The position numbers and the translations under genes are program-made. Below the pieces are notes generated by a model. That model was given only the letters and a program-made list of their open reading frames with translations, was not told the origin of the DNA and searched no databases. 64,000 bases of DNA from Chloroflexi bacterium HGW-Chloroflexi-2 (GTDB lineage Bacteria; Chloroflexota; Anaerolineae; Anaerolineales; Anaerolineaceae), in assembly GCA_002840735.1 (NCBI GenBank), contig PHBY01000001.1, forward strand, positions 62,001 to 126,000, given 5' to 3'. Below are positions 1 through 64,000 of the stretch, piece by piece. Positions within the stretch are counted from its first letter, which is position 1. Each line of letters begins with the position of its first letter.

Positions 1-265
1 CTTGTCATTTAATCCTGATCAGGATAAGGTTTGCGTTGTAGCTAAAGAAATTATTCTTGAACAAGAAGACCCTGCTTCTCAAGTGACGGCGCAGGAAGAA
101 GCACGTATTGTTAATTATTGGTGCTCAAGAGATCAATTAAGCCAATTTGTAAATTGGGGTGTTGAATTACTGCAACAAGGGAGACCAATCTGTCCTTTAT
201 GCAATGAACCGATAGAACCTGAAGGACACTTGTGTCCAAAAAAGAATGGACATAAAAAACACTAA
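1..265 (+). CDS. DUF3090 family protein, C-terminal part (5' end outside window)
   Basis: The reading frame is already open at the window edge, so only the last ~88 codons are seen and the start lies upstream. The tail has a CxxC-type treble-clef-like end, CPLCNEPIEPEGHLCPKKNG, which matches the conserved C-terminus of DUF3090 proteins. It overlaps the next gene (SCO1664 family) by 20 bases. That DUF3090-SCO1664 neighbourhood is conserved in Actinobacteria and Chloroflexota. The biochemical role is unknown. The four cysteines suggest a metal-binding end, which is inference. Confidence in the family comes from the C-terminal motif together with the neighbour. Confidence 0.8.
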   Translation, partial: LSFNPDQDKVCVVAKEIILEQEDPASQVTAQEEARIVNYWCSRDQLSQFVNWGVELLQQGRPICPLCNEPIEPEGHLCPKKNGHKKH

Positions 266-1001
266 ATTGTCGGAAATAAAAACAAAACAGATCGTTCAGA
301 TTCTGCAATATGGTACTCTGACTTTAGTTGGTCAGGCATTACGCGGATCCAATTCAACATTCTTAACACAGGTTACAGACAAAAATTTCTCAGTTCAGGC
401 GATCTATAAACCATCAAGAGGTGAAAGACCTTTGTGGGATTTCCCAGATTTCACGTTGGCTCAAAGAGAGGTAGCCGCCTTCATTGTTTCACAATTGTTG
501 GGTTGGAATCTCGTCCCGGCAACTATTTTCCGTGTTCAACCCGCTATATATGGGAAAGGCTCTTTACAACTCTTTATTGAACATGATCCCACATTACATT
601 ATCTCAATGCTCCTATAAACAATCAGATATTATTTATGAAAATAGCCATTTTTGATTTAATCATCAATAATGCTGATAGAAAATCAGGCCATGTTATCTT
701 TGACTCCAACCATAAACCATGGTTGATCGATCATGGATTGAGTTTTAATCATGAATTTAAACATCGAACAGTCATTTGGGATTTTGCAGGGCTGTTAATT
801 CCAGATGAATTGAAAAGAGAAATTCAAAACTTTATCAATAAAATGCAATCTGGAAAATTATATTTGGTGAGAAAATTAAATATGTTATTATCTGAATTAG
901 AAGTAACCTCTTTGATCAATAGAGGACTATACTTGATAAACCAGGCAGAATTTCCACATCCAGAACCAAACCGGAGATCCTACCCCTGGCCACCAATTTA
1001 A
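246..1001 (+). CDS. SCO1664 family protein (PI3/PI4-kinase-like fold)
   Basis: A 251-residue protein of the SCO1664 family, a conserved family without assigned function whose core resembles the phosphatidylinositol 3/4-kinase and HipA-like kinase fold. Visible hallmarks are an N-terminal YKPSRGERPLWDFP segment (possible nucleotide-binding lysine), REVAAF followed by the LLGW helix, a catalytic-loop-like NNADRKSGH, and IDHGLSFN with the aspartate expected to bind metal. It overlaps the DUF3090 gene by 20 bases, so the two are almost certainly co-translated. Homoserine dehydrogenase follows 14 bases later. Kinase activity is inferred from the fold only; the substrate is unknown. Confidence 0.85.
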   Translation: MDIKNTKLSEIKTKQIVQILQYGTLTLVGQALRGSNSTFLTQVTDKNFSVQAIYKPSRGERPLWDFPDFTLAQREVAAFIVSQLLGWNLVPATIFRVQPAIYGKGSLQLFIEHDPTLHYLNAPINNQILFMKIAIFDLIINNADRKSGHVIFDSNHKPWLIDHGLSFNHEFKHRTVIWDFAGLLIPDELKREIQNFINKMQSGKLYLVRKLNMLLSELEVTSLINRGLYLINQAEFPHPEPNRRSYPWPPI

Positions 1002-1015
1002 CATCGGAGGAAAAA

Positions 1016-2062
1016 ATGCGTCAAGTTTCAATCGCTTTAATGGGTTTTGGGAATGTAGGGCAGGCTTTTACAAGCTTGCTTTTAAAAAAACAGGAAACGC
1101 TAAAAAAAGAGTTTGAATTAGAATTTATCGTTACCGGGATCTTTACCAGAAATCATGGTGCAGCTATTAATTCCGGTGGCGTAAATTTAACCAGAGCGTT
1201 GGAATTTATTTCCCAAGGAACTTCATTAGCAAACTTATCAGAAGATAATCGGGAATTTTCGCCAGAAAGTTTTATTCATGGAAGTTCAGCTGAAATATTC
1301 GTCGAATGTACTCCATTAAACCCATACGATGGTGAACCAGCCCTGTCTTACAATAAAATTGCTCTTAATCGCGGAAAACATGTTGTAACAGCCAACAAGG
1401 GACCGGTAGTATACGGTCACAAAGAATTATCGAAACTGGCTGTGGATCGAAGAAAAGGTTTTTATTTTGAATCTGCCGTTATGGATGGCGCACCTATTTT
1501 CTCCCTCTTCCGAGAGACATTACCGTTGATCGAACTCAAAGGATTTTCGGGTATTCTAAACTCCTGCACAAATTATCTCCTGGATCTGATGAACGCAGGT
1601 GCTACATTCGAAGAAGCAGTAATTCAAGCTCAGAGCATTGGGATTACCGAAACTGATCCAAGTGCAGATATCGATGGATGGGATGCTGCTGTAAAGGTTG
1701 CAGCATTGGTTTCCGTCCTGATGGGAATTTCCATAACTCCACACCAGGTAGATCGCAAAGGGATCCGCGAGGTGACACCAGCAATGATTAAGACAGCCCA
1801 AGAGAATGGAGAAAAATGGAAATTAGTCTGTACTGCCAAACGACAGGGAAGTCAATTAATCGAAGTCAGTGTTCAACCTCAGACTGTAAAGGCAGATTCT
1901 CTGCTATATATGGTCAACGGAACAAGCTCATTTGTTCAATTCGAGACTGATGTGCTGCCTGGTCTGGGGATTCTTGAAAAAGATCCTGGTCCATTAACAA
2001 CTGCATATGGAATGTTGGCGGATATCATGAGCATTCTCAAGAAATTTTATGTTTATCGATAA
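1016..2062 (+). CDS. hom: homoserine dehydrogenase (short form without ACT domain)
   Basis: A 348-residue NAD(P)-dependent homoserine dehydrogenase, which converts aspartate semialdehyde to homoserine in threonine/methionine synthesis. The N-terminal Rossmann motif is GFGNVGQAF. The catalytic region contains TANKGPVVYGHKEL with the conserved lysine. The substrate-binding stretch TETDPSADIDGWDAAVK is typical of the family. The protein ends after the catalytic domain, so the regulatory ACT domain found in longer homologues is missing; feedback control by threonine through that domain is therefore not expected (inference). A strong ribosome site, GGAGGAAAAA, precedes the ATG. The gene is convergent with ccmD, with one base between the stop codons. 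Confidence 0.9.
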   Translation: MRQVSIALMGFGNVGQAFTSLLLKKQETLKKEFELEFIVTGIFTRNHGAAINSGGVNLTRALEFISQGTSLANLSEDNREFSPESFIHGSSAEIFVECTPLNPYDGEPALSYNKIALNRGKHVVTANKGPVVYGHKELSKLAVDRRKGFYFESAVMDGAPIFSLFRETLPLIELKGFSGILNSCTNYLLDLMNAGATFEEAVIQAQSIGITETDPSADIDGWDAAVKVAALVSVLMGISITPHQVDRKGIREVTPAMIKTAQENGEKWKLVCTAKRQGSQLIEVSVQPQTVKADSLLYMVNGTSSFVQFETDVLPGLGILEKDPGPLTTAYGMLADIMSILKKFYVYR

Positions 2063-2063
2063 T

Positions 2064-2216
2064 TTATTTCTGATCCACGCTCTCGGATAATATTTCTTCT
2101 TCTTGCTTAAGATTCTTCCAGCGCACATAAAGGCTGATGACATAGCCAATAATTGAGCCAAAAATTACAATGTATCCAGCGATAAAATAGTTTACTGTAT
2201 TTAATGTAGAATTCAT
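2064..2216 (-). CDS. ccmD: CcmD-like small haem exporter subunit
   Basis: A 50-residue single-span protein. It starts MNSTLNTVNYFIAGYIVIF, continues with a hydrophobic helix of about 20 residues, then has a basic VRWKNLKQ segment and an acidic tail. Size, the one N-terminal transmembrane helix, the tyrosine in the helix and the position directly after ccmC fit CcmD, which helps release holo-CcmE from the CcmABC complex at the membrane. AGGAGC lies 4 bases before the ATG. Small CcmD proteins are poorly conserved, so the call rests mostly on context. It is the last gene of the ccm operon. Confidence 0.75.
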   Translation of the reverse strand: MNSTLNTVNYFIAGYIVIFGSIIGYVISLYVRWKNLKQEEEILSESVDQK

Positions 2217-2237
2217 TTTCGCTCCTGGTTCGATACC

Positions 2238-2933
2238 CTAATCTTGAATATTAAATTTCAATTCTTCAACCTGGTTGGCTAATTTTCCTAAACGGATTCG
2301 ATGCCAGACTAAGTCAATGAACAGGATAGAAAATCCAACGATACTCACCATCATCGTTTGAAACATGCTTGGTATCATATCAAATGTTCCAACAGCAGAA
2401 GGATCAGAACCGGCAATTACGACAGGATGAATTGTCCTGAAAATTCGGATTGAGAAAAAGGTTAACGGAACACTGATGAAACCAACGATGGCATATACTG
2501 CTCCAAATCTAGACCGTCGTTCAGGGTCATCTATTCCCTGTCGGAGCATTATGTAAGCAATATAAACCAATTCCATAATAGTGGCTGTTGTCAACCTGGG
2601 ATCCCAGGTCCACCAGGTGTTCCATATTGGGCGTGCCCAGATTGAACCTGTAACAATCGTAATGAAGATAAATATTATTCCAATTTCAACAGCAGCGACT
2701 CCTACCAAATCCCATATTTTTGTCTTTTTAATAAGATATAAAATTCCTGCTATAGCTGCAAACAGAAAAGACAACATACCAACCCATCCGGAAGCCACAT
2801 GGAAATAAAACACTTTTTGCACCGCACCCATCACTCTTTCAATGGGTGCATAGAAAAAAACCATGGCTGTAGCTCCCAATAAGGCAACCAATGTTACAAT
2901 GTCCAGAATTCTTAGCGTAGTCAGTTTCTTCAT
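2238..2933 (-). CDS. ccmC: CcmC haem exporter/haem-handling membrane protein
   Basis: A 231-residue multi-span membrane protein of the CcmC/CcsA haem-handling family, which attaches haem to CcmE on the outer face of the membrane. It has about six hydrophobic segments and the tryptophan-rich motif WNTWWTWDPRLTTATI between them, with histidines flanking it (FYFHVASGW near the N-terminus). The start chosen is the ATG preceded by GGAGGTGAAA. An upstream in-frame start would add 18 residues overlapping ccmB and has no ribosome site. It lies between ccmB and ccmD. Confidence 0.95.
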   Translation of the reverse strand: MKKLTTLRILDIVTLVALLGATAMVFFYAPIERVMGAVQKVFYFHVASGWVGMLSFLFAAIAGILYLIKKTKIWDLVGVAAVEIGIIFIFITIVTGSIWARPIWNTWWTWDPRLTTATIMELVYIAYIMLRQGIDDPERRSRFGAVYAIVGFISVPLTFFSIRIFRTIHPVVIAGSDPSAVGTFDMIPSMFQTMMVSIVGFSILFIDLVWHRIRLGKLANQVEELKFNIQD

Positions 2934-2949
2934 TTTCACCTCCGAATTT

Positions 2950-3633
2950 TTATTCTTCAACAACTGAATCAAACACCATAAAAGCAACCGATGTAAAAAT
3001 AATATCGTAAACGATCAATAAATTGAACCAGGTCTGTAAATCAGAGAATGGAAATCCACTTAAAATGCCAGACGAAGCTTTTACTGAGGCAATTAATACG
3101 GGTAATATAACCGGAAATAATAATATCGGTAATAGAATATCTCTTGTTCTTGCTTGAACCGCCATACTAGCCAACAATGTCCCAATTGCAACATAACCTT
3201 CAGATCCGAGAAGAATCACTAAAAGTAATGCCGGTGAAATAATGTTGGTATTATATAGAATACTGTAAATTGGCAGGACAATCATGGCTACAATCAACAT
3301 GAATATCCAGTTTGCAATACTTTTGCCGAAGTAAATGGCTGTTCTATCCACCGGAGCCAGTAATAATCCATCCAGACATCCACGGTCTTTTTCGACAGCC
3401 ATTGATCGATTCAGTCCCAGATTCCCGGCAAAAATGATGGTGACCCATAAAATTCCGGCGGTTAATGCAGATCTTGTTTTAGGGTCTAGCTCAAGGGCAA
3501 AGTTGAAAATAAAAATAACCAGAAGCGCAAAAACCAACATAGCACTGATTAATTCTTTTCCACGAAGTTCTGCGATCAAGTCTTTCCACACAACAGCAAA
3601 CATAGCCTTGAAAAAAGATGTTTTAGGCTGCAC
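2950..3633 (-). CDS. ccmB: CcmB haem exporter ABC permease
   Basis: A membrane subunit of the CcmABC transporter, of about 227 residues with six predicted spans. The N-terminal FAVVWKDLIAELRGKELI is the cytoplasmic amphipathic segment typical of CcmB, and EKDRGCLDGLLLAPVDR is the conserved coupling region. The preferred start is a GTG inside the last codons of ccmA, preceded by AGAAGGGGGG. An ATG 30 bases upstream would lengthen the overlap but has no ribosome site. With CcmA it forms the ATP-driven complex that frees haem-loaded CcmE. Confidence 0.93.
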   Translation of the reverse strand: MQPKTSFFKAMFAVVWKDLIAELRGKELISAMLVFALLVIFIFNFALELDPKTRSALTAGILWVTIIFAGNLGLNRSMAVEKDRGCLDGLLLAPVDRTAIYFGKSIANWIFMLIVAMIVLPIYSILYNTNIISPALLLVILLGSEGYVAIGTLLASMAVQARTRDILLPILLFPVILPVLIASVKASSGILSGFPFSDLQTWFNLLIVYDIIFTSVAFMVFDSVVEE

Positions 3634-4363
3634 CTTGATTCCCCCCTTCTGAATCAATTTCATCGACTATGGATTGGTAATACGCCAATAAACCGTGTTG
3701 AGGAAGATCTTTTGCTAGTTTTGAAGCATGAATTTTTCCTTTATACAGTACATCAAATCTTGTTGCCAGATTTGCTACTCTGGGAAAATCATGCGATGTC
3801 ATGACTACGGTTCTCCCGCGGGAGGCAATTTCCTGTAGCAAAGTATCCAGCATATTAGCTGCATCCTGATCTAAGCCAGTATGTGGCTCATCCAATAACA
3901 ACACTTCAGGGTCATGAATAATTGCTCTCCCAATCGCTAATCTTTGCTGCATGCCTCTGGAAAAAGTACGTACCAGATCCTTTTTTCTTTTCAATAATCC
4001 AACAAGTTGTAATATTTCTTCTATATGGTTTTGGAAATTGGATAAACCATATAATCTTCCGTAAAATTTGAGATTCTCTTCAGCACTTAAATCTCCATAC
4101 AGCAAAGGAAGGTGAGAGACAACACCTAATTTTTTTCTTACCTGAGCTGACTGACCGGGCAAATAATAACCTGCAATTTGGATTTCGCCATAATTTGGTT
4201 TTGATAGTGAAGAAAGTATCCGTAATAAAGTAGTTTTTCCAGCACCATTTGATCCCAATAAAGCGACAAACTCACCTTGTTGAACGGAGAAATTTAATTT
4301 GCGTAAGACCTGTTTATGACCAAAACGCTTAATTAAATTCCGCACCTCAATGATAGCTGTCAC
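3623..4363 (-). CDS. ccmA: CcmA haem exporter ATP-binding protein
   Basis: A 246-residue ABC ATPase. The Walker A motif is GSNGAGKTTLL (residues ~38-48), the signature is FSRGMQQRLAIGRA (~135-148), Walker B is LLLDEPHTGLD and the H-loop is TSHD. It is a single nucleotide-binding domain with a short C-terminal extension, which fits CcmA. It overlaps ccmB by a few bases and starts 2 bases after the stop codon of the cytochrome lipoprotein gene, so the three are translationally coupled. ATP hydrolysis is thought to drive release of haem-CcmE from CcmC. Confidence 0.95.
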   Translation of the reverse strand: MTAIIEVRNLIKRFGHKQVLRKLNFSVQQGEFVALLGSNGAGKTTLLRILSSLSKPNYGEIQIAGYYLPGQSAQVRKKLGVVSHLPLLYGDLSAEENLKFYGRLYGLSNFQNHIEEILQLVGLLKRKKDLVRTFSRGMQQRLAIGRAIIHDPEVLLLDEPHTGLDQDAANMLDTLLQEIASRGRTVVMTSHDFPRVANLATRFDVLYKGKIHASKLAKDLPQHGLLAYYQSIVDEIDSEGGNQGAA

Positions 4364-4365
4364 TC

Positions 4366-6201
4366 TTAAGCCTCTGTGTCCTGTTTCATTTTGATCAACT
4401 TGGTGAGTTCATTCCTTCGATTATAATAAGCGCTTTCAGGAATTTCACCCGATTGAAAAGCATCGTCCAAAGCGATAACTGCATCCAAAAGGCTTTCCAA
4501 ATCTTCTTCTTCTGACACCATTTCTTCGACAACTTCATTTTCTTTCATTTTCTTTCTTAGATAGAAAACTGCGCCGAAGATCGCAATCAACAAAACTGAA
4601 CCACCAATAATCAAACTGGTAGTATTCCCGCTTTGAACAATCGAAACATTGTCCTTCACTTTCCCGGACAAGCTCATTTTTATCGAACTTTCAGCTTCCA
4701 TGACCCCACCTGAATAAGTTTGGATTTTCATCCCTTGAATATCTCTTTCACCTGAAAATACCAATTGGTCGCTAGAAAATTTTACTGTATCAGAAGGTAA
4801 CATGAAGATGGATGCATTTACAAGTAATGGGAGTTGAATATCCAAATCTAAAGATTTTTCATAAGGGAGTTCATAAGCAAACAAAATCTGGACTGAAGAA
4901 TTCGCCCCGAAAGATTGCATTGACCCAAATCCATCTTCTAATTGAATAAATTCTCTTCCGAGTAATCCACCTTCAAATTGTAAATTCTGGGCTCCTTCCG
5001 GTAATTTAAAACGCACAACGGGTGTTGCATTATCTAAAGGCACAATCACGGTATCCGTTGGATTTTGAATGACATACATTTCTACAACTTGTATTGTATT
5101 TTCAGCGATAAAATCAAAAAAGACGTGCATTCGCTCTGCATAAAGGGCAGAAGAATCAACGGATGTCTTCTTAATAACAATGGGTAAATTTACATTCCCT
5201 TGAGCATCGATGACTGGTTCATGTAATACCTCAGAGGTATGTTGAATTCCATCAATGACTAACGATGCTTGATAAATTCTTCCTGAAATATTTTCAAGTT
5301 CCTCAAATATGAATGAACCATCCTCAGATACTGGAGATTCAATTTGAAAGATCATATCCATACCATCATAACCAGAAAGGGTAACTATTAAACCTTCCGA
5401 GGCAGTTTCCAAATTGAACAATTGACCAATAATTGAAAAATTCGTTTGTTCAACAGATGAAGTGGTCTCGTTTACCGGTTCCAGGGTCTCAGTGTTTTCT
5501 ATCTCTGATTCTTTTCTAAAATCATTGTTTTCTGTGAAACCTAAATATCGAACATAACTGGCAACTGCCAATTGATCCTCTTCTGATAATATTTCAGAAA
5601 ATGCGTGCATTTCAGGATCGATGCCTGTGGTTATGACGGATAAAATTTCAGATAACGATTTTTCAGCCATGGCACTTGCGCTTTGCAGAGGTAAATTTTC
5701 TTCGGTATGGCACTCTACACAATTTTCGGCAAAAATAACTTTGCCATTCGTGATCATATTTTCAGATATTGATAATGTGAGCGCATATGTAGTTACATCC
5801 CATCTTTCTCGATCACTCAGACTTTGAAATCCAGGCATAAAGCGTTCAATGTTTCCGATTGTTATTACTTTGTACCAATCAATCGGTTTTGCTTCTTTTG
5901 CAATTTTAATATCCCCAATAGGAGTAACAGGATTTGGTAATTGGTTACTTTGGGCTCCATCTCCCTTACCAGTTTCTCCATGACAGGCAACACACTTTTG
6001 CTCGTAGATCACTGCCCCATTTAGAATATCAGGTTCCATCATTGGCAAAACAATCGATGGCACTGAAGTTGGAGATGTAGGCATTGGATCTTGTTGTACT
6101 AAATTAGGAGGAGGAGTAACATCCGCTGCCAAAGATACTGAGCATCCAGAAAGAAATCCAAAAAAAATGAATGCAAAAAATAAAAATTGTGCTTTTTTCA
6201 T
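4366..6201 (-). CDS. di-haem c-type cytochrome lipoprotein with C-terminal membrane anchor
   Basis: A protein of about 611 residues with a lipoprotein signal (FFGFLSGC, lipid Cys20). Two cytochrome c domains follow: CVACH at ~70-74 with a candidate methionine ligand in RFMPGF (~122), and CVECH at ~161-165 with PEMHAF (~198). The middle ~300 residues look like beta-sandwich and surface domains of unknown function. A transmembrane helix (SVLLIAIFGAVFYL) near 550 and a charged cytoplasmic tail with a short helical domain end the protein. The ATG used follows AGAAAGAAA; an in-frame upstream start would run into the previous gene. It lies inside the ccm operon and is a likely client of it. An electron-transfer role is inferred. 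Confidence 0.8.
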   Translation of the reverse strand: MKKAQFLFFAFIFFGFLSGCSVSLAADVTPPPNLVQQDPMPTSPTSVPSIVLPMMEPDILNGAVIYEQKCVACHGETGKGDGAQSNQLPNPVTPIGDIKIAKEAKPIDWYKVITIGNIERFMPGFQSLSDRERWDVTTYALTLSISENMITNGKVIFAENCVECHTEENLPLQSASAMAEKSLSEILSVITTGIDPEMHAFSEILSEEDQLAVASYVRYLGFTENNDFRKESEIENTETLEPVNETTSSVEQTNFSIIGQLFNLETASEGLIVTLSGYDGMDMIFQIESPVSEDGSFIFEELENISGRIYQASLVIDGIQHTSEVLHEPVIDAQGNVNLPIVIKKTSVDSSALYAERMHVFFDFIAENTIQVVEMYVIQNPTDTVIVPLDNATPVVRFKLPEGAQNLQFEGGLLGREFIQLEDGFGSMQSFGANSSVQILFAYELPYEKSLDLDIQLPLLVNASIFMLPSDTVKFSSDQLVFSGERDIQGMKIQTYSGGVMEAESSIKMSLSGKVKDNVSIVQSGNTTSLIIGGSVLLIAIFGAVFYLRKKMKENEVVEEMVSEEEDLESLLDAVIALDDAFQSGEIPESAYYNRRNELTKLIKMKQDTEA

Positions 6202-6218
6202 ATTTTTCTTTCTAAAAA

Positions 6219-6749
6219 TCAAAGAGTATTCCCACACTTTGAACAAAATTTATCGGATTTTGAAACTGGTTTCCCACATTTCGGGCAGAAACCATCTGGT
6301 TTAGATTCTTTTGAACGCTTCCGTGCAGCAATCATCGATTCGATATCAACGTCTTTTTCGATTTTTTCATTATCCACACGAATCGCAATTTGACCACCAC
6401 CGAGGGTCGCTTCAATTCTTTGTAATTGGTCTGAGCTTTGTTCATCACCACTGATTTCATCGAGTTTTTTGATGACTTCAGCACCTTTTTGGAGATAAAA
6501 TTGGCGCTGGGTTGGATAATCTTCTTCAGGAATTTTTCCCAAATTATAATCAAAATCAAGTTCCTGTAATGCTCTTAATATACGATCTCTTTCAGCCAGC
6601 ATCGACGAAACATGCATTTCTTTTTCGATAGAAGGTAAAGCTTGAGTAATTAAGGCCTGATTCTTACGTTCATCGATAAATGGTTGAAAAATAAACAATA
6701 GTACAACAACCAGAATTCCAACCAACAAAAATATGGAACCAATATCCAT
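6219..6749 (-). CDS. CcmI-like membrane protein with C-terminal zinc ribbon
   Basis: A 176-residue protein. One transmembrane helix lies at ~5-22, followed by a helical segment containing LQELDFDYNLGKIPEEDY, a pattern seen in CcmI/CycH-type N-terminal domains and related cytochrome maturation proteins. The C-terminus is a zinc ribbon, CPKCGKPV plus CSKCG. The topology that puts the zinc ribbon in the cytoplasm is inferred. It stands where ccmI is found in other ccm operons, between the CcmG-type thioredoxin and the cytochrome gene. Lacking the tetratricopeptide part of classical CcmI, it may be a reduced or divergent chaperone; the function is not established. Confidence 0.65.
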   Translation of the reverse strand: MDIGSIFLLVGILVVVLLFIFQPFIDERKNQALITQALPSIEKEMHVSSMLAERDRILRALQELDFDYNLGKIPEEDYPTQRQFYLQKGAEVIKKLDEISGDEQSSDQLQRIEATLGGGQIAIRVDNEKIEKDVDIESMIAARKRSKESKPDGFCPKCGKPVSKSDKFCSKCGNTL

Positions 6750-6761
6750 GTTTAATCTCCT

Positions 6762-7325
6762 CTACTGATTGAGTGCTGAATCAATCATACTTGTAATTTC
6801 GCTGATAGAAACAAATGGACCAATTTTTCTGGAAGCTAGTTTTCCGTTTTTATCCATAATGTATGTTTCAGGTACACCACTGATTCTAAAAATCTGTGAA
6901 ATAGCTGTTCGAAGGTCAGGACCATTCGGATATGTAATTTCAAATTTTTCGAGGTATTTCAATGCTTCAGTTTCTGTATCAACATAGTCAACCCCAAGAA
7001 AAACTACTTCTCCAGAATCCTGGTAGAATCGCCAGGCTTCTTCCAATTCAGCGGCTTCCTGCTCACAAGGTTTACACCAGGATGCCCAGAAATTAACAAC
7101 AATGACTTTTCCAATTAATTCATCTGTTTTGATTTTTGTCCCATCAAATGTTGTCAATTCGAAAGGTGGTACTTTTTGCCCCACCTGAACAGGACCTTGT
7201 TGAGTATTTCTAAGCCCCCAACCCATTAGAGCTAAAAATCCTAACAAAACAGCAAAAGCAATAATAATTACCCATCGAGGAAGCTTTTTCTGATATTGAG
7301 GTTCTTCGGTGTGTGAATTTTCCAT
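6762..7325 (-). CDS. ccmG: TlpA/CcmG-type membrane-anchored thioredoxin
   Basis: A 187-residue thioredoxin-fold protein anchored by one helix (~18-36). The active site is WASWCKPCEQEA (Cys84, Cys87) and the cis-proline region is ISGVPETYIMD. It faces outward and is expected to reduce apocytochrome cysteines or the CcmH disulphide before haem attachment. The usual CcmG insertion is not obvious, so TlpA/ResA-like is an equally fair family label. It lies 8 bases after ccmH and 12 before the zinc-ribbon gene, which places it in the cytochrome maturation operon. Confidence 0.88.
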   Translation of the reverse strand: MENSHTEEPQYQKKLPRWVIIIAFAVLLGFLALMGWGLRNTQQGPVQVGQKVPPFELTTFDGTKIKTDELIGKVIVVNFWASWCKPCEQEAAELEEAWRFYQDSGEVVFLGVDYVDTETEALKYLEKFEITYPNGPDLRTAISQIFRISGVPETYIMDKNGKLASRKIGPFVSISEITSMIDSALNQ

Positions 7326-7333
7326 ATTTACTC

Positions 7334-7852
7334 CTATGATAAATCCTCATTTTTATTTAGGATGTTCAAAGCTTCTTCCATTTCTTTAAGATATTTGTCA
7401 TTATTAATGTCTGAATTTTTGATTACTTTTTCAGATGATTTTTTGATTTTTTTCAGATTAAGATAAACAACTACGATGCCTCCCACAAAAACAACGGGAG
7501 GTAATATATAGACCAACCAATTCAATCCTCTGGCTGGTGGTTGTGCCAATACGCGATCACCATATTGATCAACAAAGTACTGTTTTATCTCATCTTTGGA
7601 CCAACCGGCAATTAATTTTTCTTTGATCAGTGCTCTCCATTGAGCACATGCTTGTGTTGGACATACGTCCAAAGGTATGTTTTCACACACTGGACAATAC
7701 AATTCTTTTGCTATGGCGTTTACTTGATCGTCAGTAGGAAAATCATTTTGTGCAATTACGTTATTGAACGGAAGGAGGAGCAATAAGAAAATTGTAACAA
7801 AAAAAGCAAGTGTGATTTTTTGGGTGATAAAAATCTTGTTTTTATAGTTCAT
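7334..7852 (-). CDS. ccmH: CcmH-type cytochrome c maturation thiol protein
   Basis: A 172-residue protein with a cleavable-looking N-terminal hydrophobic segment (~11-34), the LYCPVC motif (Cys53, Cys56) in the place of the CcmH LRCxxC motif, then AQWRALIKEKL and a WSKDEIKQYFVDQYGDRVL segment typical of the CcmH three-helix domain. A C-terminal transmembrane helix lies at ~118-141. Two further cysteines (~64 and ~69) are unusual. It would hold or reduce apocytochrome thiols outside the membrane. Its presence together with a CxxxY CcmE is noteworthy. Confidence 0.88.
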   Translation of the reverse strand: MNYKNKIFITQKITLAFFVTIFLLLLLPFNNVIAQNDFPTDDQVNAIAKELYCPVCENIPLDVCPTQACAQWRALIKEKLIAGWSKDEIKQYFVDQYGDRVLAQPPARGLNWLVYILPPVVFVGGIVVVYLNLKKIKKSSEKVIKNSDINNDKYLKEMEEALNILNKNEDLS

Positions 7853-7875
7853 AAAATAATTTTCCTTCTAAACCA

Positions 7876-9945
7876 TTATGGTCTCAAAACCAACTTGCCT
7901 GTCTCTTTTTTCATGATTCTTGATGGAGCCAGTTCTATCTCTTTTTCTGGATCAGGCCATGCTGCAATAAAGGATCCGACAACCAGCAGGATGCCACCAT
8001 ACCATAACCAATTAATCAGTGGATTATGGAACACTTTGAAAGTCGCTCCCCGGGATGAAATCTGTTCCCAATTTACTAAAATGACATATAGATCATCTTC
8101 GACAGTACTTCGAACTCCAGCAATCGTCATGGGTTGTTGACTATCGTAATAGAAATCACGTCTTGGATACAATTCTCCGAGATCTTTACCATTTTTGGAT
8201 ACTGAAAGAACTGCTCGGGCTACATTTCGTCCATCAGCCACATCAAATTCGGCCAGGTTCTTGAAGGTAACAGTATATCCAGCCAATGATAAGCTTTCTC
8301 CCGGAGCTATTCTTCCTTGTGTTTCAGTTTGGAAAAACTCAATACCTATAATCCCAATCGCCATAAAAACAACACTCAGATGGATTACATAGCCACCATA
8401 GCGTCTTCGATTTCTTGCAGTTAATTTCCATAACGCCACCAGATAATTCTCACCACTTCTCTTGTGTCTGGCTTTCATTCCACGCCAAAATTCATATATT
8501 GTCACAAATGCTGCCAGAGAAGCAACAGTTAATCCAATCAATGCACCTATACTTCGAATACCTGAAACGAACAAAACTACCAGTAAAATGAGTGATCCAA
8601 TTGCAGGAATCCATAATGCCTTGCCCAAAGTCTTCCAGGTGGAATGTCCCCAGGCAGACAAAGGAGCTATTCCCATTAATAACAATAAACCTGCAAATAG
8701 AGGACCTGTGGTGCTGTTATAGAACGGTGGACCCACAGTAACTTTCTGTCCTGTAAATAATTCAGATATTAATGGGTAAACGGTTCCCCAGAAAACGACT
8801 ACCAAAATACCAATAAACAATAAATTATTAATCAAGAAGAGCGATTCTCTTGATAACAAAGAGGTCATGACGCCTTCTGAACGCAGGTCGTCCCATCTTT
8901 TAATTAAGAATGCCAGCGAAATAATAAAGGAGACGCCAATAAACACAAAGAACATTGGTCCAATTGCACTTTGGGCGAAGGCATGTACCGAAGACAATAC
9001 GCCAGATCGAGTCAGAAATGTGCCGAAAATGACTAATGAGTAGGTTAATATGACCAGGATCATATTCCATCGTTTGAACAAACCTCTTTTCTCCTGGATC
9101 ATGACTGAATGCAAAAATGCTGTACCAGATAACCATGGCATGAAAGCAGCATTTTCTACTGGATCCCAGGCCCAATATCCACCCCATCCAAGCACATCGT
9201 ATGCCCAGCGACTTCCTAAAATTAACCCGATGGATAAAAACATCCAGGCGACCAATGTCCACCTTCTGGTTAAGCGAATCCACCGATCATCTTTTCTACC
9301 AGTTATGAGTGCAGCCATACCAAAAGCATACGGAATGACAAATGAAACAAATCCAAGATAAAGCATAGGAGGATGAATAATCATGCCTGGATGCCTGAGT
9401 AATGGATTCAGACCTCTGCCGTCAAATGGATGGATTAATTGACTACCAGCTGGAGCAAACATAGCCACCAATTCCCCACCGGATGGAAGCGACCAGAATC
9501 TCACAAACGGATTTTCAAAAGCAACGATCATAATCAGGAAAAATGCTAATGTTACAGATGAAACAATAATCACCCAGGGAAGAAAATCAAGATCCCGATC
9601 CCATTTTCTTAGTGTTACTGCTGTTGCAAAAGCAGACATTAACCATGCCCAAAAAACAAGTGATCCAGCTTGCCCGCCCCATAAAGCTGTGACTTTCAAA
9701 TATAAAGGCATTGTGCTGCTGGTAACATTGTAAACGTATTGAACTTCATAATTCTGATTAATTAACAGAATTACGATACTGATCACAGTTAATGTTAAAA
9801 GTGGAAAAGTTAATAAAAGCGCTAATCTAGCACTTTCGACATACTTGTATAAATTTTTTCTTTCACCAATTACCGCCGCTACGATCGCATAGATACTGAC
9901 AAGTAAAGTAATGACCAAAGAGCCATATCCAAGGTTCGGTAACAT
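7876..9945 (-). CDS. ccmF: CcmF haem lyase subunit
   Basis: A 689-residue polytopic membrane protein with about 15 spans, the holocytochrome c synthase core that moves haem from CcmE to apocytochrome. The tryptophan-rich motif WGGYWAWDPVENAAFMPW lies at ~254-271, and conserved haem-ligand histidines are seen in LLRHPGMIIHPPMLYLG (~184-198) and later loops. The C-terminal outer domain (SLAGYTVTFKNL and RSTVEDDLYVIL) is typical of CcmF. It follows ccmE by 29 bases and precedes ccmH. The length matches the family. Confidence 0.96.
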   Translation of the reverse strand: MLPNLGYGSLVITLLVSIYAIVAAVIGERKNLYKYVESARLALLLTFPLLTLTVISIVILLINQNYEVQYVYNVTSSTMPLYLKVTALWGGQAGSLVFWAWLMSAFATAVTLRKWDRDLDFLPWVIIVSSVTLAFFLIMIVAFENPFVRFWSLPSGGELVAMFAPAGSQLIHPFDGRGLNPLLRHPGMIIHPPMLYLGFVSFVIPYAFGMAALITGRKDDRWIRLTRRWTLVAWMFLSIGLILGSRWAYDVLGWGGYWAWDPVENAAFMPWLSGTAFLHSVMIQEKRGLFKRWNMILVILTYSLVIFGTFLTRSGVLSSVHAFAQSAIGPMFFVFIGVSFIISLAFLIKRWDDLRSEGVMTSLLSRESLFLINNLLFIGILVVVFWGTVYPLISELFTGQKVTVGPPFYNSTTGPLFAGLLLLMGIAPLSAWGHSTWKTLGKALWIPAIGSLILLVVLFVSGIRSIGALIGLTVASLAAFVTIYEFWRGMKARHKRSGENYLVALWKLTARNRRRYGGYVIHLSVVFMAIGIIGIEFFQTETQGRIAPGESLSLAGYTVTFKNLAEFDVADGRNVARAVLSVSKNGKDLGELYPRRDFYYDSQQPMTIAGVRSTVEDDLYVILVNWEQISSRGATFKVFHNPLINWLWYGGILLVVGSFIAAWPDPEKEIELAPSRIMKKETGKLVLRP

Positions 9946-9974
9946 AAATTCTCCAATTTGAATTCTGGGGTTAA

Positions 9975-10490
9975 TCAGCTATTTGCTGATTGTTCTGGAA
10001 CTGCTTCTTCGTATTTTGTTGGGCATTTCAATAGTAATTCAGACGCATAAAAAATGCCATCTTCCCCAATTTTACCGGTCATAATTGCCTGGGCTTCATT
10101 TTGTAACAAATCAGGCATCACACCTTCATAAACAACAAAAATGCGATTTGCATCTGGATTGTTAACTGCCTGGTGTAATACCAAAGCCAAACCACCCTGG
10201 GCGTCAATTTCTTTGTTATCACCAGGTACATGCGCTACTTCAAACTTAATGATGAGATTTTCAGTGTCATATTCAATCGTATCGCCTAATACAGCACCAG
10301 AGACTCGAATATCCTTACCGATTATTTCTTCCTGGCGTTCTTTGATTTCATCAACTGTGAGAAAATATTGTGCACCAGCTCTTGTATTGGTGATGATTAA
10401 TAAAATAATCGCAGCAATGATGAGAATTCCGCCAAAGACAAATTTCTTTTGACTGCCTTTTGCAGGTGTTGTTAATGTAGCGTCTTGCAT
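9975..10490 (-). CDS. ccmE: CcmE haem chaperone, CxxxY variant
   Basis: A 171-residue haem chaperone. A membrane anchor at ~18-35 is followed by an OB-fold-like domain with RVSGAVLGDTIEY and GVMPDLLQNEAQAIMTGKI, then the haem-binding motif. Most bacteria have HxxxY; here the motif is CPTKY (Cys156 to Tyr160), the CxxxY form described in archaea and some sulphate reducers. Haem would be bound covalently through Cys156 rather than a histidine. It is the first gene of the ccm operon, with GGAGGTTTC before the ATG. Confidence 0.93.
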   Translation of the reverse strand: MQDATLTTPAKGSQKKFVFGGILIIAAIILLIITNTRAGAQYFLTVDEIKERQEEIIGKDIRVSGAVLGDTIEYDTENLIIKFEVAHVPGDNKEIDAQGGLALVLHQAVNNPDANRIFVVYEGVMPDLLQNEAQAIMTGKIGEDGIFYASELLLKCPTKYEEAVPEQSANS

Positions 10491-10655
10491 GAAACCTCCA
10501 ATGTAACAAAGTTATTTATTACTATTTTTCCATACTGAGATTAATATAGGGTTAAATTTATAATCAATAAAAAATATCTCTATTATCAGAATTACGGAAA
10601 TTATAACATCCAAATATTTCTTAATTAATACGAGATATATTAGAAGTAATTAATA

Positions 10656-11882
10656 TTAGGTCTTTTTCTTCCACTGAATCTGATTTTTTACCAATATGTC
10701 TTCAATCATGTGAATAAAATCGACTTTAGGTGAAAAGATGAATTCACTCGTTTCTAACTGATGTATGATTAATTCAGCAATCTTTAATGCGGATGAAGGT
10801 TTTCCGATGTTTTTTGCATTTTCTGTTGTTTGTCTGAGACATTCTTTTTCGTTAAAAAATAAATGACCTAGAACCTGAATAAATTCATTCGGATTTTTTG
10901 TCCAAAAACCTGCATTTCCATCCTTGACAAATTTTGCATTTCCAGACTCTTGTCCTGGGATAACATCGATTAATATCATTGGTAATCCGGAAGCCAATGC
11001 TTCTGTAACAATTAAACCCCCAGCTTTGGTTATTAATAGATCCGATGCGTGCATGAATTCCGGCATTTGATCAACAAACTCATACAAATGGGTTTCGTGA
11101 TGCCAATCAACTTCTTTTAATTCATTATATAATCTTTGGTCTTTCCCGGTTACGACCGTGAGTTGAAACGGAAACCCAGAATGATTTAAAATATCCAAAT
11201 TCACTTTAAAATGCTCAACGCGTTTACTTCCAACTGCCAGAATTGTGGTGAGATCAGAATTCCAGCCTAGACTTTTTCTGAGCTCTTGTTTTGATTCTGT
11301 CAATTGAAAAATCCTGGGGTTTACAGGAATTCCAATCACACATATATTAGCAGGCTTGACTCCAGCTTCTATCGCTTCGTTACGCACGATTTCTGTAGGA
11401 ACAACTAACCAATCCACCTTATCGTTAAACCAGATTTGATGGACGGTTGCCAGATCTGTGACGATGGTAACCATTGGAATATTTAATCGATGCAAAGACC
11501 TAACAGCAACAAAAGGAGCCTGGTATAAAGGGTATGTATTAATAATGATATCAGGTTCATGCTCTTCGATTACATCATTAATGACCTCAAATAATGAAAC
11601 AACCAGAATGGTTTCGAGAATTGTTACAGGTATGGGTGAATCACTTAAATCATAACCGAACTTGTAAAGCTCAGGAACATCACGAACCCATTTATCATAT
11701 TCACTTTGGGATTCTTTGATGAAAAATGGTGCTTTTTTGTTGTCTAACGGATTGACCAATGAAATTTGATATCTGGCTGGAAATAATTCTTCAATCGCTG
11801 ATTGAATGGCTAAGGATGCACTCCTGTGACCAAATCCTGCATCTGCAGTCAGGATTAGAATTTTCTTTTTTTGTGTTTCCAT
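10656..11882 (-). CDS. MGDG synthase-type diacylglycerol glycosyltransferase
   Basis: A 408-residue GT28/GT-B glycosyltransferase of the monogalactosyldiacylglycerol synthase type. The N-terminal domain begins ILILTADAGFGHRSAS, a lipid-acceptor hallmark. Its donor domain has LLITKAGGLIVTEALASGLP, the nucleotide-sugar binding motif. The likely role is transfer of a hexose to diacylglycerol or a related lipid on the cytoplasmic membrane face. A second copy of the family lies at 42642-43784. No membrane span is present. A ribosome site, GAGG, lies 8 bases upstream. The sugar donor cannot be read from the sequence. Confidence 0.82.
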   Translation of the reverse strand: METQKKKILILTADAGFGHRSASLAIQSAIEELFPARYQISLVNPLDNKKAPFFIKESQSEYDKWVRDVPELYKFGYDLSDSPIPVTILETILVVSLFEVINDVIEEHEPDIIINTYPLYQAPFVAVRSLHRLNIPMVTIVTDLATVHQIWFNDKVDWLVVPTEIVRNEAIEAGVKPANICVIGIPVNPRIFQLTESKQELRKSLGWNSDLTTILAVGSKRVEHFKVNLDILNHSGFPFQLTVVTGKDQRLYNELKEVDWHHETHLYEFVDQMPEFMHASDLLITKAGGLIVTEALASGLPMILIDVIPGQESGNAKFVKDGNAGFWTKNPNEFIQVLGHLFFNEKECLRQTTENAKNIGKPSSALKIAELIIHQLETSEFIFSPKVDFIHMIEDILVKNQIQWKKKT

Positions 11883-11891
11883 ACACGAACC

Positions 11892-12404
11892 TCATTCCTC
11901 AGGTGGAAGATTTCCACCTAGAAAATCTAACAAAATTTTCAGGGCATAATCAGATGATTGTTCTTTAATCTGTGTTCGACTTCCTTCAAACACCTTTTGC
12001 CACGCCCAGGTACCTTTTTCTGAGGATAAACTTATCCAGACCAACCCAACAGGTTTCCCTGGTAATCCCCCTCCAGGACCAGCGATTCCACTGATGGAAA
12101 TGCCAATTAAATTTTCAAATGGAATCTCTTTTGAAAATAATTTTCTGACACCGGTAGACATTTCTAAAACGGTTTCTCTACTCACAGCTCCAAATTTTTT
12201 CAATGTTTTCGGTTTTACACCTAATAAAGATCGCTTGGCTTCATAGGCATATGCACAGACACCACCGATATAGTAATCAGAGGATCCAGGAACGTTCGTG
12301 ATCCGATGGCTAACTAATCCTCCAGTACATGATTCAGCAACAACCAGATTGTAATTCTGTTTTACCAACGAAGGACCAACTTCAACTTCTAATTCTTCCT
12401 GCAT
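11892..12404 (-). CDS. CinA C-terminal domain protein (nicotinamide-nucleotide amidase)
   Basis: A stand-alone CinA C-terminal domain of 170 residues, homologous to the PncC nicotinamide mononucleotide deamidase that recycles NMN to nicotinate mononucleotide. Motifs are VVAESCTGGLVSHRIT near the N-terminus and ISISGIAGPGGG in the middle. The start chosen follows AAGGAGAAATCTG; a longer in-frame start upstream has no ribosome site. The N-terminal molybdopterin-like domain of full CinA is absent. The gene is divergent from the GH1 glycosidase and ends 10 bases before the glycosyltransferase gene. Confidence 0.9.
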   Translation of the reverse strand: MQEELEVEVGPSLVKQNYNLVVAESCTGGLVSHRITNVPGSSDYYIGGVCAYAYEAKRSLLGVKPKTLKKFGAVSRETVLEMSTGVRKLFSKEIPFENLIGISISGIAGPGGGLPGKPVGLVWISLSSEKGTWAWQKVFEGSRTQIKEQSSDYALKILLDFLGGNLPPEE

Positions 12405-12495
12405 CAGATTTCTCCTTATAATATAGAAAACTATAACCTTATTCCAATTATAATTTGCAAACATCTTAATGAAATAATTAGACAAGGAAAAAAAT

Positions 12496-13824
12496 ATGCC
12501 ATCTGCTACATTTCACTTTCCATCCGGATTTTTGTGGGGAACCTCAACTTCTGCCTATCAGGTGGAAGGAAATAATTTAAATACGAATTGGTATCAGTGG
12601 GAGCAGATGCCAAATAAAATTTTTGAGAATCAAACAGCTGGCAAAGCTTGTGATTGGTGGTCTGGTAGATGGAAAGAAGATATGGATCGAGCTGTATTGA
12701 CCCACCAAAATGCGCATCGACTGTCTATTGAATGGAGCCGCATACAACCTGAAATTGACAGATGGGATGAATATTCTTTAGACCATTACAGAGAGATTTT
12801 AAGAGGGCTAAGAGATAGAGGAATTTCCCCACTCATAACCTTGCACCATTTCACAGAACCAATTTGGCTATCCGAAATTGGTGGTTGGGAGAATGATTCT
12901 ATTATTTCCTATTTTGAGAAATTTGTAAGTAAGGTAGCAGAAGGCTTGAAAGAGTATTGCCAATTGTGGATCCCGATCAATGAACCAAACGTCCTTGCCC
13001 ACCAGGCTTATATTGAAGGCAACTTTCCACCTGGTAAAAATAGTTTGCAATCCAGTTTTCATGCATTATCCAATATGATCAAAGCGCATATATCAGCTTA
13101 TACAACAATAAAAAGAATCTCTCCGACGAGTCGAATTGGGACAGCCATAAATTATCGCGCCTTATGGCCAGAAAGTGGGAATAATCCTTTTGATAGATGG
13201 ATGACGAAATTTCTTGACCATCAATTTAATGATTCCTTTATGAATGCCCTCAAGTTCGGCAAATTACAATACGCTCTCAAAAATGAAAAAATTTCCGATG
13301 TTCACGGGAATTATGATTTTATTGGATTAAATTATTATTCAGGGGAAGAAGTAAAATTTGATTTACTGAAACCAAAAGAATTATTTCACCAGAGAACATA
13401 TCCAAAATTATCCGAAATTAGTGAGAATGGTTCTATTGCAAATGTTCCCAATGGCTTCGAAAAAGCAATTCATTGGGCATTAAAATTCAGTTGCCCTATC
13501 ATTATCACCGAAAATGGTATTGAAGACTCAAATGATTTATTGCGACCTCAATATTTGGTAGAACACGTCCATAAAGTTTGGCGAGCAGCTAACTTAAATT
13601 ATCAGATTAAAGGATATTTTCATTGGACGCTTGTAGATAATTTTGAATGGGAACGAGGTTGGTCTCAAAGATTCGGTTTATGGCGGTTGAATTTACAGGA
13701 TCAAACCAGAATTAAAACAAAAAGCGCTGATCTTTATTCACAAATTTGTAAAACCAACTCACTTTCCAGTGAAATGGTAAATAAATTTGCTCCATTGGTT
13801 TATTCAAAAATCTTTCCAGGATAG
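12496..13824 (+). CDS. glycoside hydrolase family 1 beta-glycosidase
   Basis: A 442-residue GH1 enzyme with a single catalytic TIM barrel. It opens FPSGFLWGTSTSAYQVEGN, which forms the substrate-pocket glutamine. The acid/base glutamate is in PINEPN (~165) and the nucleophile glutamate in ITENGIED (~342). The tail has HWTLVDNFEWERGW, the usual aglycone/sugar-contact loop. It lacks a signal peptide and is thus probably a cytoplasmic beta-glucosidase or beta-galactosidase; the sugar specificity is not readable. It is convergent with the histidine kinase gene, with 9 bases between them. Confidence 0.93.
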   Translation: MPSATFHFPSGFLWGTSTSAYQVEGNNLNTNWYQWEQMPNKIFENQTAGKACDWWSGRWKEDMDRAVLTHQNAHRLSIEWSRIQPEIDRWDEYSLDHYREILRGLRDRGISPLITLHHFTEPIWLSEIGGWENDSIISYFEKFVSKVAEGLKEYCQLWIPINEPNVLAHQAYIEGNFPPGKNSLQSSFHALSNMIKAHISAYTTIKRISPTSRIGTAINYRALWPESGNNPFDRWMTKFLDHQFNDSFMNALKFGKLQYALKNEKISDVHGNYDFIGLNYYSGEEVKFDLLKPKELFHQRTYPKLSEISENGSIANVPNGFEKAIHWALKFSCPIIITENGIEDSNDLLRPQYLVEHVHKVWRAANLNYQIKGYFHWTLVDNFEWERGWSQRFGLWRLNLQDQTRIKTKSADLYSQICKTNSLSSEMVNKFAPLVYSKIFPG

Positions 13825-13833
13825 ACAAATCCT

Positions 13834-15222
13834 TTATTTTTTCAGTTCCGGTATTGAAATTATCTTCCTCGGTAATAAAACTGTGAAGGTTGTGCCCACA
13901 CCAATTTCCGAATCAACATGAATACTTCCTTTATGCAGGTTGACAATAAATTGAGAGATAGATAGACCTAATCCAAACCCCGAACTGTGACTTCTGGTGC
14001 GTGATTTTTCTCCTCGATAAAACCGATCAAAAATTTTCTGCAGATCTTTTTTGGCTATACCTGGACCATTATCTTCGATTTTAATCGTTGCACTTTCACC
14101 TTCATTCGCCAATTCAATGATTATTCTTCCACCTTCTGGCGTGTATTGAATGGCATTTCCCAACAAGTTTAGAAGTACCTGCTTTATTCGGTCGCGATCA
14201 CCTTGCATTTCAACTTGATCCATTTTTTGGATTGTAATTGTCATTCGATCTGCGGCTAGCGTTTGAACATGGTGAAAAACTTCGCACAATAATTCATCAA
14301 GGGAGAAAATTTTGATATCCAAAGGCATTTCACCGGCTTCAGCCTGGGAAAGAAACAACAAATTCCCTACCAACCTTGATAACCTGTCAACTTCATTTTC
14401 AATACTGACCAGAGATTCAATATCATATTGTTTATATTTTTTCATCAACCCAACTTCGCCTTTTATCACCGTCAAAGGGGTTCTGAGTTCATGACTGATA
14501 TCTGTTACGAGTTGCTTTTGGGATTGTAATATTTGATCTAACCTGCCAAGTGTTTCGTTGAATGCAAAAATTAATTGGCCAACTTCATCTTCCTTTTGTT
14601 CAGCAGGGATTGGAATCCTTCTTGAAAGATCATACGTTTCGGTAATTTCCTTTGCAAATTCAGTTACTGTCATTAATGGCGTTAGGGTTTGTTTTGTCAT
14701 AATCCAACTGATCAAAGCAGCAACAATTAATGCAATGATCAATAAAATGACAAGAACAATCGCCAATGTTCTGAGCGTGATGTCCACCAAGGTCAAGTCA
14801 ATTGCTACTTGTAAAATTCCCACTGGTCCACGTGAGGTTTCTAATGGGACTGTCAGCACTCTCAGGCGAGTTCCTCCGATATTGCTATTTCGATAAAAAA
14901 TTTGACCCTGTCTCAATCCGTTTTCATCTAAAGCAGCGGAATAAATGCTTGGCTTTGAAAATAATAATTGGTTCGAATTTTTCCAAATCTGGACATATTG
15001 ATTTTCAACAGGCAGGAAATCAAAAATTCTTTCAGAGATAATCTGATTTTCTGGAGTCACACTAAGTCCATCTATGATTCTTTGTGCAGATAAAGAAATT
15101 CGTTGGTCGATCTGATCCAATAAAATTGCATATACAAGACCATAAACCAATAATCCTAATATTGCCAGAACGCCCCCAATCAATCCTGTGAATAATAATG
15201 TCAGTTTTGATTGTAATGACAT
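13834..15222 (-). CDS. sensor histidine kinase, HAMP type
   Basis: A 462-residue membrane kinase. The first helix is at ~8-33, an outer sensor of ~110 residues follows, a second helix lies at ~150-173, then HAMP and HisKA with the phosphorylated His244 in VTDISHELRTPL. The ATPase domain has NLLGNAIQYTPEGG (N box), EDNGPGIAK (G1) and SGFGLGLSI (G2). The outer domain has no recognised ligand-binding motif, so the signal is unknown. Its ATG overlaps the stop codon of the response-regulator gene by one base, so the two form a cognate pair. Confidence 0.95.
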   Translation of the reverse strand: MSLQSKLTLLFTGLIGGVLAILGLLVYGLVYAILLDQIDQRISLSAQRIIDGLSVTPENQIISERIFDFLPVENQYVQIWKNSNQLLFSKPSIYSAALDENGLRQGQIFYRNSNIGGTRLRVLTVPLETSRGPVGILQVAIDLTLVDITLRTLAIVLVILLIIALIVAALISWIMTKQTLTPLMTVTEFAKEITETYDLSRRIPIPAEQKEDEVGQLIFAFNETLGRLDQILQSQKQLVTDISHELRTPLTVIKGEVGLMKKYKQYDIESLVSIENEVDRLSRLVGNLLFLSQAEAGEMPLDIKIFSLDELLCEVFHHVQTLAADRMTITIQKMDQVEMQGDRDRIKQVLLNLLGNAIQYTPEGGRIIIELANEGESATIKIEDNGPGIAKKDLQKIFDRFYRGEKSRTRSHSSGFGLGLSISQFIVNLHKGSIHVDSEIGVGTTFTVLLPRKIISIPELKK

Positions 15223-15902
15223 TACGGTGTTTCGCGCATCACATATCCGACCCCCCGAACGGTGTGAATCAGGCGGATTTCTCCTTTTTCTTCTATTTTC
15301 TGACGTAAATAACGAATATATACGTCAAGCACATTACTTTCACCACCAAAATCATAACCCCAAACACGATCAAATATTACTTCTCGGGTTAATACCTGTC
15401 TGGGATGACGTAAGAATAGTTCAAGTAAATCATACTCTTTTGCAGTCAAATTTATTGTCCTTCCACCACGATTTGCCTGGCGAGTGGAAGTATCTAATAC
15501 CAGGTCAGCCATACTCAAAGTTAATGTTCTTTCAGACTTTGTTCTTCGAAGTAAGGCTCTGATTCGAGCTGTCAATTCCTCAATTTCAAAAGGTTTGACC
15601 ATATAATCATCTACACCCGCATCAAGTCCCATTACCCTATCACTGGTAGTATCTTTTGCAGTGAGCATAATGATAGGGACATTATCTTCTGTCGAACGAA
15701 TTCTGTCACAAAATTCCAGACCATCCATTCCAGGTAACATCCAATCAAGAATAATTAAATCGGGATGGAATTTTGTATATTCATTTATTCCCTTCTCGCC
15801 ATCTAATGCAGTTTCCACATTGTAACCTTCATAAGTTAATGTCCTTTTTAGAACCCTAACAATGGCTTGATCATCTTCGACGATTAAGATCCGCTCATTC
15901 AT
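15222..15902 (-). CDS. OmpR/PhoB-family response regulator
   Basis: A 226-residue two-domain regulator. The receiver has the acidic pair near residues 10-11, phospho-acceptor Asp53 in [12 protein letters not shown], a switch threonine in MLTAKD (~81) and Lys103 in VKPFE. The C-terminal winged helix contains [16 protein letters not shown] and the recognition end [14 protein letters not shown], with RGVGYVM at the end. It is followed directly by its kinase. A strong GGGAGGGA site precedes the ATG. An inverted repeat at 15926-15941 upstream might be an autoregulatory operator (inference). Confidence 0.95.
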
Positions 15903-15925
15903 GATCTTCCCTCCCGCAGTAAGTT

Positions 15926-15941
15926 AATTATCTTGATAATT
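15926..15941. promoter_or_regulatory. short inverted repeat upstream of response regulator
   Basis: AATTATC, a two-base gap, then GATAATT forms a perfect seven-base inverted repeat 24-39 bases upstream of the response regulator start. A minus-strand TATAAT lies further upstream at 15968-15973, so the repeat would be in the leader, where an autoregulatory site could sit. It is AT-only apart from one pair and could be chance. Confidence 0.3.
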
Positions 15942-16078
15942 TTTTAAGATTTATTAATAACAGTCTAATTATAGAGTATCTTTAGCAAGTAAAAAAGGGA
16001 AATTGAATTTGATATTTGCAACCTTTCAGGCATTTCCTACTTAAAGAGACTGTTCTCCTGATGCATTATAATCATCAC

Positions 16079-17221
16079 ATGAAAAGTAATGTCATTCAAC
16101 CTGCAATTTTAATTGAAACAACCCGCCAACTTTTGGAAATGATATCCGATTTAAGAAATCAATCATCCATTGGTGTTGATACAGAATCGAATAGTCTCTT
16201 TGAGTACCAGGAAAAAATCTGCCTAATCCAATTTTCCACCATTGAGCAGGATTATTTAGTTGACACGATTAAACTGAAAGAATTATCACCATTAAATGAA
16301 ATTTTTTCATCAGATGCAATTGAAAAAATTTTCCATGCTGCTGAATATGATTTAATGTGCTTGAAAAGGGATTTCCATTTTGAATTCAATAATATTTTTG
16401 ACACCATGATTGCATCAAGAATTCTGGGATTCCGTTCAATTGGATTGCAATCACTACTCAAGGAGTATTTTGATGTCGAAGTTGAAAAGAAATATCAACG
16501 CGCAAATTGGGGAAAGAGACCACTGCCAAATGAGATGCTGCAATATGCACAATGTGATACCCATTATCTGATTGAATTACGAAAGATTCTCCTTGAAAAA
16601 TTGAAACAAGAAAAAAAATGGGAATTAGCTACTGAAGATTTCAATAGAATGACCTGCGTGGATGCATTTGTCAACAACAAAAATAACGATCACTATTGGA
16701 AAATCATAAAAGGCAATTCATTATCACCTCAACAGGAAAATGTTTTAATTGAGATCTACTTCTTAAGAGAAAATCTTGCCAGACAATTAAATCGTCCACC
16801 CTTCAAGGTGTTTGGAAACCAGACAATTGTCGAATTAGCAAAAAAATTGCCCAAAAATGATAATCAATTAAATAATATCAACGGATTATCTCCGAAATTG
16901 ATTCAAAAATATGGTGAACAAATTTTACAAGCAATAACTATTGGCTTAAATCAGGTTTCTAACAATAGAAAAGAGAAAATTCGACCAGATCAACTTTTCT
17001 TACTAAAATACGACGCTTTGAAACATTGGCGAAAGATAAAAGGGATTGAGATGTCGGTTGAATCTGATGTTGTATTACCAAAAGAACATATGGAACAAAT
17101 TGCGCATAAAAAAAATTGTGCGTTATCTGATATTCAAGAAATTATGCAAAATATTCCCTACCGTTTCCAACAATTCGGAAAAGAAATTTATGCAATTATC
17201 GAAAGGATAGAATCAACATGA
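16079..17221 (+). CDS. rnd: RNase D-like 3'-5' exonuclease with HRDC domains
   Basis: About 380 residues. The DEDD exonuclease domain shows GVDTES (Asp34, Glu36), HAAEYDLMCLKRD, and AQCDTHYL for the last acidic residue and tyrosine-type site. This is followed by one clear HRDC domain (RENLARQLNRPPFKVF) and a second HRDC-like helical region at the end. The start chosen is the ATG closest to the expected N-terminus; upstream TTG and ATG codons in frame have no ribosome site either. A role in tRNA 3' maturation or RNA decay is expected. It overlaps the next RNase gene by four bases. Confidence 0.82.
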   Translation: MKSNVIQPAILIETTRQLLEMISDLRNQSSIGVDTESNSLFEYQEKICLIQFSTIEQDYLVDTIKLKELSPLNEIFSSDAIEKIFHAAEYDLMCLKRDFHFEFNNIFDTMIASRILGFRSIGLQSLLKEYFDVEVEKKYQRANWGKRPLPNEMLQYAQCDTHYLIELRKILLEKLKQEKKWELATEDFNRMTCVDAFVNNKNNDHYWKIIKGNSLSPQQENVLIEIYFLRENLARQLNRPPFKVFGNQTIVELAKKLPKNDNQLNNINGLSPKLIQKYGEQILQAITIGLNQVSNNRKEKIRPDQLFLLKYDALKHWRKIKGIEMSVESDVVLPKEHMEQIAHKKNCALSDIQEIMQNIPYRFQQFGKEIYAIIERIEST

Positions 17222-18612
17222 AAATTCATTTTTTAGGGGCAGCAAGAACAGTTACCGGATCTCAAATCCTGATAGAAGTGAATGGTTCAAAAATTCTATT
17301 AGAATGTGGTCTCTTTCAAGGCAAACGAGCTGATATGTATCAATTCAATCAGAGTTTTCAATTTTCTCCAAAAGAGATTGACGCATTACTTCTTTCACAT
17401 GCTCACATAGATCATAGTGGTAATATCCCAAATTTGGTTAAGCAAGGATATTCAAACCGGATTTTTGCAACCTCTGCTACAGTCAGCCTCGCGGAAATCA
17501 TGTTACGGGATTCGGGTTACATTCAGGAATCTGATGTACAGTATGTCAATAAAAAACGAGCGCGCAGAGGAGAACCGCCTGTAGACCCGTTGTATACATA
17601 TGAAGACGCTAAAATTGCCTGCGATCTATTTACACCTGTTGAATATAATCAAACTTTTGAAGTAGCTAAAGGAGTTAATGTTACATATGTGGATTCAGGA
17701 CATATTCTAGGATCAGCCTCCATCATCCTTGACATTAATGAGAATGGAAACAAGAAAAGATTATGGTTTTCAGGAGATATTGGAAGAGATAGACTACCTT
17801 TACTAAAAGACCCTGTCATGCCTTCAAATGTAGATTATATGATTATGGAATGTACATATGGGGATAAGAACCATAGAGATCCTGAGACTGCGTTCCAGGA
17901 ATTCAGAGAAGTAACGATGAAAACAATTGCACGCGGTGGAAAGATTATCATCCCGGCCTTTGCCGTTGGAAGAACTCAGGAACTCGTATATTTTCTTAAT
18001 CAGATGCTGGCAGCCAATGATATTCCTTCCATTCCAATTTTTGTTGATAGTCCATTAGCAATCAATGCTACGGATATTTTCAAAAAATATGCACATCTAT
18101 TTGATGAAGAAACCAGGCAATTTATTCAGGAAGGAAATCATAAAGCACTCACCAGCCCTAATTTATACTACACGCGAGCTGTTGAAGAATCGAAGAAAAT
18201 CAACGAAATAAAAGGACCCGCAATTATCATTTCTGCCTCAGGAATGGCAGAAACAGGCAGGATCCTTCATCATTTAAGGAATAATATTGAAAACCCACTT
18301 AACACCATCATGATTGTTTCCTGGCAGGCACCTCATACTTTAGGAAAACGTTTAGCTGAACGTCAAAAAACTGTCAGGATTTTTGGACAATTATTTGAAA
18401 GGAGAGCTGAAATAGCCACAATCGGTGGTCTATCTGCTCATGCCGGACAGGATAAATTACTTCTGTATGCATTGGAAACACGCACCTCATTAAAAGGTTT
18501 GTTTCTTGTTCATGGTGAAGAGGATGCTGCACAAGCATTAATGGATAAACTCGAGGAAAAACAAATTGCTCCAGTTTATTTTCCAGATCGATCGGATTAC
18601 GTGGAAATCTGA
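17218..18612 (+). CDS. beta-CASP metallo-beta-lactamase fold RNase (YSH1/CPSF-like)
   Basis: A 464-residue metallo-beta-lactamase and beta-CASP protein. The zinc motif is SHAHIDHSGNIP (His61, His63, Asp65, His66). A further metal histidine lies in DSGHILGSAS, with an acidic residue in WFSGDIGRD. The beta-CASP and C-terminal part includes IISASGMAETGRILHHL and LSAHAGQDKL. This is the bacterial YSH1-like exonuclease/endonuclease family related to CPSF and RNase J. It overlaps the RNase D-like gene by ATGA, so both probably act in RNA turnover. The exact RNA substrate is unknown. Confidence 0.88.
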   Translation: MKIHFLGAARTVTGSQILIEVNGSKILLECGLFQGKRADMYQFNQSFQFSPKEIDALLLSHAHIDHSGNIPNLVKQGYSNRIFATSATVSLAEIMLRDSGYIQESDVQYVNKKRARRGEPPVDPLYTYEDAKIACDLFTPVEYNQTFEVAKGVNVTYVDSGHILGSASIILDINENGNKKRLWFSGDIGRDRLPLLKDPVMPSNVDYMIMECTYGDKNHRDPETAFQEFREVTMKTIARGGKIIIPAFAVGRTQELVYFLNQMLAANDIPSIPIFVDSPLAINATDIFKKYAHLFDEETRQFIQEGNHKALTSPNLYYTRAVEESKKINEIKGPAIIISASGMAETGRILHHLRNNIENPLNTIMIVSWQAPHTLGKRLAERQKTVRIFGQLFERRAEIATIGGLSAHAGQDKLLLYALETRTSLKGLFLVHGEEDAAQALMDKLEEKQIAPVYFPDRSDYVEI

Positions 18613-18621
18613 GATTCCTCT

Positions 18622-18629
18622 GCTATAAT
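18622..18629 (+). promoter_or_regulatory. extended -10 promoter for tRNA-Ser
   Basis: TGCTATAAT is a consensus extended -10 element. It ends 15 bases before the tRNA, which puts the transcript start near 18636. No clear -35 box is seen, which is expected for extended -10 promoters. Confidence 0.6.
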
Positions 18630-18644
18630 TGAAGACGTCTTAGA

Positions 18645-18732
18645 GGAGAGATGCCAGAGTGGTTGATCGGGGCGGTCTCGAAAACCGTTGTGGCCTTTTG
18701 GGCCACCGAGGGTTCGAATCCCTCTCTCTCCG
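18645..18732 (+). tRNA. tRNA-Ser(CGA)
   Basis: An 88-base cloverleaf. The acceptor GGAGAGA pairs with TCTCTCC, the T arm is GAGGG/CCCTC around TTCGAAT, and the anticodon stem GCGGT/ACCGT closes the loop CTCGAAA with anticodon CGA. A long variable arm (TGGCC...GGCCA) identifies the serine class. The discriminator is G and CCA is not encoded. It reads UCG codons. Confidence 0.96.
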
Positions 18733-18740
18733 CAAAAATA

Positions 18741-18778
18741 AAAAATGCTGTTCGATTGGATTAGCGAACAGCATTTTT
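18741..18778. terminator. bidirectional hairpin terminator
   Basis: A 14-base perfect stem, AAAAATGCTGTTCG with CGAACAGCATTTTT, and a 10-base loop. It has a T run on either strand, ends the tRNA transcript and also lies downstream of the minus-strand SWIM gene. Confidence 0.9.
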
Positions 18779-18797
18779 TATGTAGATACAATTCAAA

Positions 18798-19043
18798 TTA
18801 TAAATCTTCTTGTTTAGTTACAACCATTCCTTCAAGAATGATTTCTAAGGCCATTGTATGGCTGCAACGACTTCGGCTTTGAAAAAATTCACAATCACAG
18901 GTCCATTGACCATTATCGTATATCACATGATGAGGATTATTCTCACCACCTACTTCAACTTCAAATTTTTTCACCGAGAACCGATCTTTTTGTTGAGCAT
19001 ATCTTTTAGCTTTTTCAATTTTTCCAATCATCCCATAATCCAT
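18798..19043 (-). CDS. small SWIM zinc-finger protein
   Basis: An 81-residue protein made almost entirely of a SWIM domain. WTCDCEFFQSRSRCSHTMAL gives the CxC...CxH zinc ligands, preceded by the beta hairpin GENNPHHVIYDNGQW. A start 21 bases upstream is possible, but an AAAGGAGA ribosome site sits inside that extension and supports the downstream ATG. SWIM domains bind DNA or proteins; no catalytic partner is adjacent. The gene lies between a terminator-like hairpin upstream (19090-19107) and the tRNA terminator downstream. Confidence 0.85.
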   Translation of the reverse strand: MDYGMIGKIEKAKRYAQQKDRFSVKKFEVEVGGENNPHHVIYDNGQWTCDCEFFQSRSRCSHTMALEIILEGMVVTKQEDL

Positions 19044-19089
19044 TAGTATGCATTCTCCTTTCAAGAAATTTGAATTTAAGAAACAAAAA

Positions 19090-19107
19090 GCACGCGAAAT
19101 AGCGTGC
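19090..19107 (-). terminator. hairpin with T run between GNAT and SWIM genes
   Basis: Read on the minus strand, GCACGC, a six-base loop, GCGTGC, then CTTTTTGTTT forms an intrinsic terminator. It follows the GNAT gene and a nine-codon reading frame, and precedes the SWIM gene, so it may act as an attenuator rather than a simple end. Confidence 0.7.
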
Positions 19108-19116
19108 CTTCAAAGT

Positions 19117-19146
19117 TCAATATGTCATTAATACAATTGTCTTCAT
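19117..19146 (-). CDS. nine-codon reading frame, candidate leader peptide
   Basis: MKTIVLMTY with its stop codon, preceded by CAGGAGATTTC, a strong ribosome site. It ends 9 bases before the terminator-like hairpin at 19090-19107 and ~70 bases before the SWIM gene start. The layout, ribosome site then mini-frame then terminator then gene, is that of a transcription-attenuation leader. Codons show no run of a single amino acid, so the inducing signal is not obvious. It may be chance. Confidence 0.3.
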   Translation of the reverse strand: MKTIVLMTY

Positions 19147-19191
19147 GAAATCTCCTGATTAATTCAATAATACGAATGTTATCAGAAAATG

Positions 19192-19626
19192 TCAACACAA
19201 TTTTTGAAACAAAATTGCATCTTCGCCGTCAATATAATACGACTTCCAAACTTCCTGGATAAAGTATCCATTTTTTTCATACAGGTGAATCGCTTTTGAA
19301 TTACTTTTTCGCACCGTCAACTTAATTTTCGCGACATTCATTCTATTTTCACATTCCGCTAATAATGACTGAGCGATTCCCCTATTTTGGAATTCAGGAA
19401 GAACAGCAATCGTAGTAATCCAACCTGTGGATTCTCTGTTATTGATATTTCCAGCAATAAACCCAACAAAATTATCTATAAATGTTGCTTTTATCCGGAT
19501 GATACCTGGCATGGTCAATACTCCGATCAAATCCAGTAAAGGCCAGTTATCAATTGGAAAACAAATTCTTTCCAATTCACGTAGATTATTCAAATCTTTT
19601 AATGAAGCTGTCTCGATGTTGATCAT
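19192..19626 (-). CDS. GNAT family N-acetyltransferase
   Basis: A 144-residue GNAT acyltransferase, similar in layout to RimI. The acetyl-CoA loop is LPEFQNRGIAQSLL (~75-88), followed by VRKSNSKAIHLYEKNGY, the conserved last part of the fold. The acceptor, protein or small molecule, cannot be told. A hairpin at 19641-19665 separates it from the upstream slipin gene, so it has its own transcript or reads through. The ribosome site is weak (GAAGA). Confidence 0.85.
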   Translation of the reverse strand: MINIETASLKDLNNLRELERICFPIDNWPLLDLIGVLTMPGIIRIKATFIDNFVGFIAGNINNRESTGWITTIAVLPEFQNRGIAQSLLAECENRMNVAKIKLTVRKSNSKAIHLYEKNGYFIQEVWKSYYIDGEDAILFQKLC

Positions 19627-19640
19627 TCTTCAGTAAAGCA

Positions 19641-19665
19641 AGACCTCCCTTTTTCAGGGAGGTCT
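19641..19665 (-). terminator. hairpin terminator after slipin gene
   Basis: AGACCTCCCT, a five-base loop, AGGGAGGTCT is a perfect ten-base stem directly after the slipin gene on the minus strand. Only a weak T-rich tract (TTGCTTTA) follows on that strand, so the efficiency is uncertain. Confidence 0.6.
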
Positions 19666-19672
19666 CAAAAAA

Positions 19673-20578
19673 TTATTCAGATTTTTTATTCTTGGAGACA
19701 AAGTCAGACAACAAACTGGTAAATTCCATCGGGAATATATACTTTGTTGCCGGATTGGAGGCCATTGATTTCAGCGTTTCAAAATATTGAAGTGTCATTG
19801 TTTGAGAATCAACGTCCTTTGCAATCGAAAAGATTTTTTCAAGAGCATCTGCGTATCCTTCAGCGCGCAATAATTGTGCCTGTCGTTCACCTTCAGCAAC
19901 CAAAATGGAGCTTTCTTTAACTCCTTGAGCCTTTAGAATCGCCGCTTGTTTTTCACCATCGGCAACATTAATATCGGATTCTCGTTTACCAACCGATTCG
20001 GTAACAACAGCACGTCGAGTTCGCTCAGCTGTTAGCTGTCTGTTCATGGCATCCTGAACATCACGTGGAGGAGTGATCTCTCGAATTTCTACGTTTGTGA
20101 CCTTTACACCCCACCTCTCTGTTACTTCATCAAGTCTTATTCTCAGGGAAGTATTAATGGTTTCTCTTTCAGATAGTACACCATCCAACATGATCCCACC
20201 GATGACAGAACGCAATGTTGTCGTGGCAATACCCTGTGCAGCTAATTCAAAATTACCTACCTGAAGTACTGACTGAATTGGGTCAATTACTTTGTAATAC
20301 CAGAGAAAATCGATATTAATCGGGGCATTGTCGTTCGTGATCGATGTTTGAGCAGGAATCTCCCGTACCTGTTCTCGCAAATCTACACGGACTGCACGAT
20401 CAACAAAAGGAATCAGTATGATCAATCCAGGACCCTTTGCACCAATACATCGACCTAGTCGAAACACGACCAGTCTTTGATATTCAGGGACAATTTTGAT
20501 GGCTGACCAAAGAAACATAAGTCCAAGGACAATGATTGCCCCTACAAGACAAGTTAATACAGAAAAATCAAAATTCAT
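19673..20578 (-). CDS. slipin, SPFH/stomatin-family membrane protein
   Basis: A 301-residue SPFH protein. A membrane helix at ~8-28 is followed by the band-7 domain (YQRLVVFRLGRCIGAKGPGL, with GVKVTNVEIREITPP in the middle) and a heptad-rich region of alternating AEGE/KAQG repeats. These proteins form oligomers at membrane microdomains. It overlaps the NfeD gene by four bases, the usual slipin-NfeD pairing, in which NfeD caps or processes the slipin. An AGGAGG ribosome site sits in the end of nfeD. Confidence 0.92.
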   Translation of the reverse strand: MNFDFSVLTCLVGAIIVLGLMFLWSAIKIVPEYQRLVVFRLGRCIGAKGPGLIILIPFVDRAVRVDLREQVREIPAQTSITNDNAPINIDFLWYYKVIDPIQSVLQVGNFELAAQGIATTTLRSVIGGIMLDGVLSERETINTSLRIRLDEVTERWGVKVTNVEIREITPPRDVQDAMNRQLTAERTRRAVVTESVGKRESDINVADGEKQAAILKAQGVKESSILVAEGERQAQLLRAEGYADALEKIFSIAKDVDSQTMTLQYFETLKSMASNPATKYIFPMEFTSLLSDFVSKNKKSE

Positions 20579-21186
20579 TCTATCCTCCTATCAGATTTAT
20601 TAATTTTTTTTACCCACAGAACTAAACCTTCTTTCCGAATTACTTCAATTTTCTCTCCTTTTTCAATCGTCTGATCACTTCTAACACTCCATTCTTCTCC
20701 AGAAACATACGCAGTACCATCCTGGAAAATATTCGTTCTGGCTTCGCCATATGCCCCAATAATATTGCTTGGATCGAAATCAGGCCTTCTATCTATTGCC
20801 TCGATTATTTTCTTGACCACCACCCATAAAATTGGTGCATTTATCAAAAATACGACGATTGCTATCACCGGCGAAACAGAAAAACCACCAGATTCTGATT
20901 TGAAGATCATATATGAGCCGATATTCAGCAAAGCAATCGAGATAATAAGGTAATAATCTTTTTTAGTTTTTCGATACACAAAAATCAATGGAATGAATGG
21001 AATTAATATCACCAGAGCCCAATAATGACTTGGGTTCGAAATAATTCCATAACCGGCCAAAATCATGGAAAACAATCCAATAATTTCCACGATTCCCGTG
21101 CCGGGGGTTAATAATGCCAGGACTGACAGAACAAATCCTACTATAAGCAGAACATATGCGATATTGGGATCTATGATCGGATTCAT
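20575..21186 (-). CDS. NfeD-like membrane protein (short form)
   Basis: A 203-residue protein with four or five membrane helices and a C-terminal OB-fold (IGAYGEARTNIFQDGTAYVSGE and EVIRKEGLVLWVKK). It is a short NfeD without the ClpP-class serine protease domain. It is paired with the slipin gene through an ATGA overlap and probably works with it in membrane microdomain organisation. The function is inferred from the family. Confidence 0.88.
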   Translation of the reverse strand: MNPIIDPNIAYVLLIVGFVLSVLALLTPGTGIVEIIGLFSMILAGYGIISNPSHYWALVILIPFIPLIFVYRKTKKDYYLIISIALLNIGSYMIFKSESGGFSVSPVIAIVVFLINAPILWVVVKKIIEAIDRRPDFDPSNIIGAYGEARTNIFQDGTAYVSGEEWSVRSDQTIEKGEKIEVIRKEGLVLWVKKINKSDRRIE

Positions 21187-21346
21187 TGAAGAAAACCTTT
21201 CTTTAAATTATTATACATGAGAAATACCCCCAAGAGATGATGTATGCATAATTAATTTGCATTAATCTTCCTTTTATTTCGAAATGGATGATTCCTCGGG
21301 CTATTCGGAAACATGATAAAATTTCCTTTATTTTCCGGAGGTAATC

Positions 21347-23131
21347 ATGTCTGAACCTATCCTTGTCGCTGTTGCCTGGCCTTATGCCAATGCTGAAATT
21401 CATGTTGGAAATTTGACAGGCTCATATTTACCTGCAGATATTTTTTCTCGTTACCAGCGCTTAAAGGGTAGAAAAGTATTGATGGTTTCAGGCTCAGATT
21501 CTCATGGAACGCCTATAACAGTAAGGGCAGATGCAGAAAATATCACCCCTATTGAGGTGTACCATCGCTTCCATGAGGGCTTTTTAGAGCTTTTTCAGAG
21601 CCTGGGACTGACTTATGATGTATTTACCAGTACTCACACCGAAAATCACTTCAATGTTTCCCAAAAGATCTTTTTAGCACTTAATAAAAACGGTTTTCTG
21701 TATCAGGAAAGTCAGGAACAATGGTATTCAACATCTCAAAATAGATTTCTACCTGATCGCTATGTCGAAGGTACCTGCTATATTTGCGGTTATGAAAATG
21801 CCCGTAGTGATCAATGTGATAAGTGTGGAAATCTATTGGAAGCCGGGAAATTAATCGATCCTAAATCCAAAATTGATGGATCTACACCCGAATTACGAGA
21901 AACTACTCACTTTTTCCTGGATTTAAGTAAATTAGAACCTCAAATTGCCATTTTCTTAAAAGAACGAGAAAGCTATTGGAGGCAAAATGTCCTGCGTCAA
22001 TCGCTCGGTCAAATCCAATCGGATGGTTTGCGTGGTCGCCCAATCACACGTGATTTGGATTGGGGAATCCCTGTTCCATTGGAAGACCAAACTGGCAAGT
22101 GTCTTTACGTCTGGTTTGAAGCTGTGATTGGTTATCTCTCTGCGGCCATCGAATATGGATTAATAACAAAGGATTCTGACGCCTGGAAAGAATGGTGGAC
22201 GAATAAAGATTCCAAATCGTATTATTTCATCGGAAAGGATAACATTCCCTTCCATGCGATCATCTGGCCAGCTGAATTGCTGGGTTTATCAACCACATTT
22301 GATGAAATGATGGGGTCAGAGAATCCCAGTCCACTTGTTTTGCCATATGACGTCCCAGCCAATGAATTCATGAATCTGGAAGGACAGAAAATTTCTGGCA
22401 GTCGCAATTGGGCTGTGTATGGTAGAGATTTCCTTTCTCGCTACGATCCTGATCCTCTTCGGTATTATTTAACCGTTTCAATGCCTGAGACTCGGGATTC
22501 CGATTGGGATTGGGATGAGTTCTACCACCGCAATAATGATGAATTAGTTGCCACCTGGGGGAATCTGGCAAATCGAGTGCTCTCATTCGCCTATAAACAT
22601 TGGGAAGGTGTTGTACCTGATCCAGGACCTTTATCCGAACTTGATGTATCCCTTTTAGCAACCATAGAATCTGGGTTTGAAACCGTTGGCAAAGAAATCG
22701 AAGCTGTGCACCTAAGATCAGCACTTCAGGAAGTTGTCAGATTGGCTTCAGAAGTCAACAAATATCTGGATCAGACCGCTCCCTGGACAGCGATCAAAAC
22801 TCACAAACAAAATGCCGCCAGAGCTATTTTTACAGCCATGAAAGCGATTGATTCATTAAAGACCCTCTTTGCACCATTTATTCCGTTTACCAGCGAGAAA
22901 CTCAACAAATTCCTTGGGTATTCGGATAACCTTTTTGGAACCCAATCAGTAATAATTGAACAAGACAATTTAGGAGAACACACGGTCTTACGTTACCACC
23001 CCGAAACAGGCAAAGGTGAATGGAAACCTAGTAAACTAAAACCTGGAATGACATTCAACAAACCAGAGCCGCTTTTTAAAAAGCTTGATCAATCGATTGT
23101 GGAAGAAGAGCGGACAAGGTTGGGAAAGTAA
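21347..23131 (+). CDS. metG: methionyl-tRNA synthetase
   Basis: A 594-residue class I synthetase that charges tRNA-Met. The HIGH-type motif is AEIHVGN near residue 18. The connecting domain holds a zinc site, CYICGY and CDKCGN. The second catalytic motif reads KISGSRN (~350) instead of KMSKS, a variation also seen as KFSSS in other MetRS subtypes. The C-terminal anticodon domain has ANRVLSFAYKHW; no tRNA-binding EMAP-like tail is present. GGAGG precedes the ATG. A strong terminator follows at 23152. Confidence 0.95.
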   Translation: MSEPILVAVAWPYANAEIHVGNLTGSYLPADIFSRYQRLKGRKVLMVSGSDSHGTPITVRADAENITPIEVYHRFHEGFLELFQSLGLTYDVFTSTHTENHFNVSQKIFLALNKNGFLYQESQEQWYSTSQNRFLPDRYVEGTCYICGYENARSDQCDKCGNLLEAGKLIDPKSKIDGSTPELRETTHFFLDLSKLEPQIAIFLKERESYWRQNVLRQSLGQIQSDGLRGRPITRDLDWGIPVPLEDQTGKCLYVWFEAVIGYLSAAIEYGLITKDSDAWKEWWTNKDSKSYYFIGKDNIPFHAIIWPAELLGLSTTFDEMMGSENPSPLVLPYDVPANEFMNLEGQKISGSRNWAVYGRDFLSRYDPDPLRYYLTVSMPETRDSDWDWDEFYHRNNDELVATWGNLANRVLSFAYKHWEGVVPDPGPLSELDVSLLATIESGFETVGKEIEAVHLRSALQEVVRLASEVNKYLDQTAPWTAIKTHKQNAARAIFTAMKAIDSLKTLFAPFIPFTSEKLNKFLGYSDNLFGTQSVIIEQDNLGEHTVLRYHPETGKGEWKPSKLKPGMTFNKPEPLFKKLDQSIVEEERTRLGK

Positions 23132-23151
23132 ATATTAATAATTTAAATTAG

Positions 23152-23190
23152 AACCAGTTGCTAGGCTCAAATTTAGCAACTGGTTTTTTA
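23152..23190 (+). terminator. intrinsic terminator after metG
   Basis: AACCAGTTGCTA, a 10-base loop, TAGCAACTGGTT, then TTTTTA. It is a twelve-base perfect stem with a T run on the plus strand. It also lies downstream of the minus-strand glycosyltransferase gene. Confidence 0.92.
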
Positions 23191-23205
23191 TGGACGAATG
23201 AGCGA

Positions 23206-24099
23206 TTATGGTTTTTTTGTGCCAACTATTTTTTCTTTTGAAAACCATGCACCAATAAGTGAAAATAATAACTTTATTCCAATGAATAAATACATTATCC
23301 AATTTACAAGAAAAAAATAATCCTTGGCTAAATTCTTTCGATAATACAAATAATACGATCTATGCCACTCAAATATCGCTTTGTAAGGCTCGGACCTTGA
23401 TCCCCCTCTTCCACCCTGATGGATTACTGACACAAAGGGTAGATAAAAAACCTTCCAGCCTGCTTTATTCGCTCGAAAACAAAAATCGGTATCTTCTTGA
23501 TAGGCAAAATAGCGTTCATCCAGGTAACCAATATCCGAGATTACATCTTTCCTGATCATCATACAGGAGCCAGAGACTGCATCTACCTGTGCAATTTCTT
23601 CCTCTGGCAAGTAAGTTTTGACATAATTTCCAATCACCTTGTGATTTGGAAAAATGCGGTCTAATTTTAGAAAATATGAAAAAACCTCAAGAGGTCTAGC
23701 AAATCCACGTCTGCATTGTTTTTGGAAAGTGCCATCTTGATTGAGTACTTTTGGGATACAAATCCCGACATCATTATGTTCGTTCATCCACGAGATTAAA
23801 GATTGAAATGTTCCAGGATTTACGAAAACATCAGGATTAAGCTGAACTAAATAACTCCCTTTGGCTAATTTCAATCCAATATTCATAGCTTTCGTATATC
23901 CTACATTAACCTCGTTCTTTATCAATTGAATATCAGGATAATTTTCTTGAATGAATTGACAGGACCCATCGTGAGAATTGTTATCTACAATAATAATTTC
24001 GAAATTAATGTCATTACTCAAAGAAGTAGGCAAAGACTGTAGACAAATCTTTAAAGGCTCCAGTGAGTTGTAAGTAACGATAACAAAAGAAACATTCAT
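23206..24099 (-). CDS. family 2 glycosyltransferase (rhamnosyltransferase-like)
   Basis: About 297 residues. The GT-A fold starts FVIVTYNSLEPLKICLQSLP; the metal-binding region is LVQLNPDVF (~95). VSGSCMMIRKDV and DEDTDFCFRANKAGW-type motifs (here QEDTDFCFRA) give the acceptor/catalytic part. A C-terminal membrane-associated helix closes the protein. It is the last gene of the dTDP-rhamnose operon, so rhamnosyl transfer from dTDP-rhamnose is a reasonable guess. The ATG follows AAAGGGGGAAT; an upstream in-frame start is not supported. Confidence 0.85.
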   Translation of the reverse strand: MNVSFVIVTYNSLEPLKICLQSLPTSLSNDINFEIIIVDNNSHDGSCQFIQENYPDIQLIKNEVNVGYTKAMNIGLKLAKGSYLVQLNPDVFVNPGTFQSLISWMNEHNDVGICIPKVLNQDGTFQKQCRRGFARPLEVFSYFLKLDRIFPNHKVIGNYVKTYLPEEEIAQVDAVSGSCMMIRKDVISDIGYLDERYFAYQEDTDFCFRANKAGWKVFYLPFVSVIHQGGRGGSRSEPYKAIFEWHRSYYLYYRKNLAKDYFFLVNWIMYLFIGIKLLFSLIGAWFSKEKIVGTKKP

Positions 24100-24162
24100 T
24101 ATTCCCCCTTTAATTTTCTCCAAGAATTCAGAAGTGTACTACCATTCATTTTCAAAATTAAT

Positions 24163-25041
24163 TTAGTTACTTAGCATCAATTTGGTTGCTATTTCCCACT
24201 TCGGGATTTTCAACGAAAAAGTTGATTCGAATTTTGAACAATCCAGTGCTGAAAACAGTGGTCTTTTAGCTGCTGATGGAAAATCGGATGTTTTCGCTGG
24301 ATTGATTGTTTTAACGATTGTTGGAACATCTCCTGGAAGATAATCAACTATCGCTTTTGTCCACTCATATCGAGAAGTAAATCCTCCACCAGCAAGATGA
24401 TATACACCTTTCTTTTCTTGAATATAATGATAAAGATCTTGATAATTATTTCTAACTAAATCAGTTGATAAAATTGCCAGAGTTCTTGCCCAGGTCGGGT
24501 TGCCAATCTGATCGTCCACAATTCTCAATTCCTCATTATTCTGAGCCCAGTTGATCACCTTTTTAACAAAACCACCTGCTCGCATACTATACACCCAGCT
24601 GGTTCGGAAAATTACATATGTGCATTGACTGTCATTGATAGCCTGTTCACCGGCAAACTTAGATTTCCCATAAATGTTTATTGGGTTTGGGATATCCTCT
24701 TCAGTATATAAGTCATTCTTTTGCCCATCGAAGACATAATCTGTTGAAAAATGGATGAATGGAACTTTGTTTTTATTACAGTATTGAGCAATTTTGGCTG
24801 GCGTGTGGCAGTTGACCAACATTGCTTTTTCTGTTTCCTGCTCAGCTTTATCTACATCTGTGTAAGCCACAGCATTATAAATAAGGTCAGGATTGATTTC
24901 CTCAATGAATTTAATTACTTGATCAGGTTTTGTGAAATCAATATCGGGGTAATCAACCGCTACTAAATCTCCATAACAAAACAATGTGCGAGTTGCTTCA
25001 TAGCCTAATTGTCCATTTGAACCCAGTAGAAGAATTTTCAT
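24163..25041 (-). CDS. rmlD: dTDP-4-dehydrorhamnose reductase
   Basis: A 292-residue SDR enzyme, the last step of dTDP-L-rhamnose synthesis. The NAD(P) motif is GSNGQLGYE, the catalytic YGKSKFAGE has the YxxxK pair, and FRTSWVYS is typical of RmlD. It overlaps rmlA by four bases (ATGA). It is part of the contiguous rmlC-B-A-D set. The cofactor would be NADPH or NADH; no motif decides this. Confidence 0.95.
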
Positions 25042-25916
25042 AAATTTGTAAACTCAGCTGCCAGATCTAACAAATACTGACCATATCCATTACCTTCATA
25101 AAACTTTGCCAGTGAAATAAGTTGATCCATATCGATAAAACCTTTTCTGAAGGCAATCTCCTCAGGGCAGGATATCATCATTCCCTGCCTCTCCTGAACA
25201 GTCTGAACGAATGTTGAAGCCTGCAAAAGAGCTTCATGCTTCCCCGCATCCAACCAGGCGACACCTCTACCCAGCACTTCAACAAACAATTTTTCTTGAG
25301 ATAAATACAACCGATTAATATCAGTTATCTCAATCTCACCTCTTGGTGACGGCTTAAGATTGAGTGCATACTCAGTAACTTTCGAATCATAAAAATAAAT
25401 CCCTGGAACAGCATAATTGGATAAAGGTTTAGAAGGTTTTTCCTCGATACTATAAGCTTTCCCTGAAGAATCAAATGCAACCACCCCATAGCGTTCGGGA
25501 TCGCGCACTGGATACGCAAAAATCGTGGCTCCTTCTTTTCTTCCTGCTGCGGCTTGCAATATCTTTCCCAAACCTCTTCCATAGAAAATATTATCACCTA
25601 AAATCAACGCCACCGGTTCAGACTGAATGAAGTCCTGGCCGACAATAAATGCATCTGCCAAACCACGTGGGGTGGCTTGTTCAGCATATGAAAATTTGAT
25701 ACCCCACTGCTCTCCAGTGCCTAATAAGCGTCTGAACATTGGTAAGTCCTCAGGTGTGCTGATAACCAGGATATCTCGAATACCAGCCAACATCAGCATC
25801 GATAATGGATAGTAAATCATCGGCTTATCATATACCGGTAACATCTGCTTACTTACTGCAAGGGTCAGTGGATACAATCGTGTCCCTTTACCACCTGCAA
25901 GAATGATCCCCTTCAT
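25038..25916 (-). CDS. rmlA: glucose-1-phosphate thymidylyltransferase
   Basis: A 292-residue nucleotidyltransferase, the first step of the pathway, making dTDP-glucose. The signature [11 protein letters not shown] lies at ~8, followed by [26 protein letters not shown] binds metal, and IEEKPSKP is conserved. The tail with [15 protein letters not shown] is characteristic of RmlA. Two bases separate it from rmlB. The length equals the short RmlA class. Confidence 0.97.
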
Positions 25917-25918
25917 AA

Positions 25919-26998
25919 TTATTTCTCCCTCTTTTGATAATTTTTAATTATCCAATCTGAAAACGCTTTACTTCCGGTAACATTCTCAATCCAATCCTGA
26001 TGATTTAAGTACCAATTAACTGTAAATGCCAGACCTTTTTCTAATGAAAATTTTGGTGACCAACCTAATTCCCGACGAATTTTGGTGATATTCATGTCAT
26101 AGCGGAAATCATGACCAGGGCGGTCTTTTACATACGTGATTAATTTTTCATGTGGATAATGAGGTGATTCAGGTAAATATTCATCAATCAAATGACAGAT
26201 CTTTTTGACAATTTCTAAATTCGGGAACTGATTCTCCCCACCAATATTGTAGGTTTCCCCGACTACCCCATTTTTCAATACAGTGACAATTGCTTCACAA
26301 TGATCTTCAACAAAAAGCCAGTCTCTGATTTGTAGGCCATCTCCATAAATGGGTAATGGTTTTCCATTTACAGCATTCAGGATAATGAGGGGAATTAATT
26401 TTTCAGGAAATTGATAGGGACCATAATTGTTGGAACAATTCGTAATAGTGGTAGGTAACCCGAATGTATGTTGGTATGACCGAACCAAATGGTCGCTGGA
26501 TGCTTTCGAAGCAGCATAGGGTGAATTAGGAGAATATGGATTTTCCTCAGTAAAAGCTGGATCATCTTTTTTTAACATACCAAAGACTTCATCTGTCGAA
26601 ACGTGATGGAACCGTTTTCCATCATATCCCCCATTATTTTTCCAATACTGTCTGGCAACCTCCAATAAATTGTATGTTCCAACAATATTCGTTTGGACAA
26701 ATGCTCCTGGTCCCTCAATCGAACGATCAACGTGCGATTCGGCTGCAAAGTGAACAATGGTGTCAATCTGATAATCACTGAGAATTTTTTCGACCAATTC
26801 TTTATCGCAAATATCACCTTTAATGAATGAATATTTATCGTTTGGAATATCTGATAAATTCTCCAAATGCCCTGCGTATGTTAATAAATCTAAATTTACA
26901 ATATTCCAGGAAGGTTCATGGGCTGTTACGTAGTGGATAAAATTCGAGCCAATAAACCCAGTACCACCAGTTACCAATAAATTTTTGGTTTCACTCAT
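25919..26998 (-). CDS. rmlB: dTDP-glucose 4,6-dehydratase
   Basis: About 359 residues, an extended SDR dehydratase acting on dTDP-glucose. NAD binding is by [11 protein letters not shown]; the catalytic TDEVFG triplet and [10 protein letters not shown] are present. The start chosen gives an 8-base overlap with rmlC. A longer frame would add 21 residues within the end of rmlC. Together with RmlC and RmlD it makes dTDP-L-rhamnose for the polysaccharide. Confidence 0.96.
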
Positions 26999-27539
26999 AT
27001 GTTTCTGCATCCTTAAATAATTTGCCTTGACCATCTTTTTTGGACAAAATCGGTTTTTCACCTTCAGGAATTGGCCACTTAATATTTAATTCGGGATCAT
27101 TCCAAATAATTGTACGCTCTCCATCAGGGTTGTAAAAATCAGTTGTTGAATACTCTACCTCAGCCCAATCACTCATAACAATAAACCCGTGAGCAAAACC
27201 TGAGGGAACCCATAATAATTTCTTATTATCTTCATTTAGAATAATGCCTTCCCATTTTGCAAACGTTGATGATGATTTTCGCAAATCTAAAGCAACATCA
27301 TAAATTTGACCTTTTATTACTCTGATTAATTTACCTTGACTATTTTCAATCTGATAATGCAATCCACGTAAAACGTTCTTTTTTGATCCGGAATGATTTT
27401 GCTGGACAATTTTGATCGCAATTTCATTTAACTGCAATTTTTTTTGATGAAAGCTTTCATAAAAAAAACCTCTTTCATCTTCAAAAATTTTCGGTTTTAT
27501 GGCTATAAGACCACTTAATGACAATTCTTCAAAAATCAT
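26991..27539 (-). CDS. rmlC: dTDP-4-dehydrorhamnose 3,5-epimerase
   Basis: A 182-residue cupin-fold epimerase. The catalytic histidine is in RGLHYQ, with the GFAHGF motif and DERGFFYES near the front. It converts the 4-keto-6-deoxyglucose product to the L-lyxo epimer. It lies seven bases after the ABC ATPase gene, in the same transcription unit as rmlB-A-D. Confidence 0.96.
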   Translation of the reverse strand: MIFEELSLSGLIAIKPKIFEDERGFFYESFHQKKLQLNEIAIKIVQQNHSGSKKNVLRGLHYQIENSQGKLIRVIKGQIYDVALDLRKSSSTFAKWEGIILNEDNKKLLWVPSGFAHGFIVMSDWAEVEYSTTDFYNPDGERTIIWNDPELNIKWPIPEGEKPILSKKDGQGKLFKDAETYE

Positions 27540-27546
27540 TCTTCCT

Positions 27547-28284
27547 CTAATTTGTTTGGCTTTTCCGATAATGACTTATGGCTTCTTCAGGATCTCCAAT
27601 GTATTTCAATTCACCATGGTCTAGCCAACATACACGAGAACATCGATCCTTTATCACTTGCATACTATGGGCGACAATTACTATTGTTGTTCCATTATCT
27701 CGAAATTCTTCAATACGATCAAAACATTTTTTTTGAAATTCTTCATCACCTACTGCTAAAATTTCATCGACAAGTAATAAATCAGGTCTTGAGGCAGTAG
27801 CTACTGCAAAGCCTAAGCGAGCCCACATGCCTGATGAATATGTACGTATTGGAGCGTCTATAAAATCATGTAAACCCGAAAATTCAACTATACTATCAAA
27901 TTTTGATTTCATTTCTTCACGTGAATAACCCAAAATTGCTCCGTTTAGATATACATTTTCCCGACCTGACAACTCATGATGAAAACCAGCTCCTAATTCT
28001 AAGAGTGGTGACACGCTTCCTGAAATTTCTATTCTTCCAATGGTTGGTGGTAAAACCCGGGCAAAAAGTTTTAGCATTGTACTTTTTCCCGCCCCATTGT
28101 GACCAATAACACCAAAAACCTCACCTTGATTAATTTCAATAAAAACATCTTTTAATGCTAAGAATTTTTTTTGTTTGACTTTGCCTTGGACCCAACGAAT
28201 CACATATTCTTTAAGAGTCCCAATTCGTTCAGAAGGGATACGATATTCTACAGAAACATTTTCTAATCGAATGATTGTTTTCAC
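27547..28284 (-). CDS. wzt: polysaccharide ABC exporter ATP-binding protein (Wzt-like)
   Basis: About 245 residues. Walker A is GHNGAGKSTML, the signature is YSSGMWARLGFAVA and Walker B is DLLLVDEILAVGDEEFQKKC, typical of Wzt/TagH-type polysaccharide exporters. The start chosen is a GTG preceded by AAGGTG, which overlaps the permease stop codon region. A longer frame overlapping the permease is less likely. There is no C-terminal carbohydrate-binding domain, so chain-end recognition as in Wzt of O9a is absent. Exports an undecaprenyl-linked glycan, by family. Confidence 0.93.
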   Translation of the reverse strand: MKTIIRLENVSVEYRIPSERIGTLKEYVIRWVQGKVKQKKFLALKDVFIEINQGEVFGVIGHNGAGKSTMLKLFARVLPPTIGRIEISGSVSPLLELGAGFHHELSGRENVYLNGAILGYSREEMKSKFDSIVEFSGLHDFIDAPIRTYSSGMWARLGFAVATASRPDLLLVDEILAVGDEEFQKKCFDRIEEFRDNGTTIVIVAHSMQVIKDRCSRVCWLDHGELKYIGDPEEAISHYRKSQTN

Positions 28285-28294
28285 CAAGGACACC

Positions 28295-29125
28295 TTATAT
28301 TTTGTACGCAAATTCATCGGAACGATAGGTAAAAAATAACCAACCAATAATAAAAACAACTAACGCAATCAATGCAGGTAATAAAAATTCTTCAAAAGTA
28401 GGTAACCGTCCATAAAAAATTGGTATTCGAAAAAGTTTCATCAAACTGTACATGGGATTGAACGTAGAAATAATAAAGAGGATATTTTCAGGCAATATCT
28501 CCTCTGGGTATATTACCGGAGTAAGGTACATCCACGCAGTTAAAACAATTTGGTACATTTCAGCCACATCAGGAAAATAAACCGCAAGCGTAGAAAGTAT
28601 TAACCCAAAGCCTAACGAGAATAAAGCCAATAACAATAAAGGAATTGGAGTGAAAAAAATAGTTAATTTTACAGGTACACCCAGGACAAGCATAACTATA
28701 ATCATCGGAATGATAGTTAAAAGGGTATTGACCATACCTGTACCAATTGCAGCCAAAGCAAACGAAGTGCGCGGCATATAAATTCTCTTTAATAACCCCC
28801 CACCCCATACCAAATTGACCATACTGGCATATGTCGTCTGTGAGAAAAAATTCCATGCCATCAGTCCACTCAATACGTATGCTGGGTATCCTTCAGTCAT
28901 ATTAAAGACTTGCGAGAAAGCAATGGACAATACGATCATAGTCCCTAAAGGATTGAGCATGGTCCAACCGATTCCTAGGAATGACCGCTTATATCTTGTG
29001 ACAATATCTCGACGGAGTAATTGAGAAATCAAATATCGATAATTATATGCTTGTCGAAGCTCTTCAAGGGGCTTGGCAGACTTATTTTTTGCATCATAAA
29101 CATAATAGTTTTTGTTATTAGACAA
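28295..29125 (-). CDS. wzm: polysaccharide ABC exporter permease (Wzm-like)
   Basis: A 276-residue ABC-2 permease with six spans. The N-terminal RDIVTRYKRSFLGIGWTMLNP motif and the MYLTPVIYPEEI region are typical of Wzm/TagG polysaccharide exporters. A TTG start preceded by AGGTGA is used. It pairs with the ATPase gene 11 bases downstream and follows a large GT-C-like protein gene. Confidence 0.93.
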   Translation of the reverse strand: MSNNKNYYVYDAKNKSAKPLEELRQAYNYRYLISQLLRRDIVTRYKRSFLGIGWTMLNPLGTMIVLSIAFSQVFNMTEGYPAYVLSGLMAWNFFSQTTYASMVNLVWGGGLLKRIYMPRTSFALAAIGTGMVNTLLTIIPMIIVMLVLGVPVKLTIFFTPIPLLLLALFSLGFGLILSTLAVYFPDVAEMYQIVLTAWMYLTPVIYPEEILPENILFIISTFNPMYSLMKLFRIPIFYGRLPTFEEFLLPALIALVVFIIGWLFFTYRSDEFAYKI

Positions 29126-29146
29126 TCTTCACCTATTGCTAATCTT

Positions 29147-31672
29147 TTATGGAAAATTTTGAGAGGTAATTAAATATCCATTTTCTGGAAAATAAATAAC
29201 ATTTGCTTCAATATATTTTCCAATAAAATTGGAAGGTACCCACTTACCAATTATAAATACATCTGTATCATGAGGGAAGAATTCGGGGGATTTTTCTACT
29301 TCGATTGATGCACCTGTGATTTGTGGGGAAACGATCATGAATCCTAAATTACCATATTCTTTAGCTGATATCCATTCAATGTTGAAACCCGGTTCTCCTT
29401 CGCCAGGTTCATAATATCTTGGGTAAAATGCTTTGGTGTGTATATACACAAAATCCGGATCATCTGCTAAGCTTCTCATCTTATCATGATCATAATCAAT
29501 ATTATATAACTCCATCAATTGCAGAAATTCATCTTTTGTTATCTCTCCTCGATATTCCTTTTCGATCAAAATTTCCGGCAACACCATCCCAATCGATATA
29601 AGTGCAACAATAATTATGCTCGATAAAATAATTGGTCTTTTGTTGGTAGATTTTTCTTTGTAACCTGATAAAACTGTTTCATGATTAGAGAATACATTTG
29701 AACCAATATCTGCTAGGCCAATTTTATGAAGAAGAGTGTGGAGAATAAAAATAATTCCAACCATATAATACAGAATAATTACCCAATCCGTCACGATAAC
29801 ATATCTCCAACCAGAGACCCTGGCTAATCCATTCGATAAATTGTAAAAGAGATGGATCGACAAAGGAAATAACCCAAACCATCCATATTTCTTATAACTG
29901 ATTGAAATTCCCAGTCCAATGAACAGTAAATTGATGATAATTGCGATGAATTGTCTGGGATTTATCTCCCCCACCCAGGTTTCTTGAATGTAATCATTAT
30001 TTACGATTACACCTTTTATGGACTCAGCCAATATTGAGTTGGGAAAAATTAAGATTGAATGAATTTCATTGTGTAAAAAATTGGCTGTGGTAAATCGTAA
30101 AATATTAAGGTAATTCTGAATTTCAATTTTTTCGTTTGTGTGTTGATCAACAATTTCTGGCATAATCATCGGAGATGTTTTTGGGGAATTAATTTCTTCA
30201 GACGCATCACTCTCTTCAACATTAAATCTGGTTTCGATGACCATTCTGAATTTTTGAGGTTCAATACCAAATTCTCCAATTTGATAATAGTTCCTCAACA
30301 TCCATGGCAATAAAATAATAAAAGTTGATAAACCCAGGATGCCAACTCTTAACAACCTACTTTTGAAATTTTTATTGTTTTTTATAAAGACTGTTGCAAA
30401 GATTGGTATGAATATGAACAATAAATTAATTCTCATCAGCAAACTGATGCCCATTATCAACCCAATAAGAACCAGAAGCAAATGATTTTCTTTTTTGTTC
30501 ATGAACCAATAAATCACTAATATTGATATGAGTAGGGCAAATAAACTTGCCCAAGTATCGGTCATGTATAGCTTTGAGTGAACAATTTCCATAAATGGCG
30601 ATGCCTTGAAGGCTGTTAATTCTCTTAAAATTGATAGTATGCCTAATGAAATCCCAATAAATGGTGAAAATAATTTTTTACCCAGATAAAACATTAGAAC
30701 CGGGAAAAAAGCATATAGTATAGTTTGTAAGAAAACCACATTTAAGTAATTTTCACCAACTAAATTGTGAAATAAAAATAGCATAAATCCATACAAAGGT
30801 CTTTGGACATACCCCCTATTCATGTACCCTTCCCCGTTCAGCAAGGACTGAGCTGTCATATCATAAATATGGGCATCTGAATATGGATAATATTCATAAT
30901 TAGGAGCTCTGACCTTTGGGGCAAAAAAATGAGGGGTAAATAGCTCTAAATTCCAAATCAGAATTGCTGATAAAAACAAAATGATTGGAAAAAATTTTAT
31001 AATCCAATTCCATTTATTTACATCCATTCTACTTTTCTTCCAAAGTGAAGTTAATAAAATAGGGATAAATAACGAAGTATAGAGGACTAAAGGTAGTATT
31101 GGAGTAGCAGCTCCACCCCAAAAATTATGGTCAATATCTAATCCAATTCTTGTTGTGATCAGGAAAATCCAAACAAGAGAAACGAGTATCAGAAAAATTA
31201 GTAAAATTTTTACATTTATATTCGAAGATAAATTAATAGATGATTTTTTAATTTTAAATTTTAGCAATATCAAAAATGTAAAAATTAATGATGAAATTAA
31301 TATTATTAAAGGTTGGATACGAGTATAAATAACTTCATATTTTCCAAATCGATATGCTGGAAAAATGATCACTATCCAACACAAAAATAAAATCAGATAA
31401 TAAATCCATTCGTAATTAGTGAAAAATTTGTTAATGTTCAGAAGTAACCTGGGTTCATGAGCAGTAATTTTCAATCGAGCTAATTGGAAAATACACAAAC
31501 CTAAAATGAGGAGCATTACCCCTAATAACAAAAGTCTATTAAATGATAAGCCAGCAAAGAAAACATTTTTAGGGTCCGTTGGAATTCGAACCAAAACAAC
31601 AAAGGCGATAATTGTTTCTATTGCTGACAATACATAAAATAATTTCTGGGGAAACCGGTGGTTTTCAGTCAT
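29147..31672 (-). CDS. large GT-C/ArnT-type multi-span membrane glycosyltransferase-like protein
   Basis: About 841 residues with a dozen or more hydrophobic segments and a C-terminal soluble domain of ~120 residues. The first outer loop has YYPYSDAHIYDMTAQSLLNGEGY, an acidic motif typical of GT39/GT-C enzymes that use polyprenol-linked donors. The family call is by topology and this loop; the sugar is unknown. TATAAT lies 9 bases before the ATG with no ribosome site, suggesting a very short leader. It leads the minus-strand polysaccharide operon. Confidence 0.6.
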   Translation of the reverse strand: MTENHRFPQKLFYVLSAIETIIAFVVLVRIPTDPKNVFFAGLSFNRLLLLGVMLLILGLCIFQLARLKITAHEPRLLLNINKFFTNYEWIYYLILFLCWIVIIFPAYRFGKYEVIYTRIQPLIILISSLIFTFLILLKFKIKKSSINLSSNINVKILLIFLILVSLVWIFLITTRIGLDIDHNFWGGAATPILPLVLYTSLFIPILLTSLWKKSRMDVNKWNWIIKFFPIILFLSAILIWNLELFTPHFFAPKVRAPNYEYYPYSDAHIYDMTAQSLLNGEGYMNRGYVQRPLYGFMLFLFHNLVGENYLNVVFLQTILYAFFPVLMFYLGKKLFSPFIGISLGILSILRELTAFKASPFMEIVHSKLYMTDTWASLFALLISILVIYWFMNKKENHLLLVLIGLIMGISLLMRINLLFIFIPIFATVFIKNNKNFKSRLLRVGILGLSTFIILLPWMLRNYYQIGEFGIEPQKFRMVIETRFNVEESDASEEINSPKTSPMIMPEIVDQHTNEKIEIQNYLNILRFTTANFLHNEIHSILIFPNSILAESIKGVIVNNDYIQETWVGEINPRQFIAIIINLLFIGLGISISYKKYGWFGLFPLSIHLFYNLSNGLARVSGWRYVIVTDWVIILYYMVGIIFILHTLLHKIGLADIGSNVFSNHETVLSGYKEKSTNKRPIILSSIIIVALISIGMVLPEILIEKEYRGEITKDEFLQLMELYNIDYDHDKMRSLADDPDFVYIHTKAFYPRYYEPGEGEPGFNIEWISAKEYGNLGFMIVSPQITGASIEVEKSPEFFPHDTDVFIIGKWVPSNFIGKYIEANVIYFPENGYLITSQNFP

Positions 31673-31681
31673 TGTGGTTGA

Positions 31682-31727
31682 ATTATACCTGAACAATATT
31701 TGAAATCATCTTATAATCAGGTAGAAG
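31682..31727. promoter_or_regulatory. divergent -10 elements of the polysaccharide operons
   Basis: A minus-strand TATAAT (31682-31687) serves the GT-C operon, and a plus-strand TATAAT (31722-31727) serves the Wzz-like/ligase pair. No good -35 box at 17 bases is seen for either. Confidence 0.45.
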
Positions 31728-31745
31728 GATCATCAAAAAATTCTT

Positions 31746-32510
31746 ATGGGACAGCTTTCGTTGAATCACAACATTGTAAAAATTTTCCAAAATTGGTGGT
31801 TATTGCTCATTGGTGGAATAATTGGTGGATTTGTTGCCTATTTAACATCATTCATCTTTATTGCACCCGTTTTTGTTGCACAAGCAGAGCTGTCCGTTGT
31901 GATAAATTTTAAAGAGGTTGGTCACCTTTCTCAATATGAACAAGATCAAATGATTGGAAATGTCATCAGTCTTTTTCAAACAAATGAAGTAATAGATAAG
32001 ACAATTAGGAACATTGATGACGCAAATATGAATGTTTCAAATTTCAAAAAAGCATGTTTTATTGAACGACAGGTGAATTCAATCTTATTTCGCTGTCAAT
32101 CTACAGATCCCTCTATAGGTACACATTGGACAAATCAATGGGCGATGGTGTCACATGAAATATTATCCGAAGCGTATATTCATGCATTGAATTATGAATC
32201 CTTGAAGAGAATGCAACTCTCTTATGAAAGTTGTATAGAACGGTCATATTTCAATTTTCCTACACCAGCCGAGTGTGTCGATACTCTTCATGATAATTCA
32301 TCCATCAATAATCTCAATCAATTGCTGCAACAGGAATTACTACTGAGTAAGAATATATATCCGGGCATTAGGTTTTCTGATGTCCTTCCTGCAGAGGTAC
32401 CTCAAAAAGCTGCTCGATTTCAGACCAATTATTTGGTTCTGAGTGGGTCAATTTTTGGGTTTTTGGTATCTTTTTTATTTCTTGTAGATCGAACCAATGG
32501 AAAAAAATAA
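31746..32510 (+). CDS. Wzz-like polysaccharide chain-length/co-polymerase protein
   Basis: A 254-residue protein with a membrane helix near each end (~17-38 and ~228-247) and an outer loop of ~190 residues. This is the topology of Wzz-type polysaccharide co-polymerases, though the Wzz PxxP-like second-helix motif is only weakly visible (EVPQKAARF before helix 2). There is no tyrosine-kinase domain. The loop has four or five cysteines, unusual for the family. It overlaps the O-antigen ligase-like gene by 14 bases, which fits a chain-length role. Confidence 0.6.
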   Translation: MGQLSLNHNIVKIFQNWWLLLIGGIIGGFVAYLTSFIFIAPVFVAQAELSVVINFKEVGHLSQYEQDQMIGNVISLFQTNEVIDKTIRNIDDANMNVSNFKKACFIERQVNSILFRCQSTDPSIGTHWTNQWAMVSHEILSEAYIHALNYESLKRMQLSYESCIERSYFNFPTPAECVDTLHDNSSINNLNQLLQQELLLSKNIYPGIRFSDVLPAEVPQKAARFQTNYLVLSGSIFGFLVSFLFLVDRTNGKK

Positions 32511-33933
32511 AATTTTACATGTAAGTCATGTATTCTGGTTCGTACTTGTTTTTCTTTTACCTTTTACCAGTCTACCATTGGCCAGTAAGCTACTTGGCTC
32601 AGAGATGGTTGCCGCTCCCTCAATTTTAATTTTATTTATTTTGCTATTCATCATAGTCTTTTCTTGGTTAAAAGGGACTAATAAGTTCCCAACATTGTTA
32701 CAACCAGTTCTTGTATTTGGTTTTTTGGCTATTTTTTCATCATTACTCGCATTTTGGTTACCTATACCTATTCAAAAAGATTTTTCAATTTTTCAAAACA
32801 TCATTGAAGGGATCGGAACATTATTAATTGGAATTTCTTTTTATTTCATAACAGTTCAAATAATCCAATCTGAGAAAATTCTGAACAAAACCTTACAGGT
32901 TATTGCGTACAGTTTTATCCCGTTAATGATTTGGTGTTTATTGCAATTTGTCTTTGGCCAGATTGTTCACGATTATCCTACATGGATGACAACAATTCAA
33001 AAATACATAACAACATCAGGAACCCTCTATAGAGATCGATTAACCGGCTTTGCATTTGAACCATCCTGGCTAGCACATCAATTGAATATGTTTTACATAC
33101 CAATTTGGATCAGTGCAACAATAACACGAAGGAGTGTTTTTAATCCAGTTTTAAAAAAAATAAATCTCGAGGATTTTTTTCTTGTAATTTCGATTTTCGT
33201 ATTAATTTTTTCCAAATCCAGAGTAGGTTGGATAACTTTTATTGTGGTGATTTCATACCTTTTCATTACCCTGAATCAACGAATCATCAGAAAAATTCAA
33301 GAAAAGTACAAAACCAATAACATCCGATTTTTATTAAAATTCTTGCCGGTCATTTTCGTCTTTTTATATATTCTGCTGTTGGTTTTAGGATTGTTTTTCT
33401 TCAGTAAATTCGACTCACGCATGGAATCACTTTTCGAAGTTGAGACTTATCAAAATCGAAATTTATTCTCTATCGCAAATGAATTTGTATTTGCAGAAAG
33501 AATTTTGTATTGGCAAACTGGTTGGCAGGTGTTTAATGATTATCCAATATTTGGGGTAGGATTGGAAAATGTGGGATTTTTCTTTAAAGGATATATGCCT
33601 TCATTTGCCTGGGCATTGGATGAACCTCGCCACCTGATTTATCAAGCCACCTACCAGGGCAATGTAAAAAACATATGGATTCGACTTTTGTCCGAAACAG
33701 GCATTATTGGTTTCTTATGTTTTGGAACCTGGCTAATATTAATTCTCTTAAAATCACACCAATTTCAACGGAATGAGTCACTTCTCCACAACTACTGGGG
33801 GTTGGTAGGCAAAATTGCATTACTATCCCTTCTTATTGAAGGGTTTAGTATTGATAGTTTTGCGTTACCTTATTATTGGATAATTTTAGGATTGGTTTCT
33901 AATAAATTTTTAGAGAGTTCCATCGAAAGTTAA
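32497..33933 (+). CDS. O-antigen ligase/polymerase (Wzy_C) family protein
   Basis: A 478-residue membrane protein with about 11 spans. The long outer loop near the C-terminus contains GVGLENVGF and RLLSETGIIGFL, the Wzy_C/WaaL family hallmark, and FAFEPSWLAHQLN lies earlier. It polymerises or ligates lipid-linked repeat units. It overlaps the Wzz-like gene and is convergent with the next minus gene with one base between stop codons. Confidence 0.82.
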   Translation: MEKNKILHVSHVFWFVLVFLLPFTSLPLASKLLGSEMVAAPSILILFILLFIIVFSWLKGTNKFPTLLQPVLVFGFLAIFSSLLAFWLPIPIQKDFSIFQNIIEGIGTLLIGISFYFITVQIIQSEKILNKTLQVIAYSFIPLMIWCLLQFVFGQIVHDYPTWMTTIQKYITTSGTLYRDRLTGFAFEPSWLAHQLNMFYIPIWISATITRRSVFNPVLKKINLEDFFLVISIFVLIFSKSRVGWITFIVVISYLFITLNQRIIRKIQEKYKTNNIRFLLKFLPVIFVFLYILLLVLGLFFFSKFDSRMESLFEVETYQNRNLFSIANEFVFAERILYWQTGWQVFNDYPIFGVGLENVGFFFKGYMPSFAWALDEPRHLIYQATYQGNVKNIWIRLLSETGIIGFLCFGTWLILILLKSHQFQRNESLLHNYWGLVGKIALLSLLIEGFSIDSFALPYYWIILGLVSNKFLESSIES

Positions 33934-33934
33934 C

Positions 33935-35479
33935 CTATTTTTTTTTGATTTCATTGATTAATTTGTGAATTTTTACTTCTTTGAGAATCCCCGTGATAAG
34001 GATTATTCCAAAAATAATGGATAGAACGAATACCATTTGGAAAAAAGTTAGATTTTCAAAAAGCCCAGTGTACCTGGATATGTACCACTGTAAAAAGAAC
34101 AGAACAAAAACGAGTTCAGCAATAAAAATTCGTGTTAACCAATGGTCTTTTGTTTTCCAGCCATGATAGAATGCAACCCCAATAATGTAAGCAATAAAAA
34201 TCAGAAAACTCAATCTATAGCGTGGATTGTCCCACATATCTCCACCAGCTCTAATGGATGACAACATTATCCAAAAAACACTGAATGACCAGATAAAGAG
34301 ATACTCAAATTTTTTGAATTTCTCATTTTCTCGGAAAAAATAAACGATTCCATAAACCAAGATCGGTATCATTAAATACCAACCCAGAGCTCGTAAGGAA
34401 TTTAGAATTTTCCAGAATAATTTTGAAGGTTCAATCAATGCTGCTGGTAAAACAGGTTGGAATAAACCATAAATGGACGCAAAAAGCAAACGATACCGTG
34501 AACCAATTATGGAGACAATATATTGAACAAAACCTGAGTTTCTTTCCAGCAATAATGCATCCCATTTCCCAGCTTCTAAAATCCATTTAGAAGAAAAAAA
34601 CAATGCAATGATTACAATTACAACCACAGGAAGAATTATGATTTTTGAATTAAGTACCTTAATTTGTTTTCTGTACGGTTGAAATAACATCCAAATCAGG
34701 AAAGAAAAAATAATAAAAATACCAATTTTTAATGAAATCAATAATAGGAAAATTGAAAATAAGGAAAATAAAGCAAATCTATTCCAAATCTTTATTTTTT
34801 GTTTATGAATAATCCAGAACAAACAAGCAGATATTCCTAATAAAATTGGTTCTCTCATTTGTGAAGCGCTAAATAAAACTGCATCCGGATAAAATGAAAA
34901 AATTAGGATAATAATTTTTGAAGATGGTGAAAAACCAATATCCTTATTTTTTTCCCTTAAACCCAACGCAAGAAATAAGATACCAATGACATTAATCATC
35001 GTTACAAAAAAGATGATATTAATTTGAAAATGAGCATCAGGAGTGAAAAGGCGATAGATCAAACTACTGAGTGCTAATAATCCACCATATTGGTCAGTAA
35101 AAAAATCGTTTGAAAACGCAGCCCAAATGGGTTGATCTGAAATTGCCAGATCCCATGCTTGATTATCTCGACTATACGCATCTTTAAATAAGTACCCACT
35201 CTGATAAGGCTCTTGATCATATCCCCAATCTATCAAGTTTTCAGTAGTAATTAATCCCAATCCCAATCGCAATAAGAGGGAAATCCCAACTACCCAGGTT
35301 AGAAACTTTGTTACTTCAGACTTTTGAATTAAATAAATCAATAATAAAAAGAAAAGAGATGTAAATAGCCATGTTCCCCAAAAAACCTCATTCAGGTTAT
35401 ATTCTGAAAAGATAAAAAAAATCCAAGAAACAATTGATCCGAGAATGATAGGTAAACCAATTCTTTTCACCAGTTTCAT
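33935..35479 (-). CDS. multi-span membrane protein, GT-C-like
   Basis: A 514-residue membrane protein with about 12 hydrophobic segments. I do not recognise a catalytic domain for sure. An early outer loop is acidic and aromatic (NLIDWGYDQEPYQSGYLF, DAYSRDNQAWDLAISD), as in GT39/GT-C glycosyltransferases. SQMREPILLGISACL resembles a segment found in other polysaccharide-locus membrane proteins. Position, directly after a GT4 gene with ATGA overlap, supports a role in the polysaccharide. Confidence 0.5.
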   Translation of the reverse strand: MKLVKRIGLPIILGSIVSWIFFIFSEYNLNEVFWGTWLFTSLFFLLLIYLIQKSEVTKFLTWVVGISLLLRLGLGLITTENLIDWGYDQEPYQSGYLFKDAYSRDNQAWDLAISDQPIWAAFSNDFFTDQYGGLLALSSLIYRLFTPDAHFQINIIFFVTMINVIGILFLALGLREKNKDIGFSPSSKIIILIFSFYPDAVLFSASQMREPILLGISACLFWIIHKQKIKIWNRFALFSLFSIFLLLISLKIGIFIIFSFLIWMLFQPYRKQIKVLNSKIIILPVVVIVIIALFFSSKWILEAGKWDALLLERNSGFVQYIVSIIGSRYRLLFASIYGLFQPVLPAALIEPSKLFWKILNSLRALGWYLMIPILVYGIVYFFRENEKFKKFEYLFIWSFSVFWIMLSSIRAGGDMWDNPRYRLSFLIFIAYIIGVAFYHGWKTKDHWLTRIFIAELVFVLFFLQWYISRYTGLFENLTFFQMVFVLSIIFGIILITGILKEVKIHKLINEIKKK

Positions 35480-36603
35480 TTTACAATTCCGTCCAATGAT
35501 TTTTTTGCCCGTTCAATCCAGGAATATTTTTCAACATCCACCCTTGCTTGATTGCCAAGTCTGAGCCCGAAAGCAGGGTTATTTTTAATTCGGTTAATTG
35601 AATCAACCCATTGGTTGACGTCATTGTATGGACAAAAAATGGCATTTTTCTCATTCAATACTTCATGTAAGATTGGGAGATCACTGGAGATAATAGGCTT
35701 TCCAGCTGCCATGTACTCGAACATCTTCATCGGGCTGCAAAAATCTACAGAATTTCCGCCACTACTGCCAGCAATACTCATCTCATATGGCATTAACAGA
35801 ACATCACCAGCAGATTGATAGGTCGGAATATATTCATTTCCTACAAACCCTATCAGTCTAATGTTCTTGATCTGATTCTTATTTATATACTCTCTCCACT
35901 GATTAACATCTCCTTCTCTTCCCCCAACCCAGATAAATTGAATTTCAGGTAAATTTTTAGCTATTTCAATCAGTAGATCCATTCCTCTACCTTGATATAG
36001 ATGCCCTGTATAAACAACAGTAAAATGATCATTTATACCAAGATTTTTTTTTATTTCAGCAGATTCAGGTAAATTTAAATAAGGTTCCAGAACAACACCA
36101 TTTGGTGCAATCTGTATTTCTGAATCTTTGAACTTAAATCCGTACTCTTTTTCATACATTTCTTTTAATGCTTTGGTAATACACAAAAAAAGTTTCTTAT
36201 GTTTTGAGAAAATTATGTCTTTATAAATTTTTGGTCCAACTTTTCCTGTCGGCATTCCATGCAATTCAATAATATAAGGTTTCCTAAAAAATCCGGCAAT
36301 ACTTGCTATCTGTGGCATCCAGGTGTGAATCAGGTCATAATTTTTTAAAAAAATATGCAAACCTGAACAAAACGAGAAATCGTATCGACGGAAAACTCTG
36401 TAAGTGGGAATGTATTTTATTGTAAATTTTGTTTGAATTCCAAAAATCTTTGAAATCTCATCCCAATCGGCTGTCTTTTTTCCTGGAACAATTAAAGTAA
36501 CATCATGCCCTAATTGACGATAGGACTGACAAACTTTCATAACCTGTATACTATTGGCAGTAATAGAAGGAACCTGGCTAGTTGTTATAACTGCTATCTG
36601 CAT
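35476..36603 (-). CDS. family 4 glycosyltransferase
   Basis: About 375 residues, GT-B fold. The N-domain begins IAVITTSQVPSITANSIQVM. The donor-binding half has VYTGHLYQGRGMDLLIEIA and KMFEYMAAGKPIISSDLPIL, with the EX7E-like region. An ATG with AAGGTGG upstream is chosen, overlapping the flippase gene by 26 bases. Retaining sugar transfer to a lipid-linked acceptor at the cytoplasmic face is expected; the sugar is unknown. Confidence 0.88.
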   Translation of the reverse strand: MQIAVITTSQVPSITANSIQVMKVCQSYRQLGHDVTLIVPGKKTADWDEISKIFGIQTKFTIKYIPTYRVFRRYDFSFCSGLHIFLKNYDLIHTWMPQIASIAGFFRKPYIIELHGMPTGKVGPKIYKDIIFSKHKKLFLCITKALKEMYEKEYGFKFKDSEIQIAPNGVVLEPYLNLPESAEIKKNLGINDHFTVVYTGHLYQGRGMDLLIEIAKNLPEIQFIWVGGREGDVNQWREYINKNQIKNIRLIGFVGNEYIPTYQSAGDVLLMPYEMSIAGSSGGNSVDFCSPMKMFEYMAAGKPIISSDLPILHEVLNEKNAIFCPYNDVNQWVDSINRIKNNPAFGLRLGNQARVDVEKYSWIERAKKSLDGIVK

Positions 36604-37945
36604 TGACGAACGCCACCTTTTCTTCAAAGGAGATTTTCTTCAAACCCAAGTATACCATTACGCCTATTGAGACGATAAAATATGCGCTTAACAAACCAGC
36701 CTGCATCAAGTAACCAAATTTTGGAATGAGAAAAAACATTAATAATGTTTTTATCCCTCCCACAATTGCCATAATTTTTATTGGAAGGTCTGGCAAATTA
36801 AACGACAATAAAAGGTTTCTATTCCAAAAAAAGACACTGGCAAATCCATATCCGATCATTAATACATAAATATACGGCAATGAAGGAATATATGCACCAT
36901 CTTTTATTAAAGATAATACCCATTCTCCGAAAATCATCAAACCAATAATACAAAGAATTATCCATGCAAAAGCAAGAGTACTGGTTCCCCTAAGCAATCT
37001 TTTCAGATCTTTCCAATGTTTAGCGATAACTTTTTTATTGATCTGCGGATAGGTAACGGTAATAAATTGTGAAACTGGCAAAATCACTGCGTTGATGACA
37101 GCCACACTGAATTTGTAATATCCGGCATATAAAGGACTCAGAAAATATCCCACCCATAACACTTCACTATCACGAATGACCAAATTGAGCGTACTGCTAA
37201 TATTGGTACTGAACGCAAATTTCATTAAACCTTCTTTGTTATCTAACTCACCTAAACTTGCCTTCCACCAATTCTTACCAATTAAATCTCTCAAAGTAAT
37301 CATTCCAAGTAAGAATATTCCAGAACCATACAGAAATTTTCCTGCTAGATAGGCTAATAGTACCTGGATTAAGTCGCCTTTTGTAAAAAATAAAATAACA
37401 ATCCAAATGGCTGTTAATAAACTTTGAAGGAAATTTAAAGTAGCTAGCTTTCTGTATCGATCACCAATTTGAAGAATGGCAGTTGAGGTTTCCGTCATAA
37501 AATTTGCAAGTAAGGCTGTTCCATAAATAATTATCCATCTGGTGATAAGCGGATCCTTGAGTATTACTTTAGCGGCCCATGGCGCTAAAATGATGAGCAA
37601 TAAATACGCAATTAATGATGTTATTATTTCAGCGAGGCCTGCAAACTTGATAACAGCTGCGGCTTTTTTAATTTCCTTTTTATCAAGATACTCTCCGCCA
37701 AATTTGACGACCAATTCTCCCATTCGGAAAGACAATAACCGATTAACATTTGAAGCAAATGATACAACCATTCCCAAGAGCCCATATTCAATTGGCCCTA
37801 AAATGATCGCTGCAAGCATTCCCTGAACAAAGGTTAAGCCCGTACTGGCGGTATTACTGGTAACCATATAACCAGTATTTTTGATGACTTCCCCTAAAGA
37901 TTTATCTTGTTTCCATTCATGGTAAATCTTTAACGGAGACTTCAT
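36578..37945 (-). CDS. polysaccharide flippase (Wzx/MurJ-superfamily)
   Basis: A 455-residue protein with 12-14 spans, opening with GYMVTSNTASTGLTFVQGMLAAIILGPIE-like residues typical of MATE/MVF lipid-linked oligosaccharide flippases. The start chosen overlaps the epimerase stop codon (ATGA). A 43-residue upstream extension is in frame but reads through the epimerase gene and is not supported. It would flip undecaprenyl-linked repeat units, an alternative route to the Wzm/Wzt exporter in the same locus. Confidence 0.85.
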   Translation of the reverse strand: MKSPLKIYHEWKQDKSLGEVIKNTGYMVTSNTASTGLTFVQGMLAAIILGPIEYGLLGMVVSFASNVNRLLSFRMGELVVKFGGEYLDKKEIKKAAAVIKFAGLAEIITSLIAYLLLIILAPWAAKVILKDPLITRWIIIYGTALLANFMTETSTAILQIGDRYRKLATLNFLQSLLTAIWIVILFFTKGDLIQVLLAYLAGKFLYGSGIFLLGMITLRDLIGKNWWKASLGELDNKEGLMKFAFSTNISSTLNLVIRDSEVLWVGYFLSPLYAGYYKFSVAVINAVILPVSQFITVTYPQINKKVIAKHWKDLKRLLRGTSTLAFAWIILCIIGLMIFGEWVLSLIKDGAYIPSLPYIYVLMIGYGFASVFFWNRNLLLSFNLPDLPIKIMAIVGGIKTLLMFFLIPKFGYLMQAGLLSAYFIVSIGVMVYLGLKKISFEEKVAFVNADSSYNN

Positions 37946-38922
37946 GGTGTTGCGACCTGACTGACCCAATTCCTTTCTTGAAAATACCAATTGACTAAAT
38001 TCGCAATTCCTTGATCCAAATTTACTTGTGGTTCCCAACTTAGCATCTGTTTGGCTTTTTCGACATTGGCACAATTTTGCATAACATCAGCCTTATGTTG
38101 GTCTATATATTGGATGTTGGCTTTTTTCCCAATCTTATCTTCCATGATTCGAACCAGTTCATTGATAGTGATTACTTCATGTCCTCCAAGATTTATCAAT
38201 TCATAATTCAATTTTTTTAAACCAAGAATTGTCCCACGAGCAATATCATCAATATATGTAAATCCTCTTGCTTGATTCCCGTCGCCAGTAACATAAACGG
38301 GGTGCCCTTCTGCAATCCATTTTGCCAACCGGAACATCACCATATCAGGTCTTCCTGCAGGACCATAAACAGTGAAGTATCGAAATACTGTCGTATCGAT
38401 TCCATAAAGGTAGTGATAGGAATGACATAACGCTTCTGCACCTTTTTTACTGGCGGCATAAGGTTGTAATGGATGGTCACTCTCGGCAGATTCCGGCGTA
38501 GGTAAAGGAGGATTCTCTCCATATAGACTTGATGTGGATGCTAAAATATATTTTTTTATCTTCAAGTGTCTGGCAATTTCTAATAAATTTAAATTTCCAA
38601 CAACATTTGTATTTACATATACCCAGGGATTTTCAACCGATTGGCGTACACCTGCACGAGCTGCAAGATTAATAATCGCATCAATTGGATTTTCTAGTTG
38701 ATGGATCCAATCTCTGAGATCTTCATACTCGCTGATATCGAGTTGTTGAAAATGAAATAAATCGTTTTGTTTTAATTGATTTAATCGCCAGAGTTTTACT
38801 CGTACATCATAGGCATCATTCAAATTATCAAGGCCAAACACAACATGACCATCCGCCATTAAAAGTTCAGAAACCCTTTGACCAATGAACCCTGCAGCAC
38901 CCGTGACAAGATAATTAGCCAT
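37942..38922 (-). CDS. NAD-dependent nucleotide-sugar epimerase (UDP-glucuronate/glucose 4-epimerase-like)
   Basis: A 326-residue extended SDR. NAD motif TGAAGFIGQRVSE, catalytic SSLYGENPPLP and YAASKKGAEAL (YxxxK), and FRYFTVYGPAGRPDM, the hallmark of the UDP-glucuronate and UDP-hexose 4-epimerase group. It overlaps the sugar dehydrogenase gene by one base, so a pathway UDP-sugar to uronic acid to epimerised uronic acid is plausible. The substrate is not proven. Confidence 0.88.
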   Translation of the reverse strand: MANYLVTGAAGFIGQRVSELLMADGHVVFGLDNLNDAYDVRVKLWRLNQLKQNDLFHFQQLDISEYEDLRDWIHQLENPIDAIINLAARAGVRQSVENPWVYVNTNVVGNLNLLEIARHLKIKKYILASTSSLYGENPPLPTPESAESDHPLQPYAASKKGAEALCHSYHYLYGIDTTVFRYFTVYGPAGRPDMVMFRLAKWIAEGHPVYVTGDGNQARGFTYIDDIARGTILGLKKLNYELINLGGHEVITINELVRIMEDKIGKKANIQYIDQHKADVMQNCANVEKAKQMLSWEPQVNLDQGIANLVNWYFQERNWVSQVATP

Positions 38923-40238
38923 TATAGTCTTACAACCTTTGGGCTCTTTCGACCAATTTCTCCCAATGCATTTCTGGAATCTACGATCAGTTGGGATTTT
39001 TCGAGGATTTCATCATAATCATAGACCTTATGATTGGTGACAATAACGACACAATCAGCTTTCTCGATTCCTTCGTTGAGATCCTGGATTGATTCCATCT
39101 CCCAATCTTCATGGTTGATATGGTGCACATAAGGATCATGGAAACTAATTTTTGCACCTTTTTGCTCCAGAAGGTGAATCACATCCAGAGCAGGTGATTC
39201 ACGCACATCATCAATATCAGGTTTGTAAGCAGCACCTAAAACAAGAATATCACTACCTCTGACTGGTTTACCAACGTCGTTTAAAGCATCCTGAACTTTG
39301 CCAACCACAAATCTGGGCATATTGGTATTAATTTCTGAAGCAAGTTCAATAAATCTCGCATTATAGTTTAACGATTTTAATTTCCAGGATAAATACAAAG
39401 GATCGATCGGAATACAATGTCCGCCCAATCCTGGCCCTGGGGTAAATTTCATGAAGCCAAACGGTTTGGTCGCTGCAGCTTCAATTACTTCCCAAACATC
39501 AACCTTTAATCGGTCACACATAATAGCCAATTCATTTACCAGACCGATATTTATCATTCGGAATGTGTTTTCCAGGAGTTTTGCCATTTCTGCAACTTCA
39601 GTGGAAGTAACAGGAACAACTTTTTCCAGAGCTTGCGCATACCATTTTGCTGAAACTTCAGAACAATCTTCAGTAATACCACCGATTACTTTGGGAGTAT
39701 TTATGGTTGTCCAATCCTTACGTCCAGGATCAACTCGCTCGGGAGAAAAAGCAAGGAAGAAATCTTCGCCCACTTTATAATCGCAACATTCCAATAATCT
39801 GGGCAAAACCATCTCTCGCGTAGTGCCTGGGTAAGTGCTGGATTCTAAAACCACTACCATCCCAGAATGCATATATTGGGACAAAGATTCTGTTGCAGAG
39901 ATGATAAAGGATAAATCAGGATCGCCAGTCTTTCTTAATGGGGTCGGAACACAAATCGATACTGCATCCATTTCTCGAATCACCGAAAAATCCGAGGTTG
40001 CATGCAACCTGTTTTCGTCAATCAATTTCTTTACTTGTTCGGTTGGTACGTCAATAATATAACTTTCGCCCTTATTTAGGAGATCAACTTTTTCTTGAAT
40101 CGGATCAATTCCAGTGACATCGAAACCAGCCTCAGCAAATACAACAGCTAAAGGCAGACCAACGTAACCCATACCAAGAATGGCGATTTTTGCATCTTTT
40201 TTATCAAATTTTTCAATCAATTTTTGTTTGGTGTTCAT
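38922..40238 (-). CDS. nucleotide-sugar dehydrogenase (UDP-GlcNAc/UDP-Glc 6-dehydrogenase family)
   Basis: A 438-residue dehydrogenase making a uronic acid from a UDP-hexose. NAD motif GMGYVGLPLAVVFAEAGF; the catalytic cysteine is in PGLGGHCIPIDP, with ESSTYPGTT and FSPERVDPG. The order of motifs and length fit WbpA/TuaD. The GGHCIPIDP form is typical of the UDP-N-acetylglucosamine dehydrogenase group. It sits upstream of the epimerase. A GAGGG ribosome site precedes the ATG, 17 bases after the uracil-DNA glycosylase gene. Confidence 0.92.
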   Translation of the reverse strand: MNTKQKLIEKFDKKDAKIAILGMGYVGLPLAVVFAEAGFDVTGIDPIQEKVDLLNKGESYIIDVPTEQVKKLIDENRLHATSDFSVIREMDAVSICVPTPLRKTGDPDLSFIISATESLSQYMHSGMVVVLESSTYPGTTREMVLPRLLECCDYKVGEDFFLAFSPERVDPGRKDWTTINTPKVIGGITEDCSEVSAKWYAQALEKVVPVTSTEVAEMAKLLENTFRMINIGLVNELAIMCDRLKVDVWEVIEAAATKPFGFMKFTPGPGLGGHCIPIDPLYLSWKLKSLNYNARFIELASEINTNMPRFVVGKVQDALNDVGKPVRGSDILVLGAAYKPDIDDVRESPALDVIHLLEQKGAKISFHDPYVHHINHEDWEMESIQDLNEGIEKADCVVIVTNHKVYDYDEILEKSQLIVDSRNALGEIGRKSPKVVRL

Positions 40239-40255
40239 CTATCCCTCACTGAGTT

Positions 40256-40906
40256 TTAAAATAATGACAATTGTGTTGGTGTGTCTTCATCATCTTTTTT
40301 TTCAACAACAATTGGATTGTACTTTTTAGGATTTACTTCTTTTATTTCACGTTCTGCTTCAACTTGATGGAGATATTTCTTTAGTTTGGAAAAATCATCC
40401 AGTAATATGTTCTTAAGAGCAGGTTGATGTAATGCCGCTGCGGGATGGTACATCGCTACTACATATTTTTGACCAATTTTTCGCATAACTCCATGATTTT
40501 GACTGATTTTTACCTGCCCGAAAAATTTAGCCATCGAAAATCGTCCTAGTGTTACGATGATCTCTGGATTTATTAATTCTATTTGTCGATCCAGGTATTT
40601 CGAACATGCTTCTAATTCTTCTGGTTGTGGATCACGATTTCCTGGTGGACGACATTTTACTACATTCGTGATGAAAACAGTTTCTCTCTTTAATCCCGAA
40701 ACGGATAACAACTCATCCAAAAATTTTCCAGCCTGACCAACGAAAGGTCTTCCTTGTTGGTTTTCATGAAATCCTGGACCTTCCCCTATGAACATGATCC
40801 TGGCATTTTCGGGACCTTCACCAGGAACAGACTTGACTCTTGAATGGTGCAAAGGACAATTTTGACACTTCGAAACAAGCAAAGCAATTTCCGGTAAATT
40901 ATTCAT
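40256..40906 (-). CDS. family 4 uracil-DNA glycosylase
   Basis: A 216-residue UDG family 4 (iron-sulphur) DNA repair enzyme that removes uracil. Cysteines in KCQNCPLH (14, 17) plus two further ones (KCRPP ~84, EACSKY ~100) bind the 4Fe-4S cluster. GEGPGFHENQQGRPFVGQAG is the catalytic loop, and MYHPAAAL holds the conserved histidine. A hydrophilic tail follows. It overlaps rimI by four bases. Confidence 0.93.
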   Translation of the reverse strand: MNNLPEIALLVSKCQNCPLHHSRVKSVPGEGPENARIMFIGEGPGFHENQQGRPFVGQAGKFLDELLSVSGLKRETVFITNVVKCRPPGNRDPQPEELEACSKYLDRQIELINPEIIVTLGRFSMAKFFGQVKISQNHGVMRKIGQKYVVAMYHPAAALHQPALKNILLDDFSKLKKYLHQVEAEREIKEVNPKKYNPIVVEKKDDEDTPTQLSLF

Positions 40907-41436
40907 CGTTCCTGGATCTCCTTGCTGTCATTATCGTAAGTAAATTGACAATCTAAAAGAAACTGATCATAAAAATCACTATTTCTTATGGGAGCACTCA
41001 TTAAAATCGCGGTTTCGTTATTATCACGATAATAATGTTTCCTTTCACCATCAATCGTAAATCCAAACTTTTGATATAAATTGATTGCAGCACTATTGGA
41101 TTGCCTTACTTCTAAAAAAATTTGCGTTATTTTTTCAGAAATTAATTTTTTACAAATAAATGCTAAAAATTGCCGTCCGAATCCCCTGTTTTGATATCCA
41201 GGATGAATGGCAATCGTACCAATGTGAGCCTCGTCTAGAATAATCCAAATGACAGCCAAAGCAACAATTGTGGATTTTTCACCATCCTGGAATTCTCCAA
41301 CCCACAATCTGGCATTTGTGTTTTTCTCAAGTTCATATTGAAAAGCATTTTCTGGCCATGGATTTGGAAATGCTAATTTATCGATAGACTGTACAGTTTC
41401 TAAATCCTCAAGTTCCATTTGTCTAAACAACAGCAT
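40903..41436 (-). CDS. rimI: ribosomal protein alanine acetyltransferase RimI
   Basis: A 177-residue GNAT. The acetyl-CoA loop is AIHPGYQNRGFGRQFL and the C-terminal motif is LEVRQSNSAAINLYQKFGF. Its position next to tsaB and tsaE is the standard RimI location, so N-terminal acetylation of S18 is the likely role. A TTG three bases upstream is an alternative start; a GGGAGA site precedes both. It is homologous to the GNAT at 19192-19626 but longer. Confidence 0.88.
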   Translation of the reverse strand: MLLFRQMELEDLETVQSIDKLAFPNPWPENAFQYELEKNTNARLWVGEFQDGEKSTIVALAVIWIILDEAHIGTIAIHPGYQNRGFGRQFLAFICKKLISEKITQIFLEVRQSNSAAINLYQKFGFTIDGERKHYYRDNNETAILMSAPIRNSDFYDQFLLDCQFTYDNDSKEIQER

Positions 41437-41454
41437 CAAATGAAATCTCCCGAG

Positions 41455-42120
41455 TTAAAGTATTGGATTGGCTATATGAATATATGTGGGCGATAAGAAA
41501 CGGACATCCTCTAATTTTCCTGATTTTAATTTCCGCCATGCTAAATATGCCAGGTAAGAAGGTCTTCTCAGTGATTGTACAGGTGATGCCAGGATAAAAT
41601 TCTTGTTGTTCTTCAGTAAAAAATGCCTATCGTCTGTTAATAATTCTCCACAAAGCATTGTTGGAGATGTGGCTAATTCAGATATTTCATCAATTTTCTT
41701 GATTACAATATCCCCTTCAGGTACCCATCCCTTTGCTTGGTGGTGATATTTTCCGATTGCATATCGGTTACGCCCAGATTGAAGTAAGGCGTACATTGGA
41801 ATATCTCGTAGAGGTTGTGCTGCCACTAATATGTCCAGCGTTGGGATTGCTACAGCTGGAATGTGCAAAGATAATGCCAGACCTTTAACAATCGCAAAAC
41901 CAATTCTTAAAGACGTGAAAGAACCAGGTCCAGCAGCTACAGCGAGGCCTTTTAATTGAGAATAATTGATCCCACATTTTTTGAATAGTTCTTCAATCGC
42001 GGGAGATAATTCAACAGTATGGTGACTTCTTGTCTGCCAGATAATTTCTCCAATCACCTGGGAACCATCAAATAATGCAATTCCTACCGTTTGTGTTGAG
42101 CTATCGATTGCCAATAACAT
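41455..42120 (-). CDS. tsaB: TsaB, tRNA threonylcarbamoyladenosine partner protein
   Basis: A 221-residue ASKHA-fold protein that forms a complex with TsaD and TsaE to make t6A37 of ANN-decoding tRNA. It begins LLAIDSSTQTVGIALFDG, with AAGPGSFTSLRIGFAIVKGLAL in the middle. A shortened C-terminal part without metal-binding histidines separates it from TsaD. A tsaD gene is not in this window. GAGG lies just before the ATG. Confidence 0.94.
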   Translation of the reverse strand: MLLAIDSSTQTVGIALFDGSQVIGEIIWQTRSHHTVELSPAIEELFKKCGINYSQLKGLAVAAGPGSFTSLRIGFAIVKGLALSLHIPAVAIPTLDILVAAQPLRDIPMYALLQSGRNRYAIGKYHHQAKGWVPEGDIVIKKIDEISELATSPTMLCGELLTDDRHFLLKNNKNFILASPVQSLRRPSYLAYLAWRKLKSGKLEDVRFLSPTYIHIANPIL

Positions 42121-42126
42121 TAAACC

Positions 42127-42621
42127 TCAACCTCCAAATGCTTTTTGCCGAAAAGCGGTTAGTAATGACCTGTAACGATCTCCTACCGGCGTGAAAACCA
42201 TTCTTCTTTGAAATTCATCAACCCAGGTTAAATCAATCCAGAGATAGCCTTCTGGTAAAGCACCTTTTATTCGATCAGGCCACTCAATTACTAGAACGCC
42301 TGATAGGAACATGTACTCGATATCTAGGTTGTAAGCATCCTCAGAATTTTCTAATCGGTATGCATCCATGTGATGAAGAATTGTTCCCTCTGGTTTTTTA
42401 TATTGGTTTACAATAACAAATGTTGGACTTGTTACAACATCCAGAGAACCCCAACCTTTTGCAATTCCCTGTGTAAAAGTTGTTTTTCCAGAACCAAGAT
42501 CCCCAGCCAAACAAATAACATCACCAACTAATAAAGCCGAACCGAGACGAGTTCCTAAACGTCGAGTTTGCTCACCACTTTTACTAAAAAATTCCAGGCT
42601 GAATGGATCAAGTATTGGCAT
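42127..42621 (-). CDS. tsaE: TsaE, tRNA threonylcarbamoyladenosine ATPase
   Basis: A 164-residue P-loop ATPase. Walker A CLAGDLGSGKTTFTQGIA, switch-like TSPTFVIVNQY, and HMDAYRL are all family marks. It drives t6A synthesis with TsaB and TsaD. Its start has no ribosome site; instead TATAAT (42629-42634) ends seven bases before the ATG, so a transcript starting almost at the ATG is possible. Confidence 0.93.
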   Translation of the reverse strand: MPILDPFSLEFFSKSGEQTRRLGTRLGSALLVGDVICLAGDLGSGKTTFTQGIAKGWGSLDVVTSPTFVIVNQYKKPEGTILHHMDAYRLENSEDAYNLDIEYMFLSGVLVIEWPDRIKGALPEGYLWIDLTWVDEFQRRMVFTPVGDRYRSLLTAFRQKAFGG

Positions 42622-42628
42622 AAAAATG

Positions 42629-42634
42629 ATTATA
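42629..42634 (-). promoter_or_regulatory. internal -10 element before tsaE
   Basis: TATAAT on the minus strand, seven bases before the tsaE ATG. It fits a transcript with a one-base leader. No good -35 box is visible; the gene can also be read from upstream. Confidence 0.4.
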
Positions 42635-42641
42635 CACTTTT

Positions 42642-43784
42642 CTAGGTTCTATTATCGAGGGTTATGCGTAATTGTTTTTCAAGGGCTTTGGCGATATCTC
42701 TGGATGCATTTGGTTTTGCTAATTGAGTAGATCTTAATGCAACCATTTTCAACTCTTCAGGATGATTGATCCAATTTATTAAACATTCAACTAATTGATC
42801 AGGATTTGGTGCCCAAATTCCTGCTCCTTGATTCGTAACATAACCAACGTTACCATCTTCCTGACCAGGCATCTTGCTGTATAAAATCAAGGGTAATCCC
42901 GCAATAAATGCCTCGCTAATCGTTCCCGGACCAGCTTTTGTAATCAATATATCTGATGCTTGCATAAATTCAGGCATTTCTTTTACAAATGCAAAAATTC
43001 TTGTGGGCATATTCCATTTTTGGTTTTCTAATTTTGTTTTTAATGGTTGGTTTCTTCCTGCAACAATAATCAATTGGATAGGTAAATTTGAGTGGTTAAT
43101 TGCCATGGCATGTCTTTCAAGGTTTCCCATGCCCTCTCCTCCACCCACTAAAAGCACAGTTAATAGATCTTTATCCCAACCAAATCGATCTCTCAACTCT
43201 ATTTTATTCTGTGTTTGATTAACAAATTTTTGTGCGATGGGTTGGCCAATAACCATAATTTTCTCAGTAGGTAATCCGCTTTTTAACGCTTTTTCTTTAG
43301 CGGGGATCGTTGGCACAATGACCAGGTCTGCTCCAGTATGATACCAGGCTGAATGTGTAGAAACCAAGTCTGTAACAACCGTAACAAATCTTATATTATT
43401 GGACAAGCGAGATCGTAATAAAGGGATGTTCACCAATTGATGAACTGAGACAATCAGATCTACCGGGTTTTCTTTTAATAATTGATGTACAGCTCTACGT
43501 AAATACGGCCACATTACATCATAAAAAGCTCTGATTCTACGGGTGCCATCACTAACTTCATATCCTAATTTCCACATTTTTGGATAGCGTGATAAATGTG
43601 GATAAATATCAGGAGCATAATTCAAGGGTAAAGGCGCATATTGACGAAAAATATCAACCATTCTGGTATCAAACTGACCAGGAAATTCTAATTGTATTGC
43701 CTCAATAATAGCTTCTGCTGCACTTCTATGCCCCCCACCCGTATCAGAAAATAGAAACAATATACTTGGTTGTTTATTCATCAT
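42642..43784 (-). CDS. MGDG synthase-type diacylglycerol glycosyltransferase (second copy)
   Basis: A 380-residue GT28/GT-B protein, paralogous to the one at 10656-11882. It begins SILFLFSDTGGGHRSAAEAI, with DLIVSVHQLVN in the acceptor domain and ILITKAGPGTISEAFIAGLP in the donor domain. It is likely to glycosylate diacylglycerol. It overlaps the DUF951 gene by 11 bases and precedes tsaE. Two ATG codons lie together at the start. Confidence 0.82.
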   Translation of the reverse strand: MMNKQPSILFLFSDTGGGHRSAAEAIIEAIQLEFPGQFDTRMVDIFRQYAPLPLNYAPDIYPHLSRYPKMWKLGYEVSDGTRRIRAFYDVMWPYLRRAVHQLLKENPVDLIVSVHQLVNIPLLRSRLSNNIRFVTVVTDLVSTHSAWYHTGADLVIVPTIPAKEKALKSGLPTEKIMVIGQPIAQKFVNQTQNKIELRDRFGWDKDLLTVLLVGGGEGMGNLERHAMAINHSNLPIQLIIVAGRNQPLKTKLENQKWNMPTRIFAFVKEMPEFMQASDILITKAGPGTISEAFIAGLPLILYSKMPGQEDGNVGYVTNQGAGIWAPNPDQLVECLINWINHPEELKMVALRSTQLAKPNASRDIAKALEKQLRITLDNRT

Positions 43785-43983
43785 TGGTTGCTTCGGTCTC
43801 TTTTTTAAGATATGTCTTCATGCGTTTGGCTAATTCCCTTCTGGTAAGCAAAACTTTCCTTCCACATTGGCAGCACACCAAACCGATATCCGCCCCTAAT
43901 CTAACAACTTCCCATTCATAGCTGCCACAGGGATGAGGTTTTCTAAGAATTAACCGATCGTGCAAACGTATTTCTGGTAACAC
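43774..43983 (-). CDS. DUF951 family zinc-binding-like small protein
   Basis: A 69-residue DUF951 protein with RKPHPCGSYEWEVVRLGADI and CCQCGRKVLLTR, the family consensus including three cysteines likely to bind metal. The function is unknown. The start is a GTG with no ribosome site. TATAAT ends seven bases upstream, so the transcript is predicted to start at the GTG itself. The gene leads the minus-strand t6A/rimI/udg cluster. Confidence 0.88.
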   Translation of the reverse strand: MLPEIRLHDRLILRKPHPCGSYEWEVVRLGADIGLVCCQCGRKVLLTRRELAKRMKTYLKKETEATNDE

Positions 43984-43989
43984 GATACG

Positions 43990-44011
43990 ATTATACCACC
44001 CATGATATAAT
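43990..44011. promoter_or_regulatory. back-to-back extended -10 promoters
   Basis: The minus strand has TGGTATAAT (hexamer 43990-43995), the plus strand TGATATAAT (hexamer 44006-44011). Both are consensus extended -10 elements for the divergent DUF951 and site-2 protease genes. The minus start falls on the GTG. Confidence 0.65.
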
Positions 44012-44028
44012 CAAAAATCTAGGTAAAA

Positions 44029-44676
44029 ATGCTGGGTCTATCTATTTCTAAACTAATTATTCGAATAATTACATTGGTTATCGCTTTCACCGTGCATGAA
44101 TTTTCGCATGCCTGGACTGCGAATTCATTTGGGGACCAAACGCCAAAGGATCATGGAAGGTTGACATTAAATCCATTGGTTCATCTTGATCCCTTTGGTA
44201 GTTTGTTATTGCTAGTCGCAGGATTTGGTTGGGCAAAACCTGTCCCTGTAAATCCATACGTCCTTAACCGGCGCTCTCCCAGTGCTTTTATGTGGGTTTC
44301 ATTAGCAGGACCATTATCCAATCTTTTAATGGCTGTTTTAGCTGCAATTCCCCTACGATTCGGATTGATTCAATATCAGATTCCAACATCAAAATTTATA
44401 CCCACCGCTTATGAATTTGCGATTGAATTCATTATCATCAACTTAGCATTAATGCTCTTCAACTTAATTCCATTAGCCCCTTTGGATGGAGAAAAGGTTC
44501 TGGACTTTTTTCTTCCCCAGAACCTACAACAAGGATGGAATAAAATAAAACAATTTGGACCAATTATTCTCCTTGCTTTAATTTTTGTATTACCAATGAT
44601 CGGAATTGATTTAATCAGCATGGTTTTAACACCTGCTTTATCAGGATTATTAAGAGTTCTCATTGGAGGGTACTGA
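44029..44676 (+). CDS. site-2 protease family membrane metalloprotease (M50)
   Basis: A 215-residue intramembrane protease with five or six spans. The zinc motif is HEFSHAW (His23, Glu24, His27); the third ligand is in LIPLAPLDGEK. It lacks PDZ and CBS domains and belongs to the short RseP/SpoIVFB-like group often annotated as rhomboid-like S2P. The substrate is unknown. Its stop overlaps the next gene by one base. Confidence 0.88.
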   Translation: MLGLSISKLIIRIITLVIAFTVHEFSHAWTANSFGDQTPKDHGRLTLNPLVHLDPFGSLLLLVAGFGWAKPVPVNPYVLNRRSPSAFMWVSLAGPLSNLLMAVLAAIPLRFGLIQYQIPTSKFIPTAYEFAIEFIIINLALMLFNLIPLAPLDGEKVLDFFLPQNLQQGWNKIKQFGPIILLALIFVLPMIGIDLISMVLTPALSGLLRVLIGGY

Positions 44677-45659
44677 TGACAATTAAATTATCAGTTATCG
44701 GTTGCGGAAAAATTGGCACCTCAATAGGACTGGCATTAAAAAATCACACTCAGGAAATTCATCGTACTTGTTTCGATCGGATTCCTGCCAATTCAAAACA
44801 AGCCCATGATATGCAGGCTTTTGATCAAATTGCCTTGAGGGTTAATGAATGTGTGGAAAATGCTGATGTTGTTATTCTTGCCATCCCGGTTGATGAATTA
44901 CTAATAACAATTGATACGATATCTCCTTACTTAAAATCTGGATCCATTCTTATTGATACGTCCCCAATTAAAATTAGTATAAAAGAATATATTGAGGACA
45001 AGTTACCAGAAGATCGCTATTTTTTGTCCATTTTCCCAACAATCAATCCTGCTTATATTCATGAAGCTGAAAACTCACCTGAATTTGCTCACGAAGACTT
45101 GTTTTGTAATGCTCTAATTGTTTTAACAGGATCAGAGCGTACGAGCAACGAAGCTTTTAAATTAGGAACAGATTTATCAAAATTCTTTGGTGCCCAGGTT
45201 TTGTTCGCAGATCCATATGAAGTGGATGGATTACTGGCAGCCACTGAAACATTACCAAAACTGATTTCCGCTGCATACATTCATGCCGTTATGGATCAAC
45301 CTGGCTGGAAAGAAGGCAGGAAATTAACAAATAATCCATTTAATTCACTTACACAATTGATTACCCATCTGGATGAACGCGAAGACTATGGAAAATCAGC
45401 TGAACTGAATCGAGAAAACACGATAAGAACGATCGACAATATGATTTATTCTTTAAAGGCCATTCGTGATTTGCTACAGGAAGAAAATTCTTCTGAAATT
45501 CAAAAATGGTACCAGAAATCCCTGGATAACCACAATAAATGGTCCGAGGAGAGAAAATTGGCAACCTGGAATAAAATTACTGGTAAAGAAGATATACCAT
45601 CGAGTGCTGACATTTTTAAGAATTTATTAGGCTTTGGAAAAAAAAGAAAAGATAAATAG
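44676..45659 (+). CDS. prephenate dehydrogenase-like protein
   Basis: A 327-residue TyrA-superfamily dehydrogenase. The N-terminal NAD fold is GCGKIGTSIGLAL, ILAIPVDELL follows and FPTINPAYIHEAE replaces the usual HPMFGP-type catalytic motif, with the helical C-terminal domain LLAATETLPKLISAAY. The altered histidine motif makes true prephenate dehydrogenase activity uncertain. No chorismate mutase or ACT domain is present. It follows the protease gene with overlap. Confidence 0.72.
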   Translation: MTIKLSVIGCGKIGTSIGLALKNHTQEIHRTCFDRIPANSKQAHDMQAFDQIALRVNECVENADVVILAIPVDELLITIDTISPYLKSGSILIDTSPIKISIKEYIEDKLPEDRYFLSIFPTINPAYIHEAENSPEFAHEDLFCNALIVLTGSERTSNEAFKLGTDLSKFFGAQVLFADPYEVDGLLAATETLPKLISAAYIHAVMDQPGWKEGRKLTNNPFNSLTQLITHLDEREDYGKSAELNRENTIRTIDNMIYSLKAIRDLLQEENSSEIQKWYQKSLDNHNKWSEERKLATWNKITGKEDIPSSADIFKNLLGFGKKRKDK

Positions 45660-45664
45660 GATTT

Positions 45665-47098
45665 GTGAACAAACCCGTCTATTGTTATATGATTCTTTGT
45701 GAAAACCAGGCTTTTTATACTGGCTGGACGAAAAATATTTCTTCGAGGTTTAAACAACATCAAAGCGGGAATGGATCACGTTATACAAAACAAAACAAAC
45801 CAGTTAAAGTGATTTATTGGAAAACCTGCAAAGATAAATCAACTGCAATGAAGAAAGAAATCGAAATCAAGAAATTGAACAAAAAACAAAAAGAGAAATT
45901 GATTTTTGGGTGGAGAAAGAGCATGAATTTACCTGTAGCTTTTGATCAGTTTGAATATCTTTCCATTGCGCCTGGACGTGTAAACATGTTAGGAGAACAC
46001 ATCGACTATAACGGAGGTTCGGTTCTCCCTGCCGCTATTGATCGTTATGTTTATTTGGGTGCTAACAAAAGCAATGATCAGATTATTAAAATCACTGCAT
46101 TGGATCTGGATCAGACGATTTCATTTCGAATCGATCAGATTGAAAAGAAAATAGACATACAGGGCAATCCTTTACCGGAGTGGTCTTTATACCCAGCTGG
46201 TGTTTTTTGGGCAGCTGCAAAACAAAATTTGAGAATTTCAGGTTTTGAAGGAATAATTACATCCACCATTCCCATGGGTACAGGATTGAGTTCATCAGCT
46301 GCTGTTGAAGTCGCATTTGCAGCGCTGATGCGCGAATTTTGCTCGTGGGATATCGATAACCTGGAGTTAGCAAAAATCTGTCAAATGGCTGAAAATCAAT
46401 ATATCGGCGTAAATTGTGGTCTGATGGATCAATTCGCATCGGCAAATGGTGTGCAAAACTCCCTTCTTTTTTTTAATACAACTACGCTGGACTGGTTCCC
46501 GGTCGAACTTCCAGATAATGTCACCATTGTAATTACGAATTCAAAAATTTCACGTGCATTATCCACATCAGCATACAACGAACGCAGGCGGTCTTGCGAA
46601 AAAGCATTAATCGACCTTCAGAAAACATATCCTGGACGTTCGAATTTATGTCAAATTTCTATCTCAGAATTTGAAGAGATAGAAAATGAATTAGAGGAAA
46701 CGCTGCATAAACGTGCAAAACATGTGGTTAACGAGTGCAATCGTGTTAACCAGGCAATCAATTTTCTAAAAGATAATATGCTTGTTGAGTTTGGTGAACT
46801 GATGAAAGCCAGTCATAACTCATTACGCGATTTATATGAAGTAAGTACTCCGGAATTGGATTTTATGGTTTCAATAGCGAATAATATCGATGGATGTTAT
46901 GGTTCACGATTAACGGGAGCGGGATTTGGTGGCTGTATCGTCTCTCTCGTTAAAACTGAGTCAGTAAATAAGTATGTTAAAGAATTAGAATCCACATATC
47001 TCAAAAAAACTGGGAAAGAAATAGAAACTTATGTCTGTAAAGCCAGTGAAGGTGTTACAGTTCAATGGCATGAATTGACTGCTTCATATGTGGATTAA
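45665..47098 (+). CDS. galK: fusion of GIY-YIG endonuclease domain and galactokinase
   Basis: A 477-residue frame joining two complete proteins. Residues 1-80 are a UPF0213/YhbQ-type GIY-YIG domain with YCYMILCENQAFYTGWT, SSRFKQHQSGNGSRYT and KKEIEIKKL, the catalytic Tyr, Arg and Glu all present. Residues ~87-477 are a full galactokinase: APGRVNMLGEHIDYNGG, the ATP loop PMGTGLSSSAA, and LTGAGFGGC. Galactose phosphorylation to galactose-1-phosphate is expected. An internal ATG at 45923 preceded by GGAGAAAGAGC could also start galactokinase alone. The linker is only about six residues. Confidence 0.85.
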   Translation: MNKPVYCYMILCENQAFYTGWTKNISSRFKQHQSGNGSRYTKQNKPVKVIYWKTCKDKSTAMKKEIEIKKLNKKQKEKLIFGWRKSMNLPVAFDQFEYLSIAPGRVNMLGEHIDYNGGSVLPAAIDRYVYLGANKSNDQIIKITALDLDQTISFRIDQIEKKIDIQGNPLPEWSLYPAGVFWAAAKQNLRISGFEGIITSTIPMGTGLSSSAAVEVAFAALMREFCSWDIDNLELAKICQMAENQYIGVNCGLMDQFASANGVQNSLLFFNTTTLDWFPVELPDNVTIVITNSKISRALSTSAYNERRRSCEKALIDLQKTYPGRSNLCQISISEFEEIENELEETLHKRAKHVVNECNRVNQAINFLKDNMLVEFGELMKASHNSLRDLYEVSTPELDFMVSIANNIDGCYGSRLTGAGFGGCIVSLVKTESVNKYVKELESTYLKKTGKEIETYVCKASEGVTVQWHELTASYVD

Positions 47099-47191
47099 AC
47101 AATTTTTTTTGTTTATTGGTGAAACAAGTCGTTTCTTAGTTAGAAGTTTTTTTTGTATAATTAGTCAATAAGTATTAATTGGAGGAAAACC

Positions 47192-47386
47192 ATGAGAGTC
47201 GTCGTTGATCCGGATTTATGTATGGGGTGTGGAGTTTGTGAGAGTATTGCTCCGGATATTTTCGAATTGGGAGATGAACTTCATGCAAAAGTTATCCTGG
47301 ACCCAATTCAAGAAAAATATAGATACGTTGTTGAAGAAGCAATAGCTGAATGTCCAGAAGTTGCTATTCAGATAACCGAAGAATAA
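47192..47386 (+). CDS. single-cluster ferredoxin
   Basis: A 64-residue [4Fe-4S] or [3Fe-4S]-type ferredoxin with CMGCGVC (Cys10, 13, 16) and a fourth cysteine in AECPEVAI (Cys54). All four cysteines are present, favouring a 4Fe cluster. GGAGGAAAACC precedes the ATG, and TATAAT lies at 47156-47161. It is a single-gene unit with its own terminator. The partner enzyme is unknown. Confidence 0.92.
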   Translation: MRVVVDPDLCMGCGVCESIAPDIFELGDELHAKVILDPIQEKYRYVVEEAIAECPEVAIQITEE

Positions 47387-47409
47387 AAAAGAGCTTGATA
47401 GCTCTTTTT
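47386..47409 (+). terminator. intrinsic terminator after ferredoxin
   Basis: AAAAAGAGCT, loop TGAT, AGCTCTTTTT forms a ten-base stem with T run. It may work on both strands; the minus phosphoribosyltransferase gene also ends nearby at 47440. Confidence 0.88.
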
Positions 47410-47439
47410 CAATCTACATTTATAGAAATCAAAATTAGT

Positions 47440-47985
47440 TTATTCAAAAAACAAGGGCAAATGACCCAGGGAAATGATTCCTCCCCATTCGTTTGAGTCA
47501 CCTTCGGTAAAAATCGCTACTTCTTCTACAATCGTCGCTCCAGCCATTTCCATCAATTTTCGCATGGCTTCAAGTGTTGATCCTGTACTGATCACATCAT
47601 CTACAATAAGTACTTTTTTACCTTCGATCAATCTAAAATCTTTTTCATCTAAAAATAATTTTTGTTCAGAACCGGTTGTGATGGAATTCGTTTCTACCTG
47701 TAAAGCATCTCCCATATAGGGTTTGTAAGATTTCCTTAAAACCACATATTGTTTGTCATTCATGACAGACATTGCATGTGCAAGCGGGATACTTTTGGAT
47801 TCTGCAGTCACAATCAAATCGTAATCAATGTTGTTCAATTTTTTTACTAACTCTTGCGCGCTGGCTTCTACGAGTTCGGTATCTCCTAAAATATTTAATA
47901 CAGCAATCTTTAACCCTGGTTTTACCTCAAATAATGGCAAATTTCTTTTTACGCCTGCTATCTCTACTGAATAGGTTTCCCTCAT
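47440..47985 (-). CDS. phosphoribosyltransferase (adenine/xanthine PRT-like)
   Basis: A 181-residue type I phosphoribosyltransferase. The PRPP-binding motif is VLIVDDVISTGSTL; TAESKSIPLAHAMS gives the second loop. It resembles adenine phosphoribosyltransferase in size and motif order, but the purine specificity is not certain. The start ATG follows GGAGAATATT. It is divergent from the nicotinate phosphoribosyltransferase gene, with 220 bases between. Confidence 0.8.
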   Translation of the reverse strand: MRETYSVEIAGVKRNLPLFEVKPGLKIAVLNILGDTELVEASAQELVKKLNNIDYDLIVTAESKSIPLAHAMSVMNDKQYVVLRKSYKPYMGDALQVETNSITTGSEQKLFLDEKDFRLIEGKKVLIVDDVISTGSTLEAMRKLMEMAGATIVEEVAIFTEGDSNEWGGIISLGHLPLFFE

Positions 47986-48166
47986 AATATTCTCCATAAC
48001 GTACTTAGAAAATTGATAACATCACTATTTACAAAATGACATTATCATCATCAAAAGTTTATCATAATTTCTAATTCAATAGAGGAAATTTCCCTACTGG
48101 TGATAATAATCCCATTAATAAATTTTGAAATATTCTTCTTAAACTCGATTAAATTTATGATTTCGT

Positions 48167-48172
48167 TATAAT
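48167..48172 (+). promoter_or_regulatory. -10 element of nicotinate phosphoribosyltransferase gene
   Basis: TATAAT 33 bases before the ATG. A -35 box is not clear. The rest of the 220-base intergenic region is AT rich without a visible hairpin or operator. Confidence 0.4.
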
Positions 48173-48205
48173 ACATAAAAAGAGATTTACCTAATAGGAG
48201 ATGAT

Positions 48206-49549
48206 ATGAGTCTATTCGATGGTAAACGGCTCGACAATAAAACTTTCAAACTGGATATCGACCGAATGCGAAAGGGTTGGTATACCGATAAGTATTTCAC
48301 AAACATAACAATCATGTTAGAAAAATTATCCAAATTAAACCAATCCTACACAGGATCTAATTTCAGAATCCCTGAAAATCTGCGTTTTGAAGAGATAATC
48401 AATGGGGATATTGAAGTAGAAATGCAGTGGTTTACGAGACGCCAGGGGCACACAATTGTAGTCGGTGTCGATAAAGCATTAACCATGTTGAAACATTGTT
48501 GTGGATATTGGGATGAAGATAAATTCATAGATACCTCTGCAAATTTAAAGGTTTGGGCAATTCAGGATGGCTGCAAAGTATTTAGTGATGGAGATCCATT
48601 AAATGTCAAACCTGTCATACGCGTTCAGGGAAGATATCGTGATTTTGCAATTCTTGAAACTCCAACATTAGGTATCCTAACAAGAGCTAGCCGTGTAGCA
48701 ACGAATGTTTATCAGACACTGATCGCATCTAAAGGAAAACCTGTTTTGTTCTTTCCCGCGCGTTTCGATTTGCACGAAGTTCAAGCAGCAGATGGATATG
48801 CTTATAACATTGCCGTAAAACGCTTTAATCATGATTTTGCTAACCAGATTGTCACGTTTGTATCTACGGACGCGCAAGGAGATTGGTGGGGAGGATCGGG
48901 GGGAGGGACTGTAGCCCATGCTGCGATTGCTGCATTTCTAGGTGATACAGCCGAAGCAATGATCAATTTTGCAAGATTTTTGCCTTCCGGAATTCCACGT
49001 ATTGCTTTAGTCGACTTTAATAATGATAGCGTGACTGATACGCTTAAAGTGTGTAAAGTAATGTTCGAAAATTATATGGCTGAACTTTCCACTGGTAATG
49101 AAGATGAAGCAAAAAGATACATTCTTTATGGTGTACGGTTGGATACGAGTGGGTCTTTAAGGGATGTTTCGATAAATCCAATTGGTGATCCCGCGTTAGA
49201 TCTGGGAGTCAATCCCCGTCTCGTGTTTAATGTTCGACAGGCACTTGACTCAGATTGGCAATTTTGGGATATCAAGCCGGAGTGGAAAATTAAAGCAAAA
49301 GAATATTGTGAACAGGTGAAAATCGTTGTTTCTGGTGGATTCAATCCAGAAAAAATATCCCGGTTTGAAAAACTATCAGTTCCAGTTGATATCTATGCCG
49401 TTGGATCATATTTATTTGACAATCATGGACCAACAGTAACAGATTATACGGCTGATGTTGTCCGGGTTAAGATCAATGGAGAGTGGGTTGATATGGCAAA
49501 AGTCGGGAGAAAACAAATGGAAAATCCCGACCTGGAAAGGGTTTGGTAA
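48206..49549 (+). CDS. pncB: nicotinate phosphoribosyltransferase
   Basis: A 447-residue NAD-salvage enzyme that makes nicotinate mononucleotide from nicotinate and PRPP. The N-terminal region has MRKGWYTDKYFTNI, and FPARFDLHEVQAADGYAY plus FLPSGIPRIALVDFNNDSV are phosphoribosyltransferase-family features. The length fits the bacterial PncB/NaPRTase group. TAGGAGATGAT precedes the ATG. It is convergent with prmA, seven bases apart. Confidence 0.88.
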   Translation: MSLFDGKRLDNKTFKLDIDRMRKGWYTDKYFTNITIMLEKLSKLNQSYTGSNFRIPENLRFEEIINGDIEVEMQWFTRRQGHTIVVGVDKALTMLKHCCGYWDEDKFIDTSANLKVWAIQDGCKVFSDGDPLNVKPVIRVQGRYRDFAILETPTLGILTRASRVATNVYQTLIASKGKPVLFFPARFDLHEVQAADGYAYNIAVKRFNHDFANQIVTFVSTDAQGDWWGGSGGGTVAHAAIAAFLGDTAEAMINFARFLPSGIPRIALVDFNNDSVTDTLKVCKVMFENYMAELSTGNEDEAKRYILYGVRLDTSGSLRDVSINPIGDPALDLGVNPRLVFNVRQALDSDWQFWDIKPEWKIKAKEYCEQVKIVVSGGFNPEKISRFEKLSVPVDIYAVGSYLFDNHGPTVTDYTADVVRVKINGEWVDMAKVGRKQMENPDLERVW

Positions 49550-49556
49550 TATAAGT

Positions 49557-50480
49557 TCATTTTTGGAAAGCTAATGCAACCCAATCATTGATCATCACTT
49601 TTTTAATGAGATGAAATCCCTCTTCAAGAGCTTTTTGGACCACTTCATCTGATTGATAATCAAGAATACCAGAAAGTATTAGATATCCATTTTCTTTCAC
49701 CAGTTTTGATAAACCATTTGTAAATAATCGCAGAATGATGGGAGCCAATATATTGGTTAAAACCAGGTTGGCATTTTGGAAAGAAAAATCACAATTATTT
49801 ATTTCTGTGACTGAACCCAACCCAACTTCCAATTTTTCATGAACGGAATTTAATTCAGCTGTGTTTTTGGCAGCAACAACGGATGCATAGTCTAAATCAA
49901 CACCTAAAGCCTTTTTTGCTCCTAATTTAATTGCGGCAACAGATAAAATACCAGATCCACATCCCACATCAATGACATCCATACCAGGTTGACAGAATTC
50001 TTCGGATAAAGACATACACATCTGGGTCGTTGGATGGGTTCCGGTACCGAATGCCATGGAAGGATCGATCTTGACAATGATCCGATTTCTATCTTCATCT
50101 GTTTGATTAAGCCAGGAAGGAAGAATCAATAATTTTTCACCAATTTTTATGGGTTTATAATATTTTTTCCAACTTTCCATCCAATTCTGATCCAAAATGA
50201 TTTTATAAGTTGGATTTGGAATGGGTTGAATCATATTGAGGTGCCACAATGCTTCCTCAATTTTATTACGTATTTCATCGGTTTTTTCATCATAAGGCAG
50301 ATACCCAAATACACGAATATCACCTGTTTCTATAAGGACTTCTTCTGCTTCATCATATTTCGCGTCGGTTTCTGTTACAACACCATCTGCAATGTATCTC
50401 GATAAAACCTCACTGACAACCTCAGCAGTTTCACCATCACATGTAACTTTTACTTCTAACCAGTGAATATCCTCAGCCAC
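49557..50480 (-). CDS. prmA: ribosomal protein L11 methyltransferase
   Basis: A 307-residue SAM-dependent methyltransferase that trimethylates L11. The SAM motif is IDVGCGSGILSVAAIKLGAKK, with MAFGTGTHPTTQMC before it and LVLTNILAPI as the NxxA/P-type active-site strand. The N-terminal domain binds L11. A GTG start with GAGG upstream overlaps dnaJ by eight bases, so it is the last gene of the heat-shock operon, as in many Firmicutes and Chloroflexota. Confidence 0.93.
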   Translation of the reverse strand: MAEDIHWLEVKVTCDGETAEVVSEVLSRYIADGVVTETDAKYDEAEEVLIETGDIRVFGYLPYDEKTDEIRNKIEEALWHLNMIQPIPNPTYKIILDQNWMESWKKYYKPIKIGEKLLILPSWLNQTDEDRNRIIVKIDPSMAFGTGTHPTTQMCMSLSEEFCQPGMDVIDVGCGSGILSVAAIKLGAKKALGVDLDYASVVAAKNTAELNSVHEKLEVGLGSVTEINNCDFSFQNANLVLTNILAPIILRLFTNGLSKLVKENGYLILSGILDYQSDEVVQKALEEGFHLIKKVMINDWVALAFQK

Positions 50481-51591
50481 TCAAAACCTCTTTCAATCGA
50501 TCAAAGAATCCTTTTTCCTGTGGTAATACTTCAGTACCAAGCGTTTCTGCCAATTTTTCGAACAACTCTCTTTGATCTTGACTTACTTGAGTGGGTATTT
50601 CTACACCAACGATCACCAATTGATCTCCCCGTCCGCTACTGCGTAAATGAGGAACTCCATGGCCTCTGAGTTTAAATATTTTTCCGGGTTGTGTTCCAGG
50701 AGGAATAACTAGTTTTTCTTTACCATCTACTGTTGGTACTTCGATCTCTGCACCTAAGGTTGCTTGAGCGATATTGATATTTAAATCTATCTGAATATCT
50801 TCTTGATTTCTTCTAAAGAATTTATGAGGTTTAACACGAATTTCCAGATATAAATTCCCAACCGGTCCACCATTTAAACCGGGTTGTCCTTCGCCAGCCA
50901 GACGAATTTGTGTTCCATTGTCAACACCGGCTGGAATATGTACTAATTTTTTTGTAGTTTTCCGTTCCAAACCACTTCCCCGACATACTTTACATGGGGA
51001 TTGAATAACCGTTCCTTTTCCCTGACAGGTTGGACAGGCTGCAACCTGAACCATTGAGCCCAGAAAAGTCTGTCTTACCTGACGGACTTCACCACGTCCT
51101 CCACAATTGGAACAGGTGACAGGACTGGTTCCTGCTTCTGCACCAGTTCCACGGCAGGTGGAGCAGGTCTCATCTCGGGTAATTTCAATATCTTTATCTA
51201 CGCCAAAAACAGCTTCTTCAAATTCAAGGGTGACTGCATATGAAAGGTCAGCACCCCTGCGCGGTGCATTTTTCCGTCTTGATCCACCGCCCATTCCTCC
51301 AAAGCCAAAGAATTCCTCAAAAATATCTGAAAAATCAATCGTTGTAAAATCAGGCATGCCACCCATGCTATTTACGCCCGCATGACCATAGCGATCGTAC
51401 GCTGCTCTTTTATCAGTATCAGACAAAATTGCATATGCTTCATTGATTTCTTTAAATTTTTCTTCAGCATCCGGTTCTTTACTGACATCCGGATGATATT
51501 TTCTAGCCAGATTCCTGAATGAATTTTTTATCTCTTCCGCACTGGCATTACGGTTGATGTTTAATATTTCATAATAATCTCTTTGTGCCAT
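50473..51591 (-). CDS. dnaJ: chaperone DnaJ
   Basis: A 372-residue type I J-protein. The J domain has KYHPDV, a G/F-rich linker follows (GFGGMGGGSRRK), then four zinc-binding CxxCxGxG repeats: CSTCRGTG, CSNCGGRG, CPTCQGKG and CKVCRGSG. The substrate-binding domain and dimer tail follow. It stimulates DnaK ATPase. The ATG preceded by AGGTGA is used; a GTG two codons upstream is possible. Confidence 0.96.
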   Translation of the reverse strand: MAQRDYYEILNINRNASAEEIKNSFRNLARKYHPDVSKEPDAEEKFKEINEAYAILSDTDKRAAYDRYGHAGVNSMGGMPDFTTIDFSDIFEEFFGFGGMGGGSRRKNAPRRGADLSYAVTLEFEEAVFGVDKDIEITRDETCSTCRGTGAEAGTSPVTCSNCGGRGEVRQVRQTFLGSMVQVAACPTCQGKGTVIQSPCKVCRGSGLERKTTKKLVHIPAGVDNGTQIRLAGEGQPGLNGGPVGNLYLEIRVKPHKFFRRNQEDIQIDLNINIAQATLGAEIEVPTVDGKEKLVIPPGTQPGKIFKLRGHGVPHLRSSGRGDQLVIVGVEIPTQVSQDQRELFEKLAETLGTEVLPQEKGFFDRLKEVLSG

Positions 51592-51641
51592 GTTCACCTA
51601 CAAAATAAAAATTAACTTTACAATAATAGCATAAAAATTGA

Positions 51642-51665
51642 AACCGGAAGCAAATGCTACCGGTT
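51642..51665 (-). terminator. hairpin between dnaK and dnaJ
   Basis: Minus strand AACCGGTAGCATTTGCT-type stem closing with CCGGTT, then TTTCAATTTTT. It is an imperfect stem with a T-rich tract that could end or attenuate transcription before dnaJ. Confidence 0.5.
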
Positions 51666-51699
51666 AGCGTGTCACAAAGCCGAGATTAATAAACTTTCT

Positions 51700-51733
51700 C
51701 GAATGCAGAGAAGGATATCCCTCACTGCATTCG
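51700..51733 (-). terminator. second hairpin after dnaK
   Basis: CGAATGCAG and CTGCATTCG form a perfect nine-base stem 15 bases after the dnaK stop codon, with a further GAG/CTC pairing in the loop. The T run after it is weak, so it may be a processing or stability element. Confidence 0.5.
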
Positions 51734-51747
51734 AGTTGATTTGTACA

Positions 51748-53655
51748 TTAGACACTCTTGAATTCACCATCCACAACATCGTCATTTCCTGGTTGTGAAT
51801 CTCCACCTTGCTCAGGTCCAGATTGAGGATCAGCCTGTCCAGCTTCGCTACCAGGTTGTTGATACATACTGGCACCGACCTGTTGGATTAATTCTTCCAT
51901 TTCCTGAATCAACTTTTGAATGCCTTCTACATCTTCACCGGTAACCTTACTGCGTAAATCTGATATCTTGGTATCAATTTGTTGTTTTTTCTCGCTATCA
52001 ATCTTGTCAGCATTTTCGCGAAGCATTTTTTCTGCCTGATAAATCAAATTATCAGCATGATTACGGGCTTCTACTACCTGCTTGCGTCTTTTATCTTCTT
52101 CTGCATGCAATTCAGCTTCTTTGCGCATTTTTTCAACTTCTGTGTCATTCAAACCTGAAGAAGCTGTGATGGTAATATTTTGTGATCGATTAGTAGCTTT
52201 GTCGACAGCATTAACATTCAGAATACCATTTGCATTGATGTCGAACGTAACCTCAATTTGAGGGACACCTCGGGGAGCTGGTGGAATACCATCCAGGACA
52301 AATTTTCCCAAGGATTTATTGTCGGTTGCCATGGGGCGTTCACCCTGCAGTACATGAATTTCTACTGAAGTCTGACTATCGGCAGCGGTCGAGAAAATCT
52401 GACTCTTGCGAGCAGGAATGGTTGTATTCCTTTCAATAATTGGTGTTGCGACGCTACCCATGGTTTCTACAGAAAGGGTTAATGGTGTGACATCCAATAA
52501 TAAAATGTCCTTTACATCACCAGCTAACACTGCAGCCTGAATAGCAGCACCTACGGCAACCACCTCATCAGGATTGACACCTTTATGTGGTTCTTTATTG
52601 AATTCTTTACGAACAGCTTCCTGAACAGCCGGCATTCTGGTCATACCACCAACCAGCACAACTTCACTGATATCGGCAGGTCTCAATCCCGCATCAGACA
52701 TTGCTTTCCGTACCGGTTCCATTGAGCGTTGGACAAGATCTTCTGTTAATTGTTCCAGCTTCGCTCTGGTAAATGTTTTAACCATGTGTTTTGGACCACT
52801 TGCATCAGCCGTTAAATATGGGAGGTTGATCTCGGTTTGCATTACGGTTGATAATTCGATTTTAGCTTTCTCAGCTGCTTCCTTTAGTCGCTGCAAGGCT
52901 TGACGATCATTGCGCAGATCCATACCGGTATCTTTTTTAAATTCATCAATCAACCAGTCCATAACACGTAAATCAAAATCATCACCGCCCAGGAAAGTAT
53001 CTCCACTGGTTGATTTGACTTGAAATACACCATCCCCTACATCAAGAATGGAGATATCAAATGTACCACCACCAAGGTCATATACAGCGATAATCTCATT
53101 TTTCTTTTTATCTAGGCCATACGCCAGGGATGATGCTGTTGGCTCATTGATGATACGTAATACTTCGAGACCAGCTATACGGCCAGCGTCTTTGGTTGCA
53201 TTTCGTTGTGCATCATTAAAATATGCAGGGACGGTTATAACAGCCTGAGTAACTGGTTCACCTAAAAAAGATTCTGCATCTGCTTTTAATTTTGATAAAA
53301 TCATTGCTGAAATTTCTGGGGCGGAATAATCTCTTCCATCCAGTGAAACACGAACATCTCCATTCGGTGCTTTTGAAATTTTATAAGGAACCCGTTGTTC
53401 TGTTCTTGTCGTTTCAGCATCTCCATATTTTCGACCCATCAACCGTTTAATGGAGAAAATCGTATTCTCTGGATTCACGATTGCCTGGTTTCGTGCCGAT
53501 CGACCCACAATTCGTTCATGATTTTTATTGACTGCTACAACCGATGGAACTAACCTTTCGCCTTCAGCGGAAGGTATTACAACCGGTTCACCACCCTGCA
53601 TAACTGCAACGACAGAATTTGTTGTTCCTAAATCTATACCAACTATTTTTCCCAT
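51748..53655 (-). CDS. dnaK: chaperone DnaK (Hsp70)
   Basis: A 635-residue Hsp70. The ATPase domain begins [13 protein letters not shown], with [14 protein letters not shown] and [12 protein letters not shown]. The substrate-binding domain has [13 protein letters not shown], and the lid ends with a glycine/aspartate-rich tail (DDVVDGEFK). TAGGAGGCAAATT precedes the ATG, 10 bases after grpE. Confidence 0.98.
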
Positions 53656-53665
53656 AATTTGCCTC

Positions 53666-54235
53666 CTAGCGAGCTATAATTACCAGCGCTGGTCGAATAA
53701 CCCGTTCACTGATCTTATATCCCTGTCGCATCACCTCAATAATTTTTCCACTTTCCATTTCTGGGTGTTCTATTTGTGAGATCGCTTCATGAATATTAGG
53801 GTCAAATTCACCTTCAACCGGTATTAGTTCTACTCCTTCTCCTTCAAGAATTGAAATTAATTTTTGATAAATCAAACCAATACCATCAACCCACCCCTCA
53901 CAATCTGTTGATGCTGGTCGATTTTTTAGTGCAAGTTCCAAATCATCAATTATAACTAAATATTTTTTAATGATTTCAGCGGTTATATATCCTTTAAGAG
54001 AAATCTGATCTCTCTCAATTCGTTTTTTATAATTTTGAAAATCAGCTCGTTCACGTTGCCATCCTTCAAAATATTCCTGAGATTGTGCTAAAAGTTGTTC
54101 GTATTTTTTGTTATCTTTCTCGTCTGATTTCTGATCTTCGGAGTCTTCATGATTGACTTCAGCTTTTTCATTTGATTCATCATTTTCTAAATTTTGTTCC
54201 TCTGAGAATTCATCAATTTTTTTCTTTTTTGTCAT
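53666..54235 (-). CDS. grpE: nucleotide exchange factor GrpE
   Basis: A 189-residue GrpE. A very acidic and charged N-terminal coiled coil is followed by [12 protein letters not shown] and the C-terminal domain with [19 protein letters not shown] and [18 protein letters not shown], the family hallmarks. It dislodges ADP from DnaK. The position between hrcA and dnaK confirms it. Confidence 0.97.
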
Positions 54236-54247
54236 TCATTCACCTCT

Positions 54248-55300
54248 CTATGATGATTTGAATTGATCGTCATATAATGTTTCAGAAACCAGATCACTCA
54301 AAATACCCGACATAAAACGAACAGCGGAGATTGTTTGACCGTAAGGCATTCTGACTGGGCCTAACACACCGACAGTTCCAAAAGCAACACCTGGCGCACC
54401 ATACTTGGATAATACGATGGAACATTGTTTCAATTCTTCCCATGAGCCATCACCACCAATCAGCACTTGCACAGAACCTTCATCCCCATTCTGAATACTA
54501 CGCGCGATTACATCCTGTAACATTGATCTTTCACCAAAAACTTTCAAGGTCTTTCTTGCTTCTTCGGAATCATTGAATTCTGGTTCTGCCATCACATTGG
54601 TAATGCCATCCAGGAAAAGTTCACCAGAAACCAGTGAGTCAGCTCGTTCCAACTCATTTACCACCCAATCGATTAAATCATGCTCAAGATTGTTATCTAC
54701 ATCTTTGATATAACTTATCTTATCTACGTCAAATCCCTGAAAATTTTCGATGATCCGATTGGCAATCTGCGACAGTCGATCCTGTCCAACGTACTCACTA
54801 AGCGTCTGAATACTCTGTCTGATCTCTCCCCCCATCAGCACCAGAACCATCAAAACCTGTCTTCCTCGGGTGGCAATAAATTCTACATGTTTTAATCGAG
54901 CTAAAGTCGGGTGTGGTGCCGTGATCAAGGATGCTGCTTTGGATTGATCAGCCAGAATCGAACCGGCTAATTTAACCCATTGCTCTACATCATTACGCAT
55001 TTGATAAAACTGATGGGTAATTGTTCGTCGGGTTGATAATGGAATTTCCCTTTCATTGACCAATCGACCCACAAAAAATCGATATCCTTTTTCTGTTGGT
55101 ACTCGACCTGCCGATGTATGCGGTTGCCTTAAGTAACCCAGGTCTGTTAAAACCGCCATTTCATTCCGCACAGTAGCAGAACTCAATCCCACATTATAGC
55201 GTTCAACCAGCATTTTTGATCCAACTGGAATCGCTGAATTAATATGTTCGTGAGTGATGAGCGTTAATAAAATCTTTTGTCGGTCCGTTAATTCTTCCAT
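54248..55300 (-). CDS. hrcA: heat-inducible transcription repressor HrcA
   Basis: About 350 residues. The N-terminal winged helix has LTDRQKILLTLITHEHI and SSATVRNEMAVLTDLGYL; the GAF-like core and RYG-type domain follow, with GPVRMPYGQTISAVRF near the end. It binds the CIRCE operator found just upstream and represses this operon. The start used is the ATG 12 bases inside the operator edge; an upstream GTG lies within CIRCE and is not supported. Confidence 0.96.
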   Translation of the reverse strand: MEELTDRQKILLTLITHEHINSAIPVGSKMLVERYNVGLSSATVRNEMAVLTDLGYLRQPHTSAGRVPTEKGYRFFVGRLVNEREIPLSTRRTITHQFYQMRNDVEQWVKLAGSILADQSKAASLITAPHPTLARLKHVEFIATRGRQVLMVLVLMGGEIRQSIQTLSEYVGQDRLSQIANRIIENFQGFDVDKISYIKDVDNNLEHDLIDWVVNELERADSLVSGELFLDGITNVMAEPEFNDSEEARKTLKVFGERSMLQDVIARSIQNGDEGSVQVLIGGDGSWEELKQCSIVLSKYGAPGVAFGTVGVLGPVRMPYGQTISAVRFMSGILSDLVSETLYDDQFKSS

Positions 55301-55311
55301 TTTTTTCTCAA

Positions 55312-55338
55312 TTAGCACTCTCGCTTTTAGAGTGCTAA
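55312..55338. promoter_or_regulatory. CIRCE operator
   Basis: TTAGCACTC, nine bases, GAGTGCTAA is the perfect CIRCE inverted repeat bound by HrcA. It lies directly upstream of hrcA, between the promoter and the start codon. Confidence 0.98.
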
Positions 55339-55351
55339 CAATCTGTGAAGT

Positions 55352-55380
55352 ATGATATCATGTCGAAAAATCATCGTCAA
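55352..55380 (-). promoter_or_regulatory. sigma-70 type promoter of hrcA operon
   Basis: Minus strand TTGACG, 17 bases, TATCAT. The CIRCE operator lies just downstream, so repression by HrcA blocks transcript start or clearance. Confidence 0.85.
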
Positions 55381-55437
55381 GCCACTATATGATTTTCTTA
55401 TAGAATTCTGATAATCCCTAAAACTTAGGCAACTTAT

Positions 55438-55466
55438 TTGACCCCACCTGATAATCTCAATACAAT
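55438..55466 (+). promoter_or_regulatory. sigma-70 type promoter of kamA
   Basis: TTGACC, 17 bases, TACAAT. It predicts a leader of about 115 bases before kamA. The leader has weak inverted-repeat potential (ATCCT/AGGAT) but no recognised riboswitch. Confidence 0.7.
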
Positions 55467-55588
55467 ATGATTATGTTAATTACGATCAACAATCATCCCA
55501 TTGCTGGATTTTTTCGAACTGATCATGATCCTCCAAACTAATCAGGATTGCCAGGAAATCTAATTTATTCAAAAAAGGAGAAAATTTA

Positions 55589-56935
55589 ATGACACTAAAT
55601 AAATTTACCAGCAAGCGTGCCCCTACCTACGCAGATGTTCCTGATGAAAAGTGGAATGATTGGCGATGGCAAATGGCAAACCGTCTAAATTCTGTTGAAG
55701 ATTTCGAGAAGATATTGACACTTACCGATAGTGAGAAAAAAGCACTCAGTACCGACGGCTTGTTTCGGGTTGATATCACACCTTATTATGCATCCCTGAT
55801 TAATCCAGAAGATGGAGATGATCCCATTCGAAAACAGGTAATTCCTACAGCGGGTGAAATACTTCCATTTACCGGAATGATGGAAGATTCATTGGCAGAA
55901 GATCGACATTCTCCGGTGCCCGGTTTGGTTCACCGCTATCCTGATCGGGTATTAATGCTGGTGACAACTCAATGCGCGTCTTATTGTCGTTATTGCACGC
56001 GTTCAAGAATTGTGGGAGATCCCAGCGCAACTTTTTCTAAATCTGAATTCGAAATGCAGCTCGAATACCTTCGTAAAACTCCACAGGTGCGCGATGTCCT
56101 CTTATCTGGTGGTGATCCGCTAACTTTAGCGCCAAAGGTGTTGGAACAATTATTATCATCTCTGAGGGAAATTCCCCATATTGAAATCATAAGAATTGGA
56201 TCCAGAGTACCTGTTTTTATGCCTCAACGAGTAACGGATGAATTATGTGATGTGTTGCAGAAATACCACCCCCTCTGGTTGAACATTCATGTCAATCACC
56301 CAAATGAAATCAGCAAAGAATTAGAAATAGCCTGTGATAAATTATCCAGAGCCGGCATCCCATTGGGAAACCAATCGGTGCTTCTTGCAGGGGTCAATGA
56401 TTGTGTTCACATTCAAAGAAAATTAGTTCAGGATTTGGTGCAGATAAGGGTACGGCCATATTATTTATATCAATGTGATCTGGTAGATGGTGCAGGTCAC
56501 TTCAGAACACCAGTTGCCAAAGGAATCGAGATCATCGAAGGTTTACGTGGACACACATCGGGGTATGCTGTTCCAACCTATGTGGTGGATGCTCCTGGTG
56601 GTGGTGGCAAGATCCCGGTGATGCCTAATTATTTAATCAGCGCGTCTGATCATAAGATTGTTCTACGAAATTACGAAGGGTACATAACCACTTATGAAGA
56701 ACCTGTAGAATACCAGATTCATGATCCAGAAACCTGTTCGTACTGCAAATCGAAACGTTTTGCCCCTGGGCAAAGCGGTGTTTCTGGATTATTGGATGGT
56801 GAGGAAATGTTTATTAAACCTGAAGGTTTTGATTTTCTGCATAATCGTGGTGGAGGTCAACACCGCTTACGAAATAATGAAGATAAATGGAAACCACTTG
56901 GGATTGGTGAGGTAAAAAAAATAAAGGAGGAATAA
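55589..56935 (+). CDS. kamA: lysine 2,3-aminomutase
   Basis: A 448-residue radical-SAM, PLP-dependent aminomutase. The cluster motif is CASYCRYC (Cys129, 133, 136). The PLP lysine is Lys340 in GGGGKIPVMPNY. Asp296 (YQCDLV) and Asp333 (VVDAPG) match the two aspartates that bind the substrate epsilon-amino group in clostridial LAM, favouring L-lysine over glutamate. A C-terminal CSYC pair may bind zinc. GGAGAAAATTTA precedes the ATG. The next gene overlaps by one base. Confidence 0.9.
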   Translation: MTLNKFTSKRAPTYADVPDEKWNDWRWQMANRLNSVEDFEKILTLTDSEKKALSTDGLFRVDITPYYASLINPEDGDDPIRKQVIPTAGEILPFTGMMEDSLAEDRHSPVPGLVHRYPDRVLMLVTTQCASYCRYCTRSRIVGDPSATFSKSEFEMQLEYLRKTPQVRDVLLSGGDPLTLAPKVLEQLLSSLREIPHIEIIRIGSRVPVFMPQRVTDELCDVLQKYHPLWLNIHVNHPNEISKELEIACDKLSRAGIPLGNQSVLLAGVNDCVHIQRKLVQDLVQIRVRPYYLYQCDLVDGAGHFRTPVAKGIEIIEGLRGHTSGYAVPTYVVDAPGGGGKIPVMPNYLISASDHKIVLRNYEGYITTYEEPVEYQIHDPETCSYCKSKRFAPGQSGVSGLLDGEEMFIKPEGFDFLHNRGGGQHRLRNNEDKWKPLGIGEVKKIKEE

Positions 56936-57906
56936 TGCACTATAGAAGATTGGGTAAATCGGGGTTAAAAGTCAGTGAAATTGCACTGGGTGCCTGGATA
57001 ACCATCGGAAGCCAGATTGATGAGAAAATTTCTTCAGATTTGATACACGCAGCATATGATCAAGGAATAAATTTCTTTGACAATGCAGATGCATACGCGA
57101 ATGGTCAGGCTGAAGTGGTGATGGGAAAGGCATTAAAAGACCTTCCACGCGAAGCGCTGGTAATTTCCAGTAAAGTCTTTTGGCCAACAATGCCTGGTCC
57201 TAATGGTCGTGGATTGTCACGAAAACACATGACAGAGTCACTAAATGCTTCTTTGAAAAGGATGAATGTAGATTATTTAGACATATATTATTGCCACCGT
57301 TATGACCCCGATACACCCGTGGAAGAAGTAGTCTCCACCATGAACACATTTGTTCAACAAGGAAAAATCTTGTATTGGGGTACATCTGAATGGGAAGCTT
57401 CCCAGATTACCCATGCCCGTGGATTAGCACGACAATTCAATCTCATTCCGCCCATCGTTGAACAACCTCAATATAATATGTTCCATCGGAAAAGAGTAGA
57501 AGAAGAATTAACACCTGTCTGTAGAGAATTTGGGATTGGGCTAACGACCTGGTCTCCGTTATATTCTGGGATTCTCACAGGAAAATACAATGATGGCATT
57601 CCTGAAGGTTCCAGGGCTTCCCTGGATAATATGAGTTGGATTCGTGATCGAATTACGGATGATAAGATCGAAAAAGTCAAATCTTTAACCGCGCTGGCCA
57701 ATGAATTAGAGATTACAACAGCGCAATTGGCAATAGCATGGTTATTGAGACGGAAAGAAGTTTCTGCAGTAATAACCGGAGCAACACGACTGGAACAATT
57801 AGATGAGAATTTACTGGCAGCTGAAGCACAGGAAAAATTGACAGATGATGTTTTGGAAAGAATAGAAATGATTATAGCCCCCTTAGATGAAAATAACGAA
57901 GACTGA
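56935..57906 (+). CDS. aldo/keto reductase
   Basis: A 323-residue AKR of the voltage-gated K+ channel beta-subunit/YghZ-like group. The catalytic tetrad is visible: Asp and Tyr in FDNADAYANGQAE, the Lys in SSKVFW, and His in YYCHRYD. The NADPH-binding end has TGATRLEQLDENL. It is co-translated with kamA through a TAATG overlap. The substrate is unknown. Confidence 0.9.
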   Translation: MHYRRLGKSGLKVSEIALGAWITIGSQIDEKISSDLIHAAYDQGINFFDNADAYANGQAEVVMGKALKDLPREALVISSKVFWPTMPGPNGRGLSRKHMTESLNASLKRMNVDYLDIYYCHRYDPDTPVEEVVSTMNTFVQQGKILYWGTSEWEASQITHARGLARQFNLIPPIVEQPQYNMFHRKRVEEELTPVCREFGIGLTTWSPLYSGILTGKYNDGIPEGSRASLDNMSWIRDRITDDKIEKVKSLTALANELEITTAQLAIAWLLRRKEVSAVITGATRLEQLDENLLAAEAQEKLTDDVLERIEMIIAPLDENNED

Positions 57907-57930
57907 GTAAGATATTAGAAATTTTGAAAA

Positions 57931-57960
57931 ACACCAGACCTCATTGGTTTGGTGTTTTTT
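57931..57960 (+). terminator. intrinsic terminator after aldo/keto reductase
   Basis: ACACCAGACC, loop TCATT, GGTTTGGTGT, then a T run. It is a ten-base stem with one G-T pair, placed between two convergent genes. Confidence 0.85.
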
Positions 57961-59045
57961 TATTGTCTACATTGCAATAATAAAATATCTGAATACGAAG
58001 GACTTCTCTGCACATTATTGACGCCATATATAATCGCAATACTGTACTCAACCTGCGCTCCGTTGATTAATTGATAGGTTAAAAATGAGGTTTCAGCAGA
58101 CAATGATATCTCCCAGGTTGAGGGGGTTAATTGATTCATAAACACCGTGTTCCAATTATCGTTTGTTTCACTGGCACTCACCAATCGATAAACAAGATAC
58201 ACATTATCGATCCCCTCGACATGATTGAATTGAGCTCGAATGGTTGTCATTTCATCGCCGCATAAGTCACCAAAAAAGATCTCTTGTGATGTTTTGGTAA
58301 CTTCCAGAATTTGCGGAACTTTCAACAAGCTATCATCCGAAATTGATTCACTAACTCCCTCTTCTGGAAAATCGAATTCCACAAAGAATTTCTCAGGAAG
58401 TTGGACAATAATTGATTTAGCCAGATTTTCAATTTCTGTCTGTACCTGCGCTGCCAGAAATCCACTGAACCCAATCTGTAAATAGATGTCACCTTCGACA
58501 ACATCCAGGATCCCTTTGAATGCCCTGGAGTTTAAGATCCAGTATGCACTGTCCCCCACGGTGAAAAATCGTTCCCAGCGATATTCCAATTGTTCGTAGA
58601 CAACCAACCTGGCTTCCTGAAGATCGATTAGCGTTTGATTTGACTCATCATTAATAATTTCATCAACAATCGTCTGGTAATCATCAGCATTCCAACCAAC
58701 AATCAAATGCCTGGTTTGCCATTGCATTGCAGGTAAAGCCTGTTCACCCGAAAAGACTGAATACCAGATCGAACGAGTATCCCATTGATTTCTGATGACA
58801 CAACTACCATTTTCCTCATTAATAAACAAAGGACTTTCTTGAAATAAGGTTTCCATTTCTGCCATGTTGATAACCGAACATGGTTTCAGAAAAGAATTTG
58901 ATGTTGAACTTGCTTGAGACAAATTTGGAGATTCGGAATCGACAGTTTGTGTCAAATTTATCTCACCCATTTCAGTATTTTGATTGCAGCCTGATAAAAG
59001 CAATAATAATACGAGAAGTAAGAATAATGGTTTTTGTTTTTTCAT
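57960..59045 (-). CDS. lipoprotein of unknown function
   Basis: About 361 residues. A lipoprotein signal (LLLLLLSGC) is clear, so the protein is outside the cell and lipid anchored. The body has no domain I recognise. It is rich in hydrophobic, polar and aromatic residues in a beta-rich pattern, and two-thirds through has FFGDLCGDEMTTIRAQFNHVEG. Cysteines occur in small numbers. No neighbouring gene explains a role. The start codon used is the ATG nearest the signal peptide. Confidence 0.7.
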   Translation of the reverse strand: MKKQKPLFLLLVLLLLLSGCNQNTEMGEINLTQTVDSESPNLSQASSTSNSFLKPCSVINMAEMETLFQESPLFINEENGSCVIRNQWDTRSIWYSVFSGEQALPAMQWQTRHLIVGWNADDYQTIVDEIINDESNQTLIDLQEARLVVYEQLEYRWERFFTVGDSAYWILNSRAFKGILDVVEGDIYLQIGFSGFLAAQVQTEIENLAKSIIVQLPEKFFVEFDFPEEGVSESISDDSLLKVPQILEVTKTSQEIFFGDLCGDEMTTIRAQFNHVEGIDNVYLVYRLVSASETNDNWNTVFMNQLTPSTWEISLSAETSFLTYQLINGAQVEYSIAIIYGVNNVQRSPSYSDILLLQCRQ

Positions 59046-59207
59046 AGGTAACTTCAACAAAATCTTTTACTAAATATTATCACATTCGGTTTTCAGGAAG
59101 GAATCAATTCAATCAATATTCTCGAAATATTTGCCCCTTAACTTACGTTGAACCACTCATCTCAAAGGTTAACTTTTCAGGTTTCATTCACAGAGATAAA
59201 ATGGTTG
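59046..59207. other. non-coding stretch without recognisable element
   Basis: Between the lipoprotein start and the valS promoter there is AT-rich sequence in which I see no gene, repeat or hairpin. It probably contains the lipoprotein promoter. Confidence 0.5.
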
Positions 59208-59236
59208 TTGACATGACCGCGCGAACATCTTATAAT
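59208..59236 (+). promoter_or_regulatory. consensus sigma-70 promoter of valS
   Basis: TTGACA, 17 bases, TATAAT, a perfect consensus. Transcript start is predicted near 59243, at the T-box leader. Confidence 0.9.
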
Positions 59237-59242
59237 CCTCTC

Positions 59243-59488
59243 AACAATTGCCCTGAAGTAGTAAGTTGGCAAAGATCCGACAGAAAATGAGGTCACTGGC
59301 TGAAAGCCTCTGCTGGAAACTACCACTGAAGTCGTCAGGGAGATATGCTGAAGAAATCTGAACTGAAAGTAGAACAGCACGGAGAAGCCCGTTATCGCAG
59401 TAATAAGTGCGTCATTACTAATGACGAATTGAGGTGGTACCACGGAAGAAGCACGCTTTCGTCCTCTGAGAGGCAGCGTGTTTTTTTA
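59243..59488 (+). promoter_or_regulatory. T-box riboswitch leader for valS
   Basis: Stem I closes with CCCTGA (59251-59256) and TCAGGG (59335-59340). An AGTA loop-E-like motif lies on the 5' side. The candidate specifier is GTC (59331-59333), a valine codon. The T-box AGGTGGTACCACGG (59432-59445) gives the antiterminator. The terminator stem CACGCT/AGCGTG with T run follows at 59452-59488. Uncharged tRNA-Val should prevent termination and raise valS expression. Confidence 0.93.
59452..59488 (+). terminator. T-box terminator hairpin
   Basis: CACGCT (59452-59457) pairs with AGCGTG (59475-59480), an inner CCTC/GAGG helix, then a seven-base T run. It is the off-state of the valS leader, mutually exclusive with the antiterminator. 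Confidence 0.85.
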
Positions 59489-59519
59489 TTAATCTGAACT
59501 TCAGTCAGTCAGGAGAACT

Positions 59520-62219
59520 ATGAAAGATTTACCAAAAGCTTATGAATTTTCAAATGTGGAAGAAAAATTATATGAATGGTGGGAAAATGAAGGATTTTTT
59601 AAACCCTCCAATGATCCCAATGATCCTGATTTTGATCCTGGGAAAAAACCATATGTGATCTCTATTCCTCCACCGAATGTTACCGGAGGTTTACATTTAG
59701 GCCATGCATTATTTGTGGCGATGGAAGATTTGATGATCCGATATCATCGCATGAAAGGTATACCAACCTTGTGGGTGCCTGGTACCGATCATGCCGGCAT
59801 CGCAACACAACTCATGGTTGAAAAAATGCTGGAAGAACAAGGGTCATCACGTGAAGAATTAGGACGCGAGAAATTTGAAGCCGAAATTTGGGCATGGAAA
59901 CACAAATATGGCAGCCGTATCACCCAACAAATCCGCCGTTTAGGCGCTTCCTGTGATTGGGAAAGAGAAAGGTTCACCCTGGATGATGGTTTATCCCGAG
60001 CTGTGCGAGAAGCTTTCGTGCGTTTATATGAGAAAGGATTGATTTATCGTGGCCCCAGAATGATCAATTGGTCACCTCGATTAAAAACAGCGGTTTCGGA
60101 TTTGGAAGTTGAATATGTGGAAGAACCGGGTTTTCTGTATTATTTCAAATACAGGTTGGTGGATAATACCGAAGAATTTATTCCAGTCGCTACCACCCGA
60201 CCTGAAACCATTCTTGGGGACACAGCTGTAGCTGTGCACCCTGAAGATGAACGCTATCAAAAATATATAGGGAAAAAGGTACTGGTTCCAATACTGAATA
60301 GAGAAATTCCTGTGATTGCAGATGAATATGTGGACCGTGAATTCGGTACCGGTTCATTAAAAATTACACCAGCCCATGATCCTAACGATTATGAAATTGG
60401 TAAACGTCATAAACTGGAATTCATCAGCGTTTTGGATAAAAATGCAGTCATCAACGAAAACGGTGGACCTTATCAGGGATTGGATCGATTTGCATGTCGA
60501 AAAGCAATCTGGAACGATATGAAAACGGCCAATCTGGTCATCAAAGAACAGCCACATACTCACATGGTTCCCAGATCAGAACGCGGTGGTGAAATCATTG
60601 AACCCATGATTTCTACCCAATGGTTTGTCACCATGCAGCCATTAGCAGAAGCAGGTCTGGAAGCTGTTCGTAATGGCGAGATCAGCATCATTCCTGAACG
60701 TTTCAGTAAAATTTACAATAATTGGCTTGAAAACATTCAGGATTGGTGTATCAGCCGCCAATTATGGTGGGGACATCGTATTCCAGTATGGTATTGCTCG
60801 GATTGTAAACATATCACTGTCAGCAGAGAAGATCCGGAGTGTTGCGAAAAATGCCAGAGCATCAATATCTATCAGGATGAGGATGTGTTGGATACCTGGT
60901 TCAGCTCAGGCTTGTGGCCATTTTCAACATTGGGCTGGCCAGAAAAAACCCCTGATTTAAATTATTTTTATCCCACGACTATGATGGAAACCGGGTATGA
61001 CATCCTGTTCTTTTGGGTTGCCAGGATGATCATGTTTGGATTGGAATTTACCGGGACAGCGCCATTTGAAACGGTCTACTTGCATGGAATCATACGGGAT
61101 GAAAATGGCGTGAAAATGAGTAAGACCAAAGGAAATTCAATCGATCCTTTAGAAGTCATGGATGAGATGGGTACAGATGCACTGCGGTTTACCGTATTGG
61201 TAGGTTCTACGCCAGGTAACGACACCAACATTTCGATTAAAAAAGTGGAAGCCAATCGTAATTTTGCGAATAAAGTATGGAATGCAGGTAGATTTGTGAT
61301 TGGCAATTTAGACAAAACACCTGAAAAACCATCTCAAAAACCTGACTGGACATTAGCAGATTCCTGGATCTGGGCAAGAATGAATCAATTAATGCGCGAT
61401 GTTGAGCGATTATTCAGTAATCATCAATACGGTGAAGCGGGTCGACAAATCTACGACTTCTTCTGGAGTGAATTTGCGGATTGGTATCTTGAAATCGCCA
61501 AGATTCAAATTGCGGAAAAACCGGATCGCGCTTTCTACACAGTTCAAACACTTGTGAAAGTATTGGATAGTAGTTTGCGACTACTGCACCCATTCACTCC
61601 GTATGTAACCGAAAAATTATGGGGTCATCTTAAATCAGCATGCCTTGAGAAATCTGAAGATTTCTCTCCCAGGCAAGGATGGGAAGAAGCGCTCATAATT
61701 GCCAGGTGGCCAGAAGCGCAGGAAATTGAAGGATGGGAAGAAGAAAAAATCAAAAACTTTAATATTATTCAGGAGATTGTCCGAACCATTCGAAATATTC
61801 GTACTGAAAAGAAGGTTCCCCCATCGAAGAAAATACAGGCCACTATTATTGCTGGTGAAAAGATAGAAATTATCAGGGATCAGGCGACTACCATTATTGC
61901 GCTGGCTAATCTCGATAAAAATGAAACAAGTATTTTTAATGACCTGGTAGAAAAACCAGTTAATCAGACATCAGTTGTCATCTCAGGTGTCGAATTGTTT
62001 CTTCCACTGGATGATTTAATTGATGTTGATGCTGAAAGAGAGCGTATTAATAAAGAATTATCTGAGACTCAAATCCAGATTTCACGTCTCGAAAATCTTT
62101 TGAATTCTCCCTTCGGTGAAAAAGCGCCGGCAGCCGTGGTGCAAAAAGAGAAAGAGAAATTGAGTCAGTTCTTAGAAACAGCAAATAAGTTAAAGCAACA
62201 ATTAGATAATCTGGTGTAA
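59520..62219 (+). CDS. valS: valyl-tRNA synthetase
   Basis: An 899-residue class I synthetase. The HIGH motif is PPNVTGGLHLGHAL, the editing domain is in place (TTRPETILGDTAVAVHP), and KMSKT lies in GVKMSKTKGNSID. The anticodon domain and a C-terminal coiled coil (SETQIQISRLENLL) follow. AGGAGAACT precedes the ATG. Regulation is by the T-box leader upstream. Confidence 0.98.
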   Translation: MKDLPKAYEFSNVEEKLYEWWENEGFFKPSNDPNDPDFDPGKKPYVISIPPPNVTGGLHLGHALFVAMEDLMIRYHRMKGIPTLWVPGTDHAGIATQLMVEKMLEEQGSSREELGREKFEAEIWAWKHKYGSRITQQIRRLGASCDWERERFTLDDGLSRAVREAFVRLYEKGLIYRGPRMINWSPRLKTAVSDLEVEYVEEPGFLYYFKYRLVDNTEEFIPVATTRPETILGDTAVAVHPEDERYQKYIGKKVLVPILNREIPVIADEYVDREFGTGSLKITPAHDPNDYEIGKRHKLEFISVLDKNAVINENGGPYQGLDRFACRKAIWNDMKTANLVIKEQPHTHMVPRSERGGEIIEPMISTQWFVTMQPLAEAGLEAVRNGEISIIPERFSKIYNNWLENIQDWCISRQLWWGHRIPVWYCSDCKHITVSREDPECCEKCQSINIYQDEDVLDTWFSSGLWPFSTLGWPEKTPDLNYFYPTTMMETGYDILFFWVARMIMFGLEFTGTAPFETVYLHGIIRDENGVKMSKTKGNSIDPLEVMDEMGTDALRFTVLVGSTPGNDTNISIKKVEANRNFANKVWNAGRFVIGNLDKTPEKPSQKPDWTLADSWIWARMNQLMRDVERLFSNHQYGEAGRQIYDFFWSEFADWYLEIAKIQIAEKPDRAFYTVQTLVKVLDSSLRLLHPFTPYVTEKLWGHLKSACLEKSEDFSPRQGWEEALIIARWPEAQEIEGWEEEKIKNFNIIQEIVRTIRNIRTEKKVPPSKKIQATIIAGEKIEIIRDQATTIIALANLDKNETSIFNDLVEKPVNQTSVVISGVELFLPLDDLIDVDAERERINKELSETQIQISRLENLLNSPFGEKAPAAVVQKEKEKLSQFLETANKLKQQLDNLV

Positions 62220-62222
62220 GCT

Positions 62223-62258
62223 ATAATCCCCTCCCTAAAAAAATATGGAGGGGATTAT
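62223..62258. terminator. bidirectional terminator between valS and udp
   Basis: ATAATCCCCTCC, a 12-base loop, GGAGGGGATTAT. It is a perfect twelve-base stem with T-rich flanks, shared by convergent transcripts. Confidence 0.85.
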
Positions 62259-63010
62259 TTTTGATCTTTGTCCTTATCTTTTGTTATCAATATCCGTAGT
62301 GCTTCTACGGCTACGCGAATCATTCCATCGGGGTCATGTTTTTTGGCAATGGTATCCATGTCACTCCCTATGATCATCGTGACAGCCCCTGCTCGTTTTC
62401 GGTAGATTCCAGCCAGGATGAATACGATGGATGCTTCCATTTCCGAGCAGATTGCTCCTCCAGCCACCCATTGATTCCAACGGTCTTTCAAAAATGGTGC
62501 CATTGGCATCCGTTCTGGTTCTACTTCACTATAAAAAGAATCTTTCGTGTGGGATACACCAACATAATGGGTGTAATCCAATTTTTCCGATGCCTGCACC
62601 AGGGCATTAATCACATCCAAATCTGCAATGGCTGGATATTCGATCGGTAAATATTGCCTGCTTGTTCCCTCATCCCGGATGGCAGCATTAATGATGGCAA
62701 TATCTCCAACTTCCATATGCGGCTGCATCGCGCCGGATGTCCCCACCCGAATAAACGTATGACAGCCGATCTTAACCAACTCTTCAACGGCAATTGCGGT
62801 GGAAGGACAACCCATTCCTGTTGAAACTACCGAGACCATTTCACCACTGATATAACCCGTGTAAACTTTGTGCTCCCGGTTAAAAGAAACAAATTTCGGA
62901 TGATCAAAATAATTGGCAATGGATTCACATCGACCAGGGTCGCCAGGTAACAGAACGTATTTTCCCACATCACCTTCTTTAACCCGTATATGATATTGAA
63001 CTTCTGACAT
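62255..63010 (-). CDS. udp: nucleoside phosphorylase (uridine phosphorylase-like)
   Basis: A 251-residue nucleoside phosphorylase. LLPGDPGRCESIA is the phosphate-binding loop, STGMGCPSTAIAVEEL the signature, RVGTSGAMQ and SEMEAS the sugar-binding part. It fits the NP-I uridine phosphorylase family, which cleaves uridine to uracil and ribose-1-phosphate. AGGAGG precedes the ATG. A large inverted repeat lies 74-111 bases upstream. Confidence 0.88.
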   Translation of the reverse strand: MSEVQYHIRVKEGDVGKYVLLPGDPGRCESIANYFDHPKFVSFNREHKVYTGYISGEMVSVVSTGMGCPSTAIAVEELVKIGCHTFIRVGTSGAMQPHMEVGDIAIINAAIRDEGTSRQYLPIEYPAIADLDVINALVQASEKLDYTHYVGVSHTKDSFYSEVEPERMPMAPFLKDRWNQWVAGGAICSEMEASIVFILAGIYRKRAGAVTMIIGSDMDTIAKKHDPDGMIRVAVEALRILITKDKDKDQK

Positions 63011-63083
63011 CCATAACCTCCTATCTTCTTGATCTTGAATTGATTAAAGTTTTTTTGTATCATCTCAATAAATCGGGGCAAGC

Positions 63084-63121
63084 GGGTGTTTTTGGTGTTC
63101 ATCCGCACGCCAAAAACACCC
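63084..63121. repeat. large inverted repeat upstream of udp
   Basis: GGGTGTTTTTGG and CCAAAAACACCC form a perfect twelve-base inverted repeat with a 14-base centre. No T run follows on either strand, so it may be an operator or RNA structure. Confidence 0.7.
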
Positions 63122-63163
63122 CTGACCGCTAATTATTGAAAGGACACATTTTTTTATGGTTTT

Positions 63164-63179
63164 ATAATTGTACAATTAT
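63164..63179. promoter_or_regulatory. 16-base palindrome overlapping a -10-like element
   Basis: ATAATTGTACAATTAT is a perfect palindrome overlapping TATAAT (63163-63168) upstream of the beta-hydroxyacid dehydrogenase gene. An ACAATTAT half-copy follows at 63185. It looks like a regulator-binding site. Confidence 0.5.
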
Positions 63180-63243
63180 CTGAACAATTATGAACGAATT
63201 AATCAAAAGAAATCGTGCAGGTGCACCATTATCAGGAGGACAG

Positions 63244-64000
63244 ATGCTAAAAGTTGGATATATTGGATTGGGATTAATGGGAAAACCAATCGCAAAGAAT
63301 ATTTTGAAAGCTGGTTTTCCTTTGGTGGTTCACAACAGAAGTAGAGAAAAAGTAAAAGAGCTGGTACAGGAAGGTGCGGTTGAGGCTTTTTCTCCCGCAG
63401 AAGTTGCCTCCCAGGTGGATATTGTTTTCACAAATCTACCCGACTCACCGGATGTCGAAAAAATTGTTCTTGGTGAGGATGGAATTATTTTTGGTGGAAA
63501 ACCAGGGCTAATTTTTGTCGATAATTCCACAATAAAACCAGCGGTCGCTCGAATGATTGCCATTTCCCTGGTTGAAAAAGGTATTCTTGCGCTGGATGCC
63601 CCGGTGTCCGGTGGTGATATCGGAGCCATCAATGGAACGCTTACCATCATGGTTGGAGGACCCTCAGAAGCTTTAGAAAAAGTTCGTCCAATCTTTGAAG
63701 TAATGGGTAAAACTATCACCCATATCGGAGATGCAGGTTCAGGACAAATCGCCAAAGCTGCCAACCAGATTATGGTTGCTGCTCAAATGGTTGCTATGGG
63801 AGAATTACTGATGTTCGCTCAAAAATCAGGGGCAGATCCAGTGAAGGTCGTAGAAGCAATTCGTGGTGGAGCAGCTCAATGTTGGACGCTGGATGTTAAA
63901 CCTCCCCGTTTGTTCAACGGTAACCGCCTGCCAGGATTTAAAGCTTCCATGCAATCGAAAGATCTGAATATTGTGATGGAGACTGCCAAAGAATACGGTA
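63244..64000 (+). CDS. beta-hydroxyacid dehydrogenase (3-hydroxyisobutyrate/tartronate semialdehyde reductase type), 3' end missing
   Basis: At least 252 codons, open at the window end. The N-terminal NAD(P) motif is GYIGLGLMGKPIAKN; DAPVSGGDIGAINGTL holds the substrate-binding region, and GQIAKAANQIM the catalytic lysine. It reduces or oxidises beta-hydroxyacids. An AGGAGG ribosome site, four bases from the ATG, decides the start; an in-frame ATG 54 bases upstream lacks one. The missing part would be the last ~40 residues. Confidence 0.92.
   Translation, partial: MLKVGYIGLGLMGKPIAKNILKAGFPLVVHNRSREKVKELVQEGAVEAFSPAEVASQVDIVFTNLPDSPDVEKIVLGEDGIIFGGKPGLIFVDNSTIKPAVARMIAISLVEKGILALDAPVSGGDIGAINGTLTIMVGGPSEALEKVRPIFEVMGKTITHIGDAGSGQIAKAANQIMVAAQMVAMGELLMFAQKSGADPVKVVEAIRGGAAQCWTLDVKPPRLFNGNRLPGFKASMQSKDLNIVMETAKEYG

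Follow-up and report, generated by a model that had tools for sequence, protein, structure and literature searches.

Recurrence of a GIY-YIG-galactokinase gene fusion across genera of the Anaerolineaceae

A single gene in Chloroflexi bacterium HGW-Chloroflexi-2 (Anaerolineaceae) encodes a GIY-YIG domain of the UPF0213/Slx1-like kind followed, in the same reading frame, by a galactokinase. The gene (45665..47098 on the + strand; GTG start, TAA stop included, 477 aa) lies in a stretch of 64,000 nucleotides of contig PHBY01000001.1, hereafter the window, and all coordinates are those of the window. Fused genes of the same kind occur in six genera of the family, at a junction where many relatives carry the two genes as separate neighbours. 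We consider the gene to be most likely a true and stable fusion of overlapping operon neighbours that would yield one two-domain protein, with each half doing its own work.

The fused reading frame and its junction

The GIY-YIG domain occupies residues 1-80 (45665..45904, +), and the Pfam family PF01541 was matched at residues 6-77 (E 6.8e-18; 65.2 bits vs. a cut-off of 22.6). Searches of the PDB with this half returned only two matches at E 0.01 or better, both of them UPF0213 proteins: BH0048 (1zg2, E 8.4e-14) and EF2693 (1ywl, E 1.7e-13). No NCBIfam model scored above its cut-off against the GIY part alone. The galactokinase core comprises residues 103-477 (45971..47095, +), as judged by TIGR00131, the motif residues and the nearest PDB chains, which are galactokinases. 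TIGR00131, the galactokinase equivalog model, gave 348.9 bits for the fused protein (cut-off 226.65), and the Pfam domains GalKase_gal_bdg, GHMP_N and GHMP_C all fall inside residues 97-433. Narrower galK models stayed below their cut-offs (NF003705, 365.5 vs. 385 bits; NF003472, 341.4 vs. 499 bits), as did two others (NF003006, 334 vs. 443 bits; NF001816, 215.9 vs. 509 bits). Within the window's own genome (G000) the GIY and galK searches found a single match for each half; beyond the fused gene there is only a remote GHMP-like match (E 0.0016). A structure prediction from a two-row alignment gave a mean pLDDT of 34.2 and a pTM of 0.20, and promoter-like sites were fewer than in shuffled sequence (6 vs. 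a mean of 12.9).

The frame is open from the GTG to the TAA and both families are recovered by profile, which bears out a preliminary description of the gene as two intact proteins joined in frame without a stop. The same description gave the linker as about six residues. That length applies only if the galactokinase starts at Met87; the conserved galactokinase core begins at Pro103, leaving about 22 residues (81-102; 45905..45970, +) as the variable stretch that separates the conserved cores in the alignment.

Within the genus of the window, the frame is unbroken in all seven genomes that could be evaluated, our own included; the other six proteins are 88, 71, 57, 56, 56 and 52% identical to that of the window. 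The contig of an eighth genome (G006) starts inside galK, so its junction is not evaluable. An assembly or sequencing error that conceals a stop or frameshift, which had been considered for positions 45905-45923, is refuted by the same open junction in these six congeners; fused frames occur in five other genera as well, and the probability that we would still assign to such an error is negligible. The search of related genomes for the same fusion, proposed with the preliminary description, thus returned it in six congeners and five further genera. The converse expectation, that all relatives would carry separate genes, fails for 23 of the 95 galK loci of the family.

The variable stretch contains an in-frame ATG (Met87; 45923..45925, +), either a relic or an active galactokinase start, and a GGAG (45912..45915, +) that could serve as an internal Shine-Dalgarno site 7 nt before it. 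The gene had been suggested on this basis to give two products, the long protein and a galactokinase alone from 45923. Such a dual output is compatible with a fusion, and the ATG and the GGAG are indeed present, but the signal is not conserved among fused relatives and we regard two products as possible rather than expected. A junction ATG is found in six of the seven congeners (G004 has none there); in three of them it is preceded at 7-9 nt by GGAG or GGAGG: the window genome and G001 (GGAG, 7 nt in both) and G003 (GGAGG, 9 nt). In G002 and G007, GGAG lies 12 and 14 nt before the ATG, and G005 has none. Outside the genus, none of the 16 fused loci combines an ATG just ahead of the galactokinase with a site at 7-9 nt, which leaves the signal in 3 of all 23 fused loci. 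At G163, AGGA precedes an ATG by 4 nt; G131 and G116 offer a GTG, with AGGAGG lying further upstream; and the scanned junctions of G024 and G139 contain neither ATG nor GTG nor TTG. The internal start signal is not a conserved feature of the fused lineages; judging from the sequence, a galactokinase-only product is possible in the window species and its nearest relatives.

Recurrence of the fusion within a conserved gene block

The fused gene is preceded by two genes on the same strand. An M50-type membrane peptidase gene (44029..44676, +; PF02163), also a neighbour in relatives, is the first of a conserved block, and a prephenate-dehydrogenase-like (PDH-like) gene (44676..45659, +; PF02153) lies directly upstream of the fused gene. 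The PDH-like protein reaches 64.3 bits (vs. 26.5) with PF02153, and every listed NCBIfam prephenate dehydrogenase model scores well under its cut-off; the protein may act on another substrate. Downstream of the fused gene, a 64-residue ORF (47192-47386) carries a CxxCxxC-type motif, which we take to be an iron-sulfur motif.

The M50-(PDH-like)-GIY-galK block is widespread among Anaerolineaceae genomes. In 147 genomes of the family, galK was detected in 94 (threshold E 1e-40) and the GIY gene in 118 (threshold E 1e-10). All 95 galK loci of the family were fetched: 23 are fused to the GIY gene, 34 are adjacent to it, 34 lie apart and 4 are cut by contig ends, counts that leave out L093 (on the same contig as L002) and loci from outside the family. 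The two halves are thus unfused in many relatives, consistent with the earlier view that they are normally separate. Fused copies make up all seven evaluable galK loci in genus g1, 10 of 12 in g15, 3 of 15 in g8, 1 of 4 in g16 and the only locus in each of g18 and g55; g16, g18 and g55 are represented by a single fused genome each, and many genomes of the family are drafts.

On a galK tree, the fused state takes eight changes (8-8 over the bootstrap trees), of which at least six are forced by well-supported branches; restricting the count to fused and adjacent rows gives seven changes. The tree covers 79 of 100 galK rows, with more distant galK loci and non-family rows left out, and fragments of fewer than 250 residues had been excluded from the 100 beforehand. 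Such counts do not tell gain from loss (fusion from fission), and some of the eight changes may be re-splits. The same pair of neighbours has probably been joined several separate times in the family.

The adjacent pairs suggest how this could happen. In 28 of the 34, the galK frame is open across the GIY stop, which lies in another frame; the remaining six share one frame with 1-2 stops between the genes, and 22 of the 34 pairs overlap by their estimated starts. By their frames, these states appear to lie a small step from fusion. In this family galK is often found immediately after a small Slx1-like/UPF0213 GIY-YIG gene, with the two frames mostly overlapping or one in-frame stop apart. In the route that we envisage, the frames would be joined by losing the stop or through a small indel where they overlap, probably on several occasions.

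Either half also occurs without the other. Among 24 fetched loci with a GIY gene but no galK alongside, the M50 and/or PDH-like gene lies directly upstream in 23, the exception being a divergent GIY gene at a contig end (G142). Conversely, the PDH-like gene is followed immediately by galK in five genomes (G013 and G152-G155; loci L024, L044, L046, L069 and L070); their blocks lack a GIY gene, and a genome-wide search at E 1e-10 detected none. The g15 genomes that lack galK retain the GIY gene behind the M50 gene. On a tree of M50 and GIY sequences they are interspersed with fused genomes and three changes are needed, but this nesting is weakly supported because well-supported branches force only one change. 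In one g15 genome (G115; L068, L122) the GIY gene follows M50 without galK, and a galK from a different clade is found at another site; the linked copy may have been lost and a second one acquired.

The constant order of these genes bears on the origin of the GIY-YIG domain. Homing endonucleases are known to have GIY-YIG domains (PMC1564403), and a selfish gene of this type could have inserted itself into galK. We consider this very improbable, since in 23 of 24 fetched loci without an adjoining galK the GIY gene is still found after M50 or PDH-like genes; the domain is, moreover, of the UPF0213/Slx1 kind. Nor was the varying placement of a mobile element seen, the GIY gene following M50/PDH-like genes whether galK is there or not.

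The other junctions of the block serve as a control. Fusions were found at 0 of 43 M50-PDH, 0 of 39 PDH-GIY and 0 of 22 M50-GIY junctions, and at 23 of 57 GIY-GalK junctions (20 loci fetched after these counts are not part of them). If fusions arose in proportion to junction counts, six events would all fall at GIY-GalK with a probability of ~0.002, a rough figure, since the extent of overlap, and what the ends can tolerate, varies from junction to junction. Overlaps amount to at most 4 nt at M50-PDH, occur in 5 of 39 cases at PDH-GIY and reach up to 35 nt at GIY-GalK. The neighbouring junctions are an imperfect control, M50 being a membrane protein and overlap being smaller there.

That no fusion was seen at M50-PDH, where the genes lie just as close, is also compatible with selection in favor of a GIY-GalK linkage, i.e., a partnership in which the GIY-YIG domain and the galactokinase act together. 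The kinase domain might, for example, serve as a sugar/ATP sensor by which the nucleic-acid-acting domain is controlled or positioned. At least six forced changes at GIY-GalK vs. no fusion at the three other tight junctions of the block would suit such a partnership, as would the retention of the fusion throughout the genus of the window, down to 52% identity. Nonetheless, we judge it unlikely: each half occurs without the other and 34 loci keep the pair unfused. Independent work by the two domains remains our preferred reading. The family offers a natural repeat experiment, in which the same neighbours are found unfused, overlapping, one stop apart and fused, with controls inside the block. 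It allows one to ask whether repeated fusion indicates joint function (the 'Rosetta stone' assumption) or mere tolerance of a fused frame.

Residue conservation, selection and galactose metabolism

Eight residues of the GIY half (Y8, Y18, G20, R28, H32, Y40, E65 and K69) do not vary in any of the 23 fused or the 34 adjacent copies. They include Y8, Y18, R28 and E65, presumably the active-site Tyr, Arg and Glu residues of GIY-YIG domains; the GIY-YIG residues had earlier been described as apparently intact in the window. In the galactokinase half, P103, R105-N107, G110-H112, D114, G207-A213, D255, G418 and G420-G423 are identical in all 23 fused copies; we assume that these belong to the galactose-binding and GHMP motifs. 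In 7 of the 23, A replaces G104, and 15 of 23 fused copies retain G410, compared with 33 of 34 adjacent ones.

Other positions are freer in fused copies. GIY positions 27, 53 and 64 are invariant in the 34 adjacent copies and vary in fused ones, the window having S27, K53 and K64 vs. R, E and R, respectively. Galactokinase positions 104 and 307 are invariant in adjacent copies and vary in fused lineages other than that of the window (307 is L in 6 of 23). In view of this variation, some relaxation or change following fusion is possible. Purifying selection acts on both halves: comparison of the window genome with G001 gave dN/dS values of 0.12 (GIY) and 0.14 (GalK), similar to those of the neighbors (0.13 for the PDH-like gene and 0.07 for M50). 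Of 10 fused pairs, 7 yielded a GIY dN/dS, from 0.05 to 0.26, and 3 were saturated.

The main product in the window would be a single 477-residue protein with two independently folded domains and a short variable stretch between them. The GIY-YIG domain is predicted to cleave nucleic acid and the galactokinase domain to phosphorylate a sugar, presumably galactose; the cell would thus hold both activities on one polypeptide, probably with no joint function.

GalT (PF01087) was detected in 35 of the 147 family genomes and not in the other 112, many of which have galK. The window genome has no GalT by TIGR00209 or PF01087. By class, GalT was detected in 5 of the 23 genomes with a fused gene and in 12 of the 34 with adjacent genes, although drafts may hide some. 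Galactokinase without GalT raises the question of the fate of galactose-1-phosphate, or of another role of the kinase. One genome (G146) has two galK genes (L100 and L081), one behind a GIY gene and a more distant one directly beside GalT.

That 18 of the 23 fused genomes have no detected GalT puts ordinary Leloir use in question, a point in favor of a partnership between the two domains. But GalT is also undetected in 22 of the 34 genomes with adjacent, unfused genes, so fusion and the lack of GalT are not linked, and the intact galactokinase motifs suit ordinary use as a kinase. A bolder proposal, to which we give little credence, is that the repeated fusion reflects selection and that the galactokinase domain is a sugar/ATP-sensing partner of an Slx1-like nuclease. 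If it were true, the protein would be a nuclease that responds to metabolites, or a kinase anchored to nucleic acid, and most of the genomes concerned have no detected GalT. We favor a fusion in which nuclease and kinase work separately.

Range of the fusion and comparison with known systems

Samples of 400 genomes from the order and 400 from the phylum, both including the family, were searched at E 1e-60 or better with at most four candidates scored per genome and the weakest matches dropped from the lists, settings under which a divergent fusion could be missed; among the matches listed, all full-length ones belong to this family. In a genome of the same order and another family, a GIY-YIG match lies within an open frame of 582 codons (G042:C51:4117-4374). 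A literature search found no paper with both GIY-YIG and galactokinase, none pairing Anaerolineae with galactokinase and none pairing YhbQ with GIY-YIG, and PMC4921024 does not mention galactokinase. As far as these searches show, the fusion is a new pairing of known domain families.

The galactokinase half resembles known GalK proteins (TIGR00131 and the solved galactokinases) in being full-length, scoring above the curated cut-off and having intact motifs. Unlike the usual GalK, it carries an N-terminal GIY-YIG domain and is encoded in a genome where no GalT was found.

Enzymes of the AdhE/BdhE type are ALDH-ADH fusions described as a case of convergent gene fusion in PMC12454647, where a section heading names neighboring genes as the basis. 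Here, too, one type of gene pair appears to have been fused more than once. AdhE and BdhE catalyze a two-step reaction; we know of no comparable link between GIY-YIG and GalK.

By sequence, the GIY half is the same minimal domain as the stand-alone UPF0213/prokaryotic Slx1-like proteins 1zg2 (BH0048) and 1ywl (EF2693), both named as bacterial Slx1-family members in PMC1564403. The same text describes prokaryotic Slx1-family proteins as typically free of auxiliary domains, and a C-terminal Asn as a trait of the UvrC lineage that is absent from the prokaryotic Slx1-like group. The fused protein departs from the first of these descriptions, as a galactokinase continues in frame. A parallel in that account is the fusion of a COG4123 methyltransferase with an Slx1-like GIY-YIG domain in Lactobacillales, which is ascribed to a conserved operon, and the account warns that some GIY-YIG fusions may be functionally meaningless (PMC1564403). 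As far as that account goes, both cases join an Slx1-like GIY-YIG domain to the product of a gene that neighbors the stand-alone gene in other genomes; the COG4123 fusions place a methyltransferase N-terminal to the GIY-YIG domain, and the present one a sugar kinase C-terminal to it.
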